Shown: positions 1-64,000 of the stretch, piece by piece | Position numbering within the stretch: position 1 is the stretch's first letter | Layout of the letters: every line of letters begins with the position of its first letter | Assembly: GCF_006716425.1 (NCBI RefSeq) | Contig: NZ_VFOZ01000001.1 | Coordinates: 7,645,237-7,709,236 of the forward strand | From: Actinoallomurus bryophytorum | Lineage (GTDB): Bacteria; Actinomycetota; Actinomycetes; Streptosporangiales; Streptosporangiaceae | Direction: 5' to 3' | Length of the DNA: 64,000 bases | The notes under the pieces: generated by a model | The model's database searches: none | What the model saw: the letters and a program-made list of their open reading frames with translations, nothing else | Told to the model about the DNA's origin: nothing | Program-made: the position numbers and the translations under genes

Positions 1-377
1 CCCTCGAACACCCCGACCGACGTCTCGGCCGCCGGGTCGTCCCAGGCGCCGCCCGAGCCTGCCTGAGCGGCGTCGATGAGCGGCGCGGCGTCCTCGGCCG
101 GGCCGCTCTCCTCCGCGGCACGCTCCGCCGCGCGTACGAGGTCCTCGACCTGGTCCGGAGTGACACCGGCCCGCGACACCATGCCGGTCGAGTCGCCCGC
201 GATGGCGATGACGGTGAGGCGGCGCGAGCGCGTGACGCCGTTGGTGGTGAGCGTGTTGCCGGCCCAGCGCAGGTTGGCCCCGCTGGACTCGTCCGCGATC
301 ACGACGCAGCCGTCCGTACGCGAGAGCGCCAGTGCCCGCTCGACCGTCTCCTGCGGGGTGCTCCCCGTGCTGCTCAC
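1..377 (-). CDS. tldE: TldE/PmbA-family metallopeptidase-like subunit (5' part only)
   Basis: This is the N-terminal part (about 125 residues) of a TldE/PmbA-family protein; the rest lies beyond the window edge. It starts with GTG at 377, and that codon overlaps the TGA stop of the upstream tldD gene (GTGA), so the two are probably translationally coupled. The visible protein begins MSSTGSTPQETVERAL and contains a segment ending RWAGNTLTTNGV, the usual early beta-rich region of this family. In known systems TldD and TldE form a heterocomplex that degrades unfolded or modified peptides, with TldD carrying the metal site. Pairing with tldD makes the assignment firm. The catalytic or structural C-terminal half cannot be inspected here. 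Confidence 0.85.
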   Translation of the reverse strand, partial: MSSTGSTPQETVERALALSRTDGCVVIADESSGANLRWAGNTLTTNGVTRSRRLTVIAIAGDSTGMVSRAGVTPDQVEDLVRAAERAAEESGPAEDAAPLIDAAQAGSGGAWDDPAAETSVGVFE

Positions 378-1873
378 TGACCGGCCTCCTTGACCGCGTT
401 GAGGATGTTGACGCCGCGGAACAGTGCCGAGGGCGCGCCGTGGCTGACCGGCGCGACCTGGCCGGGCTGGCCCTTGCCGCAGTTGAACGCGCCGCCGAGG
501 ACGTAGGTCTCCGGGCCGCCCACGGCCTCCATGGAGTTCCAGAAGTCGGTGGTGACCGCCTGGTACGCCGCGTCCCGTAGCTGCCCCGCCAGCCGGCCGT
601 TCTCGATCCGGTAGAAGCGCTGGCCCGTGAACTGGAAGTTGTACCGCTGCATGTCGATCGACCAGCTCTTGTCGCCGAGGATGTAGATGCCGCGGTCCAC
701 GCCGGAGATCAGCTCCTCGGTGGAGGGGCCGCCCGGCGCCGGCTGCAGGGAGACGTTCGCCATGCGCTGCAGCGGCATGCTGGAGGGAGAGTCGGCGAAC
801 GCGCAGCCGTTCGAGCGCTCCCGCCCGGTCAGGTGCGCGATGCGCCGGTCGGTCTGGTAGCCGACGAACCGCCCGTCGCGGACGATGTCCCAGCTCTGCG
901 TCTCGACGCCCTCGTCGTCGTAGCCGATCGTCGACAGGCCGTGCTCGGCCGTGCGGTCGCCCACGATGTTCATGACCTTGGAGCCGTACTGCAGGTTGTT
1001 CAGCTTTTCCGGCGTGGCGAACGAGGTGCCGGCGTACGCCGCCTCGTAGCCCAGCGCCCGGTCCAGCTCGGTGGCGTGCCCGATCGACTCGTGGATCGTC
1101 AGCCACAGGTTGGACGGGTCGATGACCAGGTCGTACACGCCGGCCTCGACCGACGGCGCGGCCAGCTTCTCGGCGAGGTATTCGGGGATGCGGGCCAGCT
1201 CGGCGTCCCAGTCCCATGCCGTGCCGGTGAGGTACTCATAGCCCCGCCCGACCGGCGGGGCCAGGCTGCGCATCGTGTCGAAGCCGCCCTCGTACAGGCC
1301 GACGGCGTTGACGACCGGCGTCACGCGTACGCGCTGCTGGGTGGTCACCGTGCCCGCGGCGTCGGCGTAGAACTTGTTCTCCTTGACCTGGAGCAGCGAG
1401 GCGTCGGTGTGGGCGACCCGGTCATCGGCCAGCAGCCGGCGGCTCCAGTCGGCCAGCAGCGCGACCTTGTCGCTCATCGGCACCGAGAACGGGTCGACCT
1501 CGTAGGAGGAGACCCAGGTGCGCTCGCCGTAGGACGGCTCGGCCGCGAGCTCGATGCGCTCGCGGTTGATGGCGGAGGCCACCTTGGAGACCTCGACCGC
1601 CTGTTCGGCCACCCGGGCGGCGGCGTCGGTCGTCAGGTCGATACCGGCCGCGAACCCCCACGTGCCGTCCTTGACGACGCGTACGGCGAAACCGAGGTCG
1701 TCGGCGTCGGCCGCGGTCTCCAGCTGGCCGTCGGACAGTCGGAGGGTCTGCCGCCTGATGCGCTCGAGGCGGAAGTCGACGTGCTCGGCGCCGAGGTCAC
1801 GGGCCCGCGAGAGCGCGGCGTCGGCGAGCGCGCGCAGCGGAAGGGCGGCAAAGTCTGGATCGATCTCTCGCAC
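374..1873 (-). CDS. tldD: TldD metalloprotease subunit
   Basis: A 499-residue TldD/PmbA-family zinc protease subunit. The metal motif HESIGH lies at residues 261-266 and is followed by ATELDRA; a Cys near the C-terminus in GGAFNCGKGQPGQ is also family-typical. TldD and its partner TldE proteolyse small, often modified peptides in the cytosol (known from the E. coli microcin B17 and CcdA work). The GTG start at 1873 sits 6 nt downstream of a TAGGTT -10 box on the minus strand and has no Shine-Dalgarno site, suggesting a leaderless message. The stop overlaps the tldE start, so the two form a two-gene operon. No RiPP precursor or modification gene is visible in the window, so the substrate is unknown. 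Confidence 0.93.
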   Translation of the reverse strand: MREIDPDFAALPLRALADAALSRARDLGAEHVDFRLERIRRQTLRLSDGQLETAADADDLGFAVRVVKDGTWGFAAGIDLTTDAAARVAEQAVEVSKVASAINRERIELAAEPSYGERTWVSSYEVDPFSVPMSDKVALLADWSRRLLADDRVAHTDASLLQVKENKFYADAAGTVTTQQRVRVTPVVNAVGLYEGGFDTMRSLAPPVGRGYEYLTGTAWDWDAELARIPEYLAEKLAAPSVEAGVYDLVIDPSNLWLTIHESIGHATELDRALGYEAAYAGTSFATPEKLNNLQYGSKVMNIVGDRTAEHGLSTIGYDDEGVETQSWDIVRDGRFVGYQTDRRIAHLTGRERSNGCAFADSPSSMPLQRMANVSLQPAPGGPSTEELISGVDRGIYILGDKSWSIDMQRYNFQFTGQRFYRIENGRLAGQLRDAAYQAVTTDFWNSMEAVGGPETYVLGGAFNCGKGQPGQVAPVSHGAPSALFRGVNILNAVKEAGQ

Positions 1874-1879
1874 CGGTGC

Positions 1880-1885
1880 AACCTA
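1880..1885 (-). promoter_or_regulatory. Predicted -10 box of tldD
   Basis: TAGGTT on the minus strand ends 6 nt before the tldD GTG start. This matches the actinobacterial TANNNT -10 element and puts transcription initiation at or next to the start codon. No convincing -35 box was assigned. Confidence 0.4.
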
Positions 1886-1934
1886 TCGCGTCCTACAAAT
1901 ACCGGCAGGTCACCCTTGGCGGTGCCGCGCTCGT

Positions 1935-1960
1935 GCTACCCGGTGGTAGCCCAATAGGCT
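1935..1960 (+). promoter_or_regulatory. fabG-inhA promoter with inverted repeat
   Basis: A 6-bp inverted repeat, GCTACC-4 nt-GGTAGC (1935-1950), lies immediately upstream of a TAGGCT -10 box (1955-1960). It covers the position expected for the -35 and spacer, so a repressor site for the fatty-acid operon is plausible. A Shine-Dalgarno sequence (ctggagg) follows ahead of the fabG ATG at 1989. No regulator is assigned. Confidence 0.4.
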
Positions 1961-1988
1961 CGCCACGATCGAACCTGGAGGTTTCCGA

Positions 1989-2693
1989 ATGACTCGCTCA
2001 GTCCTCATCACCGGTGGAAACCGGGGAATCGGGCTGGCCATCGCCCACGAGCTCAAGAGCTCGGGAGACGCCGTCGCCGTGACCTACCGTTCCGGCGAGC
2101 CACCCGAAGATCTCTTCGGCGTACGCTGCGACATCACCAGCGCCGAGGACGTCGACGCGGCGTTCGGCAAGGTCGAGGCCGAGCAGGGCCCGGTCGAGGT
2201 GCTGGTGGCCAACGCCGGCATCACGAGGGACAACCTGCTCGCCCTGATGAGCGAGGAGGAGTTCACCTCGGTGGTCGACACCAACCTGACCGGTGCGTAC
2301 CGCGTCTCCAAGCGCGCCGTACGCGGGATGATGCGCAAGCGCAGGGGCCGCATCATCCTGGTCTCGTCGGTGGTCGGCCTGCTCGGCTCGGGCGGCCAGA
2401 CCAACTACGCGGCGTCCAAGGCCGGACTCGTCGGCTTCGCCCGGTCACTCGCCCGCGAGCTGGGCTCGCGCAACATCACCGTCAACGTCGTCGCGCCGGG
2501 TTTCGTGGACACGGACATGACCGCGGCTCTGGGCGAGGACCGGCAGGCCGAGATCAAGAAGCAGATCCCGCTCGGCCGGATCGCCGAACCCACAGAGATC
2601 GCCAAAGCGGTACGGTTCCTCGCCGGCGACGACGCCGCCTACATCACCGGGGCCGTCATCCCGGTCGACGGCGGACTTGGAATGGGGCACTGA
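1989..2693 (+). CDS. fabG: 3-oxoacyl-ACP reductase FabG (MabA-type)
   Basis: A 234-residue short-chain dehydrogenase that reduces 3-oxoacyl-ACP with NADPH in type II fatty-acid synthesis. The nucleotide motif TGGNRGIG is at residues 8-15, NAG at 75-77, and the catalytic triad Ser127, Tyr140, Lys144 has normal spacing. The C-terminus IPVDGGLGMGH is typical of actinobacterial FabG/MabA. The ATG follows a good Shine-Dalgarno site. The stop codon directly abuts the ATG of the enoyl reductase (TGAATG), reproducing the mabA-inhA arrangement of mycobacteria. This linkage supports the fatty-acid role over a generic SDR role. Confidence 0.95.
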   Translation: MTRSVLITGGNRGIGLAIAHELKSSGDAVAVTYRSGEPPEDLFGVRCDITSAEDVDAAFGKVEAEQGPVEVLVANAGITRDNLLALMSEEEFTSVVDTNLTGAYRVSKRAVRGMMRKRRGRIILVSSVVGLLGSGGQTNYAASKAGLVGFARSLARELGSRNITVNVVAPGFVDTDMTAALGEDRQAEIKKQIPLGRIAEPTEIAKAVRFLAGDDAAYITGAVIPVDGGLGMGH

Positions 2694-3455
2694 ATGGGCA
2701 TTCTCGACGGTAAGCGGATCCTCGTCACGGGCGTCCTCACCGACGCCTCCATCGGCTTCCACATCGCGAAGCTGGCACAGCAGGAGGGCGCCACGCTGGT
2801 GCTCACCGGCTTCGGCCGCATGTCGCTCGTGGAGCGCATCGCCAAGCGCCTCCCGGCGTCCGCGCCGGTGATCGAGCTGGACGTGACCGACCAGGAACAG
2901 CTCGACGGCCTGGCCGACCAGGTACGCGCGCACGTCGACGGGATCGACGGCGTGGTGCACTCGATCGGGTTCGCGCCGCAGACCGCCATGGGCGGCAACT
3001 TCATGAGCACGTCGTGGGACGACGTCGCGACCGCCGTGCAGATCTCGGCGTACTCCCTCAAGTCGCTCACGGCGGCCTGCCTGCCGCTGATGAAGACCGG
3101 CGGCTCGGTGGTCGGGCTCGACTTCGACGCCACCATCGCGTGGCCGGTCTACGACTGGATGGGCGTGGCCAAGGCGGGCCTGGAGTCGACCGCACGCTAC
3201 CTGGCCAAGTACCTCGGCCCGGAGGGCGTCCGCGTCAACCTGGTCGCGGCGGGCCCGCTCAAGACGATGGCGGCCAAGAGCATCCCGGGCTTCGGTGAGT
3301 TCACCGACGTGTGGCCGGAGCGTGCGCCGCTCGGCTGGGACGTCTCCGACGCCGTACCCACCGCGAAGGCCTGCGTGGCCCTGCTGTCGGACTGGTTCCC
3401 GGCCACGACGGGCGAGATCGTGCACGTCGACGGCGGAGTCCACGCCGTCGGCTGA
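2694..3455 (+). CDS. fabI: Enoyl-ACP reductase, InhA/FabI type
   Basis: A 253-residue NADH-dependent enoyl-[acyl-carrier-protein] reductase catalysing the last step of each elongation cycle. The N-terminus GKRILVTGVLTDASIG is the modified Rossmann signature of the InhA/FabI family. The active-site Tyr153 and Lys160 keep the Y-x6-K spacing, and the C-terminus reads LSDWFPATTGEIVHVDGG as in InhA. Relative to M. tuberculosis InhA the substrate-binding region near residues 195-220 appears shorter, so it need not be specialised for very long mycolate precursors. It is translated directly after fabG with no gap and followed by a strong terminator. Confidence 0.95.
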   Translation: MGILDGKRILVTGVLTDASIGFHIAKLAQQEGATLVLTGFGRMSLVERIAKRLPASAPVIELDVTDQEQLDGLADQVRAHVDGIDGVVHSIGFAPQTAMGGNFMSTSWDDVATAVQISAYSLKSLTAACLPLMKTGGSVVGLDFDATIAWPVYDWMGVAKAGLESTARYLAKYLGPEGVRVNLVAAGPLKTMAAKSIPGFGEFTDVWPERAPLGWDVSDAVPTAKACVALLSDWFPATTGEIVHVDGGVHAVG

Positions 3456-3477
3456 CCCCGCACCGGAACGCTGCGAT

Positions 3478-3512
3478 GGAGACCGTACGGCGGATGCCGC
3501 CGTACGGTCTCC
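3478..3512. terminator. Bidirectional hairpin terminator after fabI
   Basis: A perfect 16-bp inverted repeat: the left arm starts GGAGACCGTAC at 3478, the loop is ATG (3494-3496), and the right arm ends GTACGGTCTCC at 3512. It lies between the convergent ends of fabI (plus) and the Lys-Pro-rich protein gene (minus), so it can serve both. There is no U-tract, as is common for actinobacterial terminators. Confidence 0.85.
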
Positions 3513-3542
3513 TGCGTGGCGGCCGGCGTTCTCGCCGGGGAG

Positions 3543-4127
3543 TCAGTCCTCCCGCCGCCGGCGCAGCACGCTCAGGTTGAGCGCGGCCACCGCGCCGATC
3601 AGGCCCGAGGCGGTCGCGACCAGCGCAGGCGGCACCGTGTCACCGGCCGGCGCCGACTCCGCGACGAGCTGTGCCGGTACCTGACCGGTGGGCGCCGACT
3701 CGGGAACGACGAGCGGATCCTGCGGTGCGATCTCGGGCAGCGCGGGCGCCGCCTGAGATGACTCGGGTACGGGCACGCTGGCGCCGCCGCCCACCGGAAG
3801 CGGGGGCGGCACGCCGACCGAGTCGCCGCCGCCGGGAGGCGCGGGCTTCGACGCGGGTTTCGGCTTGGGCTTCGGTTTGGGTTTCGCGGCGGGCTTGGGT
3901 TTCGCGGGCGCGCTCGTGGACGCCTTCGGCGGCGCCGCGGGTGTGCCCTTCCCTGCGCCGAGAAGGCCGCAGAGCAGCTTGCCGAGCTTGCATTCGTCGA
4001 CGCCGGTCACGGCCGTCGGTGTCTCCGCCGACGCCGTACCGGTCCCCGCGGCGAAGAACACGAGCGCCCCGGCGGACAACGTCGCCGACGCCGCGCCGAC
4101 GCGTCGCCAGTCTCGTTTCAATGCCAT
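3543..4127 (-). CDS. Exported Lys-Pro-rich repeat protein with C-terminal membrane anchor
   Basis: A 194-residue protein of unknown function. It has a signal peptide with a basic start (MALKRDWRR) and a hydrophobic core ending near GTASAE. A short segment with two Cys (ECKLGKLLCGLLG) follows, then a low-complexity region of KPKP/AKPK repeats and Pro/Ala/Val-rich linker. A single C-terminal membrane segment ends in RRRRED. This is the layout of a wall-spanning, membrane-anchored actinobacterial surface protein, but without an LPXTG motif. I place the start at the ATG at 4127 because AAGGGGAG precedes it at good spacing; a TTG five codons upstream is the alternative. The two Cys before the repeats could form a disulfide. 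Confidence 0.7.
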   Translation of the reverse strand: MALKRDWRRVGAASATLSAGALVFFAAGTGTASAETPTAVTGVDECKLGKLLCGLLGAGKGTPAAPPKASTSAPAKPKPAAKPKPKPKPKPASKPAPPGGGDSVGVPPPLPVGGGASVPVPESSQAAPALPEIAPQDPLVVPESAPTGQVPAQLVAESAPAGDTVPPALVATASGLIGAVAALNLSVLRRRRED

Positions 4128-4423
4128 ATCGCTCCCCTTCAACGGACCCTATTGAACATCACGTCCAAGGAGCTGGCCAGTCAGTACTTACTTACCAGAC
4201 GCGCAGCGACGCCGTGGTCGCTACCGGTGAGCGAAAACGGCGTGTGGTCAGCGCCAATGCCAGTCCTGCGTGTCGAACCCGGATACCGTCGAGGCCGAAT
4301 ACCCGGTGGTTCCTCCGGCAAACGGGCTCGGGCCTGGCGGAGGGCTCGAGGCGGCTACATATGAGTCGCTGCCGCCCGCGGGCGCGTTCGTTCATGCGGG
4401 ACCGTCTTGCGCGGGCGTGGCAT
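4128..4423. other. Intergenic region, no gene seen
   Basis: About 300 bp upstream of the Lys-Pro-rich protein gene and downstream of the 4424-5512 gene, both on the minus strand. Short open frames here have no family resemblance. I see no convincing hairpin, repeat or RNA gene. It presumably holds the promoter of the 3543-4127 gene. Confidence 0.4.
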
Positions 4424-5512
4424 TCATTGTCGTTGTTCGATCTTGAAGTAGCTGAATCTCACGGCCGCGGGAGCCCCTTCGACGTCCACAAAGGTGAACG
4501 TGTGAATTCCCATCGCACCAGGGCCCAGTAGTGGCGATCCGGCCTCGAGGTACGATGCAATTTGTTTGCCGTTTACTTTCAGGGTGAGTCGAACTCCGCT
4601 CGTGTGGGGAGCGTCGTTGCATTCGGCTACAATCCGATTGTCCCTGAATGCGTCGAAATGGGGTATTGCTGTGGCGGCCGTTGTCCGGTTCGGTGTTCTA
4701 ATATAAGCGTATCCGGCATGGGTGATGCTGAACTCGTAACGCGAGTCATTATTGGGGGTGCCGCGGCACCAGGCGCCCCATCCTCCGTTTCCGGAGATCA
4801 TTCGCGCTACGGCCGTGAGGCGAACATTGGCGCCCATTCTGACTATCGGCGCGGGTGACCATTCAGCCTTCCCTCGTGCCGCATCCATCTGGTATGCACC
4901 GGAGGTGTAGCGCTCTTCGCCGCTACCGCTCTTGCCTACTGTCCATCCCTGGGATGCGTCGTGAAAGTTCCCCTGATAGAGGACATCCCAGCCGTCCGAA
5001 CGAGACGGCCAATACAGGATGAGTAACCCCAGTAAGATTAGAGTAGTGATCGCGCCTGCGCCAATAGCGTCCTGTCTCTTGCGTTTTTTCTTCCCGGTTC
5101 GGCTGTTGCTCTCGCCTTGACCGAAGAGAAGGAGAAGCATGGTTATCAGAACCGCGATGCTGAACACTATGGTTGCACTGACCGTGCTTTTGGCGCTGGT
5201 CGCCTCGTTTGTTAATAGGTTGATTAATACCGTCAGTGCCGCCGTGGTGCCGATGGTGACAAATTTCCAGCGCCTTCTGGCGCGAGAGAAGTAGGCGATC
5301 CGGCGGTCGAGATCCACCCATTCGAGTCGCCATCCCACGCTCCGCCAGGCAACACCGTAGCCGCCCTGATCTGCGGCTTCCCACCATGATTTTCTCGTAT
5401 ACGCTTCGGGTGGCAGTATCCAGCCGGTTTCCTGGCTGATGGTGGCGAAGTTTATTCCGGTCGTGTCCTCGTCGGTATATGTAAGGCTGTAAACACTATA
5501 CGGCGGCTGCAT
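4424..5512 (-). CDS. Multi-pass membrane protein with C-terminal beta-sandwich-like domain, unknown function
   Basis: A 362-residue protein that I do not recognise. The cytosolic N-terminal 80 residues are rich in aromatic and charged residues. Two membrane segments follow (near TIGTTAALTVLINLL and ATIVFSIAVLITMLLLLF), then a basic loop with KKKRKR, then a third segment (ITTLILLGLLILYW). The C-terminal ~170 residues start WDVLYQGNFHDASQGW and look like a laminin-G/DUF1080-type jelly roll, which would face outside and could bind carbohydrate. That fold assignment is from pattern only. The DNA is visibly richer in A and T than its neighbours (many AAT, ATA and TTT codons), suggesting recent acquisition. 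Confidence 0.65.
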   Translation of the reverse strand: MQPPYSVYSLTYTDEDTTGINFATISQETGWILPPEAYTRKSWWEAADQGGYGVAWRSVGWRLEWVDLDRRIAYFSRARRRWKFVTIGTTAALTVLINLLTNEATSAKSTVSATIVFSIAVLITMLLLLFGQGESNSRTGKKKRKRQDAIGAGAITTLILLGLLILYWPSRSDGWDVLYQGNFHDASQGWTVGKSGSGEERYTSGAYQMDAARGKAEWSPAPIVRMGANVRLTAVARMISGNGGWGAWCRGTPNNDSRYEFSITHAGYAYIRTPNRTTAATAIPHFDAFRDNRIVAECNDAPHTSGVRLTLKVNGKQIASYLEAGSPLLGPGAMGIHTFTFVDVEGAPAAVRFSYFKIEQRQ

Positions 5513-5697
5513 AGGTCTGCCGTTTTTGTGCCATTTCGCCCCCGAACCTCGGCGCTGAGGATTCGATTGTCAGATCAACCTCAGCTTTCGGCTACCCCCG
5601 AGTCCGGGGTATGCGCCCATATGTCGTTCGGCCTGCTCGGGTCGGGATCAAGCGTCGGAGGCTGGTTCCGGCCATGGGACCGGCGCATCTGGACGGC

Positions 5698-7269
5698 TCA
5701 GCACGTAGGCGACCGCTGGATCGGGTGGCGCCGAAGCAGGGCGCGGGCCCGGGTGCGGGAGAGGTTGAGGCTGGTCCACGAGTCGCCGTGCCGGAGGGCG
5801 TCGTCGAGATGGCGCAGGGCGCAGGAGCGCTGTGGCTCGGGGAGGCGGTCGAGGGCGGGGACCGCGTCGGCGGACAGCCAGGACAGGTACGTGAGATCGG
5901 CTTTGCCGGTGTGCCGGAAATGGTCGACGTTGCGGGCGGCGATGAAGCCGTCCGGGTTGAGCAGGCCGAGGGCCAGCAGGCCGACCGCTCCGCTCGCCGC
6001 GAATGCGCGAGGTAGCCAGGCCGCCTTGAGGCGGATGCCGGCGATGGCGATGAGCACGATGAGCAGGCCCATCCAGAGTTCGAAGGCGTGCACCCAGAGC
6101 CGCAGCCTCGTCCAGCCGTAGGAATCCTCGTAGAGGTACAGCCGGCGCAGTGCCACGGCGACGACCACCAGGGTCAGGGCGCACAGCAGGCCGAGGAGGG
6201 TGCGGACGGTGGCGCGGTCCGGCCGGTTGCCGGTCGGGGCGTAGCGGACGGCGACGGCCACGACCATCAGGACCAGGCCGGTGACGATCAGCAACTGCCA
6301 GAAGCCCTGCCGGGCGTACTGCGCGTACGACAGGCCGGTGGAGCGCAGCAGGCGATCCTTGTCGGAGGCCAGCAGCACGTCGGCCTGGACCGCGACGAAC
6401 GCCAGGAACAGCAGGTCGAGCGCGGCGATCGGGATGATCCAGGGAGTACGGCCGACGGGGGAGGCCGCGGGCGGCCGGTTGAAGCGAGGCGTGGCGACGG
6501 CTAGGAACGCTCCGGTTAGGACGAGGGTGGCGGTACAGCCGAAGATGACGATCCGAAGGATCAGCGGCCCCACCGAGAGATCGGGGACCAGCCCGGAGAC
6601 GGCCCGGCCGAACGCGGCGTCCGCGGTGGCGAACAGTGCGCCGAACACCCCCAGCAGCACGCCGGCGACGAGCAGCGAACCGGCCATTCGCCTCGTCGGG
6701 CCGCTCATGGACCGGGCGCCCGTGGCCAGGCCGCGGCCCGCCCAGGGCACGGAGTGCCAGGCGGCCGGCAGGAGCGAGAGCCCGCCGCCGAGCAGGTCGA
6801 TCCAGGAGCGACCGCCGGTCAGGGCGTACGACCCGAGCGGTACGGCCAGCGTGATCGCCAGGGCGGTGATCCAGCCGGCGTCCACCAGAGCGGGCAGCGC
6901 CAGCAGCGCCACCGCGAGCGCGGCGAACACCAGCGACGTGCGGTCGCGGCGGGCCACCGGGAACAGTGCGGCCGGTACGGCCACCCCGACGACCAGGACG
7001 TTCAGCCCCAGGCGACCAGGGAAGAAGGTCGCGGCGAGCAGACCTGCCACCGCCGCCCCGGCCACCAGCACCGAGGAGACCGGCCGCGGCGCCTGCGGCC
7101 ACACCACCAGCAGCGGCTCGCTCCGCGTCGCCCCGGCGACCTCGGCCGAACCCGACCAGGCCACCCCGGACGGCATGGGCGGGGAGGGGGCCTGGACGGG
7201 CTGTCTCCGTTCCGGTTCCGCGAGGTGGGGCGGGAGATGTGGCCCGGGAGGCTGGGGAAGATCGGTCAT
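5698..7269 (-). CDS. DUF4153/DUF4173-type integral membrane protein
   Basis: A 523-residue membrane protein with a Pro-rich cytosolic N-terminus of about 55 residues, then roughly a dozen hydrophobic segments. It contains the family-like stretch LSYAQYARQGFWQLL, followed by a soluble tail with LSWLSADAVPALDRLP. Function of the family is unknown. The ATG at 7269 overlaps the TGA of the upstream histidine kinase (ATGA), so it is the third gene of a response regulator-kinase-membrane protein operon. It is likely co-expressed with, and perhaps an output or partner of, that signalling pair. The coupling is seen directly; the functional link is inference. Confidence 0.8.
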   Translation of the reverse strand: MTDLPQPPGPHLPPHLAEPERRQPVQAPSPPMPSGVAWSGSAEVAGATRSEPLLVVWPQAPRPVSSVLVAGAAVAGLLAATFFPGRLGLNVLVVGVAVPAALFPVARRDRTSLVFAALAVALLALPALVDAGWITALAITLAVPLGSYALTGGRSWIDLLGGGLSLLPAAWHSVPWAGRGLATGARSMSGPTRRMAGSLLVAGVLLGVFGALFATADAAFGRAVSGLVPDLSVGPLILRIVIFGCTATLVLTGAFLAVATPRFNRPPAASPVGRTPWIIPIAALDLLFLAFVAVQADVLLASDKDRLLRSTGLSYAQYARQGFWQLLIVTGLVLMVVAVAVRYAPTGNRPDRATVRTLLGLLCALTLVVVAVALRRLYLYEDSYGWTRLRLWVHAFELWMGLLIVLIAIAGIRLKAAWLPRAFAASGAVGLLALGLLNPDGFIAARNVDHFRHTGKADLTYLSWLSADAVPALDRLPEPQRSCALRHLDDALRHGDSWTSLNLSRTRARALLRRHPIQRSPTC

Positions 7270-8306
7270 GACGTTCCTTCGATGGGTTGTGGAAGCAGGA
7301 CGCGGATGAGGCAACCGGCCGCGGAGTCGGCCACGGCGATCTGTCCGCCGTGCAGGTCCACCACCCAGCGCGCGATGGCGAGGCCCAGGCCGGTGCCGCC
7401 GCCGGGGGAGCCGACGTGCGAGGCGGAGCCCCGGGAGAAGCGTTCGAAAACCTGGGCGCGTTCGCCGGCCGGGATCCCCGTGCCCTCGTCCTGGACCTGA
7501 AGGGAGAGCGCGCCGGCCTGCGGCCCGGCGGTCACCGTGACCGTGCCGCCGGGCGGACTGTGCCGGGCCGCGTTGTCGAGGAGGTTGGCGACGACCTGGT
7601 GCAGGCGGTCGCGGTCGGCGCGGACGGTGAGGCCGGATTCGGCCCGTACCGTGAAGACCGGGTCGGGATGGCCGACCCGGGCCTCCGCGACGGCGGCACG
7701 CAGGAACGGGCCGATCTCGAAGCTCGCCAGGTCCAGGGAGACCGCGCCGGCCTCGACGCGTGACAGGTCGAGTAGCTGGGTGATCAGGCGGCCGAGGCGT
7801 TCGGTCTGCGCCACGGCGCCTTCGATCACCTCGGAGGTGGCCGGGGTGACCCCGTCCGCGACGTTCTCCAGGACCGCCCGCAGCGCGGTGATGGGAGTAC
7901 GGAGCTCGTGGGACACGTTGGCGACGAACTCCCGGCGTTGCTGTTCCACCTCGGCGAGATCGGCGGCCATCCGGTTGAAGGCCCGGCCCAGCTCGCCGAC
8001 CTCGTCCCTGGAGGTCACCCGGACCCGGCGACGGTAGTCGCCGCGTGCCATCACCCGCGCCGCGGCCGTCATCTCGCGCAACGGTGAGGTCATGCCGTGC
8101 GCCAGGATCTGGGTCATCACGACGGAGATCAGCAGCGCGACGGGGAGAGTGATCCGGCCCCGTACGCCCAGGCCGTACCCCCACACCAGCATCAGCCCGC
8201 CGGCGCAGGCGTTGCAGACGGCCAGGAGACCGAGCTTGACCTTGATGGATCGCATCGGGTCCAGGGGTCGCGGCAACGCCGTCCACAACCGCCGGAGGAG
8301 GTTCAC
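7266..8306 (-). CDS. Two-component sensor histidine kinase (HAMP-HisKA-HATPase)
   Basis: A 346-residue membrane histidine kinase. Two membrane segments are packed close together at about residues 24-42 and 53-70, leaving almost no extracytoplasmic loop, so sensing is probably within the membrane or through a partner. A HAMP segment follows (PLREMTAAARVMARGDY), then the phospho-acceptor motif ANVSHELRTP with His133. The ATPase N box is NLLDNAARHSPPGG, and GTGIPAGE and GGTGLGLAI form the G boxes. The GTG start at 8306 overlaps the TGA of the response regulator (GTGA). The lack of a sensor domain resembles intramembrane-sensing kinases, which often work with an adjacent membrane protein; the DUF4153 protein next door is a candidate. 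Confidence 0.93.
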   Translation of the reverse strand: MNLLRRLWTALPRPLDPMRSIKVKLGLLAVCNACAGGLMLVWGYGLGVRGRITLPVALLISVVMTQILAHGMTSPLREMTAAARVMARGDYRRRVRVTSRDEVGELGRAFNRMAADLAEVEQQRREFVANVSHELRTPITALRAVLENVADGVTPATSEVIEGAVAQTERLGRLITQLLDLSRVEAGAVSLDLASFEIGPFLRAAVAEARVGHPDPVFTVRAESGLTVRADRDRLHQVVANLLDNAARHSPPGGTVTVTAGPQAGALSLQVQDEGTGIPAGERAQVFERFSRGSASHVGSPGGGTGLGLAIARWVVDLHGGQIAVADSAAGCLIRVLLPQPIEGTS

Positions 8307-8989
8307 GGAGTGATCTCCAAGGCGTAGCCGACGCTGTGCACCGTACGGATGAGGTCCGCGCCGAGCTTGCGGCGCAGCGCCTTGACGTGGCTGTCGACCA
8401 CCCGGGTCCCCGCGCCGTCGGACCAGTCCCACACCTGTTCGAGCAGGACCGCCCGGGTCAGTACCGTGCCCGGCGTACGGGCCAGGCTGTTGAGCAGCTC
8501 GTACTCGATGGGCGTGAGGTGCACGGGCGCCCCGTCCACCGAGACCTTGCGGGCGGCCCGGTCGATCTCCAGTGGACCGAGCCGTACGACGTCACGTACG
8601 GGTGCCGCGGCGGCCAGCGCGGCGGCGTGCTCCACCCGGCGCAGGAGCGTCCTGACCCGGGCCGTCAGCTCGCGCATGCTGAACGGCTTGGTCAGGTAGT
8701 CGTCGGCTCCCACCGCCAGCCCGACGAGCAGATCCGTCTCGTCGTCCCGCGCGGTCAGCATCAGGACCGGAGCCGGCCGTTCGGCCTGGATCCGGCGGCA
8801 GACCTCCAGCCCGTCCATGCCGGGCAGCATGAGATCGAGCACCACCAGATCGGGAACGTAGGCCCGGAACCCTTCGACCGCCGTCGGCCCGTCGCCCACC
8901 ACCCGTACCTCGAAGCCTTCGGCGCCCAGCCGCGCGGCGACCGCCTGCGCGATCGTGGGCTCGTCCTCGACCACAAGGATCCGTTGCAT
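8303..8989 (-). CDS. OmpR/PhoB-family response regulator
   Basis: A 228-residue DNA-binding response regulator. The receiver domain occupies residues 1-115 with the acidic pocket Glu8/Asp9, phospho-acceptor Asp52 in VVLDLMLPGMDG, Thr79 and Lys101 (YLTKPF). A winged-helix Trans_reg_C domain follows, with VHLTPIEYELLNSLARTPG and a C-terminus reading VHSVGYALEI. It is the first gene of the three-gene minus-strand operon, and its stop overlaps the kinase start. The ATG at 8989 is chosen because the protein begins at the expected MQRILVVEDE. Targets are unknown. Confidence 0.95.
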   Translation of the reverse strand: MQRILVVEDEPTIAQAVAARLGAEGFEVRVVGDGPTAVEGFRAYVPDLVVLDLMLPGMDGLEVCRRIQAERPAPVLMLTARDDETDLLVGLAVGADDYLTKPFSMRELTARVRTLLRRVEHAAALAAAAPVRDVVRLGPLEIDRAARKVSVDGAPVHLTPIEYELLNSLARTPGTVLTRAVLLEQVWDWSDGAGTRVVDSHVKALRRKLGADLIRTVHSVGYALEITP

Positions 8990-9102
8990 GTCCGCGACGC
9001 TAGAAGCCCGCCGCGGAGATCACGCGGACGATCTGTGGGGATTCTGTGAAGATCGCGGTTGCTGCAACCGGGCGGCCGCGGAGGTGCCCGGCGCCACCGC
9101 TG

Positions 9103-10467
9103 CTATGCCGATACCGACGTTCTGTCCGAGTGGGCCGGTGCCCGGGGGCCGAACCACCGCCGCAGCGTCGCGTCCAGGCCCGGTCCGCCGGCCCATGCCA
9201 CGTAGCCGTCGGGGCGCACGAGCAGCGGCTCCGTGCCGTCGCGGGTCTCGACGCGGTCGGACCAGCCCGCCGGCAGTGACGCGCCGACGAGTACGGCGCG
9301 GCCGTCGGGTGCGGCCGGGACGTCGGTGGCGCGGCCGGTGGTGCCGGGGTAGATGATCCCGACGCCCGACAGCTCCGACGCGACGCCGCGGCGTGCGTCG
9401 GGCGCGGCGAGCAGCCCGGTGACGATCTCCCGGACCGCCGACGCGTCGGGGTGGGGTACGCCGAGCACCCCCTGCGCCCGGGTGCTGACCAGCACACGGG
9501 CGGCGACCGGGTGGCGCTCGTCGTGGTAGCTGTCGAGCAGCCCGCCGGGGGCGTGCCCGCGGACCTGCGCGGCCAGCTTCCAGCCGAGGTTCACCGCGTC
9601 CTGCAGGCCCAGGTTGAGCCCCTGGCCGCCGACCGGGAGGTGGATGTGCGCGGCGTCGCCGGCGAACAGCACGCGGCCGTGGCGATACCGCTCCAGCTGC
9701 CGCGCCGCGTCGCCGAACCGCGAGGCCCAGAGCACCTCGCCCACCTCGATCTCCGGCCCGTGTGCGGCGGTCAGCGCCCGCTGCACCTCGCCGGCCGTGA
9801 CGGGCGCGTCGCGGTCGAGCCGTTGCTGCTCCTCGCCACCGACGACCACGCGGTAACGGCCGCCGGAGAGCGGCAGCAGGAACCCCGACGCGACCGACGG
9901 CAGCCGCCACTCGTCAGCGAGCCCGGCGGGCTTCCTCGCGAGCGTGAGGTCGGCGACGACGAGCGAGATCCGGGCCGAGGTGCCGGGGAACGCGGCCCCC
10001 AGCAGCGTACGGACCGTGCTGTGCCCGCCGTCGGCCGCGACGAGCCACCCCGCCCGGTGGACGCGACCACCCGCGGTGACCGTGACGCCCGTGGCGTCCT
10101 GCTCGACGGCGGTGACGGCCGCGCCGCGCAGCACCGGCGTACGCAGCCGCGCCTCGATCGCCGCCGCCACGTGCGCCTGCTCGATGCCGAGCTGGTACGG
10201 GAAGCGTGTCGGCAGGTCGGTGTAGTCGATCGGGATGCCCGAGAAGTGCCCGGCGGGCAGCCGCGCCTCGACGTACGGCTCGAGCGCGGCGAGCAGGCCC
10301 CGGTCCTCCAGAACCTCGATCGACCGGGGCTGCAGGGCGAGTGCCTTCGACTGCGTGGCCGGCCGGGCGTCGCGTTCGAGGACCAGCACGTCGAGCCCGG
10401 CACGCTCCAGCTCGTACGCGGCCAGCAGGCCGGTCGGGCCCCCGCCCGCCACCAGGACGTCAGGCAT
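9103..10467 (-). CDS. FAD-dependent aromatic monooxygenase
   Basis: A 454-residue class A flavoprotein monooxygenase of the PheA/TfdB/PgaE type, which hydroxylates phenolic or polyketide-like aromatics using NAD(P)H and oxygen. The FAD-binding GGGPTG is at residues 8-13. The second FAD contact GDAAHIHLPVGGQGLN is intact, followed by the usual C-terminal region. The ATG at 10467 overlaps the end of the upstream membrane protein gene by 8 nt, so TetR, membrane protein and monooxygenase form one coupled unit. Such units often detoxify or degrade aromatic compounds, including some antibiotics; the substrate cannot be read from sequence. Confidence 0.9.
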   Translation of the reverse strand: MPDVLVAGGGPTGLLAAYELERAGLDVLVLERDARPATQSKALALQPRSIEVLEDRGLLAALEPYVEARLPAGHFSGIPIDYTDLPTRFPYQLGIEQAHVAAAIEARLRTPVLRGAAVTAVEQDATGVTVTAGGRVHRAGWLVAADGGHSTVRTLLGAAFPGTSARISLVVADLTLARKPAGLADEWRLPSVASGFLLPLSGGRYRVVVGGEEQQRLDRDAPVTAGEVQRALTAAHGPEIEVGEVLWASRFGDAARQLERYRHGRVLFAGDAAHIHLPVGGQGLNLGLQDAVNLGWKLAAQVRGHAPGGLLDSYHDERHPVAARVLVSTRAQGVLGVPHPDASAVREIVTGLLAAPDARRGVASELSGVGIIYPGTTGRATDVPAAPDGRAVLVGASLPAGWSDRVETRDGTEPLLVRPDGYVAWAGGPGLDATLRRWFGPRAPAHSDRTSVSA

Positions 10468-11134
10468 CGAGGTCCTCCTTGCGGAGGTACCAGACGTGCC
10501 AGCAGACCAGGCAGGCCAGCGTGGCGAACCACACCGCGGTGGTGACCCCGGAGATGAGGTCGATCGGCAGCGTGTAGACGAGTGCGACGTGCACGACCGC
10601 GCTGGCGAGCAGCACGGCGCCCCAGACGGCTGTGTTGACGCGCAGCCCGCGGCGGAACCGGGGGTCGGTATCCCAGCGGGCCGCCCATGCGGCCGCCCCT
10701 TCGGCGCCGCGTTTGACCTCCGCGATCGCACGGCCCATCGTCAGCTGGGCGGGCCTGCCGACGAAGACCGTGACCAGCATCCACGCGCCGAACAGCCCGC
10801 CCAGCGCGGCGGTCCATCCCTCCCGGATCGCGAGGGTGCGGGGGTTGTCCGACAGCAGGCCGAGCACGACGGAGAGCACCAGGACGCTGAGGGTGACCAT
10901 GGCGATGAGGTCGACCCGCCGGTCACGCACGATCGTCCACAGCACGTACGGCGCGGCCACCAGGACGCCGGCCATCAGCGCCCACCACTGACTCACACCG
11001 GCGGCGCGCAGACCGTAGAACAGCACCATCGGTACGACCACCTCGAACACGACGGTCACCACGTTGGCGCGGATCAAGCGGCGCAGACCCACGTCGGGTT
11101 CGGTTTTCACCTCGGGCCTCACGTCGATCATCAC
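10460..11134 (-). CDS. VC0807-like integral membrane protein
   Basis: A 224-residue protein with about six hydrophobic segments: VVPMVLFYGLRAAGV, ALMAGVLVAAPYVLW, a third near LSVLVLSVVLGLL, and others. A conserved-looking loop has VFVGRPAQLTMGRA. It resembles the VC0807 family found next to TetR regulators; the function is unknown. GTG at 11134 or ATG at 11131 can start it, both overlapping the TGA of the TetR gene in a GTGATGA string. Its end overlaps the monooxygenase start. Transport or membrane sensing of the monooxygenase substrate is a guess. Confidence 0.75.
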   Translation of the reverse strand: MMIDVRPEVKTEPDVGLRRLIRANVVTVVFEVVVPMVLFYGLRAAGVSQWWALMAGVLVAAPYVLWTIVRDRRVDLIAMVTLSVLVLSVVLGLLSDNPRTLAIREGWTAALGGLFGAWMLVTVFVGRPAQLTMGRAIAEVKRGAEGAAAWAARWDTDPRFRRGLRVNTAVWGAVLLASAVVHVALVYTLPIDLISGVTTAVWFATLACLVCWHVWYLRKEDLDA

Positions 11135-11730
11135 GCGGATCCTCTCTCGTCGAATGCGGTCGCCCGCACGTACAGGTCGGCGAGCTCGCGGCCGAGGCGG
11201 GCGAGCTCGGTGGGTCCGGGCGCGTCGGCGACCGCGGCGACGACGACGGCGTCGAGGCCACTGGTGAGGGCGGTCGCCACGGTCCGCGTGTCAAAGGGAC
11301 AGAAGACGCCCGCCGCCTGCCCGGTGCGGAAGTGCTCCTCGAACAGGGCGAGACGTCCGTTGACGCCGGCACTCTGCGCGGCGCCGTTCTTCACGATGTC
11401 GATCAGCGCCCGGACGGCGGCGGGATGCTCGCCGACGAGCGCGACGTTCGACTCGACGTAGGCGCGCAGCTGCGCGACGTGGCCGACGGCGGCGTCGAGG
11501 TACGGCTGCATGAACGCCCCGGTGACCTCCTCGATCTCGGCGACACACGCCGCGAGCAGGTCGTCCTTGCCTGCGAAGTGGTAGCTGATCATGCCGGTGC
11601 TCGACAGTCCGGCGTGTTTGGCGATCCGGCTGAACGACGCCTTGGCGTAGCCGTCCTCGGCGATCACCTCGATCGCCGCCGTCACGATCTGGGCTCGCCG
11701 GCCGGACTCGGTGAAGGTTCTTGCTCGCAT
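11131..11730 (-). CDS. TetR-family repressor of the monooxygenase operon
   Basis: A regulator of about 199 residues with an N-terminal TetR helix-turn-helix (IAKHAGLSSTGMISYHF) and an all-alpha ligand domain. It is the first gene of a coupled operon with the membrane protein and the FAD monooxygenase. The ATG at 11730 lies 6 nt after a TAAATT -10 box (11742-11737, minus strand) and has no Shine-Dalgarno site, so the message is probably leaderless; a TTG at 11736 is the alternative start. Two operator-like palindromes cover this promoter and start, so autorepression of the whole operon until an aromatic ligand binds is the likely mode. Confidence 0.88.
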   Translation of the reverse strand: MRARTFTESGRRAQIVTAAIEVIAEDGYAKASFSRIAKHAGLSSTGMISYHFAGKDDLLAACVAEIEEVTGAFMQPYLDAAVGHVAQLRAYVESNVALVGEHPAAVRALIDIVKNGAAQSAGVNGRLALFEEHFRTGQAAGVFCPFDTRTVATALTSGLDAVVVAAVADAPGPTELARLGRELADLYVRATAFDERGSA

Positions 11731-11756
11731 GAGCAAAATTTAGCTCGCTCAAGCAA
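11721..11756. promoter_or_regulatory. Tandem TetR operator-like palindromes over the operon promoter
   Basis: The 16-mer TTGCTCGCATGAGCAA (11721-11736) is an inverted repeat with 6-bp arms and 4-nt centre. A second, imperfect copy, TAGCTCGCTCAAGCAA (11741-11756), lies 20 bp away, about two helical turns. The -10 box TAAATT on the minus strand sits between and partly within them, and the first palindrome covers the TetR start codon. Confidence 0.6.
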
Positions 11757-11825
11757 ATCGCGCAAGCCGTACGGCCCGGGGACCCGCGACCGGAGAAAGG
11801 ATGCCGAACATGGTGCGGCCGGACG

Positions 11826-12394
11826 GTGTTCGGCCGACCTGGTGGGAAACGGCGGTGGACGCGCCAGGCCGACACCTACGACGGGGCGGCTCCTGTCGTC
11901 ATGGTGAGCACCGATGTCGTGGCGATGGCGTACGGGCAGAGCTCTGACGACCATGTCACCGCGCGGGTGGACGTTCTCGATCCGGCCACCGGACGGGAGC
12001 TGTGGCACCGGGATTTCGGGCAGCGGGGCGGCGCCACGGTCTTCCGGGACGCGACCTACGCCGCCGCGTGTACGGGCTCCGGAGGGTGCGCGGTCACCCG
12101 CCGCCATCCGCGGACCGGGCAGGCCCGCTGGACGGTGCGTACGGCGGGCAGGCCGCGTTGACGACCGCGCGGACCGTCATCGTCGGCGTCGGCGACGACG
12201 GTGACTGCCGGACCACGTTGCGGGGGTTCGACGCTCATGGCGGCGGTTCGCGATGGCGGGTCGAGGCCTTCGGCTTCCGGTACGGACGCGCAGTGATGCT
12301 GGACACCGCGAGCGGTCGCGCGCTGTGGTGGTTGGTCACAGGCAGGCGTGGGGAAGGGCTGGATCGCCCTGGGGTCAGCAGCCGCGGAGAATGA
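11826..12394 (+). pseudogene. Decayed PQQ-type beta-propeller repeat protein
   Basis: Two adjoining frames together read as a beta-propeller of the PQQ-binding-like type. The first has VDVLDPATGRELWHRDFG, a classical blade motif, and CAVTRRHPRTGQARWTVRTA. After about position 12150 the similarity continues in another frame with LTTARTVIVGVGDD, LRGFDAHGGGSRWRVEAFG and MLDTASGRALWW. The reading frame therefore breaks, and neither end looks complete: no signal peptide and no full propeller. I read this as a frameshifted remnant. A sequencing error at one site cannot be excluded, but the short length argues for real decay. Confidence 0.6.
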
Positions 12395-12431
12395 GATCTC
12401 CTGCTACACCTTGTGAACGACCCCTCGGTGC

Positions 12432-12653
12432 CTACCTGCGGCGGTCGTCCATCCAGCCCGTGCCCGGCCCTCCGCTGCCTCGTGAGAGCGCGCGGTATGC
12501 CTGGACGTCGCGGCGGGTCTCACGTATCGGCAGCCAGATGCGGTTGGGATCCTTGATGGCCTCGTTCCTGCGGCGGCGGCGCAGATCCGAGACGGCGGCG
12601 ATCACCACGAGCCCGACGATCACTCCGAGGAGTGTTAACCCGATCGAAAGCAT
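12432..12653 (-). CDS. Small single-pass membrane protein
   Basis: A 73-residue protein starting MLSIGLTLLGVIVGLVVIAA, one membrane segment, followed by a basic stop-transfer (DLRRRRR) and a cytosolic tail containing PNRIWLPIRETRRDVQ and a Gly/Arg-rich end. No family is recognised. The start at the ATG at 12653 puts the membrane helix at the N-terminus; longer versions would add an unlikely Pro-rich leader. It is divergent from the NDH-2-like gene. The composition is typical of real small actinobacterial membrane proteins. Confidence 0.55.
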   Translation of the reverse strand: MLSIGLTLLGVIVGLVVIAAVSDLRRRRRNEAIKDPNRIWLPIRETRRDVQAYRALSRGSGGPGTGWMDDRRR

Positions 12654-12805
12654 GAGTCCAGTATCTCCCGGCTGCGTCCGCACCAAACGGGACAGAGGCG
12701 GGCAAGGCACAGGCGGGACAACCCGGGCTGTTCGTGCGACGCTGGGGCGAGCACGGCCTGGGACGAGTGGGCGGGGCCGCTCACGGCGCGGGACGGTGAA
12801 GCGGC

Positions 12806-14539
12806 ATGCGGCTGCAGGAGTACGGACCTACGGCGCCCGGGGGCAGCGCCAGGCTGGTCATCGGGATGGGCAGCGGCCTGGTGTCGGGGCTGGTGTTCGG
12901 CGCGTTGATGACCTGGCAGCACTTACTCGCGTCCCACGGCACGTACGGCTGGGCCGCCTTCGCGGCGTACGCGGCGGTCACGGGCGCTCTGCTCGGCGCG
13001 ATCGTCGGGCGGCGGCCCTTCGGCCCGGCGGTGTCCGCGTCGGGCGGCCTGCTGCTCGGCCTGCTCGGCTGGGTGGTCTGGTGGCTGACCGTGGACCCGC
13101 TGCTGCGCGGCACCACCCCGACCTGGTCGATCGCGGCCGCCACGGCCGCCTATCCGGAACTCGTCGGCTCACTGCTCCAGGGCGCCCTCGCCGGCACGCT
13201 CTTCCACCTGTCCGTGACCCGCTTCAACGAACGCGCGGGCCGCCGCCCCGCCGAACCCCCGGCACGCGTACCGCGCGTCGTCATCGTCGGCGGCGGGTTC
13301 GGCGGCGTCAGTGCCGCGCGCCGGTTCGAACGGCTGAGCCTGCGGGGCCACCGCGTCGAGGTGACGCTGATCAGCGACTCCAACTTCCTGCTGTTCACGC
13401 CGATGCTCGCCGAGGTCGCCTCCGGTGGCCTGGAGGCCCAGCACATCAGCACACCGGTACGTGCGGCCGTCGCCCACACCAGATTCCGGCACGGCCGCGT
13501 CGTCGAGGTCGACGTCGTACAACGCCTGGTCCGCCTCGGGACGGGAGCCGTCGTCCCCTACGACCACCTCGTGCTGGCCGTCGGCTCCGTCCCGCACTTC
13601 CTGGACCTGCCGGGCATGGCCGAGCACGCCTTCACGCTCAAGTCGCTCGGCGACGCCGCGCGGCTGCGCGACCGGGTGCTGACCCTGCTGGAGCGCGCCG
13701 ACCAGGAGACCGATCCCGCCTCGCGGTCCCGGCTGCTGACCTTCGTCGTGGCGGGCGGCGGGTTCGCGGGGACCGAGGCGGTCGCCGAGCTGTACGACCT
13801 CACCCACGACGTGCTCCATTTCTACCCCGGCATCCACCCGGACGAGCCGCGCTTCGTCCTGATCCACTCCGGCAGGCGGATCCTGCCCGAGCTGTCGGAG
13901 CGCCTCGGCGAGTACGCGCTCGGCAAGCTCGAGGCCCGCGGGATCGAGTTCCGTCTCGGCGTACGCGCGAGCGGCGTCACCGACCGCGACGTACGGCTGG
14001 GCGACGGAGCGGTGATCCCGACGGCGACCTTCGTCTGGACCGCGGGCAACCGGCCCAGCCCCCTGCTGAAGACCCTGCCCGGCGAACACGGCCGTGGCGG
14101 CTCGGTCGTCGTCGATCGCATGCTGCGCACCTTCGAGCTGGAGGACGTCTGGGCGATCGGCGACTGCGCCCAGATCCCCGCCGCCGACGGCACCCCGTAC
14201 CCACCGACCGCCCAGCACGCGATGCGCGAGGGCAAGGCCGTCGCCGACAACATCGCCGCCGTCCTGAAAGGGCGCCGCCCCAAACCGTTCCGCTTCACCA
14301 CCATCGGAATCTTCGTCGCGCTCGGCCACCGCACCGCCGCCGGAGAGATCCGCGGCCACCCCTTCTCAGGCCTGAGCGCCTGGCTCCTCTGGCGCGGCAT
14401 CTACCTGGCCAAACTGCCCGGCCTCGAACGCCGCCTCCGCGTCCTGCTCGACTGGAGCCTGGACCTGGTCTTCCCCCGCGACATCGTCGTCACCGGTCCC
14501 CCCGCCGAACCTCCGGTTCCCGCGCGGGGTGTCCAGTGA
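12806..14539 (+). CDS. NDH-2-like FAD/NAD oxidoreductase with N-terminal membrane module
   Basis: A 577-residue fusion. Residues 1-150 are a multi-pass membrane module with Trp92-Trp93 and Trp107-Ser108, matching the repeated module of the next gene. Residues 155-545 form a type II NADH dehydrogenase/ferredoxin-reductase-like flavoprotein: FAD motif GGGFGG at 162-167, NAD motif GGGFAG at 317-322, then VWAIGDCAQIP and PPTAQHAMREGKAVADNI. Canonical NDH-2 enzymes reduce quinone from NADH at the membrane face and lack an N-terminal membrane domain, so this anchor is unusual. Its stop overlaps the GTG of the next gene (GTGA), implying the two are co-translated. Confidence 0.85.
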   Translation: MRLQEYGPTAPGGSARLVIGMGSGLVSGLVFGALMTWQHLLASHGTYGWAAFAAYAAVTGALLGAIVGRRPFGPAVSASGGLLLGLLGWVVWWLTVDPLLRGTTPTWSIAAATAAYPELVGSLLQGALAGTLFHLSVTRFNERAGRRPAEPPARVPRVVIVGGGFGGVSAARRFERLSLRGHRVEVTLISDSNFLLFTPMLAEVASGGLEAQHISTPVRAAVAHTRFRHGRVVEVDVVQRLVRLGTGAVVPYDHLVLAVGSVPHFLDLPGMAEHAFTLKSLGDAARLRDRVLTLLERADQETDPASRSRLLTFVVAGGGFAGTEAVAELYDLTHDVLHFYPGIHPDEPRFVLIHSGRRILPELSERLGEYALGKLEARGIEFRLGVRASGVTDRDVRLGDGAVIPTATFVWTAGNRPSPLLKTLPGEHGRGGSVVVDRMLRTFELEDVWAIGDCAQIPAADGTPYPPTAQHAMREGKAVADNIAAVLKGRRPKPFRFTTIGIFVALGHRTAAGEIRGHPFSGLSAWLLWRGIYLAKLPGLERRLRVLLDWSLDLVFPRDIVVTGPPAEPPVPARGVQ

Positions 14540-15957
14540 CGCCCGCCCGTACGGCCGCGCTTCCCCAGGGCGCGCTGCCGGGCATGCTCGCGGGGCTGGC
14601 CGGGGGCCTGGTCTTCGGGGCGGCGATGCGCTCCCTCGGCCTGCTCTCGTCCGTGGCCGCGCTCGCCCGGTCCGGCTCTCCCGTGCTCGGCTTCGCGCTG
14701 CACATGGTGATCGCGGCCCTGGTCGGCGCCGGGTTCGGGCTGCTCGCCGTGCACCAGCGGATCCGGTCGTACGAGCTGGTGTTCTGGGGCCTGGCGTACG
14801 GCGTGTTCTGGTGGTTCCTGGGCGCCCTGACCCTGCTGCCGCTGCTGGCCGGAACCCCGGTGACCTGGAGCCTGCGGACGGCGCAGGCGACCGTACCCAG
14901 CCTGCTCGGCCACCTCTACTACGGTGTGGTCACCGCCGTCGTCTTCGCCTTCCTGTCCCGCGGAGGCGGCGAGGCGGAGGTCAAAGATCATCTGAGGCCG
15001 AAAACGCTGCTCCGCGGTCTGCTCGCCGCCGTGGTCGCCGGCGGCTTCCTCGTTCTCGCCTTCGGCGCCGGGCGCCTGGGGTGGCTCCCCGCCATCGCGG
15101 TCTGCATGGGGATCGGCTATCCGCTCGTGTTCACCGGCCGGGCCGAGGGCACCGGGCCCGCTCTCGTACGCGGAACCGCGTACGGCTTCCTGTGGTGGGT
15201 CGTGGTCGGCCTCACCCTCGCCCCGCTGTTCGATCACGGCCGCCTCGACTGGTCCCAGCCCGCCGTGGCGGCGGCCACGACCAGGCTGCCGCCGTACCTG
15301 CTGGCGGGCGCCGGAACCGCAGCGGTGTTCGGCTGGCTCGGCTCACTCGCCCGCAGCCTGTTCGTGGACGACGTGCGGCTCCTCCACCACGAGGCCGGCA
15401 CCCGCGGCCTGCGCGCCGTCGGCTACGGCGCACTGTCCGGGCTGGTCGGCGGGGTCGTCTTCGGCTTCGTGTGGGGAACCGTGGACGTACTCCCCACCGT
15501 GGCCCGCCTGGTGGGAGCCCGCGGCGCCGTCGCCGGCTGGATCGTGCACCTGGTCATCGCCCAGCTCATCGGCGTCTCGTACGCGGTGCTGTTCCGCGGA
15601 CGCAGCTACGACCTGACGTCGGGGCTGGGGTGGGGACTGTCGTACGGCTTCTTCTGGTGGGTGTTCGGCGCCCTGACCCTGCTGCCGGTGCTGCTCGGCC
15701 AGCCGCCGAGGTGGAGCGCCGTGGCCATCGCCGCGGCCTTTCCCGGCCTTGTCGGCCATCTCGCCTATGGCGGCGCCCTGGGGGCGGCCTATGCGTGGCT
15801 GGAGCATCGGGAGAACCCCTGGTGGGTGGCGCGCAGCCATACGGAAGCCGTCCGCGCCACCGCCCGCCGGGAACAGGTCCTCGGCTCGGCCCCCGCGCTC
15901 TGGACCCTGACCGTCCTCATCGCCCTCACGATCCCGGTGCTGGTCGCCGGCAACTGA
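14536..15957 (+). CDS. Membrane protein of three tandem Trp-Trp...Trp-Ser modules
   Basis: A 473-residue integral membrane protein made of three repeats of about 140 residues. Each repeat has a Gly-rich helix (LAGGLVFGAAM, LSGLVGGVVFGFV and similar), a Trp-Trp pair, then Leu/Pro-rich sequence and a Trp-Ser: W92-W93/W111-S112, W220-W221/W239-S240 and W374-W375/W393-S394. Repeats 1 and 3 share GALTLLP and the RSYxL...WGLxYG lead-in; repeat 2 is more diverged. The same module forms the N-terminus of the upstream NDH-2-like protein, which overlaps this gene by 4 nt. I know no function for this family; a quinone, haem or lipid-interacting partner of the oxidoreductase is a hypothesis. Confidence 0.8.
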   Translation: MTPARTAALPQGALPGMLAGLAGGLVFGAAMRSLGLLSSVAALARSGSPVLGFALHMVIAALVGAGFGLLAVHQRIRSYELVFWGLAYGVFWWFLGALTLLPLLAGTPVTWSLRTAQATVPSLLGHLYYGVVTAVVFAFLSRGGGEAEVKDHLRPKTLLRGLLAAVVAGGFLVLAFGAGRLGWLPAIAVCMGIGYPLVFTGRAEGTGPALVRGTAYGFLWWVVVGLTLAPLFDHGRLDWSQPAVAAATTRLPPYLLAGAGTAAVFGWLGSLARSLFVDDVRLLHHEAGTRGLRAVGYGALSGLVGGVVFGFVWGTVDVLPTVARLVGARGAVAGWIVHLVIAQLIGVSYAVLFRGRSYDLTSGLGWGLSYGFFWWVFGALTLLPVLLGQPPRWSAVAIAAAFPGLVGHLAYGGALGAAYAWLEHRENPWWVARSHTEAVRATARREQVLGSAPALWTLTVLIALTIPVLVAGN

Positions 15958-16290
15958 CCGCGACGATTCTGTCACGCTCACGGCCTCGGAGCCGGGTTCG
16001 ACCTCATCAGCACGCTGAACAGGCCGTGCGGTCGGCCTTAGGGTGCTCGGCAATCAGCCGGAGGAGCCGTTCCCCACGCTGTCGCTTTTCGAGCCAAGCC
16101 CGCCGAGCAGATACGCAGGCATACGCGGATGAGTGGCACAGACTGCCCAACGAACGATCGTCACATTGTCGATCTTGCTATGACTCGGCCGCTTCTTGCC
16201 GACCCCTGATTCCGGGGATGGAGCTGCGGTGTCGGATGTTGAATCATGGCCTTATCGATCGGATAGGTGAATGACCGGGGAGGAATGCTC
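15958..16290. other. Intergenic region upstream of the DUF6119 gene
   Basis: This 333-bp stretch has lower GC content than the DNA to its left. One open stretch (about 16093-16209, plus frame, with MSGTDCPTNDRHIVDLAM) reads like protein but has no recognised family and no good start, and may be a gene remnant. No hairpin terminator was recognised after the membrane protein gene. The composition change here probably marks the left edge of an acquired segment. Confidence 0.35.
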
Positions 16291-17961
16291 ATGCCGCGAC
16301 GACCGTCTATGTCTCGTAAAGTATCGCTCTATCGGCTGGATTCGCGTCAGGATGATGAGCTTAGATCCCACATTCAGTCCAAGTATCTCGATGCAGAGGA
16401 GTTTCGCGCATGGGATGTCCTCGTCGCCGGGGTGGATGGACTCTTGGTTGCTGGGGTGATCGCGAGTTCATCGCCTAAATGGCTGTCGCACGTACAGTCG
16501 TTGGTGGACCTTTCCCCGGATCTGTCCAACAATACTTCTGCAGCGGTTCTGCTGGTGCCATATGAGAGATACGTCTACACCCTATCGTGGGGATTCGGCC
16601 ATTTGATCGTCGAGCCAGGCGATATCGATCCAGGATTTGGTCTGCGTTTCGCGCTACGCAGAGCCAATCCTGAACAAGTGCGGGCGCTTACCGTTCACAC
16701 CATGGACACGCTCGCCCGCACCGCACGCACGACGGTCCCGGGTGGTGCGACGCTGGACGCCTTCGGCATGGAGGAGATCGGCGAGATCGTCAGCCGGTTG
16801 GTCGGCCGTGTCTCTTCCGCAGGACTCACGGCAGCTCGTGGCAGCGGCAACGACGCCGTGACCATTCGCGGCGCCGATGGACTCAGCATCCCCCTAGGCC
16901 GTGAGGCCGAAGGGTTGCTCGCTGACCTCCGGTTCCTGCACACCGTCGTGGAACACGAGTCTCCTATCGCCGGCCTTGAGCACTTCGAGCAGACCAAGCC
17001 CCTCCGCTCGGGAGATCCTGCGGTCGAAACCTTGAAGGAGCGTCTCGCAGAGGCGCTGATACCCGGCGCGCAACGTATCGCGCTGAGCTGGCCTGCGGAG
17101 TGGGAAGAAGACTACGGCGAAGCTGACGGCTATTTCCTGGCCGGACTCGGACGGGGATGGGACGACCGGCCCGACACGCTGGAGCTGGAGCACCTCTTAG
17201 GTGCGCTCGCCGAACGGTCGTCCGAAACGCGTCTCGCGGCGCTCAAGCGAATCAAGATTCAGGCTCTCGATGCCAACGGTGGTGCCGTCAGCAGGGCGAT
17301 CTCCGGCGATAAGTGGATCACTTTTGAGGACGACCTGCACGGGCAGCGATACGTCTTTCACCAAGGACGCTGGTTCAACATTGGCAGTGCTTATCTCGAT
17401 ATGCTCCGCGGCAAGATATCGCGGATCTTCGCGCAACGGTCCATGCTTGAGCTTCCGGCCTGGCCGAAGACACAAAAGAAGAACGGCGTTGGTCCTGTAA
17501 TCGAACGTCGATACAACGAGTACGCGTCGGCGCAGAATGACTCTTTGCTGTGTCTTGATCGAAAACTCATTCGGACTGAACAGCATGATCGTGGCATCGA
17601 GGCTTGTGATCTCCTAGGCCCCGACAACGAGCTGATCCATGTAAAGCGATTGGGTGACTCCGTTTCGGCCAGCCATCTATTCAATCAGGCGACGGTATCC
17701 GCTGAAGCGCTACGCCGACAGGCAGACGCCCAGGAGAGCTTCCGTGCACGGGTGCGGGAGGTCAGTAATGGAGCACGAGATCTGCCCGAAGACTTCCGGC
17801 CACGAAAGGTTGTGCTGGCATTCGCCGAACGTGAGGCCACGCCACGTGCACTAATGACGTTCTCGCAGGTTACCCTCGCTCGATGCGCTCAGCGGATCGG
17901 TGAGCTTGACATGGACCTTGAGATCGTCGAGATCGGCGATTCTGAGGACCTGATCGAATGA
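16291..17961 (+). CDS. TIGR04141/DUF6119 family sporadically distributed protein
   Basis: A 556-residue protein matching the TIGR04141/DUF6119 pattern: LLVPYERYVYTLSWGFG near the N-terminus, RYVFHQGRWFNI in the middle, and the C-terminal core with LLCLDRKLI, IEACDLL (436-442), LIHVKR (448-453) and SHLFNQ (461-466). The family is scattered among bacteria and its activity is not established to my knowledge. The core has acidic residues followed by H-V-K and a downstream Gln, reminiscent of PD-(D/E)xK nucleases; this is my inference. The start ATG at 16291 is chosen because GGGGAGGA (16277-16284) lies 6 nt upstream. Codon use is less GC-biased than in the neighbours, supporting transfer. Confidence 0.8.
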   Translation: MPRRPSMSRKVSLYRLDSRQDDELRSHIQSKYLDAEEFRAWDVLVAGVDGLLVAGVIASSSPKWLSHVQSLVDLSPDLSNNTSAAVLLVPYERYVYTLSWGFGHLIVEPGDIDPGFGLRFALRRANPEQVRALTVHTMDTLARTARTTVPGGATLDAFGMEEIGEIVSRLVGRVSSAGLTAARGSGNDAVTIRGADGLSIPLGREAEGLLADLRFLHTVVEHESPIAGLEHFEQTKPLRSGDPAVETLKERLAEALIPGAQRIALSWPAEWEEDYGEADGYFLAGLGRGWDDRPDTLELEHLLGALAERSSETRLAALKRIKIQALDANGGAVSRAISGDKWITFEDDLHGQRYVFHQGRWFNIGSAYLDMLRGKISRIFAQRSMLELPAWPKTQKKNGVGPVIERRYNEYASAQNDSLLCLDRKLIRTEQHDRGIEACDLLGPDNELIHVKRLGDSVSASHLFNQATVSAEALRRQADAQESFRARVREVSNGARDLPEDFRPRKVVLAFAEREATPRALMTFSQVTLARCAQRIGELDMDLEIVEIGDSEDLIE

Positions 17962-18032
17962 CCGGCCGGGCCGAACAGCGGCTGGGGACGGGGGAGTGAC
18001 CTCCCGCGTGACGGTGCGATGGCGGCCTGCGG

Positions 18033-19637
18033 CTACAGGTCGGTGAGGTTCTCGCGGAGGAGGTCGGCGAGCCGGGTGCGGCGTGAGGGTTCCGGGCGGT
18101 CGCGTACGGCTTGGGCGAGTTCCGGTCCCGCGGCATGGACGATCGACAGATGGCGGCTCGCCCTCGTGAACGCGCCGACGACCAGCGGGCGCGTCAGGGA
18201 GCCTGCCGCCTCGCCGGGCAGGACGGCGACGACCGCGGCCCAGCGTGTGCCCTGGGCTCGGTGTACGGTCACCGCCCAGCCGTGCCGCAGCGCCACCGCC
18301 GGCACCGATGCCGTACCGGAGGGAAAAGTGACCTCGACGGCATCCGAGTCCGGCTTCGCCGCGACGACCGTCCCGAACTCTCCGGCCGCCGCCTGCGGCA
18401 GGTCGGTCACCGCCACCACGCGGTCGCCCGGGTCGTACGGGCCCGGACCCGCGTTCAGGCGTTCCTTGAGTGCCAGGTTCAGCGCGTTCACGCCGGCCTC
18501 GCCGCGCTGGGCGGGCGTGACCACCAAGGTCTCCTCGGCCGGGATACCGAGGGCACGGGGGATCGAGTCCGTGACGAGCTGCACGGCGCGGTGCGCCGCC
18601 TCGCGTGCCTCGCCGGCCGGCACGATCACCACCGTGCGGTCCGACGGGTCCACGCGCAGGAGTTCGCCCGAGCGTGCCGCGGCGGCGACGCGCTCGATCG
18701 CGCCGCCTGGGGAGCGCTCGAGGTCGGCGACGGGGATCACGCCGGAGGCGATCACGTCGCCGAACACGCGGCCCGGCGTACGCGGTGACGGTGCCGCCGG
18801 GTCGCCGGCCAGCACCAGGTGGGTGCCGTCCATGCAGGCGTCTACCAGGGCGGCGGCGCGTTCGACGTCCAGGAAGTTGGCCTCGGTGACGACGACGATG
18901 TCGGCCTCCAGCGGCTGCTCGACGCCGCGGCCGTATCCGTCCGCACCCGGCTCGAGCAGGCGGTGCACCGACAGGGAACCACCCGCGGCGCGCGCCGCCC
19001 GGTCGGTGGCCGCGGTCACGATGACGGCCGCGCCGCCCGCCAGCGCCCGTACGGTCTCCTCGACCGCCTCCAGGGGACCGGTGAGCAGGGACACGCCGTG
19101 CTCGAACACCGTGGCGGGCACGCCCTCGGCGGGAGGCAGCGGGTCGGCGGTCGCGGTCAGGCGCGCCAGGCCCTCGGCGACGGTGTCCTCGGCGGTCGTC
19201 AGGCCGGCCAGGCCGAGCAGCTCGGTCTCGGACTCCTCGTCCATGATGGCGACGATCTCCCCGGCGCCGATCGCGCCGCGTACCGCCTCGACGGCGTCGC
19301 CCGGGTCGTAGGCCTCCAGGGCCGCCAGCAGCGTCTTGGCGGGCGTCACGGTGTGACCGTCGCCGGCGGCGCGCAGCAGGACGTGCCCGGCCAGCGCTCC
19401 GGCGCGGCGCGGGTCCTGTGGCCCCGCGTCGGGGCCGAGCAGCCGGCGCGCGAAGAAGTCGGCCTGCTCGGGCCGTACGCCGGGCACGCTCAGGAGCCGC
19501 CACGGATTGTCGCGCAGCTCCCTGGCGGCACCCGCGCCGAGACGCGCGAGCACGTCATGGGCGAGTCGCAGCGGAACCTCGGCGGACGCGAACAACTCGA
19601 CCAGGTCCGAAGGAAGACCGAAGGATGTGTCATTCAT
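18033..19637 (-). CDS. RecD2-like helix-hairpin-helix protein with degenerate helicase motifs
   Basis: A 534-residue protein with the architecture of RecD2/TraA superfamily 1 helicases but eroded ATPase motifs. The N-terminal ~65 residues form an HhH-like region (NPWRLLSVPGVRPEQADFF). Where the Walker A GGPGTGKT should be, it reads LLTGPLEAVEETVRAL (184-199), with no P-loop Lys. The Walker B position has VVVTEANFLD (248-257) rather than VxDEASMxD. Other motifs persist: LVLAGDP (274-280), GRVFGDVIASGVIPV, LVVTPAQRG and AVTVHRAQGTRWAAVV (455-470). It probably binds DNA or partners without ATP-driven unwinding. A TAGGGT -10 box lies about 12 nt upstream of the start. Confidence 0.75.
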   Translation of the reverse strand: MNDTSFGLPSDLVELFASAEVPLRLAHDVLARLGAGAARELRDNPWRLLSVPGVRPEQADFFARRLLGPDAGPQDPRRAGALAGHVLLRAAGDGHTVTPAKTLLAALEAYDPGDAVEAVRGAIGAGEIVAIMDEESETELLGLAGLTTAEDTVAEGLARLTATADPLPPAEGVPATVFEHGVSLLTGPLEAVEETVRALAGGAAVIVTAATDRAARAAGGSLSVHRLLEPGADGYGRGVEQPLEADIVVVTEANFLDVERAAALVDACMDGTHLVLAGDPAAPSPRTPGRVFGDVIASGVIPVADLERSPGGAIERVAAAARSGELLRVDPSDRTVVIVPAGEAREAAHRAVQLVTDSIPRALGIPAEETLVVTPAQRGEAGVNALNLALKERLNAGPGPYDPGDRVVAVTDLPQAAAGEFGTVVAAKPDSDAVEVTFPSGTASVPAVALRHGWAVTVHRAQGTRWAAVVAVLPGEAAGSLTRPLVVGAFTRASRHLSIVHAAGPELAQAVRDRPEPSRRTRLADLLRENLTDL

Positions 19638-19706
19638 CGACGGTCACCCTATGACGTCACCCGTACCGCGCGCTCAAGACCATGCCAGGCGGCCGAAGAT
19701 CGGACG

Positions 19707-20651
19707 TCAGTCGTCCTCGGTGGACACGTCGTCCAGGGCGTCGCGGATCTCGTCCGGCAGCGTGATCTCCTCGGCCTGGAGGATGACGGCGAGCTGCCCC
19801 GCCGTACGCGCCCCGACGATCGGCGCCACCACGCCGGGCTGGTCGCGTACCCAGCTCAGCGCGACCGCCAGCGGCGACACGCCGAGGCCCTCGGCCGCCG
19901 TCGAGACCGACTCCACGATCCGCCCGCCGCGTTCGTTGAGGTAGGGCTGTACGAAGTCGGCGTAGTGCGGGGCGGCCGCGCGCGAGTCGGCCGGGATGCC
20001 CGTACGGTACTTGCCGGTAAGGACCCCGCGGCCCAGCGGAGACCAGGGGAGTATCCCCACTCCCAGCTCCTGCGCCGCCGGCACCACGTCGTCCTCCACG
20101 TCGCGCCGCAGCAGGGAGTACTCCACCTGCGTGGACACGATCGGGGTACGGCCCGGCCAGGCGCGCTGCCAGGTGGCCGCCGTGGCGAGCTGCCACGCGG
20201 CGTAGTTCGACACCCCTACGTAACGCGCGCGGCCCGATGTGACCGCCTCGTCCAGGGCCGACAGCGTCTCCTCCAGCGGCGTACCGGGGTCGTACGCGTG
20301 CAGCTGCCACAGGTCGACGTGGTCCACGCCGAGCCGCTCGAGTGAGGCGTCGAGCGCGCGCAGGAGGTGGCGGCGTGACGCGTCGCGTGCGCCCTCGGCG
20401 GTCAGCACCGCCTTTGTGGCGATCACCACATCTTCGCGGTCGACCACGTCGCGGACCAGGTCTCCGATCACGCGCTCGCTGTCGCCCCCGCAGTAGACGT
20501 CCGCGGTGTCCAGTAGATTGCCGCCGGCCCCCACGAACGTGGCGAGCTGGTCGGCGGCGTCCTCGGCGTCGGTGTCGCCGCCCCACGTCATCGTGCCCAG
20601 GCCGATGCGGGAAACGGAGAGGCCGCTCCGGCCGAGGTGACGCTGTTCCAT
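19707..20651 (-). CDS. Aldo/keto reductase
   Basis: A 314-residue NADPH-dependent aldo/keto reductase of the YghZ/Tas-like (AKR11-13) type. It has the N-terminal GRSGLSVSRIGLGTMTWG, catalytic Asp/Tyr in NLLDTADVY, Lys in DVVIATKAV, His in YLWQLH-equivalent DLWQLHAYD, and the cofactor end VAPIVGARTAGQL. The substrate is unknown. It is divergent from uppP and separated from the RecD2-like gene by about 70 bp. A second family member lies at 50018-50944 but is not closely similar outside the motifs. Confidence 0.9.
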   Translation of the reverse strand: MEQRHLGRSGLSVSRIGLGTMTWGGDTDAEDAADQLATFVGAGGNLLDTADVYCGGDSERVIGDLVRDVVDREDVVIATKAVLTAEGARDASRRHLLRALDASLERLGVDHVDLWQLHAYDPGTPLEETLSALDEAVTSGRARYVGVSNYAAWQLATAATWQRAWPGRTPIVSTQVEYSLLRRDVEDDVVPAAQELGVGILPWSPLGRGVLTGKYRTGIPADSRAAAPHYADFVQPYLNERGGRIVESVSTAAEGLGVSPLAVALSWVRDQPGVVAPIVGARTAGQLAVILQAEEITLPDEIRDALDDVSTEDD

Positions 20652-20708
20652 GCCTGCGGAGCGTATCGGGCGCGGAGTGGTTCGTCCTCATGCACCCATC
20701 CGGCTCGC

Positions 20709-20714
20709 TAGGCT
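20709..20714 (+). promoter_or_regulatory. Predicted -10 box of uppP
   Basis: TAGGCT lies about 65 bp upstream of the uppP GTG, giving a leader of roughly 58 nt that carries a Shine-Dalgarno site (GAAGGAGAT, 20762-20770). This contrasts with the many predicted leaderless genes nearby. Confidence 0.35.
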
Positions 20715-20779
20715 GCCTGGGTCACTCGAACAGCGAAACATCGCCCGGTCACGAGGCGATCGAAGGAGATTCCGCACCC

Positions 20780-21598
20780 GTGAACTTCGTGCAAGCGACC
20801 GTGCTCGGAGTCGTCCAGGGACTCACGGAGTTCCTGCCGATCTCGAGCTCGGCCCATCTCCTGATCGTGCCGCGACTGCTCAAGTGGAAGGACCCGGGCG
20901 CGGCCTTCACGGCGGTGATCCAGCTGGGCACCATGCTCGCGGTCCTCATCTACTTCTGGCGCGACATCGTCCGCATCGTCTCGACATGGTTCCGCAGCCT
21001 GTTCGACAAGGAGCTCCGCCACCACCTCGACGCACGGATGGGCTGGTACGTCGGCCTGGGCACGATCCCGGTCTCCGTGGTCGGCCTGGTCTTCAACCAC
21101 GCCATCGAGGGCCCGGCCCGCAACCTGTGGATCAACGCGGGCTCGCTGATCGTGATGGGCATCGTGCTGCTGATCGCCGAGTGGGCGGCCCGGCAGAAGC
21201 GCGAGATCGGCGACCTCAACATGCGCGACGGCCTGATCATCGGCGGCTTCCAGTGCCTCGCCCTGATCCCGGGCTCGTCGCGGTCCGGCTCGACGATCAC
21301 CGGTGGCCTCTTCCTCGGCTACACCCGTGAGGCGGCCGCGCGTTACTCCTTCCTCCTGTCGATCCCGGCCGTCGTCCTGTCCGGCCTGTTCGAGCTGCGC
21401 AAGGTCGGCGACGGCTCGATGCCGATCGCGGGCACGGCCGTCGCCACCGTTGTCTCGTTCGTCGTCGGGTACGCCTCGATCGCCTGGCTGCTGAAGTTTC
21501 TCGTCCGCCACTCGACCCTGGTGTTCGTCTACTACCGGGTCGCGCTGGGCGGCATCCTGTTCGGCCTGCTCGCCGCGGGCGCCATCGCCGCCACCTGA
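20780..21598 (+). CDS. uppP: Undecaprenyl-diphosphatase UppP/BacA
   Basis: A 272-residue polytopic membrane phosphatase that recycles undecaprenyl diphosphate to the monophosphate for peptidoglycan and wall polymer synthesis; in other bacteria it confers bacitracin tolerance. The diagnostic motifs are present: GLTEFLPISSSAHL near the N-terminus and IPGSSRSGSTITG in the middle, with the catalytic Glu/His/Arg set. The GTG start follows GAAGGAGAT at 9 nt. The gene order uppP-(corA)-histidine phosphatase-DUF3090-SCO1664 family resembles the order I recall around M. tuberculosis Rv2136c-Rv2133c. Confidence 0.95.
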   Translation: MNFVQATVLGVVQGLTEFLPISSSAHLLIVPRLLKWKDPGAAFTAVIQLGTMLAVLIYFWRDIVRIVSTWFRSLFDKELRHHLDARMGWYVGLGTIPVSVVGLVFNHAIEGPARNLWINAGSLIVMGIVLLIAEWAARQKREIGDLNMRDGLIIGGFQCLALIPGSSRSGSTITGGLFLGYTREAAARYSFLLSIPAVVLSGLFELRKVGDGSMPIAGTAVATVVSFVVGYASIAWLLKFLVRHSTLVFVYYRVALGGILFGLLAAGAIAAT

Positions 21599-21611
21599 CG
21601 CCCCGGAGGAC

Positions 21612-22625
21612 CTACAGCCAGCCGCTCTTGCGGAACCAGCGGTACAGCGTGGCGCAGATGCCGACGATGGCCACCACCGCGGCCGGGTAGCCCCACCACT
21701 CCGTCAGTCCGGGCATGTGCGTGAAGTTCATGCCGTACGCGCCGGTGACCAACGTGGGCACGGCCAGGATCGCCGCCCAGGCGGAGATCTTGCGCATGTC
21801 CTCGTTCTGCTGCATGCCGACCTGGGCGAGGTGCGCGTTCAGCACGTTCGTCAGGAGCTCGTTGTGGGAGTCGACCTGCTCGTCGACGCGCAGCAGATGG
21901 TCCAGGACGTCGCGGAAGTACTCCGTCGTGCCGGGGGCGACGCTGACCCGGCCCTTCACGATGTCCTGCAGCACCGGGACGAGCGGGTCCTCGGCGCCGC
22001 GGAACTCCAGCACCTCGCGCTTGAGCTCGTAGATGTTCTCGGTGACCGTGGTCCGCTGGGTGGAGAAGACCCGGCGCTCCAGCTCGATGATGTCGATCTC
22101 GACCTCGTGGGCGATCGCGCCGTACCGGTCCACGATCTCGTCCAGGACCGTGTAGAGGACCGCGCTGGGCCCGTGGTGGAGCAGCTCCTTGTCGGCCTCC
22201 AAACGCTGGCGTACGGCCTTGAGCGGCGCGCCCTCGCCGTGCCGGACGGTGATGACGAAGTCCTTGCCGACGAACAGCATGATCTCGCCGACCTCGATGT
22301 CGGAGCTCGCGTCGACGTAGTTCAGGGTCTTGACCACCACGAAGAGCGTGTCGCCGTAGCGCTCCAGCTTCGGGCGCTGATGGGCGTTGACCGCGTCCTC
22401 GATCGCCAGGGGGTGCAGCTGCAGCTCGCCGGCGACCTGGTCGAACTCCTCGGTGGTCGGCTCGTGCAGGCCGATCCACATGAAGGCGTCGCCGACCTCG
22501 CGTGCCGAGTCCAGGGCGTCGCTCAGGTCGCCCTGGACGTCGTCGCGGACGCCTTTCCGATAGATGGCGCAATCCATGATCATGAGGACATTGTCCCGGG
22601 TGAGGGGCTGACGGGGATCCAACAT
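21612..22625 (-). CDS. corA: CorA-family magnesium/cobalt channel
   Basis: A 337-residue divalent cation channel. The large cytosolic N-terminal domain is rich in acidic residues, and two C-terminal membrane helices are joined by the signature GMN (residues 298-300, YGMNFTHMP), which forms the selectivity filter of the pentamer. The C-terminus YRWFRKSGWL is normal for the family. It is convergent with uppP with only a 13-nt gap and divergent from the histidine phosphatase gene. The ATG at 22625 is the annotated start; an internal ATG 13 codons later (MIMDCAIYRKG) would also give a good family N-terminus. Confidence 0.93.
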   Translation of the reverse strand: MLDPRQPLTRDNVLMIMDCAIYRKGVRDDVQGDLSDALDSAREVGDAFMWIGLHEPTTEEFDQVAGELQLHPLAIEDAVNAHQRPKLERYGDTLFVVVKTLNYVDASSDIEVGEIMLFVGKDFVITVRHGEGAPLKAVRQRLEADKELLHHGPSAVLYTVLDEIVDRYGAIAHEVEIDIIELERRVFSTQRTTVTENIYELKREVLEFRGAEDPLVPVLQDIVKGRVSVAPGTTEYFRDVLDHLLRVDEQVDSHNELLTNVLNAHLAQVGMQQNEDMRKISAWAAILAVPTLVTGAYGMNFTHMPGLTEWWGYPAAVVAIVGICATLYRWFRKSGWL

Positions 22626-22670
22626 GACCTACCCGTGACCTTCGGCGTCAATCACCGGCGGATGTCCGGC

Positions 22671-22676
22671 TACAGT
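22671..22676 (+). promoter_or_regulatory. Predicted -10 box of histidine phosphatase gene
   Basis: TACAGT ends 7 nt before the GTG at 22684 with no Shine-Dalgarno site between, so the mRNA is predicted to begin at the start codon. Confidence 0.4.
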
Positions 22677-22683
22677 TCACGAC

Positions 22684-23346
22684 GTGGCAACTCTCCTCTT
22701 GGTGCGTCACGGGTTGACCGAGATGACCGGACCGGTGCTGGCCGGCTGGACACCCGAAGTGCACCTGAACGAGCGCGGCCGTACGCAGGCCGCCGAGCTC
22801 GCGGCACGGCTCGCGCCGGTCCCGCTGGACCTGGTCGTGGCGAGCCCCCTGGACCGCTGCCAGGAGACCGCGCAGGCCGTGGTGGCCGGGCGCGACGGCC
22901 TCCAGGTGCAGACCGATGACCGGTTCGGCGAGGTCAGGTACGGCGACTGGACCGGCCGTCCCCTCGAAGAGCTGGCCAAGGAGGACCTCTGGAAGGTCGT
23001 CCAGGCCCATCCCAGCGCGGTCCGCTTCCCCGGCGGCGAGGCGATGGCCGACGCCCAGCACCGCGCCGTGACCGCCGTACGCGAGTGGAACGACGGCCTC
23101 AAACCGGACGCGACGTTCCTCGTGTGCAGCCACGGCGACATCATCAAGTCGATCGTCGCCGACGCCCTGGGGTTGCACCTGGACCAGTTCCAGCGCATCC
23201 AGGCCGATCCGGCGTCCGTCACCGTGATCCGTTACACCGAGATGCGTCCCTTCGTGGTCCGCCTGAACGACAACGGCGGGAAAGTCGACGATCTTCTTGC
23301 GAAGTCCGGCCAGGACAGTGACGCGCCGGTCGGTGGCGGAGCGTAG
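22684..23346 (+). CDS. Histidine phosphatase, MSMEG_4193-like
   Basis: A 220-residue phosphoglycerate-mutase-superfamily phosphatase. The catalytic N-terminal motif LVRHGLTE is present, with the second His in VCSHGDIIK and Arg in DRCQET. It belongs to the group annotated as MSMEG_4193-type phosphomutases, always found near DUF3090 and mshC in actinobacteria; the substrate is unknown. The GTG start is preceded only by a -10 box. The stop TAG is itself part of the TAGGGT -10 box of the next gene, so downstream genes can be transcribed separately. Confidence 0.9.
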   Translation: MATLLLVRHGLTEMTGPVLAGWTPEVHLNERGRTQAAELAARLAPVPLDLVVASPLDRCQETAQAVVAGRDGLQVQTDDRFGEVRYGDWTGRPLEELAKEDLWKVVQAHPSAVRFPGGEAMADAQHRAVTAVREWNDGLKPDATFLVCSHGDIIKSIVADALGLHLDQFQRIQADPASVTVIRYTEMRPFVVRLNDNGGKVDDLLAKSGQDSDAPVGGGA

Positions 23347-23349
23347 GGT
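23344..23349 (+). promoter_or_regulatory. Predicted -10 box of DUF3090 gene
   Basis: TAGGGT overlaps the stop codon of the preceding gene and ends 7 nt before the ATG at 23357. No Shine-Dalgarno site is seen, so a leaderless start is predicted. Confidence 0.4.
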
Positions 23350-23356
23350 CGTCCTC

Positions 23357-23905
23357 ATGCCGGTCATCGCATACGACATGCCCGAAAGGTTTGTGGCGGG
23401 CACCGTTGGCCAGCCTGGCGACCGCACCTTCTTTCTGCAGGCTCGGGCGGGACGCCGCGTCACGAGTGTGGGCCTGGAGAAGTTCCAGGTCACGCTGCTG
23501 GCAGAGCGTCTTGAGGAGCTGCTCGACGAGGTGTTGCGCCAAGGCGGCGCCGCCGCGGTCCCGGCGGTCGCGCCGGTGGAGCTGCACGACGACGAGCCCC
23601 TCGAACAGCCGATCGAGGAGGAGTTTCGCGTCGGCACGATGGCGCTCGCCTGGGATCCCGAGGACGAACGGGTCGTTATCGAGGCCCAGGAGGTCACGGA
23701 GGGTGAGGACGACGAAGCCGAGATCGGCAGCGAGGATCCCGCCGTCGTGGTGCTCCGCGTACGGATCACCGCCGGCCAGGCCCGCGCCTTCGCCGAACGA
23801 GCGCTGAAGATCGTCGCGGCCGGTCGCCCGCCCTGCCCGCTGTGCGGGCTCCCCTTGGACGCCCAGGGCCACGTCTGCCCCCGTCAGAACGGCCACCTTG
23901 GCTGA
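23357..23905 (+). CDS. DUF3090 family protein with C-terminal zinc-ribbon-like motif
   Basis: A 182-residue conserved actinobacterial protein of unknown function. The N-terminal part begins MPVIAYDMPERFVAGTVG and includes RTFFLQARAGRRVTSVGLEK. A very acidic linker (EGEDDEAEIGSED) follows. The C-terminus CPLCGLPLDAQGHVCPR has three Cys and a His, suggesting a small zinc site. The longer in-frame upstream start would overlap the previous gene by about 50 nt and lacks support; ATG 23357 has the -10 box at the usual 7 nt. Conserved linkage with the phosphatase, SCO1664-family and mshC genes suggests a shared but unknown process. Confidence 0.9.
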   Translation: MPVIAYDMPERFVAGTVGQPGDRTFFLQARAGRRVTSVGLEKFQVTLLAERLEELLDEVLRQGGAAAVPAVAPVELHDDEPLEQPIEEEFRVGTMALAWDPEDERVVIEAQEVTEGEDDEAEIGSEDPAVVVLRVRITAGQARAFAERALKIVAAGRPPCPLCGLPLDAQGHVCPRQNGHLG

Positions 23906-23932
23906 AATGTCGATCGCACGGACACTAGAGCC

Positions 23933-24697
23933 ATGAGTCAGCCCTCCCGGTACGGCGTCGGTGGTGACGGTTCGGTCGGCCCGGCCGACACCGAGACCGC
24001 CATCAGCCTGCTGCAGCATGGTGAGATCAGCATCGAGGGGCGGCTCGTCCAGGCGAGCAACGCGACGCTGTACTGCGGGATCTCGCTCGACGGCATCCAG
24101 GCGAACTGCGTCTACAAACCCATCTCCGGCGAACGCCCGCTGTGGGACTTCCCGGACGGCACGCTGGCCGGCCGCGAGGTCTCCGCGTACGTCATCTCCG
24201 AGCAGATGGGCTGGGGCGTCGTGCCGCCCACGGTCCACCGCGACGGCCCGTTCGGGCCCGGCATGGTCCAGCTGTGGATCGACCACGACACCGACGTCGA
24301 CCTGCTGGCCCTCTCCCGCGGAGACGACCCCGCCGTACGCCGCATGGCCGTCTTCGACGCCGTGGTCAACAACGCCGATCGCAAGATCGGGCACCTGCTG
24401 CCGACCACCTCGGGTCACGTGTACGGCTGCGACCACGGTGTCTGCTTCTCGGACGAGTACAAGCTCCGCACCGTGCTGTGGCAGTGGCGCGGCAAGGACC
24501 TCACCGACGAGGCGGTCGAAGGGCTGCAGCGACTCCGCCACGCCTTCGGGCGCGACGGCCTCACGTCGAGGCTGACCGGCCTGCTCAACGCCGAAGAGGT
24601 CCAGGCCACGGTGGGCCGCGTCGAGCTCATGCTCAAGCACCGCATCCACCCCTACCCCCCAGAGGACTGGCCCGCCATCCCCTGGCCGCCCGTGTAG
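23933..24697 (+). CDS. SCO1664 family protein (PI3/4-kinase-like fold)
   Basis: A 254-residue protein of the SCO1664 family, distantly related to phosphatidylinositol 3/4-kinase-like ATP-binding folds. Supporting segments are NCVYKPISGERPLWDFPDG (the Lys-containing strand), RREVSAY-like GREVSAYVISEQMGWG, and the catalytic-loop-like FDAVVNNADRKIGHLLP followed by YGCDHGVCF (His-Asp/Gly metal site). This mirrors kinases whose catalytic N and D residues follow such a pattern. The substrate is unknown. It sits in the conserved block between DUF3090 and mshC, and the NRDE gene starts 3 nt after its stop. Confidence 0.88.
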   Translation: MSQPSRYGVGGDGSVGPADTETAISLLQHGEISIEGRLVQASNATLYCGISLDGIQANCVYKPISGERPLWDFPDGTLAGREVSAYVISEQMGWGVVPPTVHRDGPFGPGMVQLWIDHDTDVDLLALSRGDDPAVRRMAVFDAVVNNADRKIGHLLPTTSGHVYGCDHGVCFSDEYKLRTVLWQWRGKDLTDEAVEGLQRLRHAFGRDGLTSRLTGLLNAEEVQATVGRVELMLKHRIHPYPPEDWPAIPWPPV

Positions 24698-24700
24698 CCC

Positions 24701-25426
24701 ATGTGCACGGCGATCGTCGGGTACGACCCCGGCGCACGGGTGCCGCTGCTCCTCGCCGGCGTGCGAGACGAGCTGGTGGCCCGCGCCTGGCGTCCGCCCG
24801 CCCGGCACTGGCCGGACCACCCCGGTCTGGTCGGCGGACGCGACGAGCTCGCGGGAGGCACCTGGCTGGCCCTCGACCCGGCCGCGCCCAGGGTGGCGTG
24901 CGTTCTCAACGGCGTCGGCACCGCCGCGCCCGAGTCGGTTCGGCGGTCACGCGGCGGACTGCCGCTGGCGCTGGCCGAGACCGGCACGCTCGACGGCGAC
25001 CCGCACGGTTTCGACCCGTTCCACCTCATCGGCGCGGAGCCGGGGAGCGTACGCCTGTGGAGCTGGGACGGCGAGCGCCTCACCGGACGCAAGCTCGAAC
25101 CCGGCCTGCACATGGTGGTCAACAGCGGCCTGGCCGAGGCGGGCTCGCGCGGCGGCGACGACTACATGTCCGCCCGCGTCGCCCACTTCCGCCCGCTGTT
25201 CGAGGCGGCCGGCCACGAGCGCGAGGCATGGCGTCACCTCCTGGACGGCGACGGCCTGGACCCGTCCGACGACCGGGCGCTGATCGTCCGCCGCGACCTG
25301 GGCGACGGCCGGCTCTGGGGCACGACGTCGATCTCACTGACGACGTTCGGCCCGGACGGGGTCTCCTATGACTTCACCGCCGAGCCCGGCACCCCTGCGG
25401 CCTGGCAGCCGGTCCCCACGTCCTGA
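24701..25426 (+). CDS. NRDE/TANGO2 family protein
   Basis: A 241-residue NRDE-domain protein. The N-terminus MCTAIVGYDP places Cys2 at the nucleophile position typical of the family. RDELVARAWRPPARHWP gives the N-R-D-E-like motif, and GGTWLALDP follows. TANGO2 relatives have been linked to haem and lipid handling in eukaryotes; the bacterial role is not defined. It begins 3 nt after the SCO1664-family gene stop, so it is probably in the same transcript. It is not part of the conserved phosphatase-DUF3090-mshC block as I know it and may be a local addition. Confidence 0.85.
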   Translation: MCTAIVGYDPGARVPLLLAGVRDELVARAWRPPARHWPDHPGLVGGRDELAGGTWLALDPAAPRVACVLNGVGTAAPESVRRSRGGLPLALAETGTLDGDPHGFDPFHLIGAEPGSVRLWSWDGERLTGRKLEPGLHMVVNSGLAEAGSRGGDDYMSARVAHFRPLFEAAGHEREAWRHLLDGDGLDPSDDRALIVRRDLGDGRLWGTTSISLTTFGPDGVSYDFTAEPGTPAAWQPVPTS

Positions 25427-25468
25427 CCGGACCACGGCGCGACCGGCGGGACTGTCAGCAGGTCCGGA

Positions 25469-25474
25469 TAGCGT
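25469..25474 (+). promoter_or_regulatory. Predicted -10 box of macro-domain gene
   Basis: TAGCGT ends 7 nt before the ATG at 25482, the same geometry as several neighbours, predicting a leaderless message. Confidence 0.35.
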
Positions 25475-25481
25475 CACGATC

Positions 25482-25964
25482 ATGGCGCGGATCGACTACC
25501 TGCGGGGCGACGCGACCAACCCGCCGGCCCAAGGGCCCAAGGTCGTCGCGCACATCTGCAATGACCAGGGCAGATGGGGCAGGGGTTTCGTGGAGTCGCT
25601 GTCGCGACGCTGGCCAGGGCCTGAGGCGGCCTACCGCAACTGGCACCGTGACCGCGCGGACAACGACTTCGGGCTGGGCGCGACCCAGCTCGTCCAGGTC
25701 GCCTCCGACAAATGGGTCGCCAACATGATCGGCCAGCATGGCATCAAGACCGTCCGAAGCTCCGCGCCGCCCATCCGCTACGAGGCGGTCGATCCGTGTC
25801 TGCGCGGCCTGGCCGCGCGAGCCGCCGAGCTTGACGCGACCGTCCACATGCCCCGCATCGGCTGCGGCCTGGCCGGCGGACGATGGGACCACATCGAACC
25901 CCTGATCATCAGGCGGCTCATCGACTGCGGCGTCTCCGTCAGCGTCTACGACCTTGCGGACTAG
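25482..25964 (+). CDS. Macro-domain ADP-ribose hydrolase, TARG1/Poa1-like
   Basis: A 160-residue single macro domain. The N-terminus carries the strand-turn YLRGDATNPP, and the ligand loop reads AHICNDQGRWGRGF. The second phosphate-binding loop is MPRIGCGLAGGRWDHI, as in the TARG1/Poa1p/DarG class that removes ADP-ribose from proteins or DNA. A Lys within TKWV-like SDKWVANMIGQ and the Gly-rich loop suggest an active fold. No DarT-type ADP-ribosyltransferase gene is adjacent, so if it is an antitoxin-like protein its partner is elsewhere or absent. It has its own predicted promoter. Confidence 0.88.
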   Translation: MARIDYLRGDATNPPAQGPKVVAHICNDQGRWGRGFVESLSRRWPGPEAAYRNWHRDRADNDFGLGATQLVQVASDKWVANMIGQHGIKTVRSSAPPIRYEAVDPCLRGLAARAAELDATVHMPRIGCGLAGGRWDHIEPLIIRRLIDCGVSVSVYDLAD

Positions 25965-26114
25965 GCATCGCCGTCGCCGAGTCGGCCGGGGGCGATGTCC
26001 CAGGCGCTCGGCGCGGTGAATCGGTTGATGTCCAGGCAGGGAAGGGGAAGGCGTCAGGGGAGCCGCTGCGTACGTCGTCCTGATCCGTGCCGGTGATCCT
26101 CGGCGAAGACGAGG

Positions 26115-26999
26115 TCACAGCGTCTTCTCGAACCAGTGGTGGGCGTAGGGCTCGTCGTTGAAGGGGTCGACCTCGCGGTAGCCGCAGGACCGGTACAGGG
26201 CGATCGCCTCGCCGAGGCTCCGGTTGGTCTCCAGCCGGAAGGTGCGGGCGCCATGGTGCGCGGCGTGGGTCTCCAGTTCGGTCAGCAGCCTGCGCCCGAG
26301 ACCGAGGCCGCGCGCGTCGCGTGAGATCCACATGCGCTTGATCTCGGCGATGTCGTCGCCGGCGTGGAGCTTGAGGGCGCCGCAGCCGATCGGCTCGTCG
26401 TGCAGGGTGGCGACGAGCAGGACTCCCGCGGGTGGGGTGAGCTCGGCGTCGTGCGCGGAGATGCCCGCCAGGGGATCGAAGCCGGCGTCGAAGCGTTCGG
26501 CCAGTTCGGCGAAGTAGGCGCCCAGGCAGTGGCGGGCCTCGGCGGTGCGCGGGTCGGTGGCGCCGATCTCGACCTGGGACGAGCTGAGCAGGCGTTCGAC
26601 CTGCGCCATGGCGGTGACCAGTCGTTCACGCTGCCGGTCGGTGAGCGGGGCGAGGAGAGAGGACGCGAGCTCGTCCGAGCCCTGGTCGAGTACCGAGCGC
26701 TCGGCCCGGCCCGGGGCGGTCAGGTGCGCGGTGCGCACGCGCCCGTCGCCCTCGTCCGTCTCGACCTTGACCAGACCGTCGGTCTCGAGGGAGCGCAGCA
26801 GCCGGCTCAGGTACCCGGAGTCGAGTTCGAGGCGCTTCCGAAGGGCGCGCACCTCGCATCCGTCCGGACCGATCTCCCACAGCAGGCGTGCCTGGCCGAG
26901 CGGGCGCGCACGCGAGAGGTAGGCGTCGTTCAGGGCCCCGATCCGCTGGGTGACGGTCCGGTTGAACCGGCGTACCCCGTCGATGAGCATCTGCTCCAT
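26115..26999 (-). CDS. MarR-type regulator fused to GNAT acetyltransferase
   Basis: A 294-residue two-domain protein. Residues 1-140 are a MarR winged helix (LRKRLELDSGYLSRLLRSLETDGLV, then the wing with DEGDGRVRTAHLT). Residues 150-294 are a GNAT N-acetyltransferase with acetyl-CoA motif RDARGLGLGRRLL and C-terminal YRSCGYREV. Such fusions are known in actinobacteria and may sense and acetylate the same small molecule. A perfect palindrome covers its -10 box and the first base of its ATG, so strong autorepression is likely. The ATG at 26999 has a TAAAGT -10 box 6 nt upstream (leaderless); ATG 26990 is the alternative. Confidence 0.92.
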   Translation of the reverse strand: MEQMLIDGVRRFNRTVTQRIGALNDAYLSRARPLGQARLLWEIGPDGCEVRALRKRLELDSGYLSRLLRSLETDGLVKVETDEGDGRVRTAHLTAPGRAERSVLDQGSDELASSLLAPLTDRQRERLVTAMAQVERLLSSSQVEIGATDPRTAEARHCLGAYFAELAERFDAGFDPLAGISAHDAELTPPAGVLLVATLHDEPIGCGALKLHAGDDIAEIKRMWISRDARGLGLGRRLLTELETHAAHHGARTFRLETNRSLGEAIALYRSCGYREVDPFNDEPYAHHWFEKTL

Positions 27000-27020
27000 T
27001 CTCTGACTTTAGTCAGAGAA
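26999..27020. promoter_or_regulatory. Perfect palindromic operator of the MarR-GNAT gene
   Basis: TTCTCTGACT, a 2-nt TT spacer and AGTCAGAGAA form a perfect 22-bp palindrome. On the minus strand it contains the -10 box TAAAGT (27011-27006), and its edge is the A of the start codon, so a bound dimer would block initiation directly. Confidence 0.75.
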
Positions 27021-27037
27021 TCAACCCGCGCCAAGGC

Positions 27038-27976
27038 TCAGCGCCGGTCCTTGCCCGCATCCGTCCAGGCACGGGAGAGGAAGGCGAAGGCGTCGGGGAG
27101 CACGCTGCGCACGTAGTCCCAGTCGTGGCCGCCGGGGCGTATGTCGAGCACGGCGGGGATCCCCGCCGCGTCCAGGAGCTTCTTGAAGCGCTCCGGCTCG
27201 CCCTTGACCACCGGGTTGGTCTCGTTCGCGGCGGCGGCCAGGAAGATCTTGACCCGGCGGGCGGCACCGAGGTTCTCGTCCGGCCGGTTCGCGGCGATCA
27301 GGTCCTCACGGTCGCCGAACATGTGCGAGGGATCGTCGACGTGGAAGTAGCCGGAGATGGAGGCGACCGAGCCGAACACCGCCGGATGCCGCAGCGCGAG
27401 GTTCATCGAGCCGTAGCCGCCCATGGAGAAGCCGCCGATCGCCCGGTGTCCGGCGTCGCGCCGGTGGCCGCCCTCGACCGCGGGGATGACCTCGTCGATG
27501 AGGCGGTCCTCGACCCGGTCCGAACCATCGGCCGCGTCCGCCCATTCGGTGTCGTCATGGTGGCTGCCGTTCCCGTCGGGGACCGCCAGCACGAACGGCC
27601 TGCCGCCGTCGGCGACGTAGGACCGCACCTGCTTGGCGAGCCCCTCGTACTCCACGACGGTCTTGGGATCACTGGGCACCCCGTGCAGGAAGTAGAGCAC
27701 CGGCAGCGTACGCGTCTCCGGGACGTCGGGCCGCCACACGTAGACGCCGTACTCCTTGTGGTCGGCCGGGTCGCTGACCTGGATCCGGCTCAGCCCTGGC
27801 CGTGCCGGGCCGGGCGTGTCACGTACGCTCTCCACCTGGGTGTCGGCCGAGCCGTGGTGCACGCGGACGTTGACCGTGACGTACGCCGTGCCGAGCGCGG
27901 CCGCCAGCGAACCCGCCCACAGCACAAGACCCGCGAAGGGCGGGCGGCTGCGGTGGGCTTTGCGATGTCTCGACAC
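27038..27976 (-). CDS. Membrane-anchored or exported alpha/beta-hydrolase esterase
   Basis: A protein of about 312 residues with an N-terminal hydrophobic segment (PFAGLVLWAGSLAAALGTAYV) after a basic start, then an esterase D/antigen 85-like alpha/beta hydrolase. YFLHGVPSDP gives the oxyanion region, GGFSMGGYGSMNLALRHP the Ser nucleophile elbow, and GGHDWDYVRSVLP the catalytic His. It is probably extracytoplasmic and acts on acyl or sugar esters. The GTG at 27976 (start of VSRHRKAHRS) is chosen because it gives a standard signal anchor; an upstream GTG at 28051 would add 25 residues of unconvincing sequence. It is divergent from mshC. Confidence 0.8.
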   Translation of the reverse strand: MSRHRKAHRSRPPFAGLVLWAGSLAAALGTAYVTVNVRVHHGSADTQVESVRDTPGPARPGLSRIQVSDPADHKEYGVYVWRPDVPETRTLPVLYFLHGVPSDPKTVVEYEGLAKQVRSYVADGGRPFVLAVPDGNGSHHDDTEWADAADGSDRVEDRLIDEVIPAVEGGHRRDAGHRAIGGFSMGGYGSMNLALRHPAVFGSVASISGYFHVDDPSHMFGDREDLIAANRPDENLGAARRVKIFLAAAANETNPVVKGEPERFKKLLDAAGIPAVLDIRPGGHDWDYVRSVLPDAFAFLSRAWTDAGKDRR

Positions 27977-28169
27977 GATGCAGGCAGAATCCCGGCGGTC
28001 ATTCGGGGTTGGGGCGAGCGCGAACAGACTCGCACACACCCTGCGGGCCACGCCCGTCTCAACCGCCGGGCAGGGAAAGTCTTTACCGACTGCCGCCCTC
28101 CCGATGATCGACGACCGCCGGCCGACCGTACGGGCAGGATGCCTTGTCCGTTGTGCTGCGTGTCGTGGA

Positions 28170-28175
28170 TAGGCT
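28170..28175 (+). promoter_or_regulatory. Predicted -10 box of mshC
   Basis: TAGGCT ends 7 nt before the mshC ATG at 28183. No Shine-Dalgarno site lies between, so the transcript is predicted to be leaderless. The sequence GGATAGGCTG is repeated at the metH promoter. Confidence 0.45.
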
Positions 28176-28182
28176 GCGGGGT

Positions 28183-29436
28183 ATGCGATCGTGGCCCGCC
28201 CCCGAGGTCCCCAGCCTGGCCGAACACGGCCTGCCGCCCGTGGAACCTCAGTTGAACCTGCACGACTCCGCCACGGGCGCCCTGCGCCCGGTGACCCCCG
28301 GTCCGGTCGCGAGGATGTACGTCTGCGGCATCACCCCCTATGACGCCACCCACCTCGGTCATGCCGCGACCTACCTGGCGTTCGACCTGGTCGGCCGCGT
28401 GTGGCTCGACCAGGGGCGCGAGGTCCACTACGTCCAGAACACCACGGACGTCGACGACCCCCTCCTCGAACGCGCCACGGCGACCGGTGAGGACTGGCGC
28501 GCTCTCGCGGCGCGGGAGATCGAGCTGTACCGCGACGACATGACCGCGCTGCGTGTCCTGCCGCCGCGCGAGTACGCCGGCGCCGTCGAGTCGATCCCCC
28601 TGATCATCGAGTTCATCGAGCTGCTGAGGTCGCGCGGCGCGACGTACGACGTCGACGGCGACCTGTACTTCCCGGTCTCCGCCGACGCGGGCTTCGGCTC
28701 GGTGAGCGGCCTGAGCCCGGCACAGATGATGCCGCTGTTCGCCGAGCGCGGCGGCGACCCGGACCGCAAGGGCAAGAAGGACCCGCTGGACGCCCTGCTG
28801 TGGCAGGCCGAGCGGCCGGGGGAGCCGTCCTGGGAGTCTCCGTTCGGACCGGGCCGTCCCGGCTGGCACGTCGAGTGCGCCGCCATCTCGGTGCACAACC
28901 TCGGCATGTCCTTCGACGTCGAGGGCGGCGGCTCGGACCTGGTGTTCCCGCACCACGAGATGGGCGCCTCGCACGCCGAGGTCGCCACCGGTGAGAGGCC
29001 GCACGCCCAGGCGTACGTCCACGCCGGCATGGTCGCCTTCGACGGCGAGAAGATGTCCAAGTCGCGCGGCAACCTGGTCTTCGTGTCGGGCCTGCGCGGC
29101 GACGGCGCCGACCCGATGGCGATCCGGCTGGCACTGCTGGCGCACCACTACCGGTCGGACTGGGAGTGGACCCCCGACGACCTGGCCCGTGCCGAGGTAC
29201 GCCTGGCGCGCTGGCGCGAGGCCGCGCTGCTGGCCGGCGGCCCGCCCGTGGAAGAGGTCGTCGCCGAGGTACGCCGCCACCTGGCGAACGACCTGGACGC
29301 CCCGTCGGCGCTCGCCGCGCTCGACCGCTGGGTGGACCACGCCCTGAGCGTCGTCGCCGAGGACCGCGAGGGCGAAGGCTCGGCCCCGGAGGTGTTCGGC
29401 CTCACCGTCGACGCCCTCCTCGGCATCGCTCTCTGA
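28183..29436 (+). CDS. mshC: L-cysteine:1D-myo-inositol 2-amino-2-deoxy-alpha-D-glucopyranoside ligase MshC
   Basis: A 417-residue ATP-dependent cysteine ligase of mycothiol biosynthesis, a class I cysteinyl-tRNA-synthetase relative. Zinc/cysteine-binding Cys48 lies in YVCGITPYD, the ATP motif HLGH is at 57-60, and the KMSKS loop is exact at residues 290-294. The protein lacks the CysRS anticodon-binding domain, as expected for MshC. The N-terminus [10 protein letters not shown] is family-typical and fixes the start. Mycothiol is the main low-molecular-weight thiol of actinobacteria, so this gene places the genome in that phylum. The alpha-glucosidase gene follows about 100 bp later. Confidence 0.96.
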
Positions 29437-29540
29437 TCGCGGCCCGCCCACCGGCTGTGGCCGTTTGCCATGGCGAGGCACAATGACTCCGGAGCCGGTC
29501 GGCCCGACCGACCGCCGGGCCCCGGCATGGAGAGGACGAC

Positions 29541-31178
29541 GTGCACGCGAAGGACTCCGCGCCCTGGTGGCGCAGCGCGGTCATCTACCAGATCTACATC
29601 CGCAGCTTCGCCGATCTGAACGGCGACGGTGTCGGTGACATCGCCGGCATCCGATCCCGGCTGCCGTACCTGCGCGCGCTCGGCGTCGACGCGATCTGGA
29701 TCACGCCGTGGTACCCCTCGCCGATGGTGGACGCGGGCTACGACGTCGCCGACTACACCGGCATCGACCCGGTGTTCGGGACCGTCGAGGACGGCGAGGC
29801 GCTCATCAGCGAGGCGCACGACCACGGCCTGCGCGTCGTGCTGGACATCGTCCCGAACCACACCTCGGACCGGCACGCGTGGTTCGAGGCGGCGCTGGCG
29901 GCCGGACCGGGCAGCCCGGAACGCGACCGGTACATCTTCCGTACGGGCAAGGGAGCGGCGGGCGGCGAGCTGCCACCCAACGACTGGGTCGGCATGTTCG
30001 GCGGCAGCGCGTGGACCCGCGTGCCGGACGGTGAGTGGTACCTCCACCTGTTCGCCGAGGCACAGCCCGACCTCAACTGGGAGAACCCCGGCGTACGCCA
30101 GGACTTCGAGAAGGTGCTGGCGTTCTGGTTCGACCGCGGCGTCGACGGGTTCCGGATCGACGTCGCCCACGGCCTGATCAAGCAGGAGGGCCTACCCGAC
30201 GTCGGCGAGATCGGTGACGTGCTCGAGCCGACCAAGCGCGAGGACCATCCCCACTGGGACCGCGACGGTGTGCACGAGATCTTCCGTGAGTGGCGCAAGG
30301 TCGCCGACCGCTACGACGGCGACCGTACGTTCACCGCCGAGGCGTGGGTCAGCGGCCCGAAGCGTCTCGCCCGCTACGTACGCCCCGGCGAGCTGCAGAC
30401 CGCGTTCAACTTCGACTACCTGCGCGCCCCGTGGGAGGCCGCACGGCTCCGCGAGGTGATCGACGCGAGCCTGGAGGCCCTCGGCGCCGTCGGCGCCCCC
30501 GCGACGTGGGTTCTGTCCAACCACGACGTCGTACGCCACGTCACCCGCTACGGCCGTACGAACACCGAGGGCAGCGGGCCGCGTACCGACACCACCGAGC
30601 CCGTCGACCTGGCCCTGGGCACACGCCGGGCGCGTGCGGCGGCGCTGCTCATGCTCGCGCTGCCCGGCGGAGCGTACGTCTACCAGGGCGAGGAGCTCGG
30701 GCTGGCCGAGGTGGAGGACATTCCGGAGGAGTTCCTTCAGGACCCGGTGTGGGAGCGTTCCGGGCACACCACGCGGGGTCGTGACGGCTGCCGCGTGCCG
30801 CTCCCGTGGTCCGGCGACGCCCCGCCGTTCGGTTTCAGCCCGGACGGCGTGACGACCTGGCTGCCGCAGCCGGAGTCGTGGAAGGAGCTCACCGCCGAGA
30901 CCCAGGCCGGCGACCCGGGCTCGATGCTCGAGCTGTACCGCGCGGCACTGCGCCTGCGGCACGGCCACCCGGCTCTCGGCGAGGGCGACCTTCGCTGGCA
31001 CGAGACGCCGGAGGGCGTTCTGGTGTTCTCCCGTACGCCGGGCTTCACGTGTGCGGTCAACCTGTCCGGTGAGCCGTACCCGCTGCCCGCCCACGCGGGC
31101 GTCCTGCTCGCCAGCGGTCCGCTCGACGGCGACACGCTGCCGGACGACACCGCCGTCTGGCTGGCCGTCGAGGGCTGA
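29541..31178 (+). CDS. GH13 alpha-glucosidase, copy 1
   Basis: A 545-residue cytosolic alpha-amylase-superfamily enzyme of the oligo-1,6-glucosidase/alpha-glucosidase type. Catalytic residues are Asp207 (GFRIDVAHG), Glu267 (FTAEAWV) and the transition-state Asp329 (LSNHDVVRH); the barrel starts VIYQIYIRSFADLNGDG. No signal peptide is present. It is a close paralogue of the enzyme at 38087-39715, with blocks that are almost identical in DNA. It is separated from the sugar transporter genes by XRE, TetR and SnoaL genes, yet starts with the same VHAKDSAPWWRSAVIYQ. The GTG start follows GGAGAGGA. It probably hydrolyses short alpha-glucosides brought in by the LacI-linked transporter. Confidence 0.93.
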   Translation: MHAKDSAPWWRSAVIYQIYIRSFADLNGDGVGDIAGIRSRLPYLRALGVDAIWITPWYPSPMVDAGYDVADYTGIDPVFGTVEDGEALISEAHDHGLRVVLDIVPNHTSDRHAWFEAALAAGPGSPERDRYIFRTGKGAAGGELPPNDWVGMFGGSAWTRVPDGEWYLHLFAEAQPDLNWENPGVRQDFEKVLAFWFDRGVDGFRIDVAHGLIKQEGLPDVGEIGDVLEPTKREDHPHWDRDGVHEIFREWRKVADRYDGDRTFTAEAWVSGPKRLARYVRPGELQTAFNFDYLRAPWEAARLREVIDASLEALGAVGAPATWVLSNHDVVRHVTRYGRTNTEGSGPRTDTTEPVDLALGTRRARAAALLMLALPGGAYVYQGEELGLAEVEDIPEEFLQDPVWERSGHTTRGRDGCRVPLPWSGDAPPFGFSPDGVTTWLPQPESWKELTAETQAGDPGSMLELYRAALRLRHGHPALGEGDLRWHETPEGVLVFSRTPGFTCAVNLSGEPYPLPAHAGVLLASGPLDGDTLPDDTAVWLAVEG

Positions 31179-31409
31179 GAGGCCCTTCTCCGGGAGTGTC
31201 CGCGGAGTGTCGCCGATGGCGCTGCTCCGCGGCCGCTGCTTCGCAGGCGCCTGCCGCCGAGGCGCCTGCCGTCATCGAACTGATGGGAGCCGGGCGCCCC
31301 CTCCGACGCCCGGCATCCCGGAATATCCTTTATATCGGTCGCAAGGCTTTATGCTTCCTGGATTTCGCCTTTTCGATGGAAACGGCGTCTAACAATCTTT
31401 GCACCGCGC

Positions 31410-31415
31410 TAATCT
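31410..31415 (+). promoter_or_regulatory. Predicted -10 box of the XRE regulator
   Basis: TAATCT ends 6 nt before the GTG at 31422 in an AT-rich stretch (about 31310-31420), predicting a leaderless message. The rest of 31179-31409 holds a 12-bp palindrome GCAGGCGCCTGC (31243-31254) repeated in part just downstream, possibly the terminator of the glucosidase gene. Confidence 0.4.
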
Positions 31416-31421
31416 TTCGCC

Positions 31422-32231
31422 GTGCTCCCCAAGCCATCACCGGACCCGAAGTCATCGATGTGGGCATGGCTCGCCCATGACCTGCGCTTCTATCGTCACC
31501 AACGCGGCTTATCGGGCGATTCGGTCGCCAAATTGATCAACTGCGCAAGATCAAGTCTTTCCCGCCTGGAGAACGGCGAGGCAAAGCTCGACGAGGGCCA
31601 GGCCGCTGCGCTCGACGAGCGCTGGCAGACCGGCGGCCACTTCGGCACCATCCTCTGGTACGCCCGCCTCGGCCATGATCCGAATTGGATCAAGCAACAC
31701 CTCGATATCGAGGCCGGCGCATCTGTGATCAAGGTCTTCGAGGCGCTCGTAGTTCCCGGCCTGCTCCAGACGCCCGAGTATGCCTACGAGCTGATCGCCG
31801 CAGGTGGCAGGCCGGATATCGATGAAGTACTGGAAAGACGCATGGCCCGTCAAGCGATTTTGGCCAGAGAGGACCCACCGGTGCTCTGGGTCCTGCTCAC
31901 CGAGAGTGTGCTCGATTGGCCCGTCGGCGATGCGGACGTGATGCGAAAGCAACTCGCCTATCTGCTGGAAGTGTCGGAGCGGCCGAATGTCGGGATTCGT
32001 GTCGTTCCCAGATCCGCGAGGGCCTATTACGGACTAGATGGCAGCTTCAAGATCATGACAGGGCCCTCCGGGGACGTCGCCTACACCGAATCCCCTGGCG
32101 GAGGAAGATTGGTCCCGTCGGCGGCCGAAGCGCAGTCCTATGTCTTACGATATGACCGTATCGGGCAGAAAGCGTTGCCTGAGGACTTGTCCCGCGACCT
32201 GATCAAGAAGGTTATGGAGGCGACAGAGTGA
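31422..32231 (+). CDS. XRE-family regulator with DUF5753 domain
   Basis: A 269-residue protein of the large actinobacterial XRE/DUF5753 class (relatives of WhiJ). The helix-turn-helix is near residues 20-60 (RGLSGDSVAKLINCARSSLSRLENG). The DUF5753 region includes FEALVVPGLLQTPEYAYELI, RMARQAILAREDPPVLWVLLTE and RVVPRSARAYYGLDGSF. These regulators are normally paired with small DUF397 proteins that modulate them. Here the TGA stop overlaps the GTG of a truncated DUF397 gene (GTGA). The local DNA is lower in GC than the flanking glucosidase, as if acquired as a unit. Confidence 0.9.
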   Translation: MLPKPSPDPKSSMWAWLAHDLRFYRHQRGLSGDSVAKLINCARSSLSRLENGEAKLDEGQAAALDERWQTGGHFGTILWYARLGHDPNWIKQHLDIEAGASVIKVFEALVVPGLLQTPEYAYELIAAGGRPDIDEVLERRMARQAILAREDPPVLWVLLTESVLDWPVGDADVMRKQLAYLLEVSERPNVGIRVVPRSARAYYGLDGSFKIMTGPSGDVAYTESPGGGRLVPSAAEAQSYVLRYDRIGQKALPEDLSRDLIKKVMEATE

Positions 32232-32323
32232 GCACCCCCGTATGGCGCAAGAGCAGTCGCAGCGGAGTCCAGGAAGGCGACTGTGTCGAGGTTGCCGTGA
32301 CTGAAACCGGCAATAAGGTGTAG
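32228..32323 (+). pseudogene. Truncated DUF397 small protein
   Basis: A 31-codon frame starting GTG at 32228, overlapping the XRE stop. It reads STPVWRKSSRSGVQEGDC then VEVAVTETGNKV, which is the conserved N-terminal half of DUF397 (WRKSS.SG...DCVEVA). Intact family members continue for about 30 more residues with a VRDSKDP motif, which is absent because a TAG stop occurs after NKV. It may be a nonfunctional relic or a naturally short partner of the XRE regulator. Confidence 0.65.
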
Positions 32324-32327
32324 CCAC

Positions 32328-32981
32328 TTATTCCGCCGACCTTCCGGCCAACGCCTGGGTGAAGCCGTTGATGAGGGCTTCCAGGGCGAAGTCGAAGCGG
32401 GCCTGGTGGTCCTGTGGTGTGCCGAGGCCGTCCTGGACGGCCTCGGTCACGTTCAGGACGGTGGCAGGGTCGAGGTCGGGGAGTTCGGGCGGAGTGCCGC
32501 CGGGCGGGTCGATCTCGGCCAGGCAGTGACCCGTCGTGAACGTCCCCACCGTGTTGATCACATGAAACGCCTCCCGCAGGCCGAACCCCGAGGCCCGCAG
32601 CAACCCCGCCGCCGCCTCGAGCATGCGCAGCGCGTCCGGGGTGGTGACCGGATGGGTGGCGACCAGGGGAGCGACCCCGGGATGCCGTAGCAGCTCCCGC
32701 CGGAACGAGCACGCGTAGTCCCGCAGCGTCTCCTCCCAGCCCGCCTTCGGATCGACCGTGAACGTCCGCGTGGTGACGCGTTCGACCAGGCCGGCGAGCA
32801 GGGCGTCCTTGCTGGGTACGTAGTAGTACACCGTCATCGCCTCGACGCCGAGCGCGGCACCCAGCTTGCGCATGGACAGGCCCTCCGCCCCGACCTGGTC
32901 GACCAGGTCCAGCGCCGCGTCCAGGACCTTCTCCCGCGACAGCCCGGCCCGGTCCCGCGACGTCCGGCGGTGTTCGTCCAT
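32328..32981 (-). CDS. TetR-family regulator (TetR_C_1 type)
   Basis: A 217-residue TetR-type repressor. The DNA-binding domain has LSMRKLGAALGVEAMTVYYYVPSKDALL, the tetracycline-repressor-like helix with Tyr-Tyr-Tyr-Val, and the C-terminal region is of the TetR_C_1 kind. The start at ATG 32981 is preferred over GTG 32987 because AAGGGG lies 5 nt upstream. It is divergent from a SnoaL-like gene, and two near-identical palindromes fill the 78-bp gap. It probably represses both itself and that gene. The gene ends 4 nt after the truncated DUF397 stop, convergently. Confidence 0.9.
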   Translation of the reverse strand: MDEHRRTSRDRAGLSREKVLDAALDLVDQVGAEGLSMRKLGAALGVEAMTVYYYVPSKDALLAGLVERVTTRTFTVDPKAGWEETLRDYACSFRRELLRHPGVAPLVATHPVTTPDALRMLEAAAGLLRASGFGLREAFHVINTVGTFTTGHCLAEIDPPGGTPPELPDLDPATVLNVTEAVQDGLGTPQDHQARFDFALEALINGFTQALAGRSAE

Positions 32982-32996
32982 GCGCACCCCTTGACT

Positions 32997-33049
32997 CTCT
33001 TACGGCGTAAGAGGACTGTAGTCGTCAACCGGTATCTTACGGCGTAAGA
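32997..33049. promoter_or_regulatory. Two TetR operators in the divergent promoter
   Basis: Operator 1, CTCTTAC-GGC-GTAAGAG (32997-33013), and operator 2, TCTTAC-GGC-GTAAGA (33035-33049), are perfect inverted repeats with the same core, 38 bp apart. Operator 2 contains a TATCTT-like -10 box (33033-33038) for the SnoaL gene. A TACAGT box on the minus strand (33019-33014) beside operator 1 could serve the TetR gene. Confidence 0.75.
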
Positions 33050-33059
33050 GAGGGATGAC

Positions 33060-33479
33060 ATGGACAACAAGACCGTGGTGCGGCGGCTGTTCGACGCGGT
33101 CAACGACCGGCGCCTCCAGGACCTGCCGGAGTACATGGCCGCGGACGTCATCGACCACAACAAGGTCATTCACGGCGAGCCGGACGAGGCGGGCGCGGCG
33201 TTCGAGGGCATCCGGATGCAGCTGGAGGCCTTCGACCCGTTCCTGATGCACATCGAGGAACTGATCGCCGAGGGGGACCGCGTCGTCGCCCGCATCACCA
33301 TGTCCGGCGTCCACTCGGGCACCCACATCCGGATGCCCCAGCCCACCGACGGCCGGTTCGAGAACGAGGCGATCTTCATCCTGACCGTCGCGGACGGGAA
33401 GGTCACCGAGATCCGCGCCGTCAGCGACCGGCTGGGCCTGTTCCTCCAGCTCGGCTGGGACTGGCCCACCGCCGACTAG
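33060..33479 (+). CDS. SnoaL-like/ester cyclase family protein
   Basis: A 139-residue protein of the SnoaL-like polyketide cyclase (NTF2-like) superfamily. It begins with the usual VVRRLFDAVNDRRLQDLPEYMAAD helix and contains DHN (position 52 region), ARITMSGVHSGTH and the end strand VTEIRAVSDRLGLFLQLGW. Members are cyclases, hydrolases or small-molecule binders; the reaction is unknown. Its Shine-Dalgarno site (GAGAGGG) abuts the second TetR operator, so it is the likely target of the divergent TetR repressor, perhaps as a detoxification gene. Confidence 0.87.
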   Translation: MDNKTVVRRLFDAVNDRRLQDLPEYMAADVIDHNKVIHGEPDEAGAAFEGIRMQLEAFDPFLMHIEELIAEGDRVVARITMSGVHSGTHIRMPQPTDGRFENEAIFILTVADGKVTEIRAVSDRLGLFLQLGWDWPTAD

Positions 33480-33801
33480 ACCCGTGAAGGCGGCCGGGGC
33501 AACGGTTCGGCGTGCCTCCCGGACCGCGACGTCGCCGAGGGCCACGGCGCCGCGACGAGTCCTGAGGGCCGCGGACCCCCGCACGAGGGCCCTCGCATCA
33601 GGGGGATCCGGGCCGGCGCCGCCGGACCTTCGCTCGCGGGGCCGCCGTATCCGTTCCGTGAGCACCCTCGGCGTAACGTCCGCGAAACAAATGATGATCT
33701 GTCCTTGACATACCACTTCGGCGATGTCAATTTGAACGATCAAAACCGGCGATCTTCGGACGTCTGCGTAGAGGAGTGCCCATGAGCGGCGACCCGAGCG
33801 G
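33480..33801 (+). promoter_or_regulatory. Intergenic region with promoter and LacI-type operator
   Basis: No protein gene is evident in the first 200 bp. A GC-rich inverted repeat (GAGGGCC at 33564-33570 with GGCCCTC at 33588-33594) may end the SnoaL transcript. Near the right end, TTGACA (33705-33710) with CAATTT 17 nt later is a candidate promoter, and TTTGAACGATCAAA (33731-33744) is a 14-bp near-palindrome with a central CG, the usual form of LacI-family operators. A Shine-Dalgarno site (AGAGGAG) follows at about 33771-33777. Confidence 0.5.
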
Positions 33802-33805
33802 GTGA
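33782..33805 (+). other. Seven-codon leader frame overlapping the LacI start
   Basis: ATG at 33782, with a good Shine-Dalgarno site, opens a frame reading MSGDPSG and then TGA; that TGA overlaps the GTG at 33802 used by the LacI regulator (GTGA). It is either a coupling leader or the true 5' end of the LacI gene separated by a one-base deletion, since MSGDP... leading into VTISEVA is a natural LacI N-terminus. Confidence 0.45.
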
Positions 33806-34806
33806 CGATCTCCGAAGTCGCCGCCGCCGCCGGGGTCTCGCGCCAGACGGTGTCCAACGTCCTGAAGGCGCCCGAGCGGGTCGCGGCCGACACCGCGGCC
33901 CGGGTGCGGCGGGCGATCGACGACCTGGGTTACCGGCCGAACCGCGCGGCGCAGAACCTCCGCCAGCGCGCGAGCCGCTGCATCGGCCTGAAGATGGTCT
34001 CCCCGCCCGGCGTCAGCAACCTGCTCGACCGGTTCCTGCACGCGCTCACCGAGGCCGCCGGGGCCGCCGGATACCACATCCTCCTGTTCGCCGCCGTGGA
34101 CGAGGAGCTCGGGACGTACGAGGACCTCATCCGTACGGGCACCGTCGACGGATTCGTCCTATTCGACGTCGAGGTGGGCGACCCGCGCCCGCCTTGGTTC
34201 GCCCGGCGCGGCATCCCGTTCGTGTGCTTCGGCCGGCCGCGCGGGCAGAGGCACGAGCGCTTCCGCTGGGTGGACGTCGACGGCGCGTACGGCGTCGCGC
34301 GGGCGGTCGACCACCTGGTCTCGCTCGGCCATCGCCGGATCGCCTATCTCGGCTGGCCGGAGGGCACCGGGTTCGGCGACGAGAGGCGCGCCGGCTGGGC
34401 GGAGGCGGCGCGGCGCCACGGGCTGGACGTCGGCCACCTCACCGCCACCAGCGCCGAGACCGTCACCGCGGCGGCTTCGGCGGCCGCTCGGCTGCTGAGC
34501 CGCCCGGAGCCGCCGACCGCGTTCGCCTGCGGTAGCGACACCTTCGCGATCGGGGCGCGGCTCGCGGGCGGGACCGGCGCGAGCGGGCGGCCGAACGTCG
34601 AGGTTGTCGGCTTCGACGACTCGGCCGCCGCGACGCTGATGTCACCGCCGATGTCGAGCGTGCGGCAGCCGCTCGATGAGGTCGCGCGGTGCGTCGTGGC
34701 CGCGCTCATCGACCAACTGGGTGGAGTGGACGACGTCGCCGAGGGGGTGATGCTGCGCCCAGAGCTGGTCACACGGGAGTGGCGGGGGCCCGAGCCCGTT
34801 CACTGA
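33802..34806 (+). CDS. LacI-family regulator of the alpha-glucoside locus
   Basis: A 334-residue LacI-family repressor. The N-terminal helix-turn-helix ISEVAAAAGVSRQTVSNVLK is followed by the hinge region (YRPNRAAQNLRQRAS). The periplasmic-binding-like effector domain has FDDSAAATLMSPPMSSVRQP near the end. It sits immediately upstream of the sugar-binding protein gene, whose ATG is 1 nt after its stop, so it is probably in the same transcript and autoregulated through the LacI-type operator upstream. By analogy with MalR/AglR types, an alpha-glucoside would relieve repression. The start at GTG 33802 lacks its own Shine-Dalgarno site (see the leader frame). Confidence 0.92.
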   Translation: MTISEVAAAAGVSRQTVSNVLKAPERVAADTAARVRRAIDDLGYRPNRAAQNLRQRASRCIGLKMVSPPGVSNLLDRFLHALTEAAGAAGYHILLFAAVDEELGTYEDLIRTGTVDGFVLFDVEVGDPRPPWFARRGIPFVCFGRPRGQRHERFRWVDVDGAYGVARAVDHLVSLGHRRIAYLGWPEGTGFGDERRAGWAEAARRHGLDVGHLTATSAETVTAAASAAARLLSRPEPPTAFACGSDTFAIGARLAGGTGASGRPNVEVVGFDDSAAATLMSPPMSSVRQPLDEVARCVVAALIDQLGGVDDVAEGVMLRPELVTREWRGPEPVH

Positions 34807-34807
34807 A

Positions 34808-36115
34808 ATGCGATTTTCAGGAAGGAAAGTGAAAGTGGCATCGATAGCGACAATCGCGCGTGGAGTGGTGGCCGTCGTGGCGACGGTGACGCTCGCGGCC
34901 GCGTGCAGTAGTGGCTCGCCGAAGACCGGCGGGTCCGGCGCCGCGTCGGGACAGCTGACCGGGCGCGGGCCGATCACGCTGGCCCAGGGCAAGGACACCT
35001 CGGGCAACGTCCAGAACCAGATCAACACGTGGAACAAGGCGCATCCGAAGGAGACCGTGCGGCTCGTCGAGCTGCCGGAGAGCGCCGACCAGCAGCGCCA
35101 GCAGATGGTGCAGAACGCCCAGACGAAGTCCGACGCGTACACCGTGCTCAACCTCGACGTGGTGTGGACCGCGGAGTTCGCGGCCAACCGCTGGGTGACC
35201 CAGCTGCCGAAGGACCAGTTCGACCTGGCGAAGTTCCTGCCCTCGGCGGTGCAGACCGGTACCTACCGCGACAACATGTACGCCGCGCCGTGGAAGACCG
35301 ACGCCGGTCTCCTCTACTACCGCAAGGACCTGCTGCAGAAGGCCGGGATCAGCGCGCCGCCGAAGACCTGGGCCGAGCTGCAGTCCGACTGCGGCAAGGT
35401 CAAGGGCGTCGACTGCTACGCGGGACAGTTCGACAAGTACGAGGGCCTGACCTGTAACTTCTCCGAGGCCGTGGACAGCGCCGGCGGCCAGGTCGTGGAC
35501 GACCAGGGCAAGCCGAACGTCAACACCCCGCAGGCCAAGCAGGGTCTGAACTTCCTCGTGCAGGGCTTCAAGAGCGGGATGATCCCCAAGGAGGCCATTA
35601 CGTACGAGGAGGAGGACGCCCGGCGGGCGTTCGAGAAGGGCAACCTCCTCTTCCTGCGCCAGTGGCCCTACCAGTGGGCGCTGTCCAGCAAGGCGCCCAA
35701 GACCAAGGGCAAGTTCGACGTGGCGCCCCTGCCGGGCCTGAACGGCCCCGGCGCCCCGACCCTCGGCGGCCACAACCTGGCGATCTCCTCCTTCGCCAAG
35801 AACAAGGCCACCGCGCTGGACTTCATCAAGTACCTCACCAGCGAGGACACCGAGCGGCTCAACCTGGTCGCCAGCTCCGAGGCCCCGACGCTCGCCTCGC
35901 TGTACGACGAGCCGGCGCTCCAGCAGAAGTTCCCCTACCTGCCGACGCTCAAGGCCTCCCTCCTCAACGCCAAGCCCCGCCCGAAGGCCGTCCGCTACAA
36001 CGACGTGACGACGGCCATCCAGGAAGCGGTCTACTCGGCGCTGACCGGTAAGACCACCACGGACCAGGCACTCGCCGACCTGCAGTCCAAGCTCGGACCG
36101 CTGACCGCGCAGTAG
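34808..36115 (+). CDS. Sugar ABC transporter substrate-binding lipoprotein
   Basis: A 435-residue family 1 extracellular solute-binding protein. The signal peptide ends in lipobox LAAAC with Cys33, so it is lipid-anchored. The body has YAAPWKTDAGLLYYRKDLL and AINAFTLGGHN-like GAPTLGGHNLAISSFAKNK, typical of trehalose/maltose/alpha-glucoside binders. The ATG at 34808 begins 1 nt after the LacI stop; AGGAAGG at 34819-34825 suggests an alternative GTG at 34829 or 34835. A strong hairpin follows before the permease genes. The ligand is inferred to be an alpha-glucoside from the two GH13 genes. Confidence 0.92.
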   Translation: MRFSGRKVKVASIATIARGVVAVVATVTLAAACSSGSPKTGGSGAASGQLTGRGPITLAQGKDTSGNVQNQINTWNKAHPKETVRLVELPESADQQRQQMVQNAQTKSDAYTVLNLDVVWTAEFAANRWVTQLPKDQFDLAKFLPSAVQTGTYRDNMYAAPWKTDAGLLYYRKDLLQKAGISAPPKTWAELQSDCGKVKGVDCYAGQFDKYEGLTCNFSEAVDSAGGQVVDDQGKPNVNTPQAKQGLNFLVQGFKSGMIPKEAITYEEEDARRAFEKGNLLFLRQWPYQWALSSKAPKTKGKFDVAPLPGLNGPGAPTLGGHNLAISSFAKNKATALDFIKYLTSEDTERLNLVASSEAPTLASLYDEPALQQKFPYLPTLKASLLNAKPRPKAVRYNDVTTAIQEAVYSALTGKTTTDQALADLQSKLGPLTAQ

Positions 36116-36123
36116 CGGCGCGC

Positions 36124-36159
36124 CCCGTGGCGGGACGCCCCCCCGCGTCCCGCCACGGG
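36124..36159 (+). terminator. Intercistronic hairpin between binding protein and permease
   Basis: A perfect 15-bp stem, CCCGTGGCGGGACGC (36124-36138), with a 6-C loop and its exact complement (36145-36159). It lies right after the binding-protein stop and before the permease Shine-Dalgarno site (AAGGAGG). It probably works as a partial terminator or 3' stabiliser, giving more binding protein than permease. Confidence 0.75.
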
Positions 36160-36174
36160 CCCCAAGGAGGGTTC

Positions 36175-37182
36175 ATGACCACTACAACCGCCGGGCCGGC
36201 CGCGGCCCGCAAGCGGCGTCGCGGCGATGTCCAGGGGTCGGGCCGCCTGGCCGTCACGCTGCTGTCCCCGACCTTCATCGTCCTCGCGCTCGTCGTCGGC
36301 TATCCCGTCGTCGCGGCGCTGCGCGAGTCGCTCTACCAGCGTGGACAGGGCCTGGACGCGAACGGCTTCGTCGTCCAGGGCGACAAGTTCGTCGGCCTGA
36401 GGAACTACACCGACATCTTCACCGGCCCGAACTCCCACGCGTTCTGGAACGCTTTCGGCAACACCACCTTCTTCACGGTCGTCACCGTCGTCATCGAGAC
36501 CGTCCTCGGCGTGGCGATGGCCCTCATCATGAGCCGGGCCTTCCGCGGCCGCGGGTTCGTACGGGCCAGCATCCTCGTCCCGTGGGCCATCCCCACCGTG
36601 GTCTCCGGCCTGCTCTGGCGCTGGGTCTTCCAGGCCGACGGCATCGCCAACGCGATCATCGGCAGGCAGGTCCTGTGGACCACCGAGGGCTTCCACGCCA
36701 AGCTCGCCGTCATCATCGCCGACACGTGGAAGACCGCACCGTTCGTCGGCCTGCTCGTGCTCGCCGGGCTCCAGGTGATCCCGCGCGACGTGTACGAGGC
36801 GGCCCGTGTCGACGGCGCGGGCGCCTGGCAGACGTTCTGGCGGATCACGCTGCCGATGGTCAAGCCGGTGCTGCTGGTCGCCGTGCTGTTCCGCCTGCTC
36901 GACGTGCTGCGGATGTTCGACCTGCCGGTCGTGCTGATCGGCCTGCACAAGGACTCGGTCGAGACGCTGACCATGACCGCCTACGACGAGGCGACCAACC
37001 TCAGGTACGGCCCCGCCGCGGCGTACGCCACGGTCCTGTTCGTCTACGTCGCGGTCGTCGCCTACACCTTCGTCCGGCTGCTCGGCGCCGACATCATCGG
37101 TGAGATGCGGCAGCCGCGGGCGGCCAGGCCCGTACGGCCGAAACGCAAGCCACTGACCGTTCCCCGCGAGGTGACGACATGA
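36175..37182 (+). CDS. Sugar ABC transporter permease, MalF/UgpA type
   Basis: A 335-residue permease with a basic N-terminus (AARKRRRGD), about six membrane helices, and the ATPase-contact EAA loop EAARVDGAGAWQTFWRITLPMVKP. Together with the next gene it forms the membrane channel for the sugar brought by the lipoprotein. The ATG at 36175 has AAGGAGG 4 nt upstream. The stop overlaps the next ATG (ATGA). No ATPase gene is in the locus, so the shared multiple-sugar ATPase MsiK, known from Streptomyces, is the expected energiser. Confidence 0.94.
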   Translation: MTTTTAGPAAARKRRRGDVQGSGRLAVTLLSPTFIVLALVVGYPVVAALRESLYQRGQGLDANGFVVQGDKFVGLRNYTDIFTGPNSHAFWNAFGNTTFFTVVTVVIETVLGVAMALIMSRAFRGRGFVRASILVPWAIPTVVSGLLWRWVFQADGIANAIIGRQVLWTTEGFHAKLAVIIADTWKTAPFVGLLVLAGLQVIPRDVYEAARVDGAGAWQTFWRITLPMVKPVLLVAVLFRLLDVLRMFDLPVVLIGLHKDSVETLTMTAYDEATNLRYGPAAAYATVLFVYVAVVAYTFVRLLGADIIGEMRQPRAARPVRPKRKPLTVPREVTT

Positions 37183-38042
37183 CCGCAGTCGCTGCGTCCG
37201 CGCCGCGGGCGCGCGGGAAGTCCCGCACGCGCCAGGTCCTGCCGTACGTCGGCATGGCTGTCGTGGTGATCTACTGCCTGGTGCCGTTCTACTGGATGTT
37301 CGTCTCGGCGTTCCGCCGCCCGGAGGACCAGTTCGAGAACTCCGTGCTTCCCGCGCCCTGGTCGGTGAAGAACTTCTCGGCGGTCTTCAAGCCGGGCGTC
37401 GGCTTCGGGCGCGCGCTGCTGAACAGTCTCGTCGTGGCCGGGTTGACCACGCTGATCACACTGCTGGTCGGCACGTTCACCGCGTACGCGCTGGCGCGGC
37501 TGAACTTCCGGTTCAAGAACGCCGTCCTGGGCGTGATCATCGCGACGTCGATGTTCCCCGGCATCTCGCTGATCATCCCGCTGCTGAAGCTGTTCAGCGA
37601 CATCAAGTGGATCAACACCTACCAGGCGATGATCCTGCCGACGCTGTCGTTCGCGCTGCCGCTGGCGGTCTGGAACCTCACGGCGTTCTTCCGCCAGATG
37701 CCGTTCGAGCTGGAACAGGCCGCGATGGTCGACGGCTGCACGCGGGGTGAGGCGTTCCGCAAGATCATCATCCCGCTGTCCGCTCCCGGCGTCTTCACCA
37801 CGGCGATCATCACGTTCATCGCGGCGTGGAACGAGTTCATCATCGCGCTCAGCATGGTGAACAAGAAGGAGATGCAGACCGCCACGGTGTCCATCTCCAA
37901 GTTCACCGGCGCGTACGGCTTCGACCAGCCGTTCGGCACGCAGATGGCGGCCGGCGTGATCGTGACGGTCCCGCTCGTCATCGTCGTGCTGGTCTTCCAG
38001 CGCCGCATCATCGCGGGACTGACCGCCGGCGGCGTGAAGTAG
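37179..38042 (+). CDS. Sugar ABC transporter permease, MalG type
   Basis: A 287-residue inner-membrane permease with six hydrophobic segments and the EAA loop EQAAMVDGCTRGEAFRKIIIPLSAPG. It is translated by ATGA overlap with the MalF-type gene. The C-terminus FQRRIIAGLTAGGVK is the standard MalG ending. The alpha-glucosidase copy 2 follows 44 bp later on the same strand, so import and hydrolysis are likely co-transcribed. Confidence 0.95.
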   Translation: MTAVAASAPRARGKSRTRQVLPYVGMAVVVIYCLVPFYWMFVSAFRRPEDQFENSVLPAPWSVKNFSAVFKPGVGFGRALLNSLVVAGLTTLITLLVGTFTAYALARLNFRFKNAVLGVIIATSMFPGISLIIPLLKLFSDIKWINTYQAMILPTLSFALPLAVWNLTAFFRQMPFELEQAAMVDGCTRGEAFRKIIIPLSAPGVFTTAIITFIAAWNEFIIALSMVNKKEMQTATVSISKFTGAYGFDQPFGTQMAAGVIVTVPLVIVVLVFQRRIIAGLTAGGVK

Positions 38043-38086
38043 CCCGAAATCCCCCGAAGTGCCAGGCCCGGCACCGAAAGGACGAC

Positions 38087-39715
38087 GTGCACGCGAAGGA
38101 CTCCGCGCCCTGGTGGCGCAGTGCGGTCATCTACCAGGTCTACATCCGCAGCTTCGCCGACGGCGACGGCGACGGTGTCGGTGACATCGAAGGCATCCGG
38201 TCGAGGCTGGCCTACCTGCGCGGCCTCGGCGTCGACGCCGTGTGGATCACGCCGTGGTACCCCTCGCCGATGGTGGACGCGGGCTACGACGTCGCCGACT
38301 ACACCGGCATCGACCGCAGGTTCGGCACGGTCGGCGGCGCGGAGGCCTTGATCGCCGACGCGCACGGCCACGGCCTGCGCGTGATCCTCGACATCGTCCC
38401 GAACCACACCTCGGACCGGCACGCGTGGTTCGAGGCGGCACTGGCGGCGGGGCCGGGCGGCCCGGAACGCGACCGGTACGTCTTCCGGCCCGGCAGGGGC
38501 GACGACGGCGGGCTGCCGCCCAACGACTGGCGGAGCACGTTCGGCGGCAGCGCGTGGACCCGGGTGCCGGACGGTGAGTGGTACCTCCACCTGTTCGCCG
38601 AGGCGCAGCCGGACCTGAACTGGAACAACGCCGAGGTCCGTCGCGACTTCGAGAAGGTGCTGGCGTTCTGGTTCGACCGCGGCGTCGACGGGTTCCGGAT
38701 CGACGTCGCCCACGGCCTGATCAAGCAGGAGGGCCTGCCCGACGCCGGGGAGGCCGGCGACGTTCTCCAGCCGACCGAGCGCGAGGACCACCCGCACTGG
38801 GACCGCGACGGTGTGCACGAGATCTTCCGTGAGTGGCGCAAGGTCGCCGACCGCTATGACGGCGACCGTACGTTCACCGCCGAGGCGTGGGTCAGCGGCC
38901 CGAAGCGTCTCGCCCGCTACGTACGCCCCGGCGAGCTGCAGACCGCGTTCAACTTCGACTACCTGCGCGCCCCGTGGGACGCGGAACGGCTGCGCGCCGT
39001 GATCGACAAGAGCCTGGACGCGCTGGGCTCGGTCGGCGCGCCCGCGACCTGGGTGCTGTCCAACCACGACGTCGTACGCCACGTCACCCGCTACGGCCGC
39101 GCGAACACCGAGGGCCGCGGACCACGCGCGGACGTCAGCGAGCCCCTCGACCTCGCCATGGGCACACGCCGGGCGCGTGCGGCGGCGCTGCTCATGCTCG
39201 CGCTGCCCGGCGGAGCGTACGTCTACCAGGGTGAGGAGCTCGGGCTGCCCGAGGTCGAGGACATCCCCGAGGACCTGCTTCAGGACCCCGTGTGGGAACG
39301 GTCCGGGCACACCACGCGCGGCCGTGACGGCTGCCGCGTGCCGCTCCCGTGGTCCGGCGACGCCCCGCCGTTCGGCTTCGGCCCGGACGGCGCGGCCACC
39401 TGGCTGCCCCAGCCGGAGTCGTGGAAGGACCTCACCGCCGAGACCCAGGAGAACGACCCGGGCTCGATGCTCGAGCTGTACCGGGCGGCGTTGCGCCTGC
39501 GGCGTGAGCTCCCGGCACTCGGCGAGGGCGACCTTCGCTGGCACGAGACGGTGCCGGGGGTGCTGCTGTTCTCCCGTACGCCCGGCTTCGCGTGCGCGGT
39601 GAACCTGTCCGCGACACCCTTCGAGTTGCCCGCGCACACCGGCGTCCTGCTCGCCAGCGGCCCGCTCGACGGTGACGTGCTCCCGCACGACACCGCCGTG
39701 TGGCTCGCCGTCTGA
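38087..39715 (+). CDS. GH13 alpha-glucosidase, copy 2
   Basis: A 542-residue cytosolic GH13 enzyme with catalytic Asp206, Glu266 and Asp328 in the same motifs as copy 1 (GFRIDVAHG, FTAEAWV, SNHDVV). It lies directly downstream of the sugar permease genes and is the more obvious partner of that transporter. It differs from copy 1 mainly in insert loops (for example RPGRGDDGGLPPNDW versus a longer Gly/Ala-rich version) and near the C-terminus. The N-terminus VHAKDSAPWW from GTG 38087 matches copy 1 and fixes the start; longer upstream frames are not supported. Confidence 0.93.
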   Translation: MHAKDSAPWWRSAVIYQVYIRSFADGDGDGVGDIEGIRSRLAYLRGLGVDAVWITPWYPSPMVDAGYDVADYTGIDRRFGTVGGAEALIADAHGHGLRVILDIVPNHTSDRHAWFEAALAAGPGGPERDRYVFRPGRGDDGGLPPNDWRSTFGGSAWTRVPDGEWYLHLFAEAQPDLNWNNAEVRRDFEKVLAFWFDRGVDGFRIDVAHGLIKQEGLPDAGEAGDVLQPTEREDHPHWDRDGVHEIFREWRKVADRYDGDRTFTAEAWVSGPKRLARYVRPGELQTAFNFDYLRAPWDAERLRAVIDKSLDALGSVGAPATWVLSNHDVVRHVTRYGRANTEGRGPRADVSEPLDLAMGTRRARAAALLMLALPGGAYVYQGEELGLPEVEDIPEDLLQDPVWERSGHTTRGRDGCRVPLPWSGDAPPFGFGPDGAATWLPQPESWKDLTAETQENDPGSMLELYRAALRLRRELPALGEGDLRWHETVPGVLLFSRTPGFACAVNLSATPFELPAHTGVLLASGPLDGDVLPHDTAVWLAV

Positions 39716-39754
39716 CCCGTCCGAACCTCGGGGGACATCAATGGGAGGTACCCC

Positions 39755-42343
39755 ATGCGAAGACGCGCCGTAGCGTTCGCGGTCACGTTCGTCCTCACCG
39801 CCGGAGGCGGCGCGGTCACCGCCGTGCCGGGCAACGCGTCCGGCCCGCCGGCGTCGGCGGAGCTGACCACGAGGACGCGGCTGCCCGACCGCCGCTCGGT
39901 CGTCAGCGGCGACCGTTTCTACTCGGTGTCGACCGAGGACGGGCTCTACCCGGCGACCGGCTGGCACACCCTCGGCGAGATGGGCGGGTTCTGGACGCCT
40001 CCGCTGAAGCTGCTCGACGGCGTGTGGTTCGGCCTGGGCGGCCGGTGGCTGGGCGAGCAGGCGAAGGCCGAGAGCTTCACCGCCGGGCACGGGTACACGC
40101 GGATCGCCTACGACACCGGCGGCGTGCAGGTCGAGCGCACCGACGTGTCACCCGACGGCGTACGCGCGGGGCTCATCGGCCTCAAGCTCACCTCGTCCAC
40201 GGCGCGTACGGTGCGCCTGGACGTCGACGCGCACTCGGAGCTGACGACGGCCTTCCCGTGGGGGTCGACGACACCGGACCAGAAGGCGTTCAACCTCCCG
40301 GACACCGGCGCGTACGAGGGTGGCGCGCTGGTCTTCCGCGAGCAGGGCACGCCCGATGTGCCGAACGCGAGCGCGCACGACTTCGCGGCCATGGTCGCCG
40401 CGGACCGTACGCCCGTCGCGCACGAGCTGGGCAAGGACCACCGCGGGCCGCAGGACCCGCCGGTGATCTGCCCCGCGACCGGCACCACGCCGCAGAAGTG
40501 CGACGACACCGAGTTCGGCAAGGGGACCGGCGGACGGCTGTCCTATGACGTGAAGCTGCCGGCCGGGCACGGCACCACGGTCTGGCTCGCCGTCGCCGGG
40601 TCCGACCACGGCACGGCCGAGGCGCACTCCGCGCTGAGCACGGCGCTGCGCGACCCGGCCGGGCTGCTCGCCCGCAAGACGGCCGCCCGCCGGGCCGTCG
40701 CCGCCAGCACGGTGGTCGACCTGCCCGGCGACCGGTTGCTGCAGCAGAGCGTCGAATGGAGCAAGCAGAACCTCGCCGACTCCGTACAGCAGGCCGATGA
40801 CCTGCACCTGCGGGCGACCGAGGAGGGCAAGCAGTACCCGCCGGTCAAGGGCACCCTCGCCAAGGCCCGGTGGATCGGCGCGGGCTGGCCGGACTATCCG
40901 TGGATCTTCGGCACGGACGGGGAGTTCACCGCGTTCGCGACCGTCGCGGCGGGACAGTTCGGCGCGATCGAGGACCACCTCCGTACGCTCCGCGACGTCA
41001 GCGACGTGGTCAACGACCGGAGCGGCAAGGTGGTGCACGAGGTCGTCTCGGACGGCTCGGTCTACTTCGGCGCGAACGACGAGAAGGGCAACACCGACGA
41101 GACCGCCAAGTACCCCAGCGCGGCCGCGCTCGTGTGGCGCTGGACCGGCGACCGTTCCTTCCTGAACGACGTCTACGGCTTCTCCGTGCGCAACATGCAC
41201 TACGTCGTCGACAAGCTGGACGCCGACGGCGACGGCTGGCCGGAGGGGCTCGGCAACGTCGAACGGCCCGGCATGGGCGTGGAGAAGCTCGACAACACCG
41301 TCTACACCGTGCGCGGCCTGTACGACCTGGCCGACCTCGCGCGGGCCAAGGGCGACGCGGCCACCGCCACGTGGGCCACGTCGCACGGCGACGCGATGAC
41401 CAGGGCGTTCGACCAGGCATGGTGGAACGGCGGCGACACGCACCAGTTCGCCGACTCCCTGGACGACCCGGACAACCCCGCCAACGACAACACGAAGATC
41501 TTCCAGCGGCACTGGATCGGCCTGACGCCGCTGGACGCCGAGCTCGTACGCGAGGGCAGGCTCGCCCGCCCGCTCGCCACCGACGCCCACGCCAAGGAGG
41601 TCCTGGACCAGCGCGAGAAGCCCTGCTACACGGGCGAGAACGGGCTGTTCCACACGGGCACCGGGCCGACCTCGGCCGAGGGCGGCAACAAGGGCCCGGC
41701 GTGCGACAGCGCCGTGTCGAGCGTGCAGAGCGACCGTGAGGCCTTCACCATCAACACCGGCATCATGGCGGTCGCCGAGGGCAACTTCGGGCGGCTGGCG
41801 CAGCAGAGGCGCTACACCGACGACAACGCACGTCAGCAGCTCGACCCGTCGCTGTACGAGATGCCCGGGGCGATGCCGGAGATCGTGCCGAGCCCGGACT
41901 TCGACCCGCCGAACATCGACCGCAAGGAGACCGAGCGCTCCATGGTCCTGCAGGCCTGGGGCGCGTACGGAAACCTGTGGCCGGTCGTCAGCCAGCAGCT
42001 CGGCGTGGCCCCGGACCTGGGGCGCGGGCGGCTGGAGGTCGTCCCGCAGGTGCCGCCCGGCCAGCCCAGTGTGGCGGGCCGCGACATCCGGCTCGGCCGG
42101 GGAGCGGTGGACGTCTCCGCCGCGGCGTCGGCGAAGTCGCTGCGTACGCGGGTCACCTCACGGGTGCCGGGTACGCGCCTGCTCATCGGCCAGGTGCTGC
42201 CCGCCGGCGCCGAGGTCGCGTCGGTGGCCCTGGACGGGAAGCGTGCCGCCTACCAGGTACGGCGGACCGCGCGCGGCAGCGAGGTCGTGGCCGACGCGGG
42301 TTCGCGCGGCGGCCGGTCCGATCTGGTCATCACCCTGCGTTGA
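39755..42343 (+). CDS. Secreted glycoside hydrolase of the six-hairpin (alpha/alpha)6 type
   Basis: An 862-residue exported protein. The signal peptide (MRRRAVAFAVTFVLTAGGGAVTA) has a clear cleavage region. The N-terminal ~300 residues are a beta-sandwich domain. Residues from about 330 form a six-hairpin glycosidase-like region with ARWIGAGWPDYPWIFGTDGEFTAF, DGDGWPEG and WWNGGDTHQFADS, which resembles glucoamylase/GH15- and GH63-like catalytic clefts; candidate general acid/base residues include the Asp/Glu of these motifs. It probably releases glucose or oligosaccharides from an external alpha-glucan for uptake by the adjacent transporter. The family number is uncertain. A Shine-Dalgarno site (GGGAGG) precedes the ATG. 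Confidence 0.8.
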   Translation: MRRRAVAFAVTFVLTAGGGAVTAVPGNASGPPASAELTTRTRLPDRRSVVSGDRFYSVSTEDGLYPATGWHTLGEMGGFWTPPLKLLDGVWFGLGGRWLGEQAKAESFTAGHGYTRIAYDTGGVQVERTDVSPDGVRAGLIGLKLTSSTARTVRLDVDAHSELTTAFPWGSTTPDQKAFNLPDTGAYEGGALVFREQGTPDVPNASAHDFAAMVAADRTPVAHELGKDHRGPQDPPVICPATGTTPQKCDDTEFGKGTGGRLSYDVKLPAGHGTTVWLAVAGSDHGTAEAHSALSTALRDPAGLLARKTAARRAVAASTVVDLPGDRLLQQSVEWSKQNLADSVQQADDLHLRATEEGKQYPPVKGTLAKARWIGAGWPDYPWIFGTDGEFTAFATVAAGQFGAIEDHLRTLRDVSDVVNDRSGKVVHEVVSDGSVYFGANDEKGNTDETAKYPSAAALVWRWTGDRSFLNDVYGFSVRNMHYVVDKLDADGDGWPEGLGNVERPGMGVEKLDNTVYTVRGLYDLADLARAKGDAATATWATSHGDAMTRAFDQAWWNGGDTHQFADSLDDPDNPANDNTKIFQRHWIGLTPLDAELVREGRLARPLATDAHAKEVLDQREKPCYTGENGLFHTGTGPTSAEGGNKGPACDSAVSSVQSDREAFTINTGIMAVAEGNFGRLAQQRRYTDDNARQQLDPSLYEMPGAMPEIVPSPDFDPPNIDRKETERSMVLQAWGAYGNLWPVVSQQLGVAPDLGRGRLEVVPQVPPGQPSVAGRDIRLGRGAVDVSAAASAKSLRTRVTSRVPGTRLLIGQVLPAGAEVASVALDGKRAAYQVRRTARGSEVVADAGSRGGRSDLVITLR

Positions 42344-42405
42344 CCGTCCGGCCCGGTCGCCCGGCGGGGCGACCGGGCCGCACCGCCCGAAGACGGAGGA
42401 GACAC

Positions 42406-44310
42406 GTGCCCGAAGGACCCCCCGGACCTCCCGGCGAGACGCCCAGGCATCAGCCCTCACTCCACGAGCACCTGAGCTGCGTCGCCGCGCCCGCGACGTG
42501 GCTGTCCCCGCCCGGCGCACAGCTCACCGGGGGCGCCGACGGCCTGTACGTCTCCGACCGCCGCGTGCTGTCGCGTCTCCTGGTGACCCTCGACGGCGCC
42601 GAACCCGAGCCGCGGGAGGCGGTCCTGCGCGGCGCGGACAGCGCACGGTTCACCGCCACTCGTGGCACCCTGACGGTCGAACGCCTGCGTACCGTGCGCC
42701 ACGACGGCGGGACCGAGCGGATCACCGTCCGCAACGACGGCGCGAGCCCCGTCACGGCGAGGCTCGCGATCACGGCGGCGGCCGACTTCGCCCCGATCAG
42801 CGCCGTGAAGGCGGGCGATCCGCCACCGCTGGAGACCGTACTGCGCGGCGGCGTGGTCGCCGGTCCCGGCGGCTATGAGGTGCGCCTGGACGGCCCCGTG
42901 GACGTGGAGCTCACCCTGGCGCCGGGCGAGCACGTCACCACGACCCTCGCCGTACGTGCCACGCCGCCACCCGGCCCCGGCTTCCGCCCAGCGCCGCCGG
43001 ACGGTCCGCCGCCCTGGGCACGGGCGCCCCTGACCGTACGCTCGGCCGACGACCGGATCGGCGCGCTGGTGACCCAGGGGATCGCCGACCTCGGCGCCCT
43101 GCTCCTCGCCGACGAGGGAGACCTCTACTGCGGGGCCGGCAGCCCCTGGTACCTCACGCTGTTCGGCCGCGACGCCCTGTGGACCGCGCGGCTCGCCCTT
43201 CCGCTCGGCCACGAGCTCGCGGCCGGCACCCTGCGTGCGCTGGCCCGTCACCAGGGCGCCGGCCACGACCCGGTCACCGAGGAGGAGCCCGGCAAGATCC
43301 CGCACGAGCTGCGGCCCGCCCACGCCCCCGGATCGCTGCCGCCGGTCTACTACGGGTCGGTCGACGCCACCGCGCTGTTCGTCATCACCCTGGCCGAGGC
43401 GTGGCGCTGGGGGATGCCCGCCACCGAGGTCCGTGCCCTCCTGCCCGCCGCCGAGAAGGCCCTGGGCTGGCTCCGGTCGTTCGGGGAGTTCGTGTCGTAC
43501 CGCGGCTCGGCCGACCGGCTGGCGAACCAGGGGTGGAAGGATTCGGTGGACGGCGTCCAGCACGAGGACGGCACGCTCGCCGCCTCGCCGATCGCGCTGG
43601 CGGAGGTGCAGGCGTACGCCTACCAGGCGGCCACGCTCGGCGCGGACCTGCTCGACGTGTACGGCACCGGCGGGGACGGCCACCGGCGGTGGGCGGAGGG
43701 GCTGGCGGCCCGCTTCCGTGAACGGTTCTGGCTGGACGACGGCTACCCGGCGATCGCGATCGACGGGATGGGCAGGCCCGTCGACGGCCTCGCCTCGAAC
43801 GCCGGGCACCTGCTGGGCACCGGCCTGCTCACTCCGGAGGAGGAGGACCGCGTCGCGGATCGGCTGATGGAGCTGCACTCCGGCTGGGGGCTGCGGACGC
43901 TGACCGACCGGGCCGCCGGGTATGACCCGGTCTCGTACCACCTCGGCTCGGTCTGGCCGCACGACACCGTGATCGCGATGCTCGGCCTGAGCCGTTCGGG
44001 CCACACCGAACACGCCGCGACACTCGCGCGCGGACTGATCGCCGCCGGGGCCGCGTTCGGATACCGGCTGCCCGAGCTGTTCGGCGGCCAGGACGCCGGG
44101 GGAGTGCCCGTGCCCTATCCGGCGGCCTGCCGTCCGCAGGCGTGGAGCGCGGCCGTGTCCCCGGCGCTGGTCACCGTCCTGCTCGGCCTCGACCCGGACG
44201 TGCCCGCCGGGCGTACGACGGTCGCGCCCCTGCCGGGCTTCGGCGAGATGCGGATCACCGGCGTACGCGTCGGCGAGGCGCCGTCGGCCTTCACGATCGA
44301 CCTTCCATGA
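42406..44310 (+). CDS. Glycogen-debranching-like glycosidase (GDE N-terminal domain)
   Basis: A 634-residue cytosolic enzyme. The N-terminal ~220 residues form the beta-rich domain typical of amylo-alpha-1,6-glucosidase-like proteins (GLYVSDRRVLSRLLVTLDG). The (alpha/alpha)6 region carries PWYLTLFGRDALWTARLALP, GKIPHELR, NQGWKDSVDG, DGMGRPVDGLASNAGHLL and YHLGSVWPHDT. These match the family annotated as amylo-alpha-1,6-glucosidase or glycogen debranching enzyme. The GTG start follows CGGAGGA. It probably completes alpha-glucan breakdown with the two GH13 enzymes. It ends the carbohydrate locus. Confidence 0.87.
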   Translation: MPEGPPGPPGETPRHQPSLHEHLSCVAAPATWLSPPGAQLTGGADGLYVSDRRVLSRLLVTLDGAEPEPREAVLRGADSARFTATRGTLTVERLRTVRHDGGTERITVRNDGASPVTARLAITAAADFAPISAVKAGDPPPLETVLRGGVVAGPGGYEVRLDGPVDVELTLAPGEHVTTTLAVRATPPPGPGFRPAPPDGPPPWARAPLTVRSADDRIGALVTQGIADLGALLLADEGDLYCGAGSPWYLTLFGRDALWTARLALPLGHELAAGTLRALARHQGAGHDPVTEEEPGKIPHELRPAHAPGSLPPVYYGSVDATALFVITLAEAWRWGMPATEVRALLPAAEKALGWLRSFGEFVSYRGSADRLANQGWKDSVDGVQHEDGTLAASPIALAEVQAYAYQAATLGADLLDVYGTGGDGHRRWAEGLAARFRERFWLDDGYPAIAIDGMGRPVDGLASNAGHLLGTGLLTPEEEDRVADRLMELHSGWGLRTLTDRAAGYDPVSYHLGSVWPHDTVIAMLGLSRSGHTEHAATLARGLIAAGAAFGYRLPELFGGQDAGGVPVPYPAACRPQAWSAAVSPALVTVLLGLDPDVPAGRTTVAPLPGFGEMRITGVRVGEAPSAFTIDLP

Positions 44311-44485
44311 CGGCGGAGCCACCGGCACTGCCGGCGGCCGGCCGTGCCTCGCCGGCCACCGTCAGGTGGGCGGAGGCGGTGATCCGGGCGATGGAGCCGG
44401 CGAGCCGGTGTCGCTCGTCGGAAGGCAGTGCGCTGGTGATGTCGGGCATGCGTTCGGCGACGTCGGCGTAGAGCGCGCCGACGAA
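44311..44485. other. Short unassigned segment with possible gene remnant
   Basis: A minus-strand frame here reads ALYADVAERMPDITSALP and SDERHRLAGSIARITASAH, which looks like genuine protein but is not part of any complete gene. It abuts the plus-strand NmrA remnant, so two unrelated broken genes may be joined here. No family is assigned. Confidence 0.3.
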
Positions 44486-44824
44486 CTGATCGCCGTGCGG
44501 GACATCGGGCAGATCAGCGCCTCGTTCCTTCTCGGGGCCGCGGAGGCACCCGGCGGTGCCATCGAGATCGCCGGCGACGAGCGCACCGGCAGCCGGATCG
44601 CCGCCGCGTTCGGCGAGCACGCCGGTCTTCCGGCACGGTACGAGGCTCTGCCCGTGCAGGTGCTCGGGGACGACCCGGACACGCAGGCGATGTTCCGCTG
44701 GTTCGCCGAGACGCCCGCCTACCAGGCCGACATCGAGGCGGTGAAGGCGATCGAGCAGGGTGCGTGGGACCTGCCCGCGTGGCTACGCCCCAGCGGCTGG
44801 ACGCTCCCGGCCACAGTGCGGTGA
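44486..44824 (+). pseudogene. C-terminal remnant of an NmrA-like NAD(P)-binding protein
   Basis: The translation from about 44486 reads AVRDIGQISASFLLGAAEAP, GGAIEIAGDERTGSRIAAAFG and TPAYQADIEAVKAIEQGAWD, the usual C-terminal third of NmrA/NAD(P)H-binding atypical SDR proteins. The N-terminal Rossmann domain is missing, and the sequence upstream does not fit the family, so the gene is truncated. It lies between the carbohydrate locus and the PAC2 gene, at the right border of the inserted material. Confidence 0.65.
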
Positions 44825-44903
44825 CAACCGCGTCGTGGCGGGGCGCGGCCAGTGACCTCGGTGCCCGGATGAGGTCGGCGAGCTGGTCCCAGGGCCGGTC
44901 GTC

Positions 44904-45755
44904 CTAGTCGGGATCGCCGCCGCGGCGCCGTAGATAACGCTCGAACTCCCGCGCGATCGCGTCGCCGCTGGCCTCCGGCAGCTCCGTGGCGTCCTTCTGC
45001 TCCTCCAGGGCCCGTACGTACTCGGCGACCTCGGTGTCCTGCTCGGCGAGCTCGTTGACCCCGCGCTCCCAGGCGCGTGCCTGCTCGGGCAGGTCGCCCA
45101 TGGGGACCGAGACGTCCAGCAGGTCCTCGACCCAGCGCAGCAGCGCCAGCGTGGCCTTGGGGGAGGGGGGCTGGGCGACGTAGTGGGGGACCGCGGCCCA
45201 CAGGGACACGGTCTCCAGCCCGGCCGTCGCGAACGCGTCCTGCAGCACGCCGAGCACGCCCGTCGGTCCCTCGTAGCGGGCCGGTTCGAGCTGGAGCCGC
45301 GTGGTCAGGCCGTCGTCGGAGGAGGCGGCCGTCACGGGTACCGGCCGGGTGTGCGGCGCGTCCGCCAGCAGCGCGCCGAGGAGCACGGCCGTCTCCACGC
45401 CGAGCTCCAGCATGATGCCCACGATGTCCTGGCAGAACGAGCGCCAGCGCATGTTCGGCTCGATGCCGTGGACGAGGACGACGTCGCGGTCGGAGCCGGG
45501 CATCTTGGCCAGGGACATCCGGGTCGTCGGCCAGCTGATGCGCCGCGTCTGGCCGTCGACCATCTCGACCGTGGGGCGCGTCACCTGGAAGTCGTAGTAG
45601 TCATCGGGGTCGAGCGCGGCCAGTGGGGTGGCGCCCCAACTCTCCTCCAGATGCTGGATCACGCCGCTCGCCGCCTCACCGGCGTCGTTCCACCCCTCGA
45701 AGGCGGCGATCACCACCGGCTCGACGAGCTCGGGCACATCGTCGAGCTCGACCAC
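44904..45755 (-). CDS. PAC2 (proteasome assembly chaperone-like) family protein
   Basis: A 283-residue PAC2-family protein conserved in actinobacteria, starting near VVELDDVPELVEPVVIAAFEGWNDAG, with RISWPTTRMSLAKMPGSDRDVVLVHGIEPNMRW and AAVPHYVAQPPSPKATLALLRWVE. The acidic/basic C-terminal tail ends RRRGGDPD. I choose the GTG at 45755 because AGGAGG lies 6 nt upstream and the family starts there; ATG 45770 is the alternative. Members include a cell-division/ParA-associated protein in Streptomyces, if I recall the relationship correctly. A TAGGCT -10 box lies at 45803-45798 on the minus strand. Confidence 0.9.
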   Translation of the reverse strand: MVELDDVPELVEPVVIAAFEGWNDAGEAASGVIQHLEESWGATPLAALDPDDYYDFQVTRPTVEMVDGQTRRISWPTTRMSLAKMPGSDRDVVLVHGIEPNMRWRSFCQDIVGIMLELGVETAVLLGALLADAPHTRPVPVTAASSDDGLTTRLQLEPARYEGPTGVLGVLQDAFATAGLETVSLWAAVPHYVAQPPSPKATLALLRWVEDLLDVSVPMGDLPEQARAWERGVNELAEQDTEVAEYVRALEEQKDATELPEASGDAIAREFERYLRRRGGDPD

Positions 45756-45857
45756 GCGCTGCCTCCTCATCGGTGCGTCCGTTACACGACATCTCAAGCC
45801 TATGTCCTGTAAGCCGCCCGGCGCCCACCGGTGATCGGGCTCCTGGCGGGCGGACGG

Positions 45858-46316
45858 CTATTTGCCCTCGGTGGTGTGAACGATGAGTACGTCGCAGCGC
45901 GCCCGATGGGAGAGGTTGGCCGGGACCGAGCCCAGCAGCCGTCCGGCGAGGGTGTTCAGCCCCCGGTTGCCGACGACGACGAGGTCCACCTCGCGGTCAC
46001 GGGCCAGTTCGAGCAGCGTGTCCACCGCATCACCGGCCACGGCGACCTCATCGACATCCTTGGCACCGCCGGCGAAGGCGCGCTCGCGTGCGGCCCTCAG
46101 CACGTCGTCGGCGGGGGTCGAGCCCTCGACCTTGTAGGCCAGGTCGCCGAGCTGGTCGCCCGCGCGGGCACGCTCGCGGTCCGGCATCGGCTCGTAGGCG
46201 CAGACCAGGATGAGTTTCGCCCCGGAATCGGCGGCGACCCGCCCCGCCCGGTCGACGGCGCGGAACGAGGAGTCGGAACCGTCGGTGCCGACGAGGACCT
46301 TGCGGTACGAAGCCAC
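45858..46316 (-). CDS. Universal stress protein A family protein
   Basis: A 152-residue single-domain UspA-like protein. It starts SYRKVLVGTDGSDSS with the Asp of the ATP-binding loop, and the nucleotide motif GNRGLNTLAGRLLGSVPANLS follows the G-2x-G-9x-G-(S/T) pattern, so it is likely the ATP-binding class. The GTG at 46316 has TAAGGAG upstream. It is divergent from metH, and its stop lies about 90 bp from the PAC2 gene. Expression under stress or dormancy is the general expectation for the family. Confidence 0.92.
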   Translation of the reverse strand: MASYRKVLVGTDGSDSSFRAVDRAGRVAADSGAKLILVCAYEPMPDRERARAGDQLGDLAYKVEGSTPADDVLRAARERAFAGGAKDVDEVAVAGDAVDTLLELARDREVDLVVVGNRGLNTLAGRLLGSVPANLSHRARCDVLIVHTTEGK

Positions 46317-46404
46317 GGATGCTCCTTAGAGGCGGCCGTTGTTGGAGAACATGTCAGTAGTAGCAACGGAACAGGACGGTAACGGTTACGGAACGCGTGT
46401 GGGC

Positions 46405-46438
46405 GGTGACTTCGGTCACCGGTCGATGACGATCATCG
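46405..46438. promoter_or_regulatory. UUCG hairpin and adjacent palindrome in the usp/metH intergenic region
   Basis: GGTGAC-TTCG-GTCACC (46405-46420) would form a 6-bp stem with a stable UUCG tetraloop. Immediately after, CGATGA-CGA-TCATCG (46424-46438) is a perfect inverted repeat. They lie between the divergent universal stress and metH genes, upstream of the metH -10 box, and may be operator elements. No cobalamin riboswitch-like structure was recognised. Confidence 0.4.
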
Positions 46439-46464
46439 AAATCCGGGCCCGATGGGGGCGCGGA

Positions 46465-46470
46465 TAGGCT
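46465..46470 (+). promoter_or_regulatory. Predicted -10 box of metH
   Basis: TAGGCT, within GGATAGGCTGG, ends 8 nt before the metH ATG. No Shine-Dalgarno site is present, so metH appears to be transcribed without a leader. Confidence 0.45.
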
Positions 46471-46478
46471 GGACAACC

Positions 46479-49400
46479 ATGAGCGCGACTCCTGAGACAT
46501 TGCGTCAGGCTCTTCGTGATCGTGTCATCGTGGCTGATGGGGGCATGGGGACGATGCTCCAGGCGGCCTCGCCGTCGCTGGAGGACTTCGAGGGACACGA
46601 GGGCTGCAACGAGGTCCTCAACGTGACCCGGCCGGACATCGTGCGCGGGGTGCACGAGGAATATTTCGCGGTGGGTTCGGACTGCGTCGAGACCAACACG
46701 TTCGGCGCGAACCTCGCAAATCTTGGCGAATACGGCATCACCGAGCGCATCGAGGAGCTGTCGGAGGCCGGGGCGCGGATCGCCGCCGAGGTCGCCGCCG
46801 GGCTGACCACGCCCGAGCGTCCCCGCTGGGTCCTGGGGTCGATGGGGCCGGGCACCAAGCTGCCGACCCTGGGCCACGTGCCCTTCGCCGACCTGCGTGA
46901 CGCCTACGAGCGCAACGCCGCCGGCCTGATCGCGGGCGGCGCCCACGGCCTGATCGTCGAGACCTGCCAGGACCTGCTGCAGGCCAAGGCCGCCATCATC
47001 GGCGCCAAGCGCGCGATCGCCGCCGCGGGCACCGGCACCGTCCTCATCGGCCAGGTCACGATCGAGCAGAACGGCGCCATGCTGCTCGGCTCGGAGATCG
47101 GCGCGGCGCTGACCGCGCTGGAGCCGCTCGAGCTGGACGTGATCGGGCTCAACTGCGCGACCGGCCCGGCCGAGATGAGCGAGCACCTGCGCTACCTCGC
47201 CCGGCACGCGACCATGCTGCTGTCCTGCATGCCCAACGCCGGACTGCCCGAGCTCACCGCCGACGGCGCGCGCTACCCGCTGACCCCGGGCGAGCTGGCC
47301 GACGCCCATGACACCTTCACACGGGAGTTCGGCCTGTCGCTGGTCGGCGGGTGCTGCGGCTCGACGCCCGAGCACATCCGCCGGCTGGTCGAGCGCGTCG
47401 GCCCGGCGCCGCAGGGCCCGGGCCGCGAGGTCGCCCGCCGCAGGCCGCGCCCCGAGGCCGGCGCCGCCTCCCTCTACCAGCATGTGCCGTTCCGGCAGGA
47501 CACCTCCTACCTGGCGATCGGGGAGCGCACCAACGCCAACGGCTCCAGGGCCTTCCGCGAGGCCATGCTGGAGGAGCGCTGGGACGACTGCGTCAAGATC
47601 GCCCGTGACCAGGCGCGTGACGGCGCCCACATGCTGGACCTGTGCGTCGACTACGTCGGCCGCGACGGCGTCGCGGACATGAAGGAGCTGGCGTTCCGCT
47701 TCGCGACCGCGGCGACGCTGCCGATCGTGCTGGACTCCACCGAGCCCCCGGTCATCCAGGCGGGCCTGGAGATGCTCGGCGGACGCGCCGTCATCAACTC
47801 CGTCAACTACGAGGACGGCGACGGCCCGGAGTCGCGCACCGCACGTCTGATGCCGGTCGTCAAGGAGCACGGCGCCGCCGTGATCGCGCTGACCATCGAC
47901 GAGGAGGGTCAGGCGCGTACCGCGGACTGGAAGGTACGCGTCGCGACCCGGCTGATCGAGGACCTGACCGGCACCTGGGGCATGCGCGTCGAGGACATCA
48001 TCGTCGACTGCCTCACCTTCACCATCGGCACGGGGCAGGAGGAGTCGCGGCGCGACGCCGTCGAGACGATCGACGCGATCCGCGGGCTGAAGCGCCGCTT
48101 CCCCGACGTCCAGACGACGCTGGGCCTGTCGAACGTGTCGTTCGGGCTGAATCCCGCGGCCCGCATCGTGCTCAACTCGGTCTTCCTGAACGAATGCGCC
48201 AACGCGGGGCTCGACTCGGCCATCGTGCACGCCTCCAAGATCCTCCCGATGGCGCGGATCCCGGACGAGCAGCGCCAGGTCGCGCTCGACCTCGTCTACG
48301 ACCGGAGGCGCGACGGCTACGACCCGCTGCAGGAGTTCCTGGACCTGTTCGAGGGTGTCGACGTCGCGTCGCTGCGCGCCGCACGCGCCGAGGAGCTGGC
48401 CGGCCTGCCGCTGTGGGAGCGGCTGAAGCGCCGCATCGTCGACGGCGAGCTGAACGGCCTGCGGGCCGACCTGGACGAGGCGCTGTCCCAGCGGCCCGCG
48501 CTGGAGATCGTCAACGACGTCCTGCTGGACGGCATGAAGACCGTCGGCGAGCTGTTCGGCTCCGGCCAGATGCAGCTGCCGTTCGTGCTCCAGTCGGCCG
48601 AGGTGATGAAGACCGCGGTGGCCCATCTCGAGCCGCACATGGACAAGACCGACGACGGCGGCAAGGGCCGCATCGTGCTCGCGACCGTGAAGGGCGACGT
48701 CCACGACATCGGCAAGAACCTCGTCGACATCATCCTGTCCAACAACGGCTACGAGGTCTTCAACCTCGGCATCAAGCAGCCGATGTCCTCCATCCTGGAT
48801 GCCGCCAAGGAGCACCGGGCCGACGTCATCGGCATGTCCGGGCTGCTGGTCAAGTCCACGGTGATCATGAAGGAGAACCTCGAGGAGCTGAACTCCCGCG
48901 GGCTGGCCGGGCGCTGGCCCGTGCTGCTCGGCGGCGCCGCGCTGACCCGCGCGTACGTCGAGCAGGACCTGGCCGGGCTGTTCGGCGGCGAGGTGCGCTA
49001 CGCCAGGGACGCGTTCGAGGGGCTGCGGCTCATGGACGCCCTCATGGCGGTCAAGCGGGGTGTGGCGGGCGCCGAGCTCCCGCCGCTGCGCGAGCGCCGG
49101 GTCAGGACCGGGGCGAGGCTCAAGGTCACCGAGCCCGAGCAGATGCCGGCCAGGTCCGACGTGGCGACCGGCAACAAGCTGCCCGACCCGCCGTTCTGGG
49201 GTGACCGGGTCGTCAAGGGCATCCCGATGGCCGACTACACCGCCTTCCTGGACGAACGCGCCACCTTCATGGGCCAGTGGGGCCTCAAGGCGGCACGGAG
49301 CGGCGAGGGCCCGTCGTACGAGGAGCTGGTCGAGACCGAGGGACGCCCGCGCCTGCGGATGTGGCTCGACCGGATCCAGACCGGCGGCCTGGTCGAGGCG

Positions 49401-49970
49401 GGTGTCGTCTACGGCTACTTCCCGTGCGTCAGCGAGGGTGACGCCCTGGTCGTCCTGCACGACGACGGGTCCGAGCGGACCCGGTTCACCTTCCCCCGGC
49501 AGCGGCGCGACCGGCACCTGTGCCTGTCCGACTTCTTCCGCCCCCGCGAGTCCGGCGAGACCGACGTGGTCGGTTTCCAGCTCGTCACGGTCGGCTCCAG
49601 GATCGGCGGGAGCACGCAGGAGCTGTTCGAGAGGAACGCCTACCGCGACTACCTGGAGCTGCACGGGCTGTCCGTGCAGCTCGCCGAGGCACTGGCCGAG
49701 CACTGGCACACGCGCGTGCGCTCGGAGCTGGGCTTCGGCGGGCAGGACCCCGACGACGTCGAGGAGTTCTTCAAGCTCGGCTACCGCGGCGCGAGGTTCT
49801 CCCTGGGCTACGGGGCATGCCCCGACCTGGAGGACCGCGCCAAGATCGTCGAGCTGCTGAAGCCCGAGCGGATCGGCGTCCGCCTCTCGGAGGAGTTCCA
49901 GCTCGTTCCCGAGCAGTCCACCGACGCGATCATCGTCCACCACCCCGAGGCGAAGTACTTCAACACCTGA
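46479..49970 (+). CDS. metH: Cobalamin-dependent methionine synthase MetH
   Basis: A 1163-residue four-module enzyme that transfers the methyl group of 5-methyltetrahydrofolate to homocysteine. The homocysteine domain (1-310) has zinc ligands Cys226 (GLNCATGP) and Cys292-Cys293 (GGCCGSTP). The pterin domain follows (about 330-620, [14 protein letters not shown]). The B12 domain holds the lower-ligand His742 in DVHDIGKN and the GMSGLLVKS segment. The C-terminal activation domain (about 900-1163) includes [21 protein letters not shown] and [18 protein letters not shown]. All modules are intact. The ATG at 46479 is fixed by [16 protein letters not shown]; upstream frames are unlikely. The B12-independent alternative MetE is not seen here. 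Confidence 0.97.
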
Positions 49971-50004
49971 GGCACACCTCCCGGGGTGCCGGAGAACACG
50001 CACG

Positions 50005-50010
50005 TAGGGT
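50005..50010 (+). promoter_or_regulatory. Predicted -10 box of second aldo/keto reductase
   Basis: TAGGGT ends 7 nt before the ATG at 50018. The intervening GGGGTGA is not a usable Shine-Dalgarno site at that distance, so a leaderless start is predicted. Confidence 0.4.
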
Positions 50011-50017
50011 GGGGTGA

Positions 50018-50944
50018 ATGACTATGACGAAGATCGCTGACACAGACCTCGACGTGTTCCCGCTCTGCCTCGGTGGCAACGTCTTCGGCTGGACCGCGGA
50101 CGAGGAGGCGTCATTCGCCGTCCTGGATGCGTACGCGGGGGCGGGCGGCAACTTCATCGACACCGCCGACATCTACGCGGGCGGCGAGTCGGAGAAGATC
50201 CTCGGCCGGTGGCTGGCCCGTCGCGGACGCCGCGACGACATCGTGATCGCCACCAAGGTGGGCATGGGCGCGCCCCCGGATCGCGGGAACCTCAAGGCCG
50301 AGACCATCCGCTCCGCGGTCGAGGGCTCGCTGAGGAGCCTGGCCGTCGACCACATCGATCTGTACTACGCGCACCGGGACGACCTGGGGACGCCGATCGA
50401 GGAGACCCTGGCCGCCTTCGACGACCTCGTACGCGAGGGCAAGGTCCGCCACATCGCGGCCTCCAACTACGAGGCGCCCCGGCTCGCCGCGGCACTGAAG
50501 ATCTCCGACACCGAGGGCCTGGCCCGCTACGTGGCCCTGCAGCCCCACTACAACCTCGTCGACCGGGGCGGGTTCGAGGGCGACCTCGCCGACCTGTGCG
50601 CCCGCGAGAACATCGGCGTGATGCCCTACTTCGGCCTCGCCCGTGGCTTCCTCACCGGCAAGTACCGTCCGGGCGGCCCCGAGGGCGACAGCCCCCGGGC
50701 CAAGCGCGCGCGTGAGCACCTGGACGAGCGCGGCATCGCCGTGCTCGGCGTCCTCGACGAGGTGGCCGCCGCCCACGACACCAGCGTGGCCTCCGTGGCC
50801 CTGGCGTGGTTGCTGGCGCGGCCGACCGTCGTCGCGCCGATCGCCAGCGCGCGCGACACCGGGCAGCTCGCCGACCTGCTGGCCCTCGCGGACCTGCGGC
50901 TGACCGCCGACGAGGTGGACCGGCTGACCTCCGCCTCCGCCTGA
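50018..50944 (+). CDS. Aldo/keto reductase
   Basis: A 308-residue NADPH-dependent aldo/keto reductase. It has FPLCLGGNVFGW near the start, catalytic NFIDTADIYAGGESE (Asp/Tyr), DIVIATKVGMG (Lys), DLYYAHRDD (His) and the cofactor-binding end VAPIASARDTGQLADLL. It follows metH by about 45 bp but has its own predicted promoter. No substrate can be assigned. An in-frame ATG two codons later is equally possible. Confidence 0.92.
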   Translation: MTMTKIADTDLDVFPLCLGGNVFGWTADEEASFAVLDAYAGAGGNFIDTADIYAGGESEKILGRWLARRGRRDDIVIATKVGMGAPPDRGNLKAETIRSAVEGSLRSLAVDHIDLYYAHRDDLGTPIEETLAAFDDLVREGKVRHIAASNYEAPRLAAALKISDTEGLARYVALQPHYNLVDRGGFEGDLADLCARENIGVMPYFGLARGFLTGKYRPGGPEGDSPRAKRAREHLDERGIAVLGVLDEVAAAHDTSVASVALAWLLARPTVVAPIASARDTGQLADLLALADLRLTADEVDRLTSASA

Positions 50945-51055
50945 CACATCGCATCGCCACCGGGCCGGTCCGTACCGCGACCGGCCCGTGGCATGAGCGG
51001 CCGGGCACCTCACATAGGCTCGGTGATCCGATTCCCACGGCGCGCCGAGGAGGCG

Positions 51056-51703
51056 ATGCAGGTGCTTCAAGCGGTCCTGTTCGACATGGACGGGCTGCTC
51101 GTGGACTCCGAGCGACTCTGGTTCGAGGCCGAGGCCGAGATCGCGGCCGATCTCGGGGTCGAATGGGGGCCACGGCACCAGGAGTCGCTGGTCGGCGGCT
51201 CCATCGGCCGTACGGTCGACTACATGCTCGCGCTCTCCGGACCGGTCCTGCCGGCCGAGGAGGTCGCCCGCCGGCTCCTGGACGGGATGGCCGAGCGGCT
51301 GCGCGCGAACGTCCCGATGATGCCGGGCGCCAAGGAGCTCCTCGACGAGGTACGCGAGGCCGGCGTCCCGTCCGCGCTCGTGTCCTCCACCAACCGGGCC
51401 CTGATGAATCGCGCCCTGGACGGCATCGGCCGCGACCGGCTCACCGTCACCGTCGCCGGTGACGAGGTCGGCCACACCAAGCCCCACCCCGAGCCCTACC
51501 TCACCGCCGCGCGGCTCCTGGACGCCGACCCGCGCCACTGCGTCGCGCTGGAGGACTCACCCACCGGCGCCGAGAGCGCGGCCGCGGCCGGCTGCCACGT
51601 CGTCGCCGTGCCGAGCGTGGTGCCGATCTCCGCGGCGCCCGGCCGTACGGTCGTCAGCTCGCTGCTCGATGTCGATCTGGCCCGGCTGCGCTCTCTCGTC
51701 TGA
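51056..51703 (+). CDS. HAD-superfamily phosphatase (beta-phosphoglucomutase-like)
   Basis: A 215-residue HAD hydrolase with nucleophile motif FDMDGLLVDSE (Asp10, Asp12), motif II SSTN, Lys motif HTKPHPEPYL and acidic motif LEDSPTGAESA. It has a helical cap between residues 15 and 80 (subclass I), as in beta-phosphoglucomutases and sugar phosphatases. The ATG at 51056 has CGAGGAGG just upstream; a longer version is not needed. TAGGCT at 51015-51020 is its likely -10 box. Linkage of a HAD phosphatase to metH is common in actinobacteria as I recall. Its 3' end overlaps the convergent MFS gene by 50 bp. Confidence 0.92.
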   Translation: MQVLQAVLFDMDGLLVDSERLWFEAEAEIAADLGVEWGPRHQESLVGGSIGRTVDYMLALSGPVLPAEEVARRLLDGMAERLRANVPMMPGAKELLDEVREAGVPSALVSSTNRALMNRALDGIGRDRLTVTVAGDEVGHTKPHPEPYLTAARLLDADPRHCVALEDSPTGAESAAAAGCHVVAVPSVVPISAAPGRTVVSSLLDVDLARLRSLV

Positions 51704-52937
51704 CGACCTGGGCGGTCTGCCCGTCGCGGTCGGCGCGGCGGGGAGCCCGCAGGACCGCGACCGTCACGAGGCCCGCGAACCCGGCCGCGGCGATCACCCG
51801 GTCGGGGGGTACGACCTCGGCCACCGCTCCGGCGGCGGCGAACCCGAGCCCCTGGGTGGCCATCAGCACCGAGGTGTTCACGGTGTAGGCACGGCCGAGC
51901 AGGTCCGGCGGCGTGACGTCCAGCAGGAGCTGGTCCAGCCCCAGCAGGTAGGCGCCGCACAGCCCCGACACCGCCAGGAGGACCAGCGCCGGTGCCAGCG
52001 AGGGATCCAGCACGAACACCAGCAACGGGACGAACCCGCAGGCGGCGAGCGGCGTCGTGAGCCCGCCGCGCCGGGCCGCCGGAACCAGCCAGACCCCGGC
52101 GAGCTCGCCGGCGACCGTGCCCACCGGCCCGGCCGCCAGCCACCAGCCGGTCGCCGACGACGGCAGGCCGCGCGCGGCCGCCGAGGGCGCGGCCAGCGCC
52201 TCGGGGACCACCATGAGCAGTGGCACCAGCCAGCCCAGCAGCAGCACCCGGCGAAGCGGCCGGTCGCGCAGGACCTGCCCGACACCGCGCAGAGAGTCGG
52301 CCGCCAGCGAGGCCCGGGGCCCGTCACGGTGTGCCTTCTCCGGGTGTGCCCCCAAGAACACCCGGAGGACGCACGCCGAGGCCGCGTACGTCACCACTCC
52401 GGCCCCCAGCACGGCGCGTGGTGAAAGGTCGGCCAGCAGGCCGCCGCCCACGGCGTACCCGGCGATCTGCGCGCCCTGGGAGACCATGCGGAACAGCGAG
52501 CGCGCCGGGACCACCACCTCGGGCGGCAGGACCCTCGGAAGCAGGGCGCTACGGGCCCCGGTGGACAGCGGCGTCAGCAGGCTCAGCCCGAACAGCAGCG
52601 CGAACAACGCCGGCACCGGCACCTCCGGCACCGTCATCACCGCCACCAGGACCGCGCCGCCCAGATCGCAGCAGACCAGCAGCCGCCGTACCGGCACCCG
52701 GTCCACCAGCCCCGACAGCAGGGTCCCGCCGAGCAGGTACGGCACGAACATCGTGGTGAACGTCAGCGCCGACAGCAGCGGGGAGTTCGTCCGGCGGTAG
52801 ACGAGCACGACGATCGCCAGGCTCGCGACGACGTAGCCGAGCATGGAGACGACGAGCGCGCCGAACAGCACGCGGAACTCGGTGGAGGCGAACGCGTCGC
52901 GGTAGCGGCCCGCAGGAACCTTGTCGCTCGTTGTCAC
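51654..52937 (-). CDS. MFS exporter
   Basis: A 427-residue major facilitator transporter with about twelve membrane helices, starting FRVLFGALVVSMLGYVVASLA. The loop 2-3 signature is GLVDRVPVRRLLVCCDLGG, and a long central loop has FLGAHPEKAHRDGPRASL. It is of the DHA3-like drug exporter type. The GTG at 52937 begins TTSDKVPAG. The last 50 bp overlap the 3' end of the HAD gene on the opposite strand. It is divergent from an ArsR-type regulator, which is its likely controller. Confidence 0.9.
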   Translation of the reverse strand: MTTSDKVPAGRYRDAFASTEFRVLFGALVVSMLGYVVASLAIVVLVYRRTNSPLLSALTFTTMFVPYLLGGTLLSGLVDRVPVRRLLVCCDLGGAVLVAVMTVPEVPVPALFALLFGLSLLTPLSTGARSALLPRVLPPEVVVPARSLFRMVSQGAQIAGYAVGGGLLADLSPRAVLGAGVVTYAASACVLRVFLGAHPEKAHRDGPRASLAADSLRGVGQVLRDRPLRRVLLLGWLVPLLMVVPEALAAPSAAARGLPSSATGWWLAAGPVGTVAGELAGVWLVPAARRGGLTTPLAACGFVPLLVFVLDPSLAPALVLLAVSGLCGAYLLGLDQLLLDVTPPDLLGRAYTVNTSVLMATQGLGFAAAGAVAEVVPPDRVIAAAGFAGLVTVAVLRAPRRADRDGQTAQVVRRESAAGPDRHRAAS

Positions 52938-53007
52938 CCCGCGAAGCTGACATGACTACTCTGGCAGTGCGAAAGATTCGGACAGGGACGAATCAGAACA
53001 GGTGGGC

Positions 53008-53985
53008 ATGAGCGCGACGCGGCTGGTGGCGGGCAGTGGAGACCTGCTGCTCTGCCGGTTCGCCGCCTCGCCCCTCTGGGAGACGGTGCACGCGGCGCGC
53101 GTCTTCGTCGACCCCCGGTCACGGCCCTACATGCGGCCGTGGTGGGAGCAGGTACGCGACCGTCACCCGTCGCCCGAGCTGCTCTCCCTGTACGCCCGGC
53201 ACGGATACACCCCCGACTTCTTCATCCAGCCACTGAGCGGCGGCGCCCCGCGCATCGAGGACCAGCTCGACGCCGTACGCGCCACCCCGCCCGCCCAGGT
53301 CGAGGCCGAGCTGCGGCGCGTGGACCTGTCCCGGTCCACGTCACCCGATGCCGTACGCGCGATGCTCGCCGACCCGGAGGCGGCACGGGACCGGATCGCC
53401 GGCCACCTCGCGGACGCCTGGCAGCGGCTGGTGCTGCCCTGGTGGCCGCGGGTGCGCGAGCTCATCGACGCCGACATCGAGTACCGCTCCCGCGTCCTGG
53501 CCGCGCGCGGCCTCGGGGAGGTCATCGACGGCCTGCACGAGCGGATCCGCTGGACCGGCCAGGCCATCGTCATCGAACCGGGCCCGAAGCAGGAGCGCGA
53601 GCTCGGCGGCGAAGGGCTGATCCTGATGCCGAGCGCGTTCGGGTGGCCCATCGTCACGGCGGTCGTGGACCGGCCCTGGCAGCCGACGCTGATCTACCCG
53701 GTACGCGGCATCGGCGAGCTCCTGGGCGGCCGGGCGACCGCCTCCGCACCGCTCGCCCGGCTGCTCGGGCGTACCCGCGCGCTGATCCTGACCGATCTCG
53801 CGGATCCGGCCTCGACCGCCGCCCTCGCCGCCCGTCACGGGCTGGCCGCCTCCACCGTCTCGGCGCACCTGACCGCGTTGGAGGGCGCCGGGCTCCTCAC
53901 CCGCAGGCGGCACGGCCATGAGGTGCGCTATCGCCGTACCCCGCTGGGCCGGGCCCTGGCCGAAGGGCTCATGCCGGGGGAGTAG
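53008..53985 (+). CDS. ArsR-type winged-helix regulator with DUF5937 domain
   Basis: A protein of about 325 residues. The N-terminal ~230 residues are the DUF5937 region (AASPLWETVHAARVFVDP, and later QPTLIYPVRGIGELL). The C-terminal ~75 residues are an ArsR-like helix-turn-helix (LAARHGLAASTVSAHLTALEGAGLLTRRRHGHEVRYRR). This domain order, sensor first and HTH last, is standard for the group. It is divergent from the MFS exporter by about 70 bp, so it probably represses it and responds to the exported compound. The start is ATG 53008 or GTG 53002; the spacing does not decide. Confidence 0.9.
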   Translation: MSATRLVAGSGDLLLCRFAASPLWETVHAARVFVDPRSRPYMRPWWEQVRDRHPSPELLSLYARHGYTPDFFIQPLSGGAPRIEDQLDAVRATPPAQVEAELRRVDLSRSTSPDAVRAMLADPEAARDRIAGHLADAWQRLVLPWWPRVRELIDADIEYRSRVLAARGLGEVIDGLHERIRWTGQAIVIEPGPKQERELGGEGLILMPSAFGWPIVTAVVDRPWQPTLIYPVRGIGELLGGRATASAPLARLLGRTRALILTDLADPASTAALAARHGLAASTVSAHLTALEGAGLLTRRRHGHEVRYRRTPLGRALAEGLMPGE

Positions 53986-54132
53986 GGCCGAACCGTCCCA
54001 CCGGAGGAGGGCCGTTCGCGTCATGACGTGTCACCATGGGGACTACCAGCCGCAATAAGCGGACGAATCACACCACACGGCCGGTCCGGCCGTGGGAACA
54101 CGCCGGCCAGTCCGGCCCAGCGAGGTGCCGCG

Positions 54133-54561
54133 ATGAGTGACGTTCTTCTCTTCACGATCAGTCTTGCCGTCACGGCGCTGGGGCTGGTGGGCAGCTGGGC
54201 GGTCACGCGCAGGCGCGGGGCCGCGTCGGGGCTGCGCGGCGCGGCCTGGTCGCTGGTTCCGCTGGGCGCCTACCTGACGGGGCTGACGAAGTTCCTGTCC
54301 GACCTGGTGTTCAGCCCGGTCAAGTGGGCGGGGGTCATCGTGCTCGGGCTCGGCGCGGTGCTCTACATGACCTCGGGCGTGATGCTGCGCAGGGGCGGCG
54401 ACGCCACCGAGGTGGAGGCCGGGCCGAAGAAAAGCCGGCAGGCCCCGGCGAAGGCGGCGTCGAAGGGCGCTCCCAAGGCCGCGATCGAAAAGCGGCAGCA
54501 GTCCGTCGACCCGGATCTCGCCGAGATCGAGCAGATTTTGAAGAACCGCGGCATCAGCTGA
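54133..54561 (+). CDS. Small two-helix membrane protein with basic cytosolic tail
   Basis: A 142-residue actinobacterial protein, sometimes mislabelled cellulose synthase in databases. Membrane helices lie near residues 3-22 and 60-80 with a short amphipathic stretch between (FLSDLVFSPVKWAGVIVLG). The tail is rich in Lys/Ala/Pro (GPKKSRQAPAKAASKGAPK) and ends in the conserved-looking DPDLAEIEQILKNRGIS, which resembles a helical docking peptide. Its function is unknown. An inverted repeat CACGGCCGG-T-CCGGCCGTG (54076-54094) lies upstream. The ATG at 54133 is the natural start. Confidence 0.75.
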   Translation: MSDVLLFTISLAVTALGLVGSWAVTRRRGAASGLRGAAWSLVPLGAYLTGLTKFLSDLVFSPVKWAGVIVLGLGAVLYMTSGVMLRRGGDATEVEAGPKKSRQAPAKAASKGAPKAAIEKRQQSVDPDLAEIEQILKNRGIS

Positions 54562-54825
54562 TGACCTGCGCAGACGAGGGACTGGTGTGACGCGCTGGTT
54601 GCACATGTTCACGAGCGTGTAACACCTCATACGCGCTTGATGACGACGAGATCACAATCGAGACACGGGTACTAGCGCCGACCTGCTCCCGGGCGTGAGA
54701 GTCATCCGGGGGGAGGTAGGTTCCCTCTCCAATGGACGCATATGTCAGTCACATATGCCCGGTTTCACATGTGGAGCGACCGGGGTCCGTTGACGGCAAT
54801 GCCGCCGAGCGTGGGAGGTACCCCG
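54562..54825 (+). promoter_or_regulatory. Upstream region of the peptide-transport operon with palindrome
   Basis: No gene is seen in this 264-bp region. It contains a palindrome GCATATGT-5 nt-ACATATGC (54738-54758), a good candidate operator and strikingly AT-rich for this genome, followed by the related half-site CACATGTG. It precedes the triple mini-ORF leader and the ABC operon, so it is the likely promoter/operator of that operon. GGAGG (54814-54818) is the Shine-Dalgarno site of the first mini-ORF. Confidence 0.55.
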
Positions 54826-54897
54826 GTGACCGAGCGTAGCGAGGGAACCAGTCAACGCAGCACCTTGGTCGCGGCGCCGACGAAGGAGGTGTCGTGA
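54826..54897 (+). CDS. Leader mini-ORF 1 (23 aa)
   Basis: GTG-initiated 23-codon frame, starting MTERSEGTSQRS and ending APTKEVS, with its own GGAGG 7 nt upstream. Its TGA overlaps the GTG of mini-ORF 2 (GTGA). Whether it is translated is not known; the start signal is as good as that of the annotated genes here. Confidence 0.5.
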   Translation: MTERSEGTSQRSTLVAAPTKEVS

Positions 54898-54965
54898 CCG
54901 AGCGTAGCGAGGGAACCGATCAGCACAGCACCTTGGTCGCGGCGCCGACGAAGGAGGTGTCGTGA
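54894..54965 (+). CDS. Leader mini-ORF 2 (23 aa)
   Basis: Second copy, starting MTERSEGTDQHS and ending APTKEVS. AAGGAGG lies 4 nt upstream, and its stop overlaps the start of mini-ORF 3. The peptide is identical to that of mini-ORF 3. Confidence 0.5.
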   Translation: MTERSEGTDQHSTLVAAPTKEVS

Positions 54966-55033
54966 CCGAGCGTAGCGAGGGAACCGATCAGCACAGCACC
55001 TTGGTCGCGGCGCCGACGAAGGAGGTGTCGTGA
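54962..55033 (+). CDS. Leader mini-ORF 3 (23 aa)
   Basis: Third copy, identical to mini-ORF 2. Its TGA overlaps the GTG start of the permease at 55030, so translation of the leader would feed directly into the transporter gene. Confidence 0.5.
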   Translation: MTERSEGTDQHSTLVAAPTKEVS

Positions 55034-56031
55034 CCGCACCGATCGAGGTGTCCGGTTCCGATATCGAAGCACAGCCGGAGGCCGTGCTCGCGGGTATGGG
55101 CGGCAAGGTCGAGGGCCGCTCGCTCGGTCAGATCGCCTGGATGCGGCTCCGGCGCGACAAGGTGGCGATGTTCGGCGGCGTCGTGGTGCTCCTGTTGATC
55201 ATCATGGCGGTCTCCGCGCCGCTGCTCGTCAAGTGGTTCGGGTATCCGCCGAGCGAGTTCCACCAGAACTACATCGACCCGAGCCTCCAGCGCCCGCTCC
55301 ACGGACCCTGGCACTCGGGCATCAGCAGCAAGTTCCTGCTCGGCGTCGAGCCCACGACGGGCCGTGACATCTTCAGCCGGATCGTCACCGGGGCCTGGAT
55401 CTCCCTGTTGATCGCCTTCCTCGCGACCCTGCTCTCGGTGGTCATCGGTTCGACGCTGGGGATCATCGCCGGCTACTTCGGTGGCTGGGTGGACACGCTG
55501 ATCGCCCGTGCCATGGACGTCTTCCTGGCCTTCCCGATCCTGCTGTTCGCCATCGCGCTGGCGGGCGTCGTCCAGGGCAAGGTGTGGGGACTGTCCGGGA
55601 ACGGACTCCGCATCAGCCTGCTGATCTTCATCATCGGCTTCTTCAACTGGGCCTATATCGGCCGGATCATCCGGGGTCAGACGCTCTCTCTGCGCGAACG
55701 CGAGTTCGTCGACGCGGCGCGCTCGATGGGGGCGCGGGCGCCCTACATCCTCTTCCGCGAGCTGCTGCCGAACCTCCTCGCCCCGATCCTGGTCTACTCC
55801 ACGCTGCTCATCCCGACGAACATCCTGTTCGAGGCGGCGCTCTCCTATCTCGGGGTGGGAGTCAACGAGCCGACACCCACGTGGGGCGGCATGCTCGCCA
55901 CGGCGGTCCCGATCTACTCGATCGACCCCTGGTTCATGATCGTCCCGGGCCTCGCGATCTTCGTGACGGTTCTGGCCTTCAACCTCTTCGGCGACGGTCT
56001 ACGCGACGCCCTGGACCCTCGTAGTCGCTGA
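55030..56031 (+). CDS. Peptide ABC transporter permease, DppC/OppC type
   Basis: A 333-residue permease with a cytosolic N-terminus of about 40 residues, a first membrane helix (VAMFGGVVVLLLIIMAVSAPLL), an external loop, and five more helices. Family signatures are LLGVEPTTGRDIFSRIVTGAW and the EAA loop EFVDAARSMGARAPYILFRELLPN. It is the first gene of the operon C-A-B-D-F. GTG 55030 is preceded by AAGGAGG from the last 68-bp repeat and overlaps the stop of mini-ORF 3. Having the permease before the binding protein is less usual for this transporter class. Confidence 0.94.
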   Translation: MTAPIEVSGSDIEAQPEAVLAGMGGKVEGRSLGQIAWMRLRRDKVAMFGGVVVLLLIIMAVSAPLLVKWFGYPPSEFHQNYIDPSLQRPLHGPWHSGISSKFLLGVEPTTGRDIFSRIVTGAWISLLIAFLATLLSVVIGSTLGIIAGYFGGWVDTLIARAMDVFLAFPILLFAIALAGVVQGKVWGLSGNGLRISLLIFIIGFFNWAYIGRIIRGQTLSLREREFVDAARSMGARAPYILFRELLPNLLAPILVYSTLLIPTNILFEAALSYLGVGVNEPTPTWGGMLATAVPIYSIDPWFMIVPGLAIFVTVLAFNLFGDGLRDALDPRSR

Positions 56032-56094
56032 TCGCAATTGTGCCGATTGAACCCAATTTTCCAGAGTTCGTTCCTGAAGGAGGAATGCAACCAA

Positions 56095-57843
56095 ATGAGG
56101 AGAAGAACCTCTCTGGTGGCGGTGGGCGCAGCACTGGCCCTCGCCCTGGCCGCGTGCGGAGGCACCGGTGATTCCAGCAGCAGTAGCAGCGGGAACGGCA
56201 CTTTCAACGCGGGCCTGACCGGTGTGGTCAACCCGTCGACCAAGGCCGGTGGCACGCTGCGCGTCGGCAACGCCGGTGACTGGGACAACGTCGACCCGGC
56301 GGACACGTACTACGGGTTCTCCTGGGACTTCATCCACCTGTACGGCCGGGCGCTGACGATGTTCAAGCCCGTACCGGGCAAGGACGGCCAGCAGCTGGTC
56401 CCCGACCTGGCGACGAACCTCGGCGAGCACAGTGCCGACTTCAAGACCTGGACCTACCACCTCAAGCCCGGCATCAAGTACGAGGACGGCACTCCGGTCC
56501 GCGCCCAGGACGTCAAGTACGACGTCGAGCGCACGCTGGACAAGAACACGTTCCCGAACGGCCCCACGTACTTCGGTGACTTCCTCGACACCAAGGGCTA
56601 CACCTCGCCCTACAAGGACAAGACCCCGGGGCACCTGGGTCTGAAGGCCGTCGAGACGCCGGACGACACCACGATCATCTTCCACCTGAAGAAGGCCTAC
56701 GCGGGCTTCGACTACTTCGCGATGCTGCCGGCCACCATCCCGGTGCCGCCCGCGAAGGACACCGGTGCGAACTACAAGCAGCACGTGATCTCGACCGGCC
56801 CGTACAAGTTCGAGAACTACACCCCGGGCAAGTCGCTGAACCTGGTCCGCAACACCAACTGGGACCCGGCCACCGACCCGAACCGCAAGGCCCTGCCGGA
56901 CCGGATCCAGGTCCAGCTCGGCATCGCGGCCGATGACCTGGACAACCGCCTGATGGCGAACTCCATCGACCTGGACGTGGCCGGTACGGGCGTGCAGGCG
57001 GCGGCCGCGGCCAAGATCCAGACGAACGCGAACCTGAAGAAGAACGCGGACGCCTCGCCGACGGCGCGGCTGAACTACATCTCGATCTCCTCTTCGGTGC
57101 CGCCGTTCGACAACATCCACTGCCGTCGTGCGGTGGAGTACGCGACCGACAAGGCCGCCATGCAGACCGCCTGGGGCGGTCCGCTCTCCGGCGGTGACGT
57201 CGCGACGCACCTGATGATGCCGCTGATCCCGGGCAACCAGGACATCAACCCGTACCCGTCGGGTCCGGGCAACCACGGCGACCTGGCCAAGGCCAAGTCC
57301 GAGCTGCAGCAGTGCGGCAAGCCGAACGGCTTCAGCACCGTCATCTCGGCGCGCACCGAGCGGCCCAAGGAGGTCAACGCCGCGCTCGCGATGCAGCAGG
57401 GCCTGCAGAAGGTCGGCATCAAGGCCGAGATCAAGAAGTACCCGCAGGGCGACTACTTCAAGCTGTACGCCGGCAAGCCGGACTACGTGAAGAAGAACGA
57501 CCTCGGCCTGATCAGCATGTCGTGGGGCGCCGACTGGGTGGAGGGCTTCGGCTACCTGTCCCAGATCGTCGACAGCCGCGTCATCCGTGACGCCGGCAAC
57601 ACGAACCTGGGTGTCCAGGACTCGGCCGTCGACAAGCTGCTCGACAAGGCGAACACGACCCCCGACGTCGCCGCCCGCGGTGCGATCTACGCCCAGATCG
57701 ACGCCAAGGTCATGGACGACGCGTACATGGTGCCGTTCCTTGATGTGAAGCAGCTGCTCTACCGGCCGCCGGGCCTCAAGAACGTCTATGTCAGCCAGGG
57801 CCTCAACGGCTACTACGACTACGCCCAGCTGGGCGTGAAGTAA
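56095..57843 (+). CDS. Peptide ABC transporter substrate-binding lipoprotein (DppA-like)
   Basis: A 582-residue family 5 extracellular solute-binding lipoprotein. The signal peptide has three Arg and ends LAAC with Cys21, followed by a Ser-rich linker. The body has YEDGTPVRAQDVKYDVERTL, VISTGPYKFENY and CRRAVEYATDKAAMQTAWGG, which are typical of DppA/OppA proteins that deliver peptides or nickel chelates. ATG 56095 has GAAGGAGGA 10 nt upstream. A hairpin lies in the gap before the next permease. A paralogue (61220-62905) closes the operon. Confidence 0.94.
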   Translation: MRRRTSLVAVGAALALALAACGGTGDSSSSSSGNGTFNAGLTGVVNPSTKAGGTLRVGNAGDWDNVDPADTYYGFSWDFIHLYGRALTMFKPVPGKDGQQLVPDLATNLGEHSADFKTWTYHLKPGIKYEDGTPVRAQDVKYDVERTLDKNTFPNGPTYFGDFLDTKGYTSPYKDKTPGHLGLKAVETPDDTTIIFHLKKAYAGFDYFAMLPATIPVPPAKDTGANYKQHVISTGPYKFENYTPGKSLNLVRNTNWDPATDPNRKALPDRIQVQLGIAADDLDNRLMANSIDLDVAGTGVQAAAAAKIQTNANLKKNADASPTARLNYISISSSVPPFDNIHCRRAVEYATDKAAMQTAWGGPLSGGDVATHLMMPLIPGNQDINPYPSGPGNHGDLAKAKSELQQCGKPNGFSTVISARTERPKEVNAALAMQQGLQKVGIKAEIKKYPQGDYFKLYAGKPDYVKKNDLGLISMSWGADWVEGFGYLSQIVDSRVIRDAGNTNLGVQDSAVDKLLDKANTTPDVAARGAIYAQIDAKVMDDAYMVPFLDVKQLLYRPPGLKNVYVSQGLNGYYDYAQLGVK

Positions 57844-57876
57844 GTAACCCGTCTCATAGAAGGCAGGTGAAGGCAT

Positions 57877-57924
57877 CGGTGGACGGCGCGGCGGCGAAAG
57901 AGTGAACCCGCCCGCCGTCCACCG
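57877..57924 (+). terminator. Intercistronic hairpin after the binding-protein gene
   Basis: CGGTGGACGGC (57877-57887) pairs with GCCGTCCACCG (57914-57924), an 11-bp perfect stem with a 26-nt loop. It lies between the binding-protein stop and the permease start. Like the hairpin at 36124-36159 it may raise binding-protein levels over the permeases by partial termination or mRNA protection. Confidence 0.6.
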
Positions 57925-57936
57925 CAGCCAGGCACT

Positions 57937-58950
57937 GTGGTCAACTTCCTAATCCGGCGCCTGCTCGCCGCCATCGTCCTGCTCATCATCGTGAGCATGG
58001 TGACGTTCGCGATCTTCTTCCTCATCCCGAGGCTGACCGGCGCGAGTAGCAGCGACCTGGCCTCCCGGTACGTGGGCAAGACCGCCGGGCCCCAGGCGGT
58101 CCACGAGGTGGAGATCCGGCTCGGCCTGAACCGGCCGCTGGTGGTGCAGTACTGGAACTTCGTCAAGGGCATCGTCGTCGGGGCGCACTACAACTTCGGC
58201 CCCTCGAAGGTGTACTGCGGGCCGCCGTGCTTCGGCTACTCCTTCGTCAACCAGACCCCGGTCTGGCCGGACCTGCTCGACCGGATGCCCGTCACGTTGT
58301 CGCTCGCCGGCGGCGCTGCGGTCATCTGGCTGGTGTTCGGCGTGACGACCGGCGTGGTCTCCGCGCTCAAGCGGGGAAGCGTGGTCGACCGGGTGTCGAT
58401 GGGCATCGCCCTGGCGGGCGTGTCCCTGCCGATCTTCTTCACCGGTCTGCTGTCGCTGGCGATCTTCCGGGACAACCTCAAGCTCTTCCCCGGCGCCGGG
58501 ACGTACGTCGGGCTCACCCAGAACCCGCTCACCTGGGCCTCCAACCTCGTCCTGCCATGGGTCACCCTGGCGTTCCTGCAGGCGGCGCTGTACGCGCGGC
58601 TGACACGTGCCGGGATGCTGGAGACGATGGGCGAGGACTACATCCGTACGGCACGGGCCAAAGGCCTGCCCGAACGCACCGTCATCGTCCGGCACGCGTT
58701 GCGCGCGACCCTCACCCCGGTGCTGACCATCTTCGGCATCGACCTGGGTACGCTCGTCGGCGGCGCGGTGCTGACCGAGGGAACGTTCTCTCTGCCCGGG
58801 CTCGGCAAGTTCGCCATCGACTCGATCAACAACAACGACCTGCCACGGGTGCTGGGCGTGGTCATGGTCGGAGCGTTCTTCATCGTGCTGGCCAACCTCG
58901 TCGTGGACGTCCTGTACGCGGTGATCGACCCGAGGGTGAGGCTCTCATGA
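57937..58950 (+). CDS. Peptide ABC transporter permease, DppB/OppB type
   Basis: A 337-residue permease starting VVNFLIRRLLAAIVLLIIVS (first membrane helix), with an external loop containing a Cys pair (YCGPPCFGYSF), five further helices and the EAA loop EDYIRTARAKGLPERTVIVRHALR. The C-terminus [13 protein letters not shown] is family-typical. Its stop overlaps the ATG of the ATPase gene (ATGA). No strong Shine-Dalgarno site precedes the GTG at 57937, so translation may rely on the structure upstream. Confidence 0.93.
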   Translation: MVNFLIRRLLAAIVLLIIVSMVTFAIFFLIPRLTGASSSDLASRYVGKTAGPQAVHEVEIRLGLNRPLVVQYWNFVKGIVVGAHYNFGPSKVYCGPPCFGYSFVNQTPVWPDLLDRMPVTLSLAGGAAVIWLVFGVTTGVVSALKRGSVVDRVSMGIALAGVSLPIFFTGLLSLAIFRDNLKLFPGAGTYVGLTQNPLTWASNLVLPWVTLAFLQAALYARLTRAGMLETMGEDYIRTARAKGLPERTVIVRHALRATLTPVLTIFGIDLGTLVGGAVLTEGTFSLPGLGKFAIDSINNNDLPRVLGVVMVGAFFIVLANLVVDVLYAVIDPRVRLS

Positions 58951-60017
58951 GCGAGCGGAGCGAGCAGGCGGGCCAGGAGACGGTCGCCGCCCAGGCGCCG
59001 AAGGCGTTCCTGGAGGTCCGCGACCTGAAGATCCACTTCCCGACCGACGACGGTCTGGTGAAGTCCGTCGACGGGCTGTCCTTCGGCCTCGAACGCGGTC
59101 GTACGCTGGGCATCGTGGGGGAGTCCGGCTCGGGCAAGAGCGTGACGAGCCTGGGCCTGCTGGGTCTGCACAACCGCAAGAACGCGCAGGTCTCCGGCGA
59201 GATCTGGCTCGACGGCCAGGAGATCGTCGGCTCGTCACCGGAGCAGGTGCGGCGGATGCGCGGCCGGAAGATGTCGATGATCTTCCAGGACCCGCTGTCG
59301 TCGATGCATCCCTTCTACTCGATCGGCGCCCAGATCATCGAGGCGTACCGCATCCACAACGACGTCTCCAAGCAGGTCGCGCGCAAGCACGCCATCGACA
59401 TGCTGGAGCGGGTCGGGATCCCGCAGCCGGACAAGCGCGTGGACGACTACCCGCACCAGTTCTCCGGCGGCATGCGGCAGCGCGCGATGATCGCGATGTC
59501 GCTGTCCTGCGACCCGGAACTCCTGATCGCCGACGAGCCCACGACGGCCCTCGACGTGACGGTCCAGGCGCAGATCCTGGACCTGATCCGTGACCTGCAG
59601 GAGGAGTTCAACTCCGCGGTCATCATCATCACCCACGACCTCGGCGTGGTCGCGGAGCTGTCCGATGACATCCTCGTGATGTACGGCGGCCGCTGCGTGG
59701 AGTACGGCGCCGTCGAGGACATCTTCCACGCGCCCGAGCACCCCTACACCTGGGGCCTGCTCGGCTCGATGCCCAGGCTGGACCGCGAGCGCTCCGACCG
59801 GCTCCTTCCGATCAAGGGCAGCCCGCCGAGCCTCATCAACGTGCCGCAGGGCTGCGCCTTCAACCCGCGCTGCACGTTCGCGGAGCTGAACGAGGGACGC
59901 AGCGAGACCGAGCGGCCGGAGCTGCGGGAGATCGCCCCCGGCCACCGGGTCGCGTGCCACCTGGACCGCGCGGACCGGCAACGCCTCTGGGAAGACGAGG
60001 TCAAGCCGAAGCTGTGA
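58947..60017 (+). CDS. Peptide ABC transporter ATPase, DppD/OppD type
   Basis: A 356-residue ATPase with Walker [10 protein letters not shown]-loop [12 protein letters not shown], signature [14 protein letters not shown], Walker [13 protein letters not shown] and H-loop [10 protein letters not shown]. The oligopeptide/dipeptide C-terminal extension includes [11 protein letters not shown], whose Cys may contribute to the family's iron-sulfur or zinc site. The N-terminus MSERSEQ is encoded by an AGCG-rich string that resembles the start of the 68-bp repeats. It overlaps the permease stop by 4 nt and the next gene's first GTG. Confidence 0.95.
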
Positions 60018-60034
60018 ACGACTCTGGAGACACT

Positions 60035-61114
60035 GTGACGACACCCGACACCACGGCGGTGGAAGAGCCGCGGCCGACCGGCCCGCAGGGCGAGGTCCTG
60101 CTGGAGGTCAGCGGGCTGCGCAAGCACTTCCCGGTCACTCGTGGCGCGATCATCAAACGCCAGGTGGGTGCCGTCAAGGCCGTCGACGGCATCGACTTCT
60201 CCGTCCAGACCGGCCAGACGCTCGGCCTCGTGGGGGAGTCCGGCTGCGGCAAGACCACCACCGGCCGGATGATCACCCGTCTGCTGGAGCCGACCGACGG
60301 CCGCATCGTGTTCGAGGGCCAGGACATCACCCACGTCTCGCAGGGCACCATGAGGCCACTGCGGCGTGACGTCCAGATGATCTTCCAGGACCCGTACTCG
60401 TCGCTGAACCCGCGCAAGACGGTCGGCTCCATCGTCGGCGCGCCGTACCGGCTGCAGAAGGTGCAGACCGAATCCGGCGTGAAGAAGGCCGTGCAGGACC
60501 TGCTCGACGTCGTCGGGCTCAACCCCGAGCACTACAACCGCTACCCGCATGAGTTCTCCGGCGGGCAGCGGCAGCGCATCGGCATCGCACGCACGCTCGC
60601 GCTGCGCCCGAAGCTGATCGTCGCCGACGAGCCGGTGTCCGCGCTGGACGTCTCCATCCAGGCGCAGGTGGTCAACCTCCTCGAGGACCTGCAGGACGAG
60701 TTCAACCTGACCTATGTCGTGATCGCCCACGACCTGTCCGTGGTGCGCCACATTTCCGACCGGGTCGGCGTGATGTACCTGGGCAAGATGGTCGAGCTGG
60801 CCGACAACAAGGACCTGTACCAGAGCCCGATGCACCCCTACAGCGTCGCGCTGCTGTCGGCCGTGCCGGTGCCGGACCCGTCCGTACGCACCGACCGCGA
60901 ACGCATCCGGCTGTCGGGCGACGTACCGAGCCCGCTGAACCCCCCGCCCGCGTGCCGCTTCCACACGCGCTGCTGGAAGGCGCAGGAGGTGTGCGGCCAG
61001 GTCGAACCGCCGATGGTCGAGCTGGCGCCAGGCCATCAGGTGGCTTGCCACTTCCCGGAGAACGCCCCCTCCGACGCGGAGGGCCGGATCGCCAAGGCCG
61101 CCGGCCTCGCCTAG
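60035..61114 (+). CDS. Peptide ABC transporter ATPase, DppF/OppF type
   Basis: A 359-residue ATPase with Walker A GESGCGKTTTGR, MIFQDPYSSLNPRKTV, signature SGGQRQRIGIARTL, Walker B LIVADEPVSALD and HDLSVVRHISDR. The C-terminal extension contains CRFHTRCWKAQEVC. I place the start at GTG 60035, which has CTGGAGA 4-5 nt upstream. A GTG at 60014, overlapping the DppD stop as GTGA, would add seven residues and is the alternative. With DppD it completes the heterodimeric motor. Confidence 0.94.
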   Translation: MTTPDTTAVEEPRPTGPQGEVLLEVSGLRKHFPVTRGAIIKRQVGAVKAVDGIDFSVQTGQTLGLVGESGCGKTTTGRMITRLLEPTDGRIVFEGQDITHVSQGTMRPLRRDVQMIFQDPYSSLNPRKTVGSIVGAPYRLQKVQTESGVKKAVQDLLDVVGLNPEHYNRYPHEFSGGQRQRIGIARTLALRPKLIVADEPVSALDVSIQAQVVNLLEDLQDEFNLTYVVIAHDLSVVRHISDRVGVMYLGKMVELADNKDLYQSPMHPYSVALLSAVPVPDPSVRTDRERIRLSGDVPSPLNPPPACRFHTRCWKAQEVCGQVEPPMVELAPGHQVACHFPENAPSDAEGRIAKAAGLA

Positions 61115-61186
61115 AGCGGTCCTCGCCCTGGGCGCACCGCGCCCTGGGCGGACCCGGCGTGGCGAAGGTCTCACTTCATGCGCTTG

Positions 61187-61200
61187 GTGCAATGATGCAC
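61187..61200 (+). promoter_or_regulatory. Small inverted repeat upstream of the second binding protein
   Basis: GTGCA-ATGA-TGCAC (61187-61200), followed by a second TGCAATGA, lies just before the GTG at 61220. The gap (61115-61219) also has a direct repeat CGCCCTGGGCG (two copies around 61126-61152) that could form a hairpin after the DppF gene. The second binding protein may therefore have its own control. Confidence 0.35.
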
Positions 61201-61219
61201 TGATTGCAATGATTTACGG

Positions 61220-62905
61220 GTGAACGGCAGATTCGCGGGATGCGTGATGGTGCTCGTGCTCGGTGCGGCCGGCTGCGGCGGCGGGTGGAGCGGGCCACGG
61301 ACGGACGCCTCCTTCGACGACGCGTCGGTCCAAACGGTGGGCGCCTCGACGGCGCGGGGCGGCACGCTCCGGCTCCTCGTGACCGACGCCCCGATCTCGC
61401 TGGACCCGGGGAACATCGGCCTCGCCTACGGCGCCGACCTCGCACGCCTCTACGCCCGGTCCCTCGTCACGTACGCCCCGGAGCCCGGCGCCGGCGGACT
61501 GCGTGTCGTCCCCGACCTGGCCGAGGGGCTGGGCCGGGCGAGCGACGGCGGGCGGACGTGGACCTACCGGCTGCGCTCCGGCGTCACGTTCGAGGACGGC
61601 ACGCCGGTACGCGCACGTGACGTGAAGTACGCGGTCGCGCGTAGCAACTACAGCGCCGAGCTCACCGACTCCCCCCGCGACCTGCGTGACGTCATCAGCG
61701 GCACGTACTGGGGGCCCTACCTCGATCCGGACCTCGACCACTTCACCGGCGTCACCACGCCCGACGACCGGACGGTGGTCTTCCACCTGAAGCGCCCGTT
61801 CGCCGACTTCGACCAGCTCGCGGCGAGCCCGCAGACCGCGCCCGTGCCGAAGGCGGCCGACACCAAGCTCCACTACGAGCGGCACCCGGTCTCGACCGGC
61901 CCGTATCGGTTCGAGCGGCACGTCCCCGGCGAGAGCCTCACCCTGGTCCGCAACCCCGAGTGGAGCCACGACCCGAACCGCGCCGCGCTGCCCGACCGGA
62001 TCGAGGTCACCGAGAAGGTCGCCGCCGCCGACGTCGACGCCCGCCTCCTCGCCGGCACCGCGGACGCCGACCTCGCCGGCGCGGGCGTCCTGCCGCAGAC
62101 CCGTGCCACCATCTTCGCGTCCCGTGACCGGCGGGCGCGGGCCGACGATCCACTGACGGGGCTGGTGCGCTACGCCATGCTGCCCGCCGGCGTGAAGCCC
62201 ATGGACGACCTGCACTGCCGCCGCGCCGTGCAGTACGCCATCGACCGGAGCACGGTCCAGGCCGCGTACGGGGGGCCGTTGTCCGGCTCGGCGGCGACGA
62301 ACGTCCTGCCCCCGACCTTCGGGTTCATCAGATCGGAGCTGTATCCCCGCGACCTCGCCCGCGCACGCCAGGAACTGAAGGACTGCGGCCGGCCCAGCGG
62401 CTTCACGACCGCCATCGCGGTCCGCGACAACCGTCCCGGCGACGCCGCCGCGGCCCGCGCGCTGAGCCGCTCCCTGGGCGCGGTGGGGATCAGCACCCGG
62501 ATCACGTCGCTGTCGGCGTTCAAGTGGGGGAGCACCGCCGGCTCACCCGCGTACGTCCACGCCCACGGCCTGGGCATCGTCATCGACGCCTGGGCGGCGA
62601 ACTATCCGAGCGGGTACGCCTTCCTGGCTCCGATCACCGGCACGATCACCAAGACCGGCAACCACAACATCATGGAACTGCGCGACCCGGTGGTGAAAAA
62701 CATCCTGACCGCCGGGGAGAGGACCACCGACCGGGCCGGCCGTGCCGCCGCCTGGGCCGAGGCCGACCACAAGGTGATGGAGGACGCCTCCCTGGTGCCG
62801 CTCATCTACGAGCGGACCGTGCTCTACCGCCCGGCCTCCCTGCGCAACGTCCGCGTCAACCCGGCCTACGGCACGTACGACCTGGCCGCGCTGGGCGCCG
62901 GCTGA
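61220..62905 (+). CDS. Second peptide-binding lipoprotein (DppA paralogue)
   Basis: A 561-residue family 5 solute-binding protein with a short signal peptide and lipobox LGAAGC (Cys19). It parallels the operon's first binding protein along its length, with FEDGTPVRARDVKYAVAR, HPVSTGPYRFERHVPGESL and CRRAVQYAIDRSTVQAAYGG. The copies have diverged substantially and no gene-conversion-like identity is evident, so they probably bind different ligands and share the transporter. The GTG at 61220 has only a weak ACGGG upstream. Confidence 0.9.
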   Translation: MNGRFAGCVMVLVLGAAGCGGGWSGPRTDASFDDASVQTVGASTARGGTLRLLVTDAPISLDPGNIGLAYGADLARLYARSLVTYAPEPGAGGLRVVPDLAEGLGRASDGGRTWTYRLRSGVTFEDGTPVRARDVKYAVARSNYSAELTDSPRDLRDVISGTYWGPYLDPDLDHFTGVTTPDDRTVVFHLKRPFADFDQLAASPQTAPVPKAADTKLHYERHPVSTGPYRFERHVPGESLTLVRNPEWSHDPNRAALPDRIEVTEKVAAADVDARLLAGTADADLAGAGVLPQTRATIFASRDRRARADDPLTGLVRYAMLPAGVKPMDDLHCRRAVQYAIDRSTVQAAYGGPLSGSAATNVLPPTFGFIRSELYPRDLARARQELKDCGRPSGFTTAIAVRDNRPGDAAAARALSRSLGAVGISTRITSLSAFKWGSTAGSPAYVHAHGLGIVIDAWAANYPSGYAFLAPITGTITKTGNHNIMELRDPVVKNILTAGERTTDRAGRAAAWAEADHKVMEDASLVPLIYERTVLYRPASLRNVRVNPAYGTYDLAALGAG

Positions 62906-62930
62906 CACACCGCTGGCGCCCAGCGCGGGC

Positions 62931-64000
62931 TCACTCGAAGGCGATCGCCTTCAGGACGTCCAGGCGTGAGGCGCGCCAGGCCGGCCAGAGGGCGGCGAGG
63001 ACGCCGATGATCGCCGACAGCACGACGTAGGCCACGAGCGTGGGGACCGGGACGCTCAGCACGTTGAGCCCCTGGTCGCTCACCGCGTGCTGGATGGCGA
63101 CCCCGAACACCACGCCGATCGCGATGCCCAGCAGGCCGCCGAAGACCGCGATCACCACCGACTCCAGCCGGATCATGCGCCGGGTCTGACGGCGGCTGGT
63201 GCCCACGGCACGAAGCAGCCCGATCTCACGGGTCCGTTCGATCACCGACAGCGCGAGGGTGTTGATGATCCCCAGAGCCGCGATGATGATCGAGAGCGCC
63301 AGCAGCACGGTCAGCAGCGTGACGAACGAGTCGATGCTCTGCTGCGCGCTCCGCTTGACGTCGGACTGGTCCTGGACCTTGAGGTTCGGGTAGCCGCTCA
63401 GCGCCCGCTCGATGCCGGCCTTCGTGGCGGCGTCGGCCTTGTCCGTGTTGACCATCAAGCCCAGCCCGGCCGGATGGTCGGAGTGCGCCTGGTACGCGGG
63501 CAGGGCCAGGACACGCGCGCCCAGCAGCTGGTTCTTGGCGTAGATCCCGTCCACCCGCAGGTGTTCGGTCCCGCCGTCCGCGAACCGCGCCGTGACGGTC
63601 GAGCCCACGGTGAGCTTCTCCGACGTCGCGGTCGACTCGTCCACCATCAGGCCGTCCCGGCCCAGGTTCGCCGAGCCCGACCGCAGCGTCAGCTTGGCGG
63701 CACGTACGAAGTCGCCCGGCCGCTCGGTGGCGATGAACGAGTGCTGGTCCGTGCCCTGCTTGAACCGGCCCTGGTACGCCGACGTGACCAGCTCGACGCC
63801 CGGCACCGCGCGTACCGCCTTGGCCGGCTCCTCCGGGCTCAGCCCGGGAGAGGCCGGCGTGATCATGTAGTCGGCGGCGAACTCCTTGTCGACCTGCCCG
63901 GCCACCGACGCCTTGGCCGACGAGGCCATCACGTTGATCGCACTGACCAGGGCCAGCCCGATCATCAGCGCGGACGCCGTGGCCGCCGTACGGCGCGGGT
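62931..64000 (-). CDS. FtsX/MacB-like ABC transporter permease (C-terminal part)
   Basis: The C-terminal ~355 residues of a FtsX-family permease; the coding frame stays open to the window edge, so the N-terminus is missing. The visible part begins RTAATASALMIGLALVSAI, the usual start of the second FtsX half. It continues with an external domain of about 230 residues, then three membrane helices with ERTREIGLLRAVGTSRRQTRRMIRLESV. The end reads PAWRASRLDVLKAIAFE. Such proteins with a partner ATPase export lipids, peptides or antibiotics. It converges with the second binding-protein gene. Confidence 0.92.
   Translation of the reverse strand, partial: PRRTAATASALMIGLALVSAINVMASSAKASVAGQVDKEFAADYMITPASPGLSPEEPAKAVRAVPGVELVTSAYQGRFKQGTDQHSFIATERPGDFVRAAKLTLRSGSANLGRDGLMVDESTATSEKLTVGSTVTARFADGGTEHLRVDGIYAKNQLLGARVLALPAYQAHSDHPAGLGLMVNTDKADAATKAGIERALSGYPNLKVQDQSDVKRSAQQSIDSFVTLLTVLLALSIIIAALGIINTLALSVIERTREIGLLRAVGTSRRQTRRMIRLESVVIAVFGGLLGIAIGVVFGVAIQHAVSDQGLNVLSVPVPTLVAYVVLSAIIGVLAALWPAWRASRLDVLKAIAFE

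Follow-up and report, generated by a model that had tools for sequence, protein, structure and literature searches.

A dispersed 68-bp cassette at start codons of Actinoallomurus and other actinobacteria, a putative translational relay

RESULTS

Three chained mini-ORFs in front of an OppC-type permease gene

The window analyzed here, a 64,000-nucleotide stretch of the Actinoallomurus bryophytorum genome (contig NZ_VFOZ01000001.1, positions 7,645,237 to 7,709,236), carries three tandem 68-bp units at positions 54826-55029 (54826-54893, 54894-54961, and 54962-55029). They end at the gene for an OppC-type permease (55030-56031, Pfam), which, judging from the list of open reading frames (ORFs), seems to lead a peptide ABC operon. 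TRF run on the window ranked this array at the top of its 4 rows (period 68, 3.1 copies, 97% matches, score 394). All 68 bp of units 2 and 3 are the same, and unit 1 differs from both at 4 of 68 bases. Each unit encodes a mini-ORF of 23 codons plus TGA, with the peptide VTERSEGTSQRSTLVAAPTKEVS in unit 1 and VTERSEGTDQHSTLVAAPTKEVS in units 2 and 3. The stops and the following starts overlap as GTGA at 54894-54897, 54962-54965, and 55030-55033, and the last GTG of the array (55030) is the permease start. The features are as follows.

54813..54818, + strand: GGGAGG, by position the native Shine-Dalgarno (SD) site of the permease, now before mini-ORF 1 (from the sequence; the same flank abuts the permease start in the empty orthologues of congeners G004 and G006)
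54826..54897, + strand: unit 1 mini-ORF, 23 codons plus TGA
54867..54899, + strand: unit 1 predicted hairpin (arm 54867-54878, loop 54879-54887, arm 54888-54899 with the unit 2 GTG)
54883..54889, + strand: unit 1 SD site AAGGAGG
54894..54965, + strand: unit 2 mini-ORF
54935..54967, + strand: unit 2 predicted hairpin, containing the unit 3 GTG
54951..54957, + strand: unit 2 SD site AAGGAGG
54962..55033, + strand: unit 3 mini-ORF, same as unit 2 over 68 bp
55003..55035, + strand: unit 3 predicted hairpin, 12 of 12 pairs, whose right arm covers the start codon and codon 2 of the permease
55019..55025, + strand: unit 3 SD site AAGGAGG, positioned for the permease
55030..56031, + strand: OppC-type peptide ABC permease, downstream of the array
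58947..58964, + strand: half cassette ATGAGCGAGCGGAGCGAG, forming the N terminus MSERSE of the ABC ATPase gene after the second permease, with an ATGA overlap with that permease's stop

An earlier note on this DNA had described three 68-bp repeats with GTG starts, AAGGAGG sites, and GTGA overlaps, all of which proved exact on rereading of the sequence. The anatomy also bears out its view of each unit as a self-contained reinitiation cassette in which the 68-bp period keeps the stop-start register: since the unit length is 3 × 23 − 1, the overlap is retained from one unit to the next. Two further properties that the note had not described are a 12-bp predicted hairpin in every unit and the dispersal of the unit through the genome.

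A dispersed family in the window genome

One unit used as a BLAST query had 53 matches at E ≤ 10 in the window genome (G000; 9.47 Mb, 3 contigs). A model based on sequence alone (R1), built from an alignment of 36 copies (A1), gave 114 matches at E ≤ 1 and 87 at E ≤ 0.01; the 27 matches between these thresholds were left out before sites were counted. The 87 matches fall at 67 places, of which 13 hold two or more. A test based on an open frame and third-position GC, passed by 25% of random positions, puts a coding start codon after 62 of the 67 places. Because of that background, a stricter test was applied: a start codon stood at the fixed offset at 56 of 67 places, compared with 1.9% of 4,000 random window positions, and a start codon together with an SD site stood there at 55 of 67 places, compared with 0.13%. 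The earlier note had named as a refuting case a repeat spread over the genome without regard to gene starts; the repeat is indeed spread over the genome, but a coding start follows at 62 of its 67 places. Among the five places that lack one, the match at window positions 43076-43125 has only a weak score (E = 0.007) and could be due to chance. The bare motif GAGCGNAGCGAG was a poor marker of the family, matching 53 times versus 43 for the reversed control; 44 of the 53 matches lay inside the census sites and 9 outside.

Ten of the downstream genes were printed, and all eight that were tested against Pfam had a match. Reading gene names from the families, these are ribH, ilvN, a glmU-like nucleotidyl transferase, nuoJ, hemB, hemA, truA, and a GntR regulator.

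By eye, two of the five places that failed the coding-start test (C1:5837118 and C2:59502) appear to be half cassettes that form the N termini of genes. Half cassettes of this kind, in which the 3′ half is absent and the gene starts with MSERSE or an MTERSE-like sequence, were seen at window positions 58947-58964, at the two places just named, and at C1:7830439; among the genes concerned are the window operon's ABC ATPase and, as judged by eye alone, one response-regulator-like and one NRPS-like gene. At C1:566167-566448, a four-unit array of period 69 reads as an in-frame 23-residue protein repeat (beginning VTERSEGTDKHSTLVTGSDEGGA) that is joined to the next gene.

Occupied and empty start codons in congeners

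The permease gene of the window locus is present in all seven congeners (G001 to G007). It is cassette-free in G001, G002, G004, G005, G006, and G007 and has one unit in G003, compared with three in the window genome; this agrees with the recent expansion that the earlier note had deduced from the identity of units 2 and 3. Occupied and empty orthologues share the flank gtgggaggta..., and the cassette lies between the native SD site and the permease GTG, so that the native SD now precedes mini-ORF 1 and the SD of the cassette fronts the permease.

When 27 sites from the window genome were queried jointly, orthologues in four congeners gave 89 matches. Loci were available for 30 of these matches, at 17 of the 27 sites, and were scored for occupancy by eye. 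At 12 of the 17, one or more congeners lacked the cassette, and the break fell at the start codon (79023, 337403, 851661, 1177894, 2474491, 3579337, 4584770, 5662810, 6408292, the window's own site, C2:7119, and C2:395587). The clearest case is 6408292, where G004 and G006 have aaaagggaagtcATGAG and the window genome has the same flank followed by the cassette and ATGAGC; another clear case is 1177894, which reads atcacGTGAC in G003. At other sites a congener carries a full, short, or decayed copy (for example, 7398703 in G004 and 4200036 in G003 and G006), and at 337403 the cassette in G003 has decayed to a remnant. Site 2501867, also among the 17, was scored as neither empty nor occupied.

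The start of the cassette resembles the start of the gene behind it. Over 43 single-unit sites (E < 1e-4), the two agreed at base 1 in 31 cases (shuffle mean 22.1; P = 0.0014) and at base 5 in 32 cases (shuffle mean 19.4; 0 of 10,000 shuffles as high), with no excess at base 6 (24 of 43; shuffle mean 26.3). The stop of the upstream gene also overlaps the cassette start at 32 of 58 sites. A start codon region stands on both sides of the cassette, as in the target-site duplication that is expected of a miniature inverted-repeat transposable element (MITE); the alternative is that the two starts came to match later, by selection.

Two loci extend these comparisons beyond the genus. The ilvN start (C1:851661-851734) is occupied in the window genome and empty in G001, and a diverged cassette stands there in another genus (genomes G094 and G277, loci L384 and L391; ilvN identified by eye), perhaps through repeated insertion at one start. 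The gene at C2:395587-395705 and its counterpart in Actinopolymorpha alba (L281) share 85.5% DNA identity over 593 bases across orders, and both have a cassette at the start; gene and cassette may have been transferred together.

The reading frame is constrained, the peptide little

An nhmmer search returned 412 matches, of which 265 were distinct and 238 had the loop anchor. Frame was assessed in 208 distinct units (E ≤ 1e-4, both starts found) from the loci gathered to that point. Between the start of the cassette and the one that follows, the distance modulo 3 was 2 (coupled) in 153 units, 0 (fused) in 48, and 1 in only 7, counts that, like those for the hairpin below, are not independent, because units share descent and tandem copies inflate them too. 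Without the commonest length, 68, the numbers were 39, 48, and 7. One frame is thus nearly absent even though unit lengths range from 47 to 73. Exact overlap of the stop with the next start is present in 147 of 208 units, including all three in the window; 48 of the 61 units lacking the exact overlap are in the fusion frame.

Between 111 distinct 68-mers, pN/pS was 0.57 for codons 2 to 13 and 1.2 for the hairpin half. The near-fixed residues are E-R-S-E (codons 3 to 6) and P-T-K-E (codons 18 to 21, whose codons spell the SD site), and the middle varies. The frame is constrained, and the peptide is little conserved beyond its MTERSE or MSERSE start and the SD-spelling codons; in the same 68-mers we found no conserved peptide or regulatory codons of the leader-peptide kind.

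A predicted hairpin that encloses the next start

The 3′ end of each window unit can fold as GGTCGCGGCGCC-GACGAAGGA-GGTGTCGTGACC, with 12 of 12 positions paired, three as G-U. The right arm takes in the last two SD bases, the start codon, and codon 2. Predicted energies of the three window hairpins are −23.9, −23.9, and −23.3 kcal/mol (z scores of −4.7, −4.7, and −4.3), and 0 of 200 shuffles were as stable. The single unit at the permease of G003 also forms 12 of 12 pairs, with different bases. No match was found among 4,227 Rfam covariance-model families at E ≤ 1 over window positions 54600-55300.

One conserved structure for all copies of the window genome was rejected, as RNAalifold on A1 gave only 2 pairs; for this reason the hairpin was tested on 33-nt blocks and on arms from outside Actinoallomurus. 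Pairs per block were bimodally distributed over the 238 blocks (33 with 12 pairs and 29 with 11), with a mean of 8.09 versus 7.34 after shuffling (largest, 7.53). The second alignment (A2) excludes Actinoallomurus and comprises 43 distinct arms, taken from Actinopolymorpha and named Streptosporangiales genera. The arms were not picked for pairing, apart from the loop and two inner pairs, which are fixed by selection because the scan pattern demands CCGACGAAGGAGG. In A2, 89.3% of cells were paired, compared with 72.4% after shuffling and 29 to 46% when the arms were slid; cells with both sides changed numbered 90 versus 38 after shuffling. Compensatory change occurred in 9 of 12 pairs, and covariation was 0.472 versus 0.178. 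The left arm mostly tracks codon 2 of the gene (GGT/ACC, GCT/AGC, GTT/AAC, and TTT/AAA), with the middle base paired in 36 of 43 arms.

Across the 208 units, the left arm scored 1.769 against the gene start, above all 1,000 shuffles (mean, 1.485; largest, 1.625). The cassette's own start was rejected as a pairing partner for this arm, since the score of 1.649 lay inside the shuffles, though near the top (mean, 1.532; largest, 1.659). At least 10 of 12 pairs formed in 75 of the 208 units, compared with 30 when left arms were shuffled. This level was reached by 31 of 33 units in Nonomuraea (median z, −5.4) and by 6 of 55 in the window genome (median z, −0.94). Many Actinoallomurus copies have instead a CCTCC-GACGAA-GGAGG stem that would close the SD site itself. 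This anti-SD stem was not retained as a second class: it occurred in 78 of 208 units versus 81 after shuffling, an absence of shuffle support that reflects the constancy of the SD site. Neither the hairpin nor the CCTCC/GGAGG stem was found in 55 of 208 units. Support for the predicted hairpin is strong in the wider family and in the window copies and weaker in most other copies of the window genome.

Distribution in other genomes

The earlier note had proposed searching related genomes for the unit and counting copies at each site. R1 matches occurred in all seven congeners (11 to 97 each at E ≤ 0.01, with 81 in G001 and 49 in G004). Genes of the window genome match Actinoallomurus loci at up to 92% DNA identity, which makes an origin of the window in this genus probable. 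A structure model built from 19 units (R2) was used more widely. In the GTDB family, about 40 candidates were scored per genome, so that the counts are lower bounds: at E ≤ 0.001 the model matched in at least 49 of 120 genomes, representing at least 27 of 68 genera. Across the class, it matched in 16 of 197 genomes at E ≤ 1e-4, and 8 of these belong to four other families. Among the stretches listed (at least 120), 68 were from Actinoallomurus, 23 from Nonomuraea, 5 each from Actinomadura and Flexivirga, 3 from Streptosporangium, and the rest from other genera. Flexivirga and Leekyejoonella (Dermacoccaceae) have 68-bp tandems. The RTGA overlap was kept in 13 of 15 copies read from the family and class searches, some with other loops and with lengths up to 80; of the two exceptions, L399 is fused and L394 is different. 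Among 23 loci read from the at least 120 stretches, we found no cassette in two Bacillota contigs, one Desulfobacteraceae contig, one Bacteroidota contig, Metallococcus (L303), or one MAG (L256).

Longer tandem arrays were also listed, one with at least four units of period 68 (G087:C7:259608-259885) and one with three units (G123:C2:2039049-2039258). In three diverged relatives from outside the genus (L389, L393, and L396), a GAGCG..GCGAG motif is repeated inside the hairpin loop, and in L390 and L396 another cassette-like start follows.

DISCUSSION

A probable start-codon relay and its possible mover

Computation places this family at start codons, in a biased frame, and at sites with empty orthologues. 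We think it likely that it is a dispersed, transposing start-codon relay cassette of about 68 bp, a natural bicistronic design in which the start of a gene would stay closed until the mini-ORF is translated. The cassette would insert at a start codon, mostly one in RTGA, leaving a start on either side. The old SD site, or the stop of the upstream gene in the same RTGA, would then feed the mini-ORF, and the cassette would supply a new SD for the gene. Its inner arm and the SD-start region of the gene would form the hairpin and keep the gene closed as long as the mini-ORF is not translated. A ribosome on the mini-ORF would melt the hairpin, terminate at the TGA in the right arm, and reinitiate on the overlapping start. 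Translation of the mini-ORF, closing and opening of the hairpin in the cell, and any effect on expression are read here from sequence and predicted structure. In the window, three relays in series would precede the OppC permease, probably gating or lowering its translation. The earlier note had suggested a copy-number-tunable amplifier; each next start in the window lies inside a strong predicted hairpin, so a relay chain should gate or lower output, and amplification seems the less likely sign. The proposed mechanism joins the RNA-unfolding and reinitiation models of translational coupling, as these are outlined in the parts of a review that we consulted (PMC12548453).

What moves such an element is a separate matter. 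A RAYT/IS200-type mover was rejected: the Y1 transposase family PF01797 had 0 matches in six of the eight genus genomes (G000, G001, G002, G004, G005, and G006), which include the window genome and the cassette-rich G001 and G004 (81 and 49 R1 matches), and it had one weak match in G003 and three in G007. Inverted repeats of 12 nt or more are absent from the ends of the window units; the hairpin lies inside the unit and extends into the gene. Target choice or later selection could each account for the match of the inner arm to the start. We speculate, as less likely than not, that the cassette is a very small mobile element that reads starts: its inner arm would pair with the RTGA region and thereby select the target or be selected to fit it, the element would insert and duplicate the start, and the host gene would come to depend on the relay, tandem expansion then acting as a heritable translation dial. 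Spread might even proceed via mRNA- or translation-linked intermediates, which would give start-codon specificity without a DNA-sequence-specific integrase.

Other readings of the cassette

The strongest alternative is a selfish parasite of start codons, a tiny mobile repeat that survives at starts alone, where restoring SD and start limits the damage, and whose hairpin and frame would just keep the host gene functional, with no regulatory gain. The occupancy differences at 12 of 17 sites, the unrelated and mostly housekeeping nature of the eight tested genes, and the decayed remnant in G003 at 337403 are all as it would predict. A harmless passenger, however, would have no need of a start-closing hairpin, yet covariation is seen at 9 of 12 pairs, and in Nonomuraea at least 10 of 12 pairs form in 31 of 33 units. 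We regard this reading as a serious possibility, somewhat short of an even chance; it is compatible with the relay explanation, as its origin, and the likelihoods that we attach to the two therefore overlap.

The near-fixed nucleotides of the 5′ motif GAGCGNAGCGAG would suit an element that acts at the level of DNA or RNA, such as a protein-binding repeat or a recombination or transcription site, with the ORF as a by-product. Such an element should be indifferent to frame, and the scarcity of the third frame (7 of 208) despite unit lengths of 47 to 73, together with an RTGA overlap kept in 13 of 15 copies from the wider searches at lengths up to 80, makes this improbable.

Leader-peptide attenuation, in which an amino acid, peptide, or drug signal would stall ribosomes on particular mini-ORF codons and thereby open the next start, appears a shade more improbable still. 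Ribosome stalling on leader codons opens the next start in erm-type leaders, and the short ORF, the closed SD, and the conserved MTERSE or MSERSE start look alike here. The earlier note had raised a related idea, sensing of charged tRNA or peptide supply. Both are at odds with the pN/pS values of 0.57 and 1.2, with the variable middle codons, and with targets as unrelated as ribH, nuoJ, and truA, and an attenuator would have an internal stall site in place of the stop-start overlap.

Local tandem duplication of the 5′ end of the permease gene, with no wider meaning, would explain the identity of units 2 and 3 but is already refuted by the family at 66 other places in the window genome and in at least 49 of 120 family genomes and by empty orthologues that have no such 5′ end.

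Implications of a possible self-spreading relay

If the relay reading is true, actinobacteria possess a natural, self-spreading counterpart of the engineers' bicistronic cassette, which would rewire translation gene by gene and leave promoters untouched. The permease locus would offer a natural copy-number series (0, 1, and 3) at one gene for tests of coupling. The family may also account for some genes in these genomes that start with MSERSE or MTERSE, and start-codon annotation may be wrong where a cassette is fused. The question raised is how a 68-bp element finds start codons.

Comparison with known systems

REP/BIME sequences with RAYT, MITEs, and Rickettsia palindromic elements are short dispersed repeats that are palindromic or translated; to our knowledge, none is start-codon specific or carries an SD and start. 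The cassette further differs from REP/BIME with RAYT in that no Y1 transposase of the TnpA-REP type was found in the window genome and from MITEs in that terminal inverted repeats of 12 nt or more are absent at the window unit ends, although an apparent target duplication is shared with the latter.

Synthetic bicistronic design (BCD) reportedly goes back to Mutalik et al. in 2013. In the portion of the literature on it that we consulted, an engineered fore-cistron ends in a second SD (SD2), its stop overlaps the target start as TAATG, and the ribosome opens structure at that start (PMC10367133). The cassette likewise has a short fore-cistron with an SD, a stop overlapping the target start, and a structure that a ribosome would open; unlike BCD as described there, it occurs in nature, is dispersed, and appears to spread by itself, and one arm of its hairpin fits the start of the particular gene.

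Coupling between neighboring genes is explained by two models, RNA unfolding and reinitiation, in the consulted parts of the review cited above, where an inhibitory structure is required in the RNA-unfolding model and not in the scanning model (PMC12548453). A stop that overlaps or abuts the downstream start, as coupling entails, occurs in the 147 units with exact overlap; inhibitory structure at the downstream SD or start is present by prediction and is weak in most other copies of the window genome. A natural AUGA upstream ORF on which its gene depends is described, in the sections seen, for uPPE2-PPE2 of Mycobacterium tuberculosis (PMC11260477). Both cases resemble the cassette in their RTGA overlap, termination-reinitiation, and dependence of the downstream gene on upstream translation; both concern gene pairs or a single upstream ORF, and the parts consulted name no repeat family, insertion, or tandem array (in the review, the words "repeat" and "transpos" are absent).

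Start-associated repeats are known as well. According to the excerpts consulted, the SAS/ESAS sequences of Cluster K mycobacteriophages are 13-bp copies of GGGATAGGAGCCC at translation starts, about half of them with inverted repeats (PMC3203893). The position at starts and the inverted repeats are shared with the cassette; SAS/ESAS sequences differ in being 13 bp long and phage borne, the excerpts name no mini-ORF or stop-start overlap, ESAS is well conserved at the same genes, and on reading, the unit does not contain the SAS motif. The TAACTGA repeats of Beggiatoaceae are reported to form many small arrays just upstream of start codons, with no pattern of gene function (PMC4679880). The cassette shares these traits, and the TAACTGA repeats differ in being heptamer direct repeats in genomes where canonical ribosome sites are rare.

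A search of the open-access literature found neither the exact string GAGCGAAGCGAGC nor a description of a dispersed start-codon element with an ORF, an SD, and a start-closing hairpin. Coupling, upstream ORFs, and start-associated repeats are each known parts; what appears provisionally to be new is their combination in one dispersed element at start codons.
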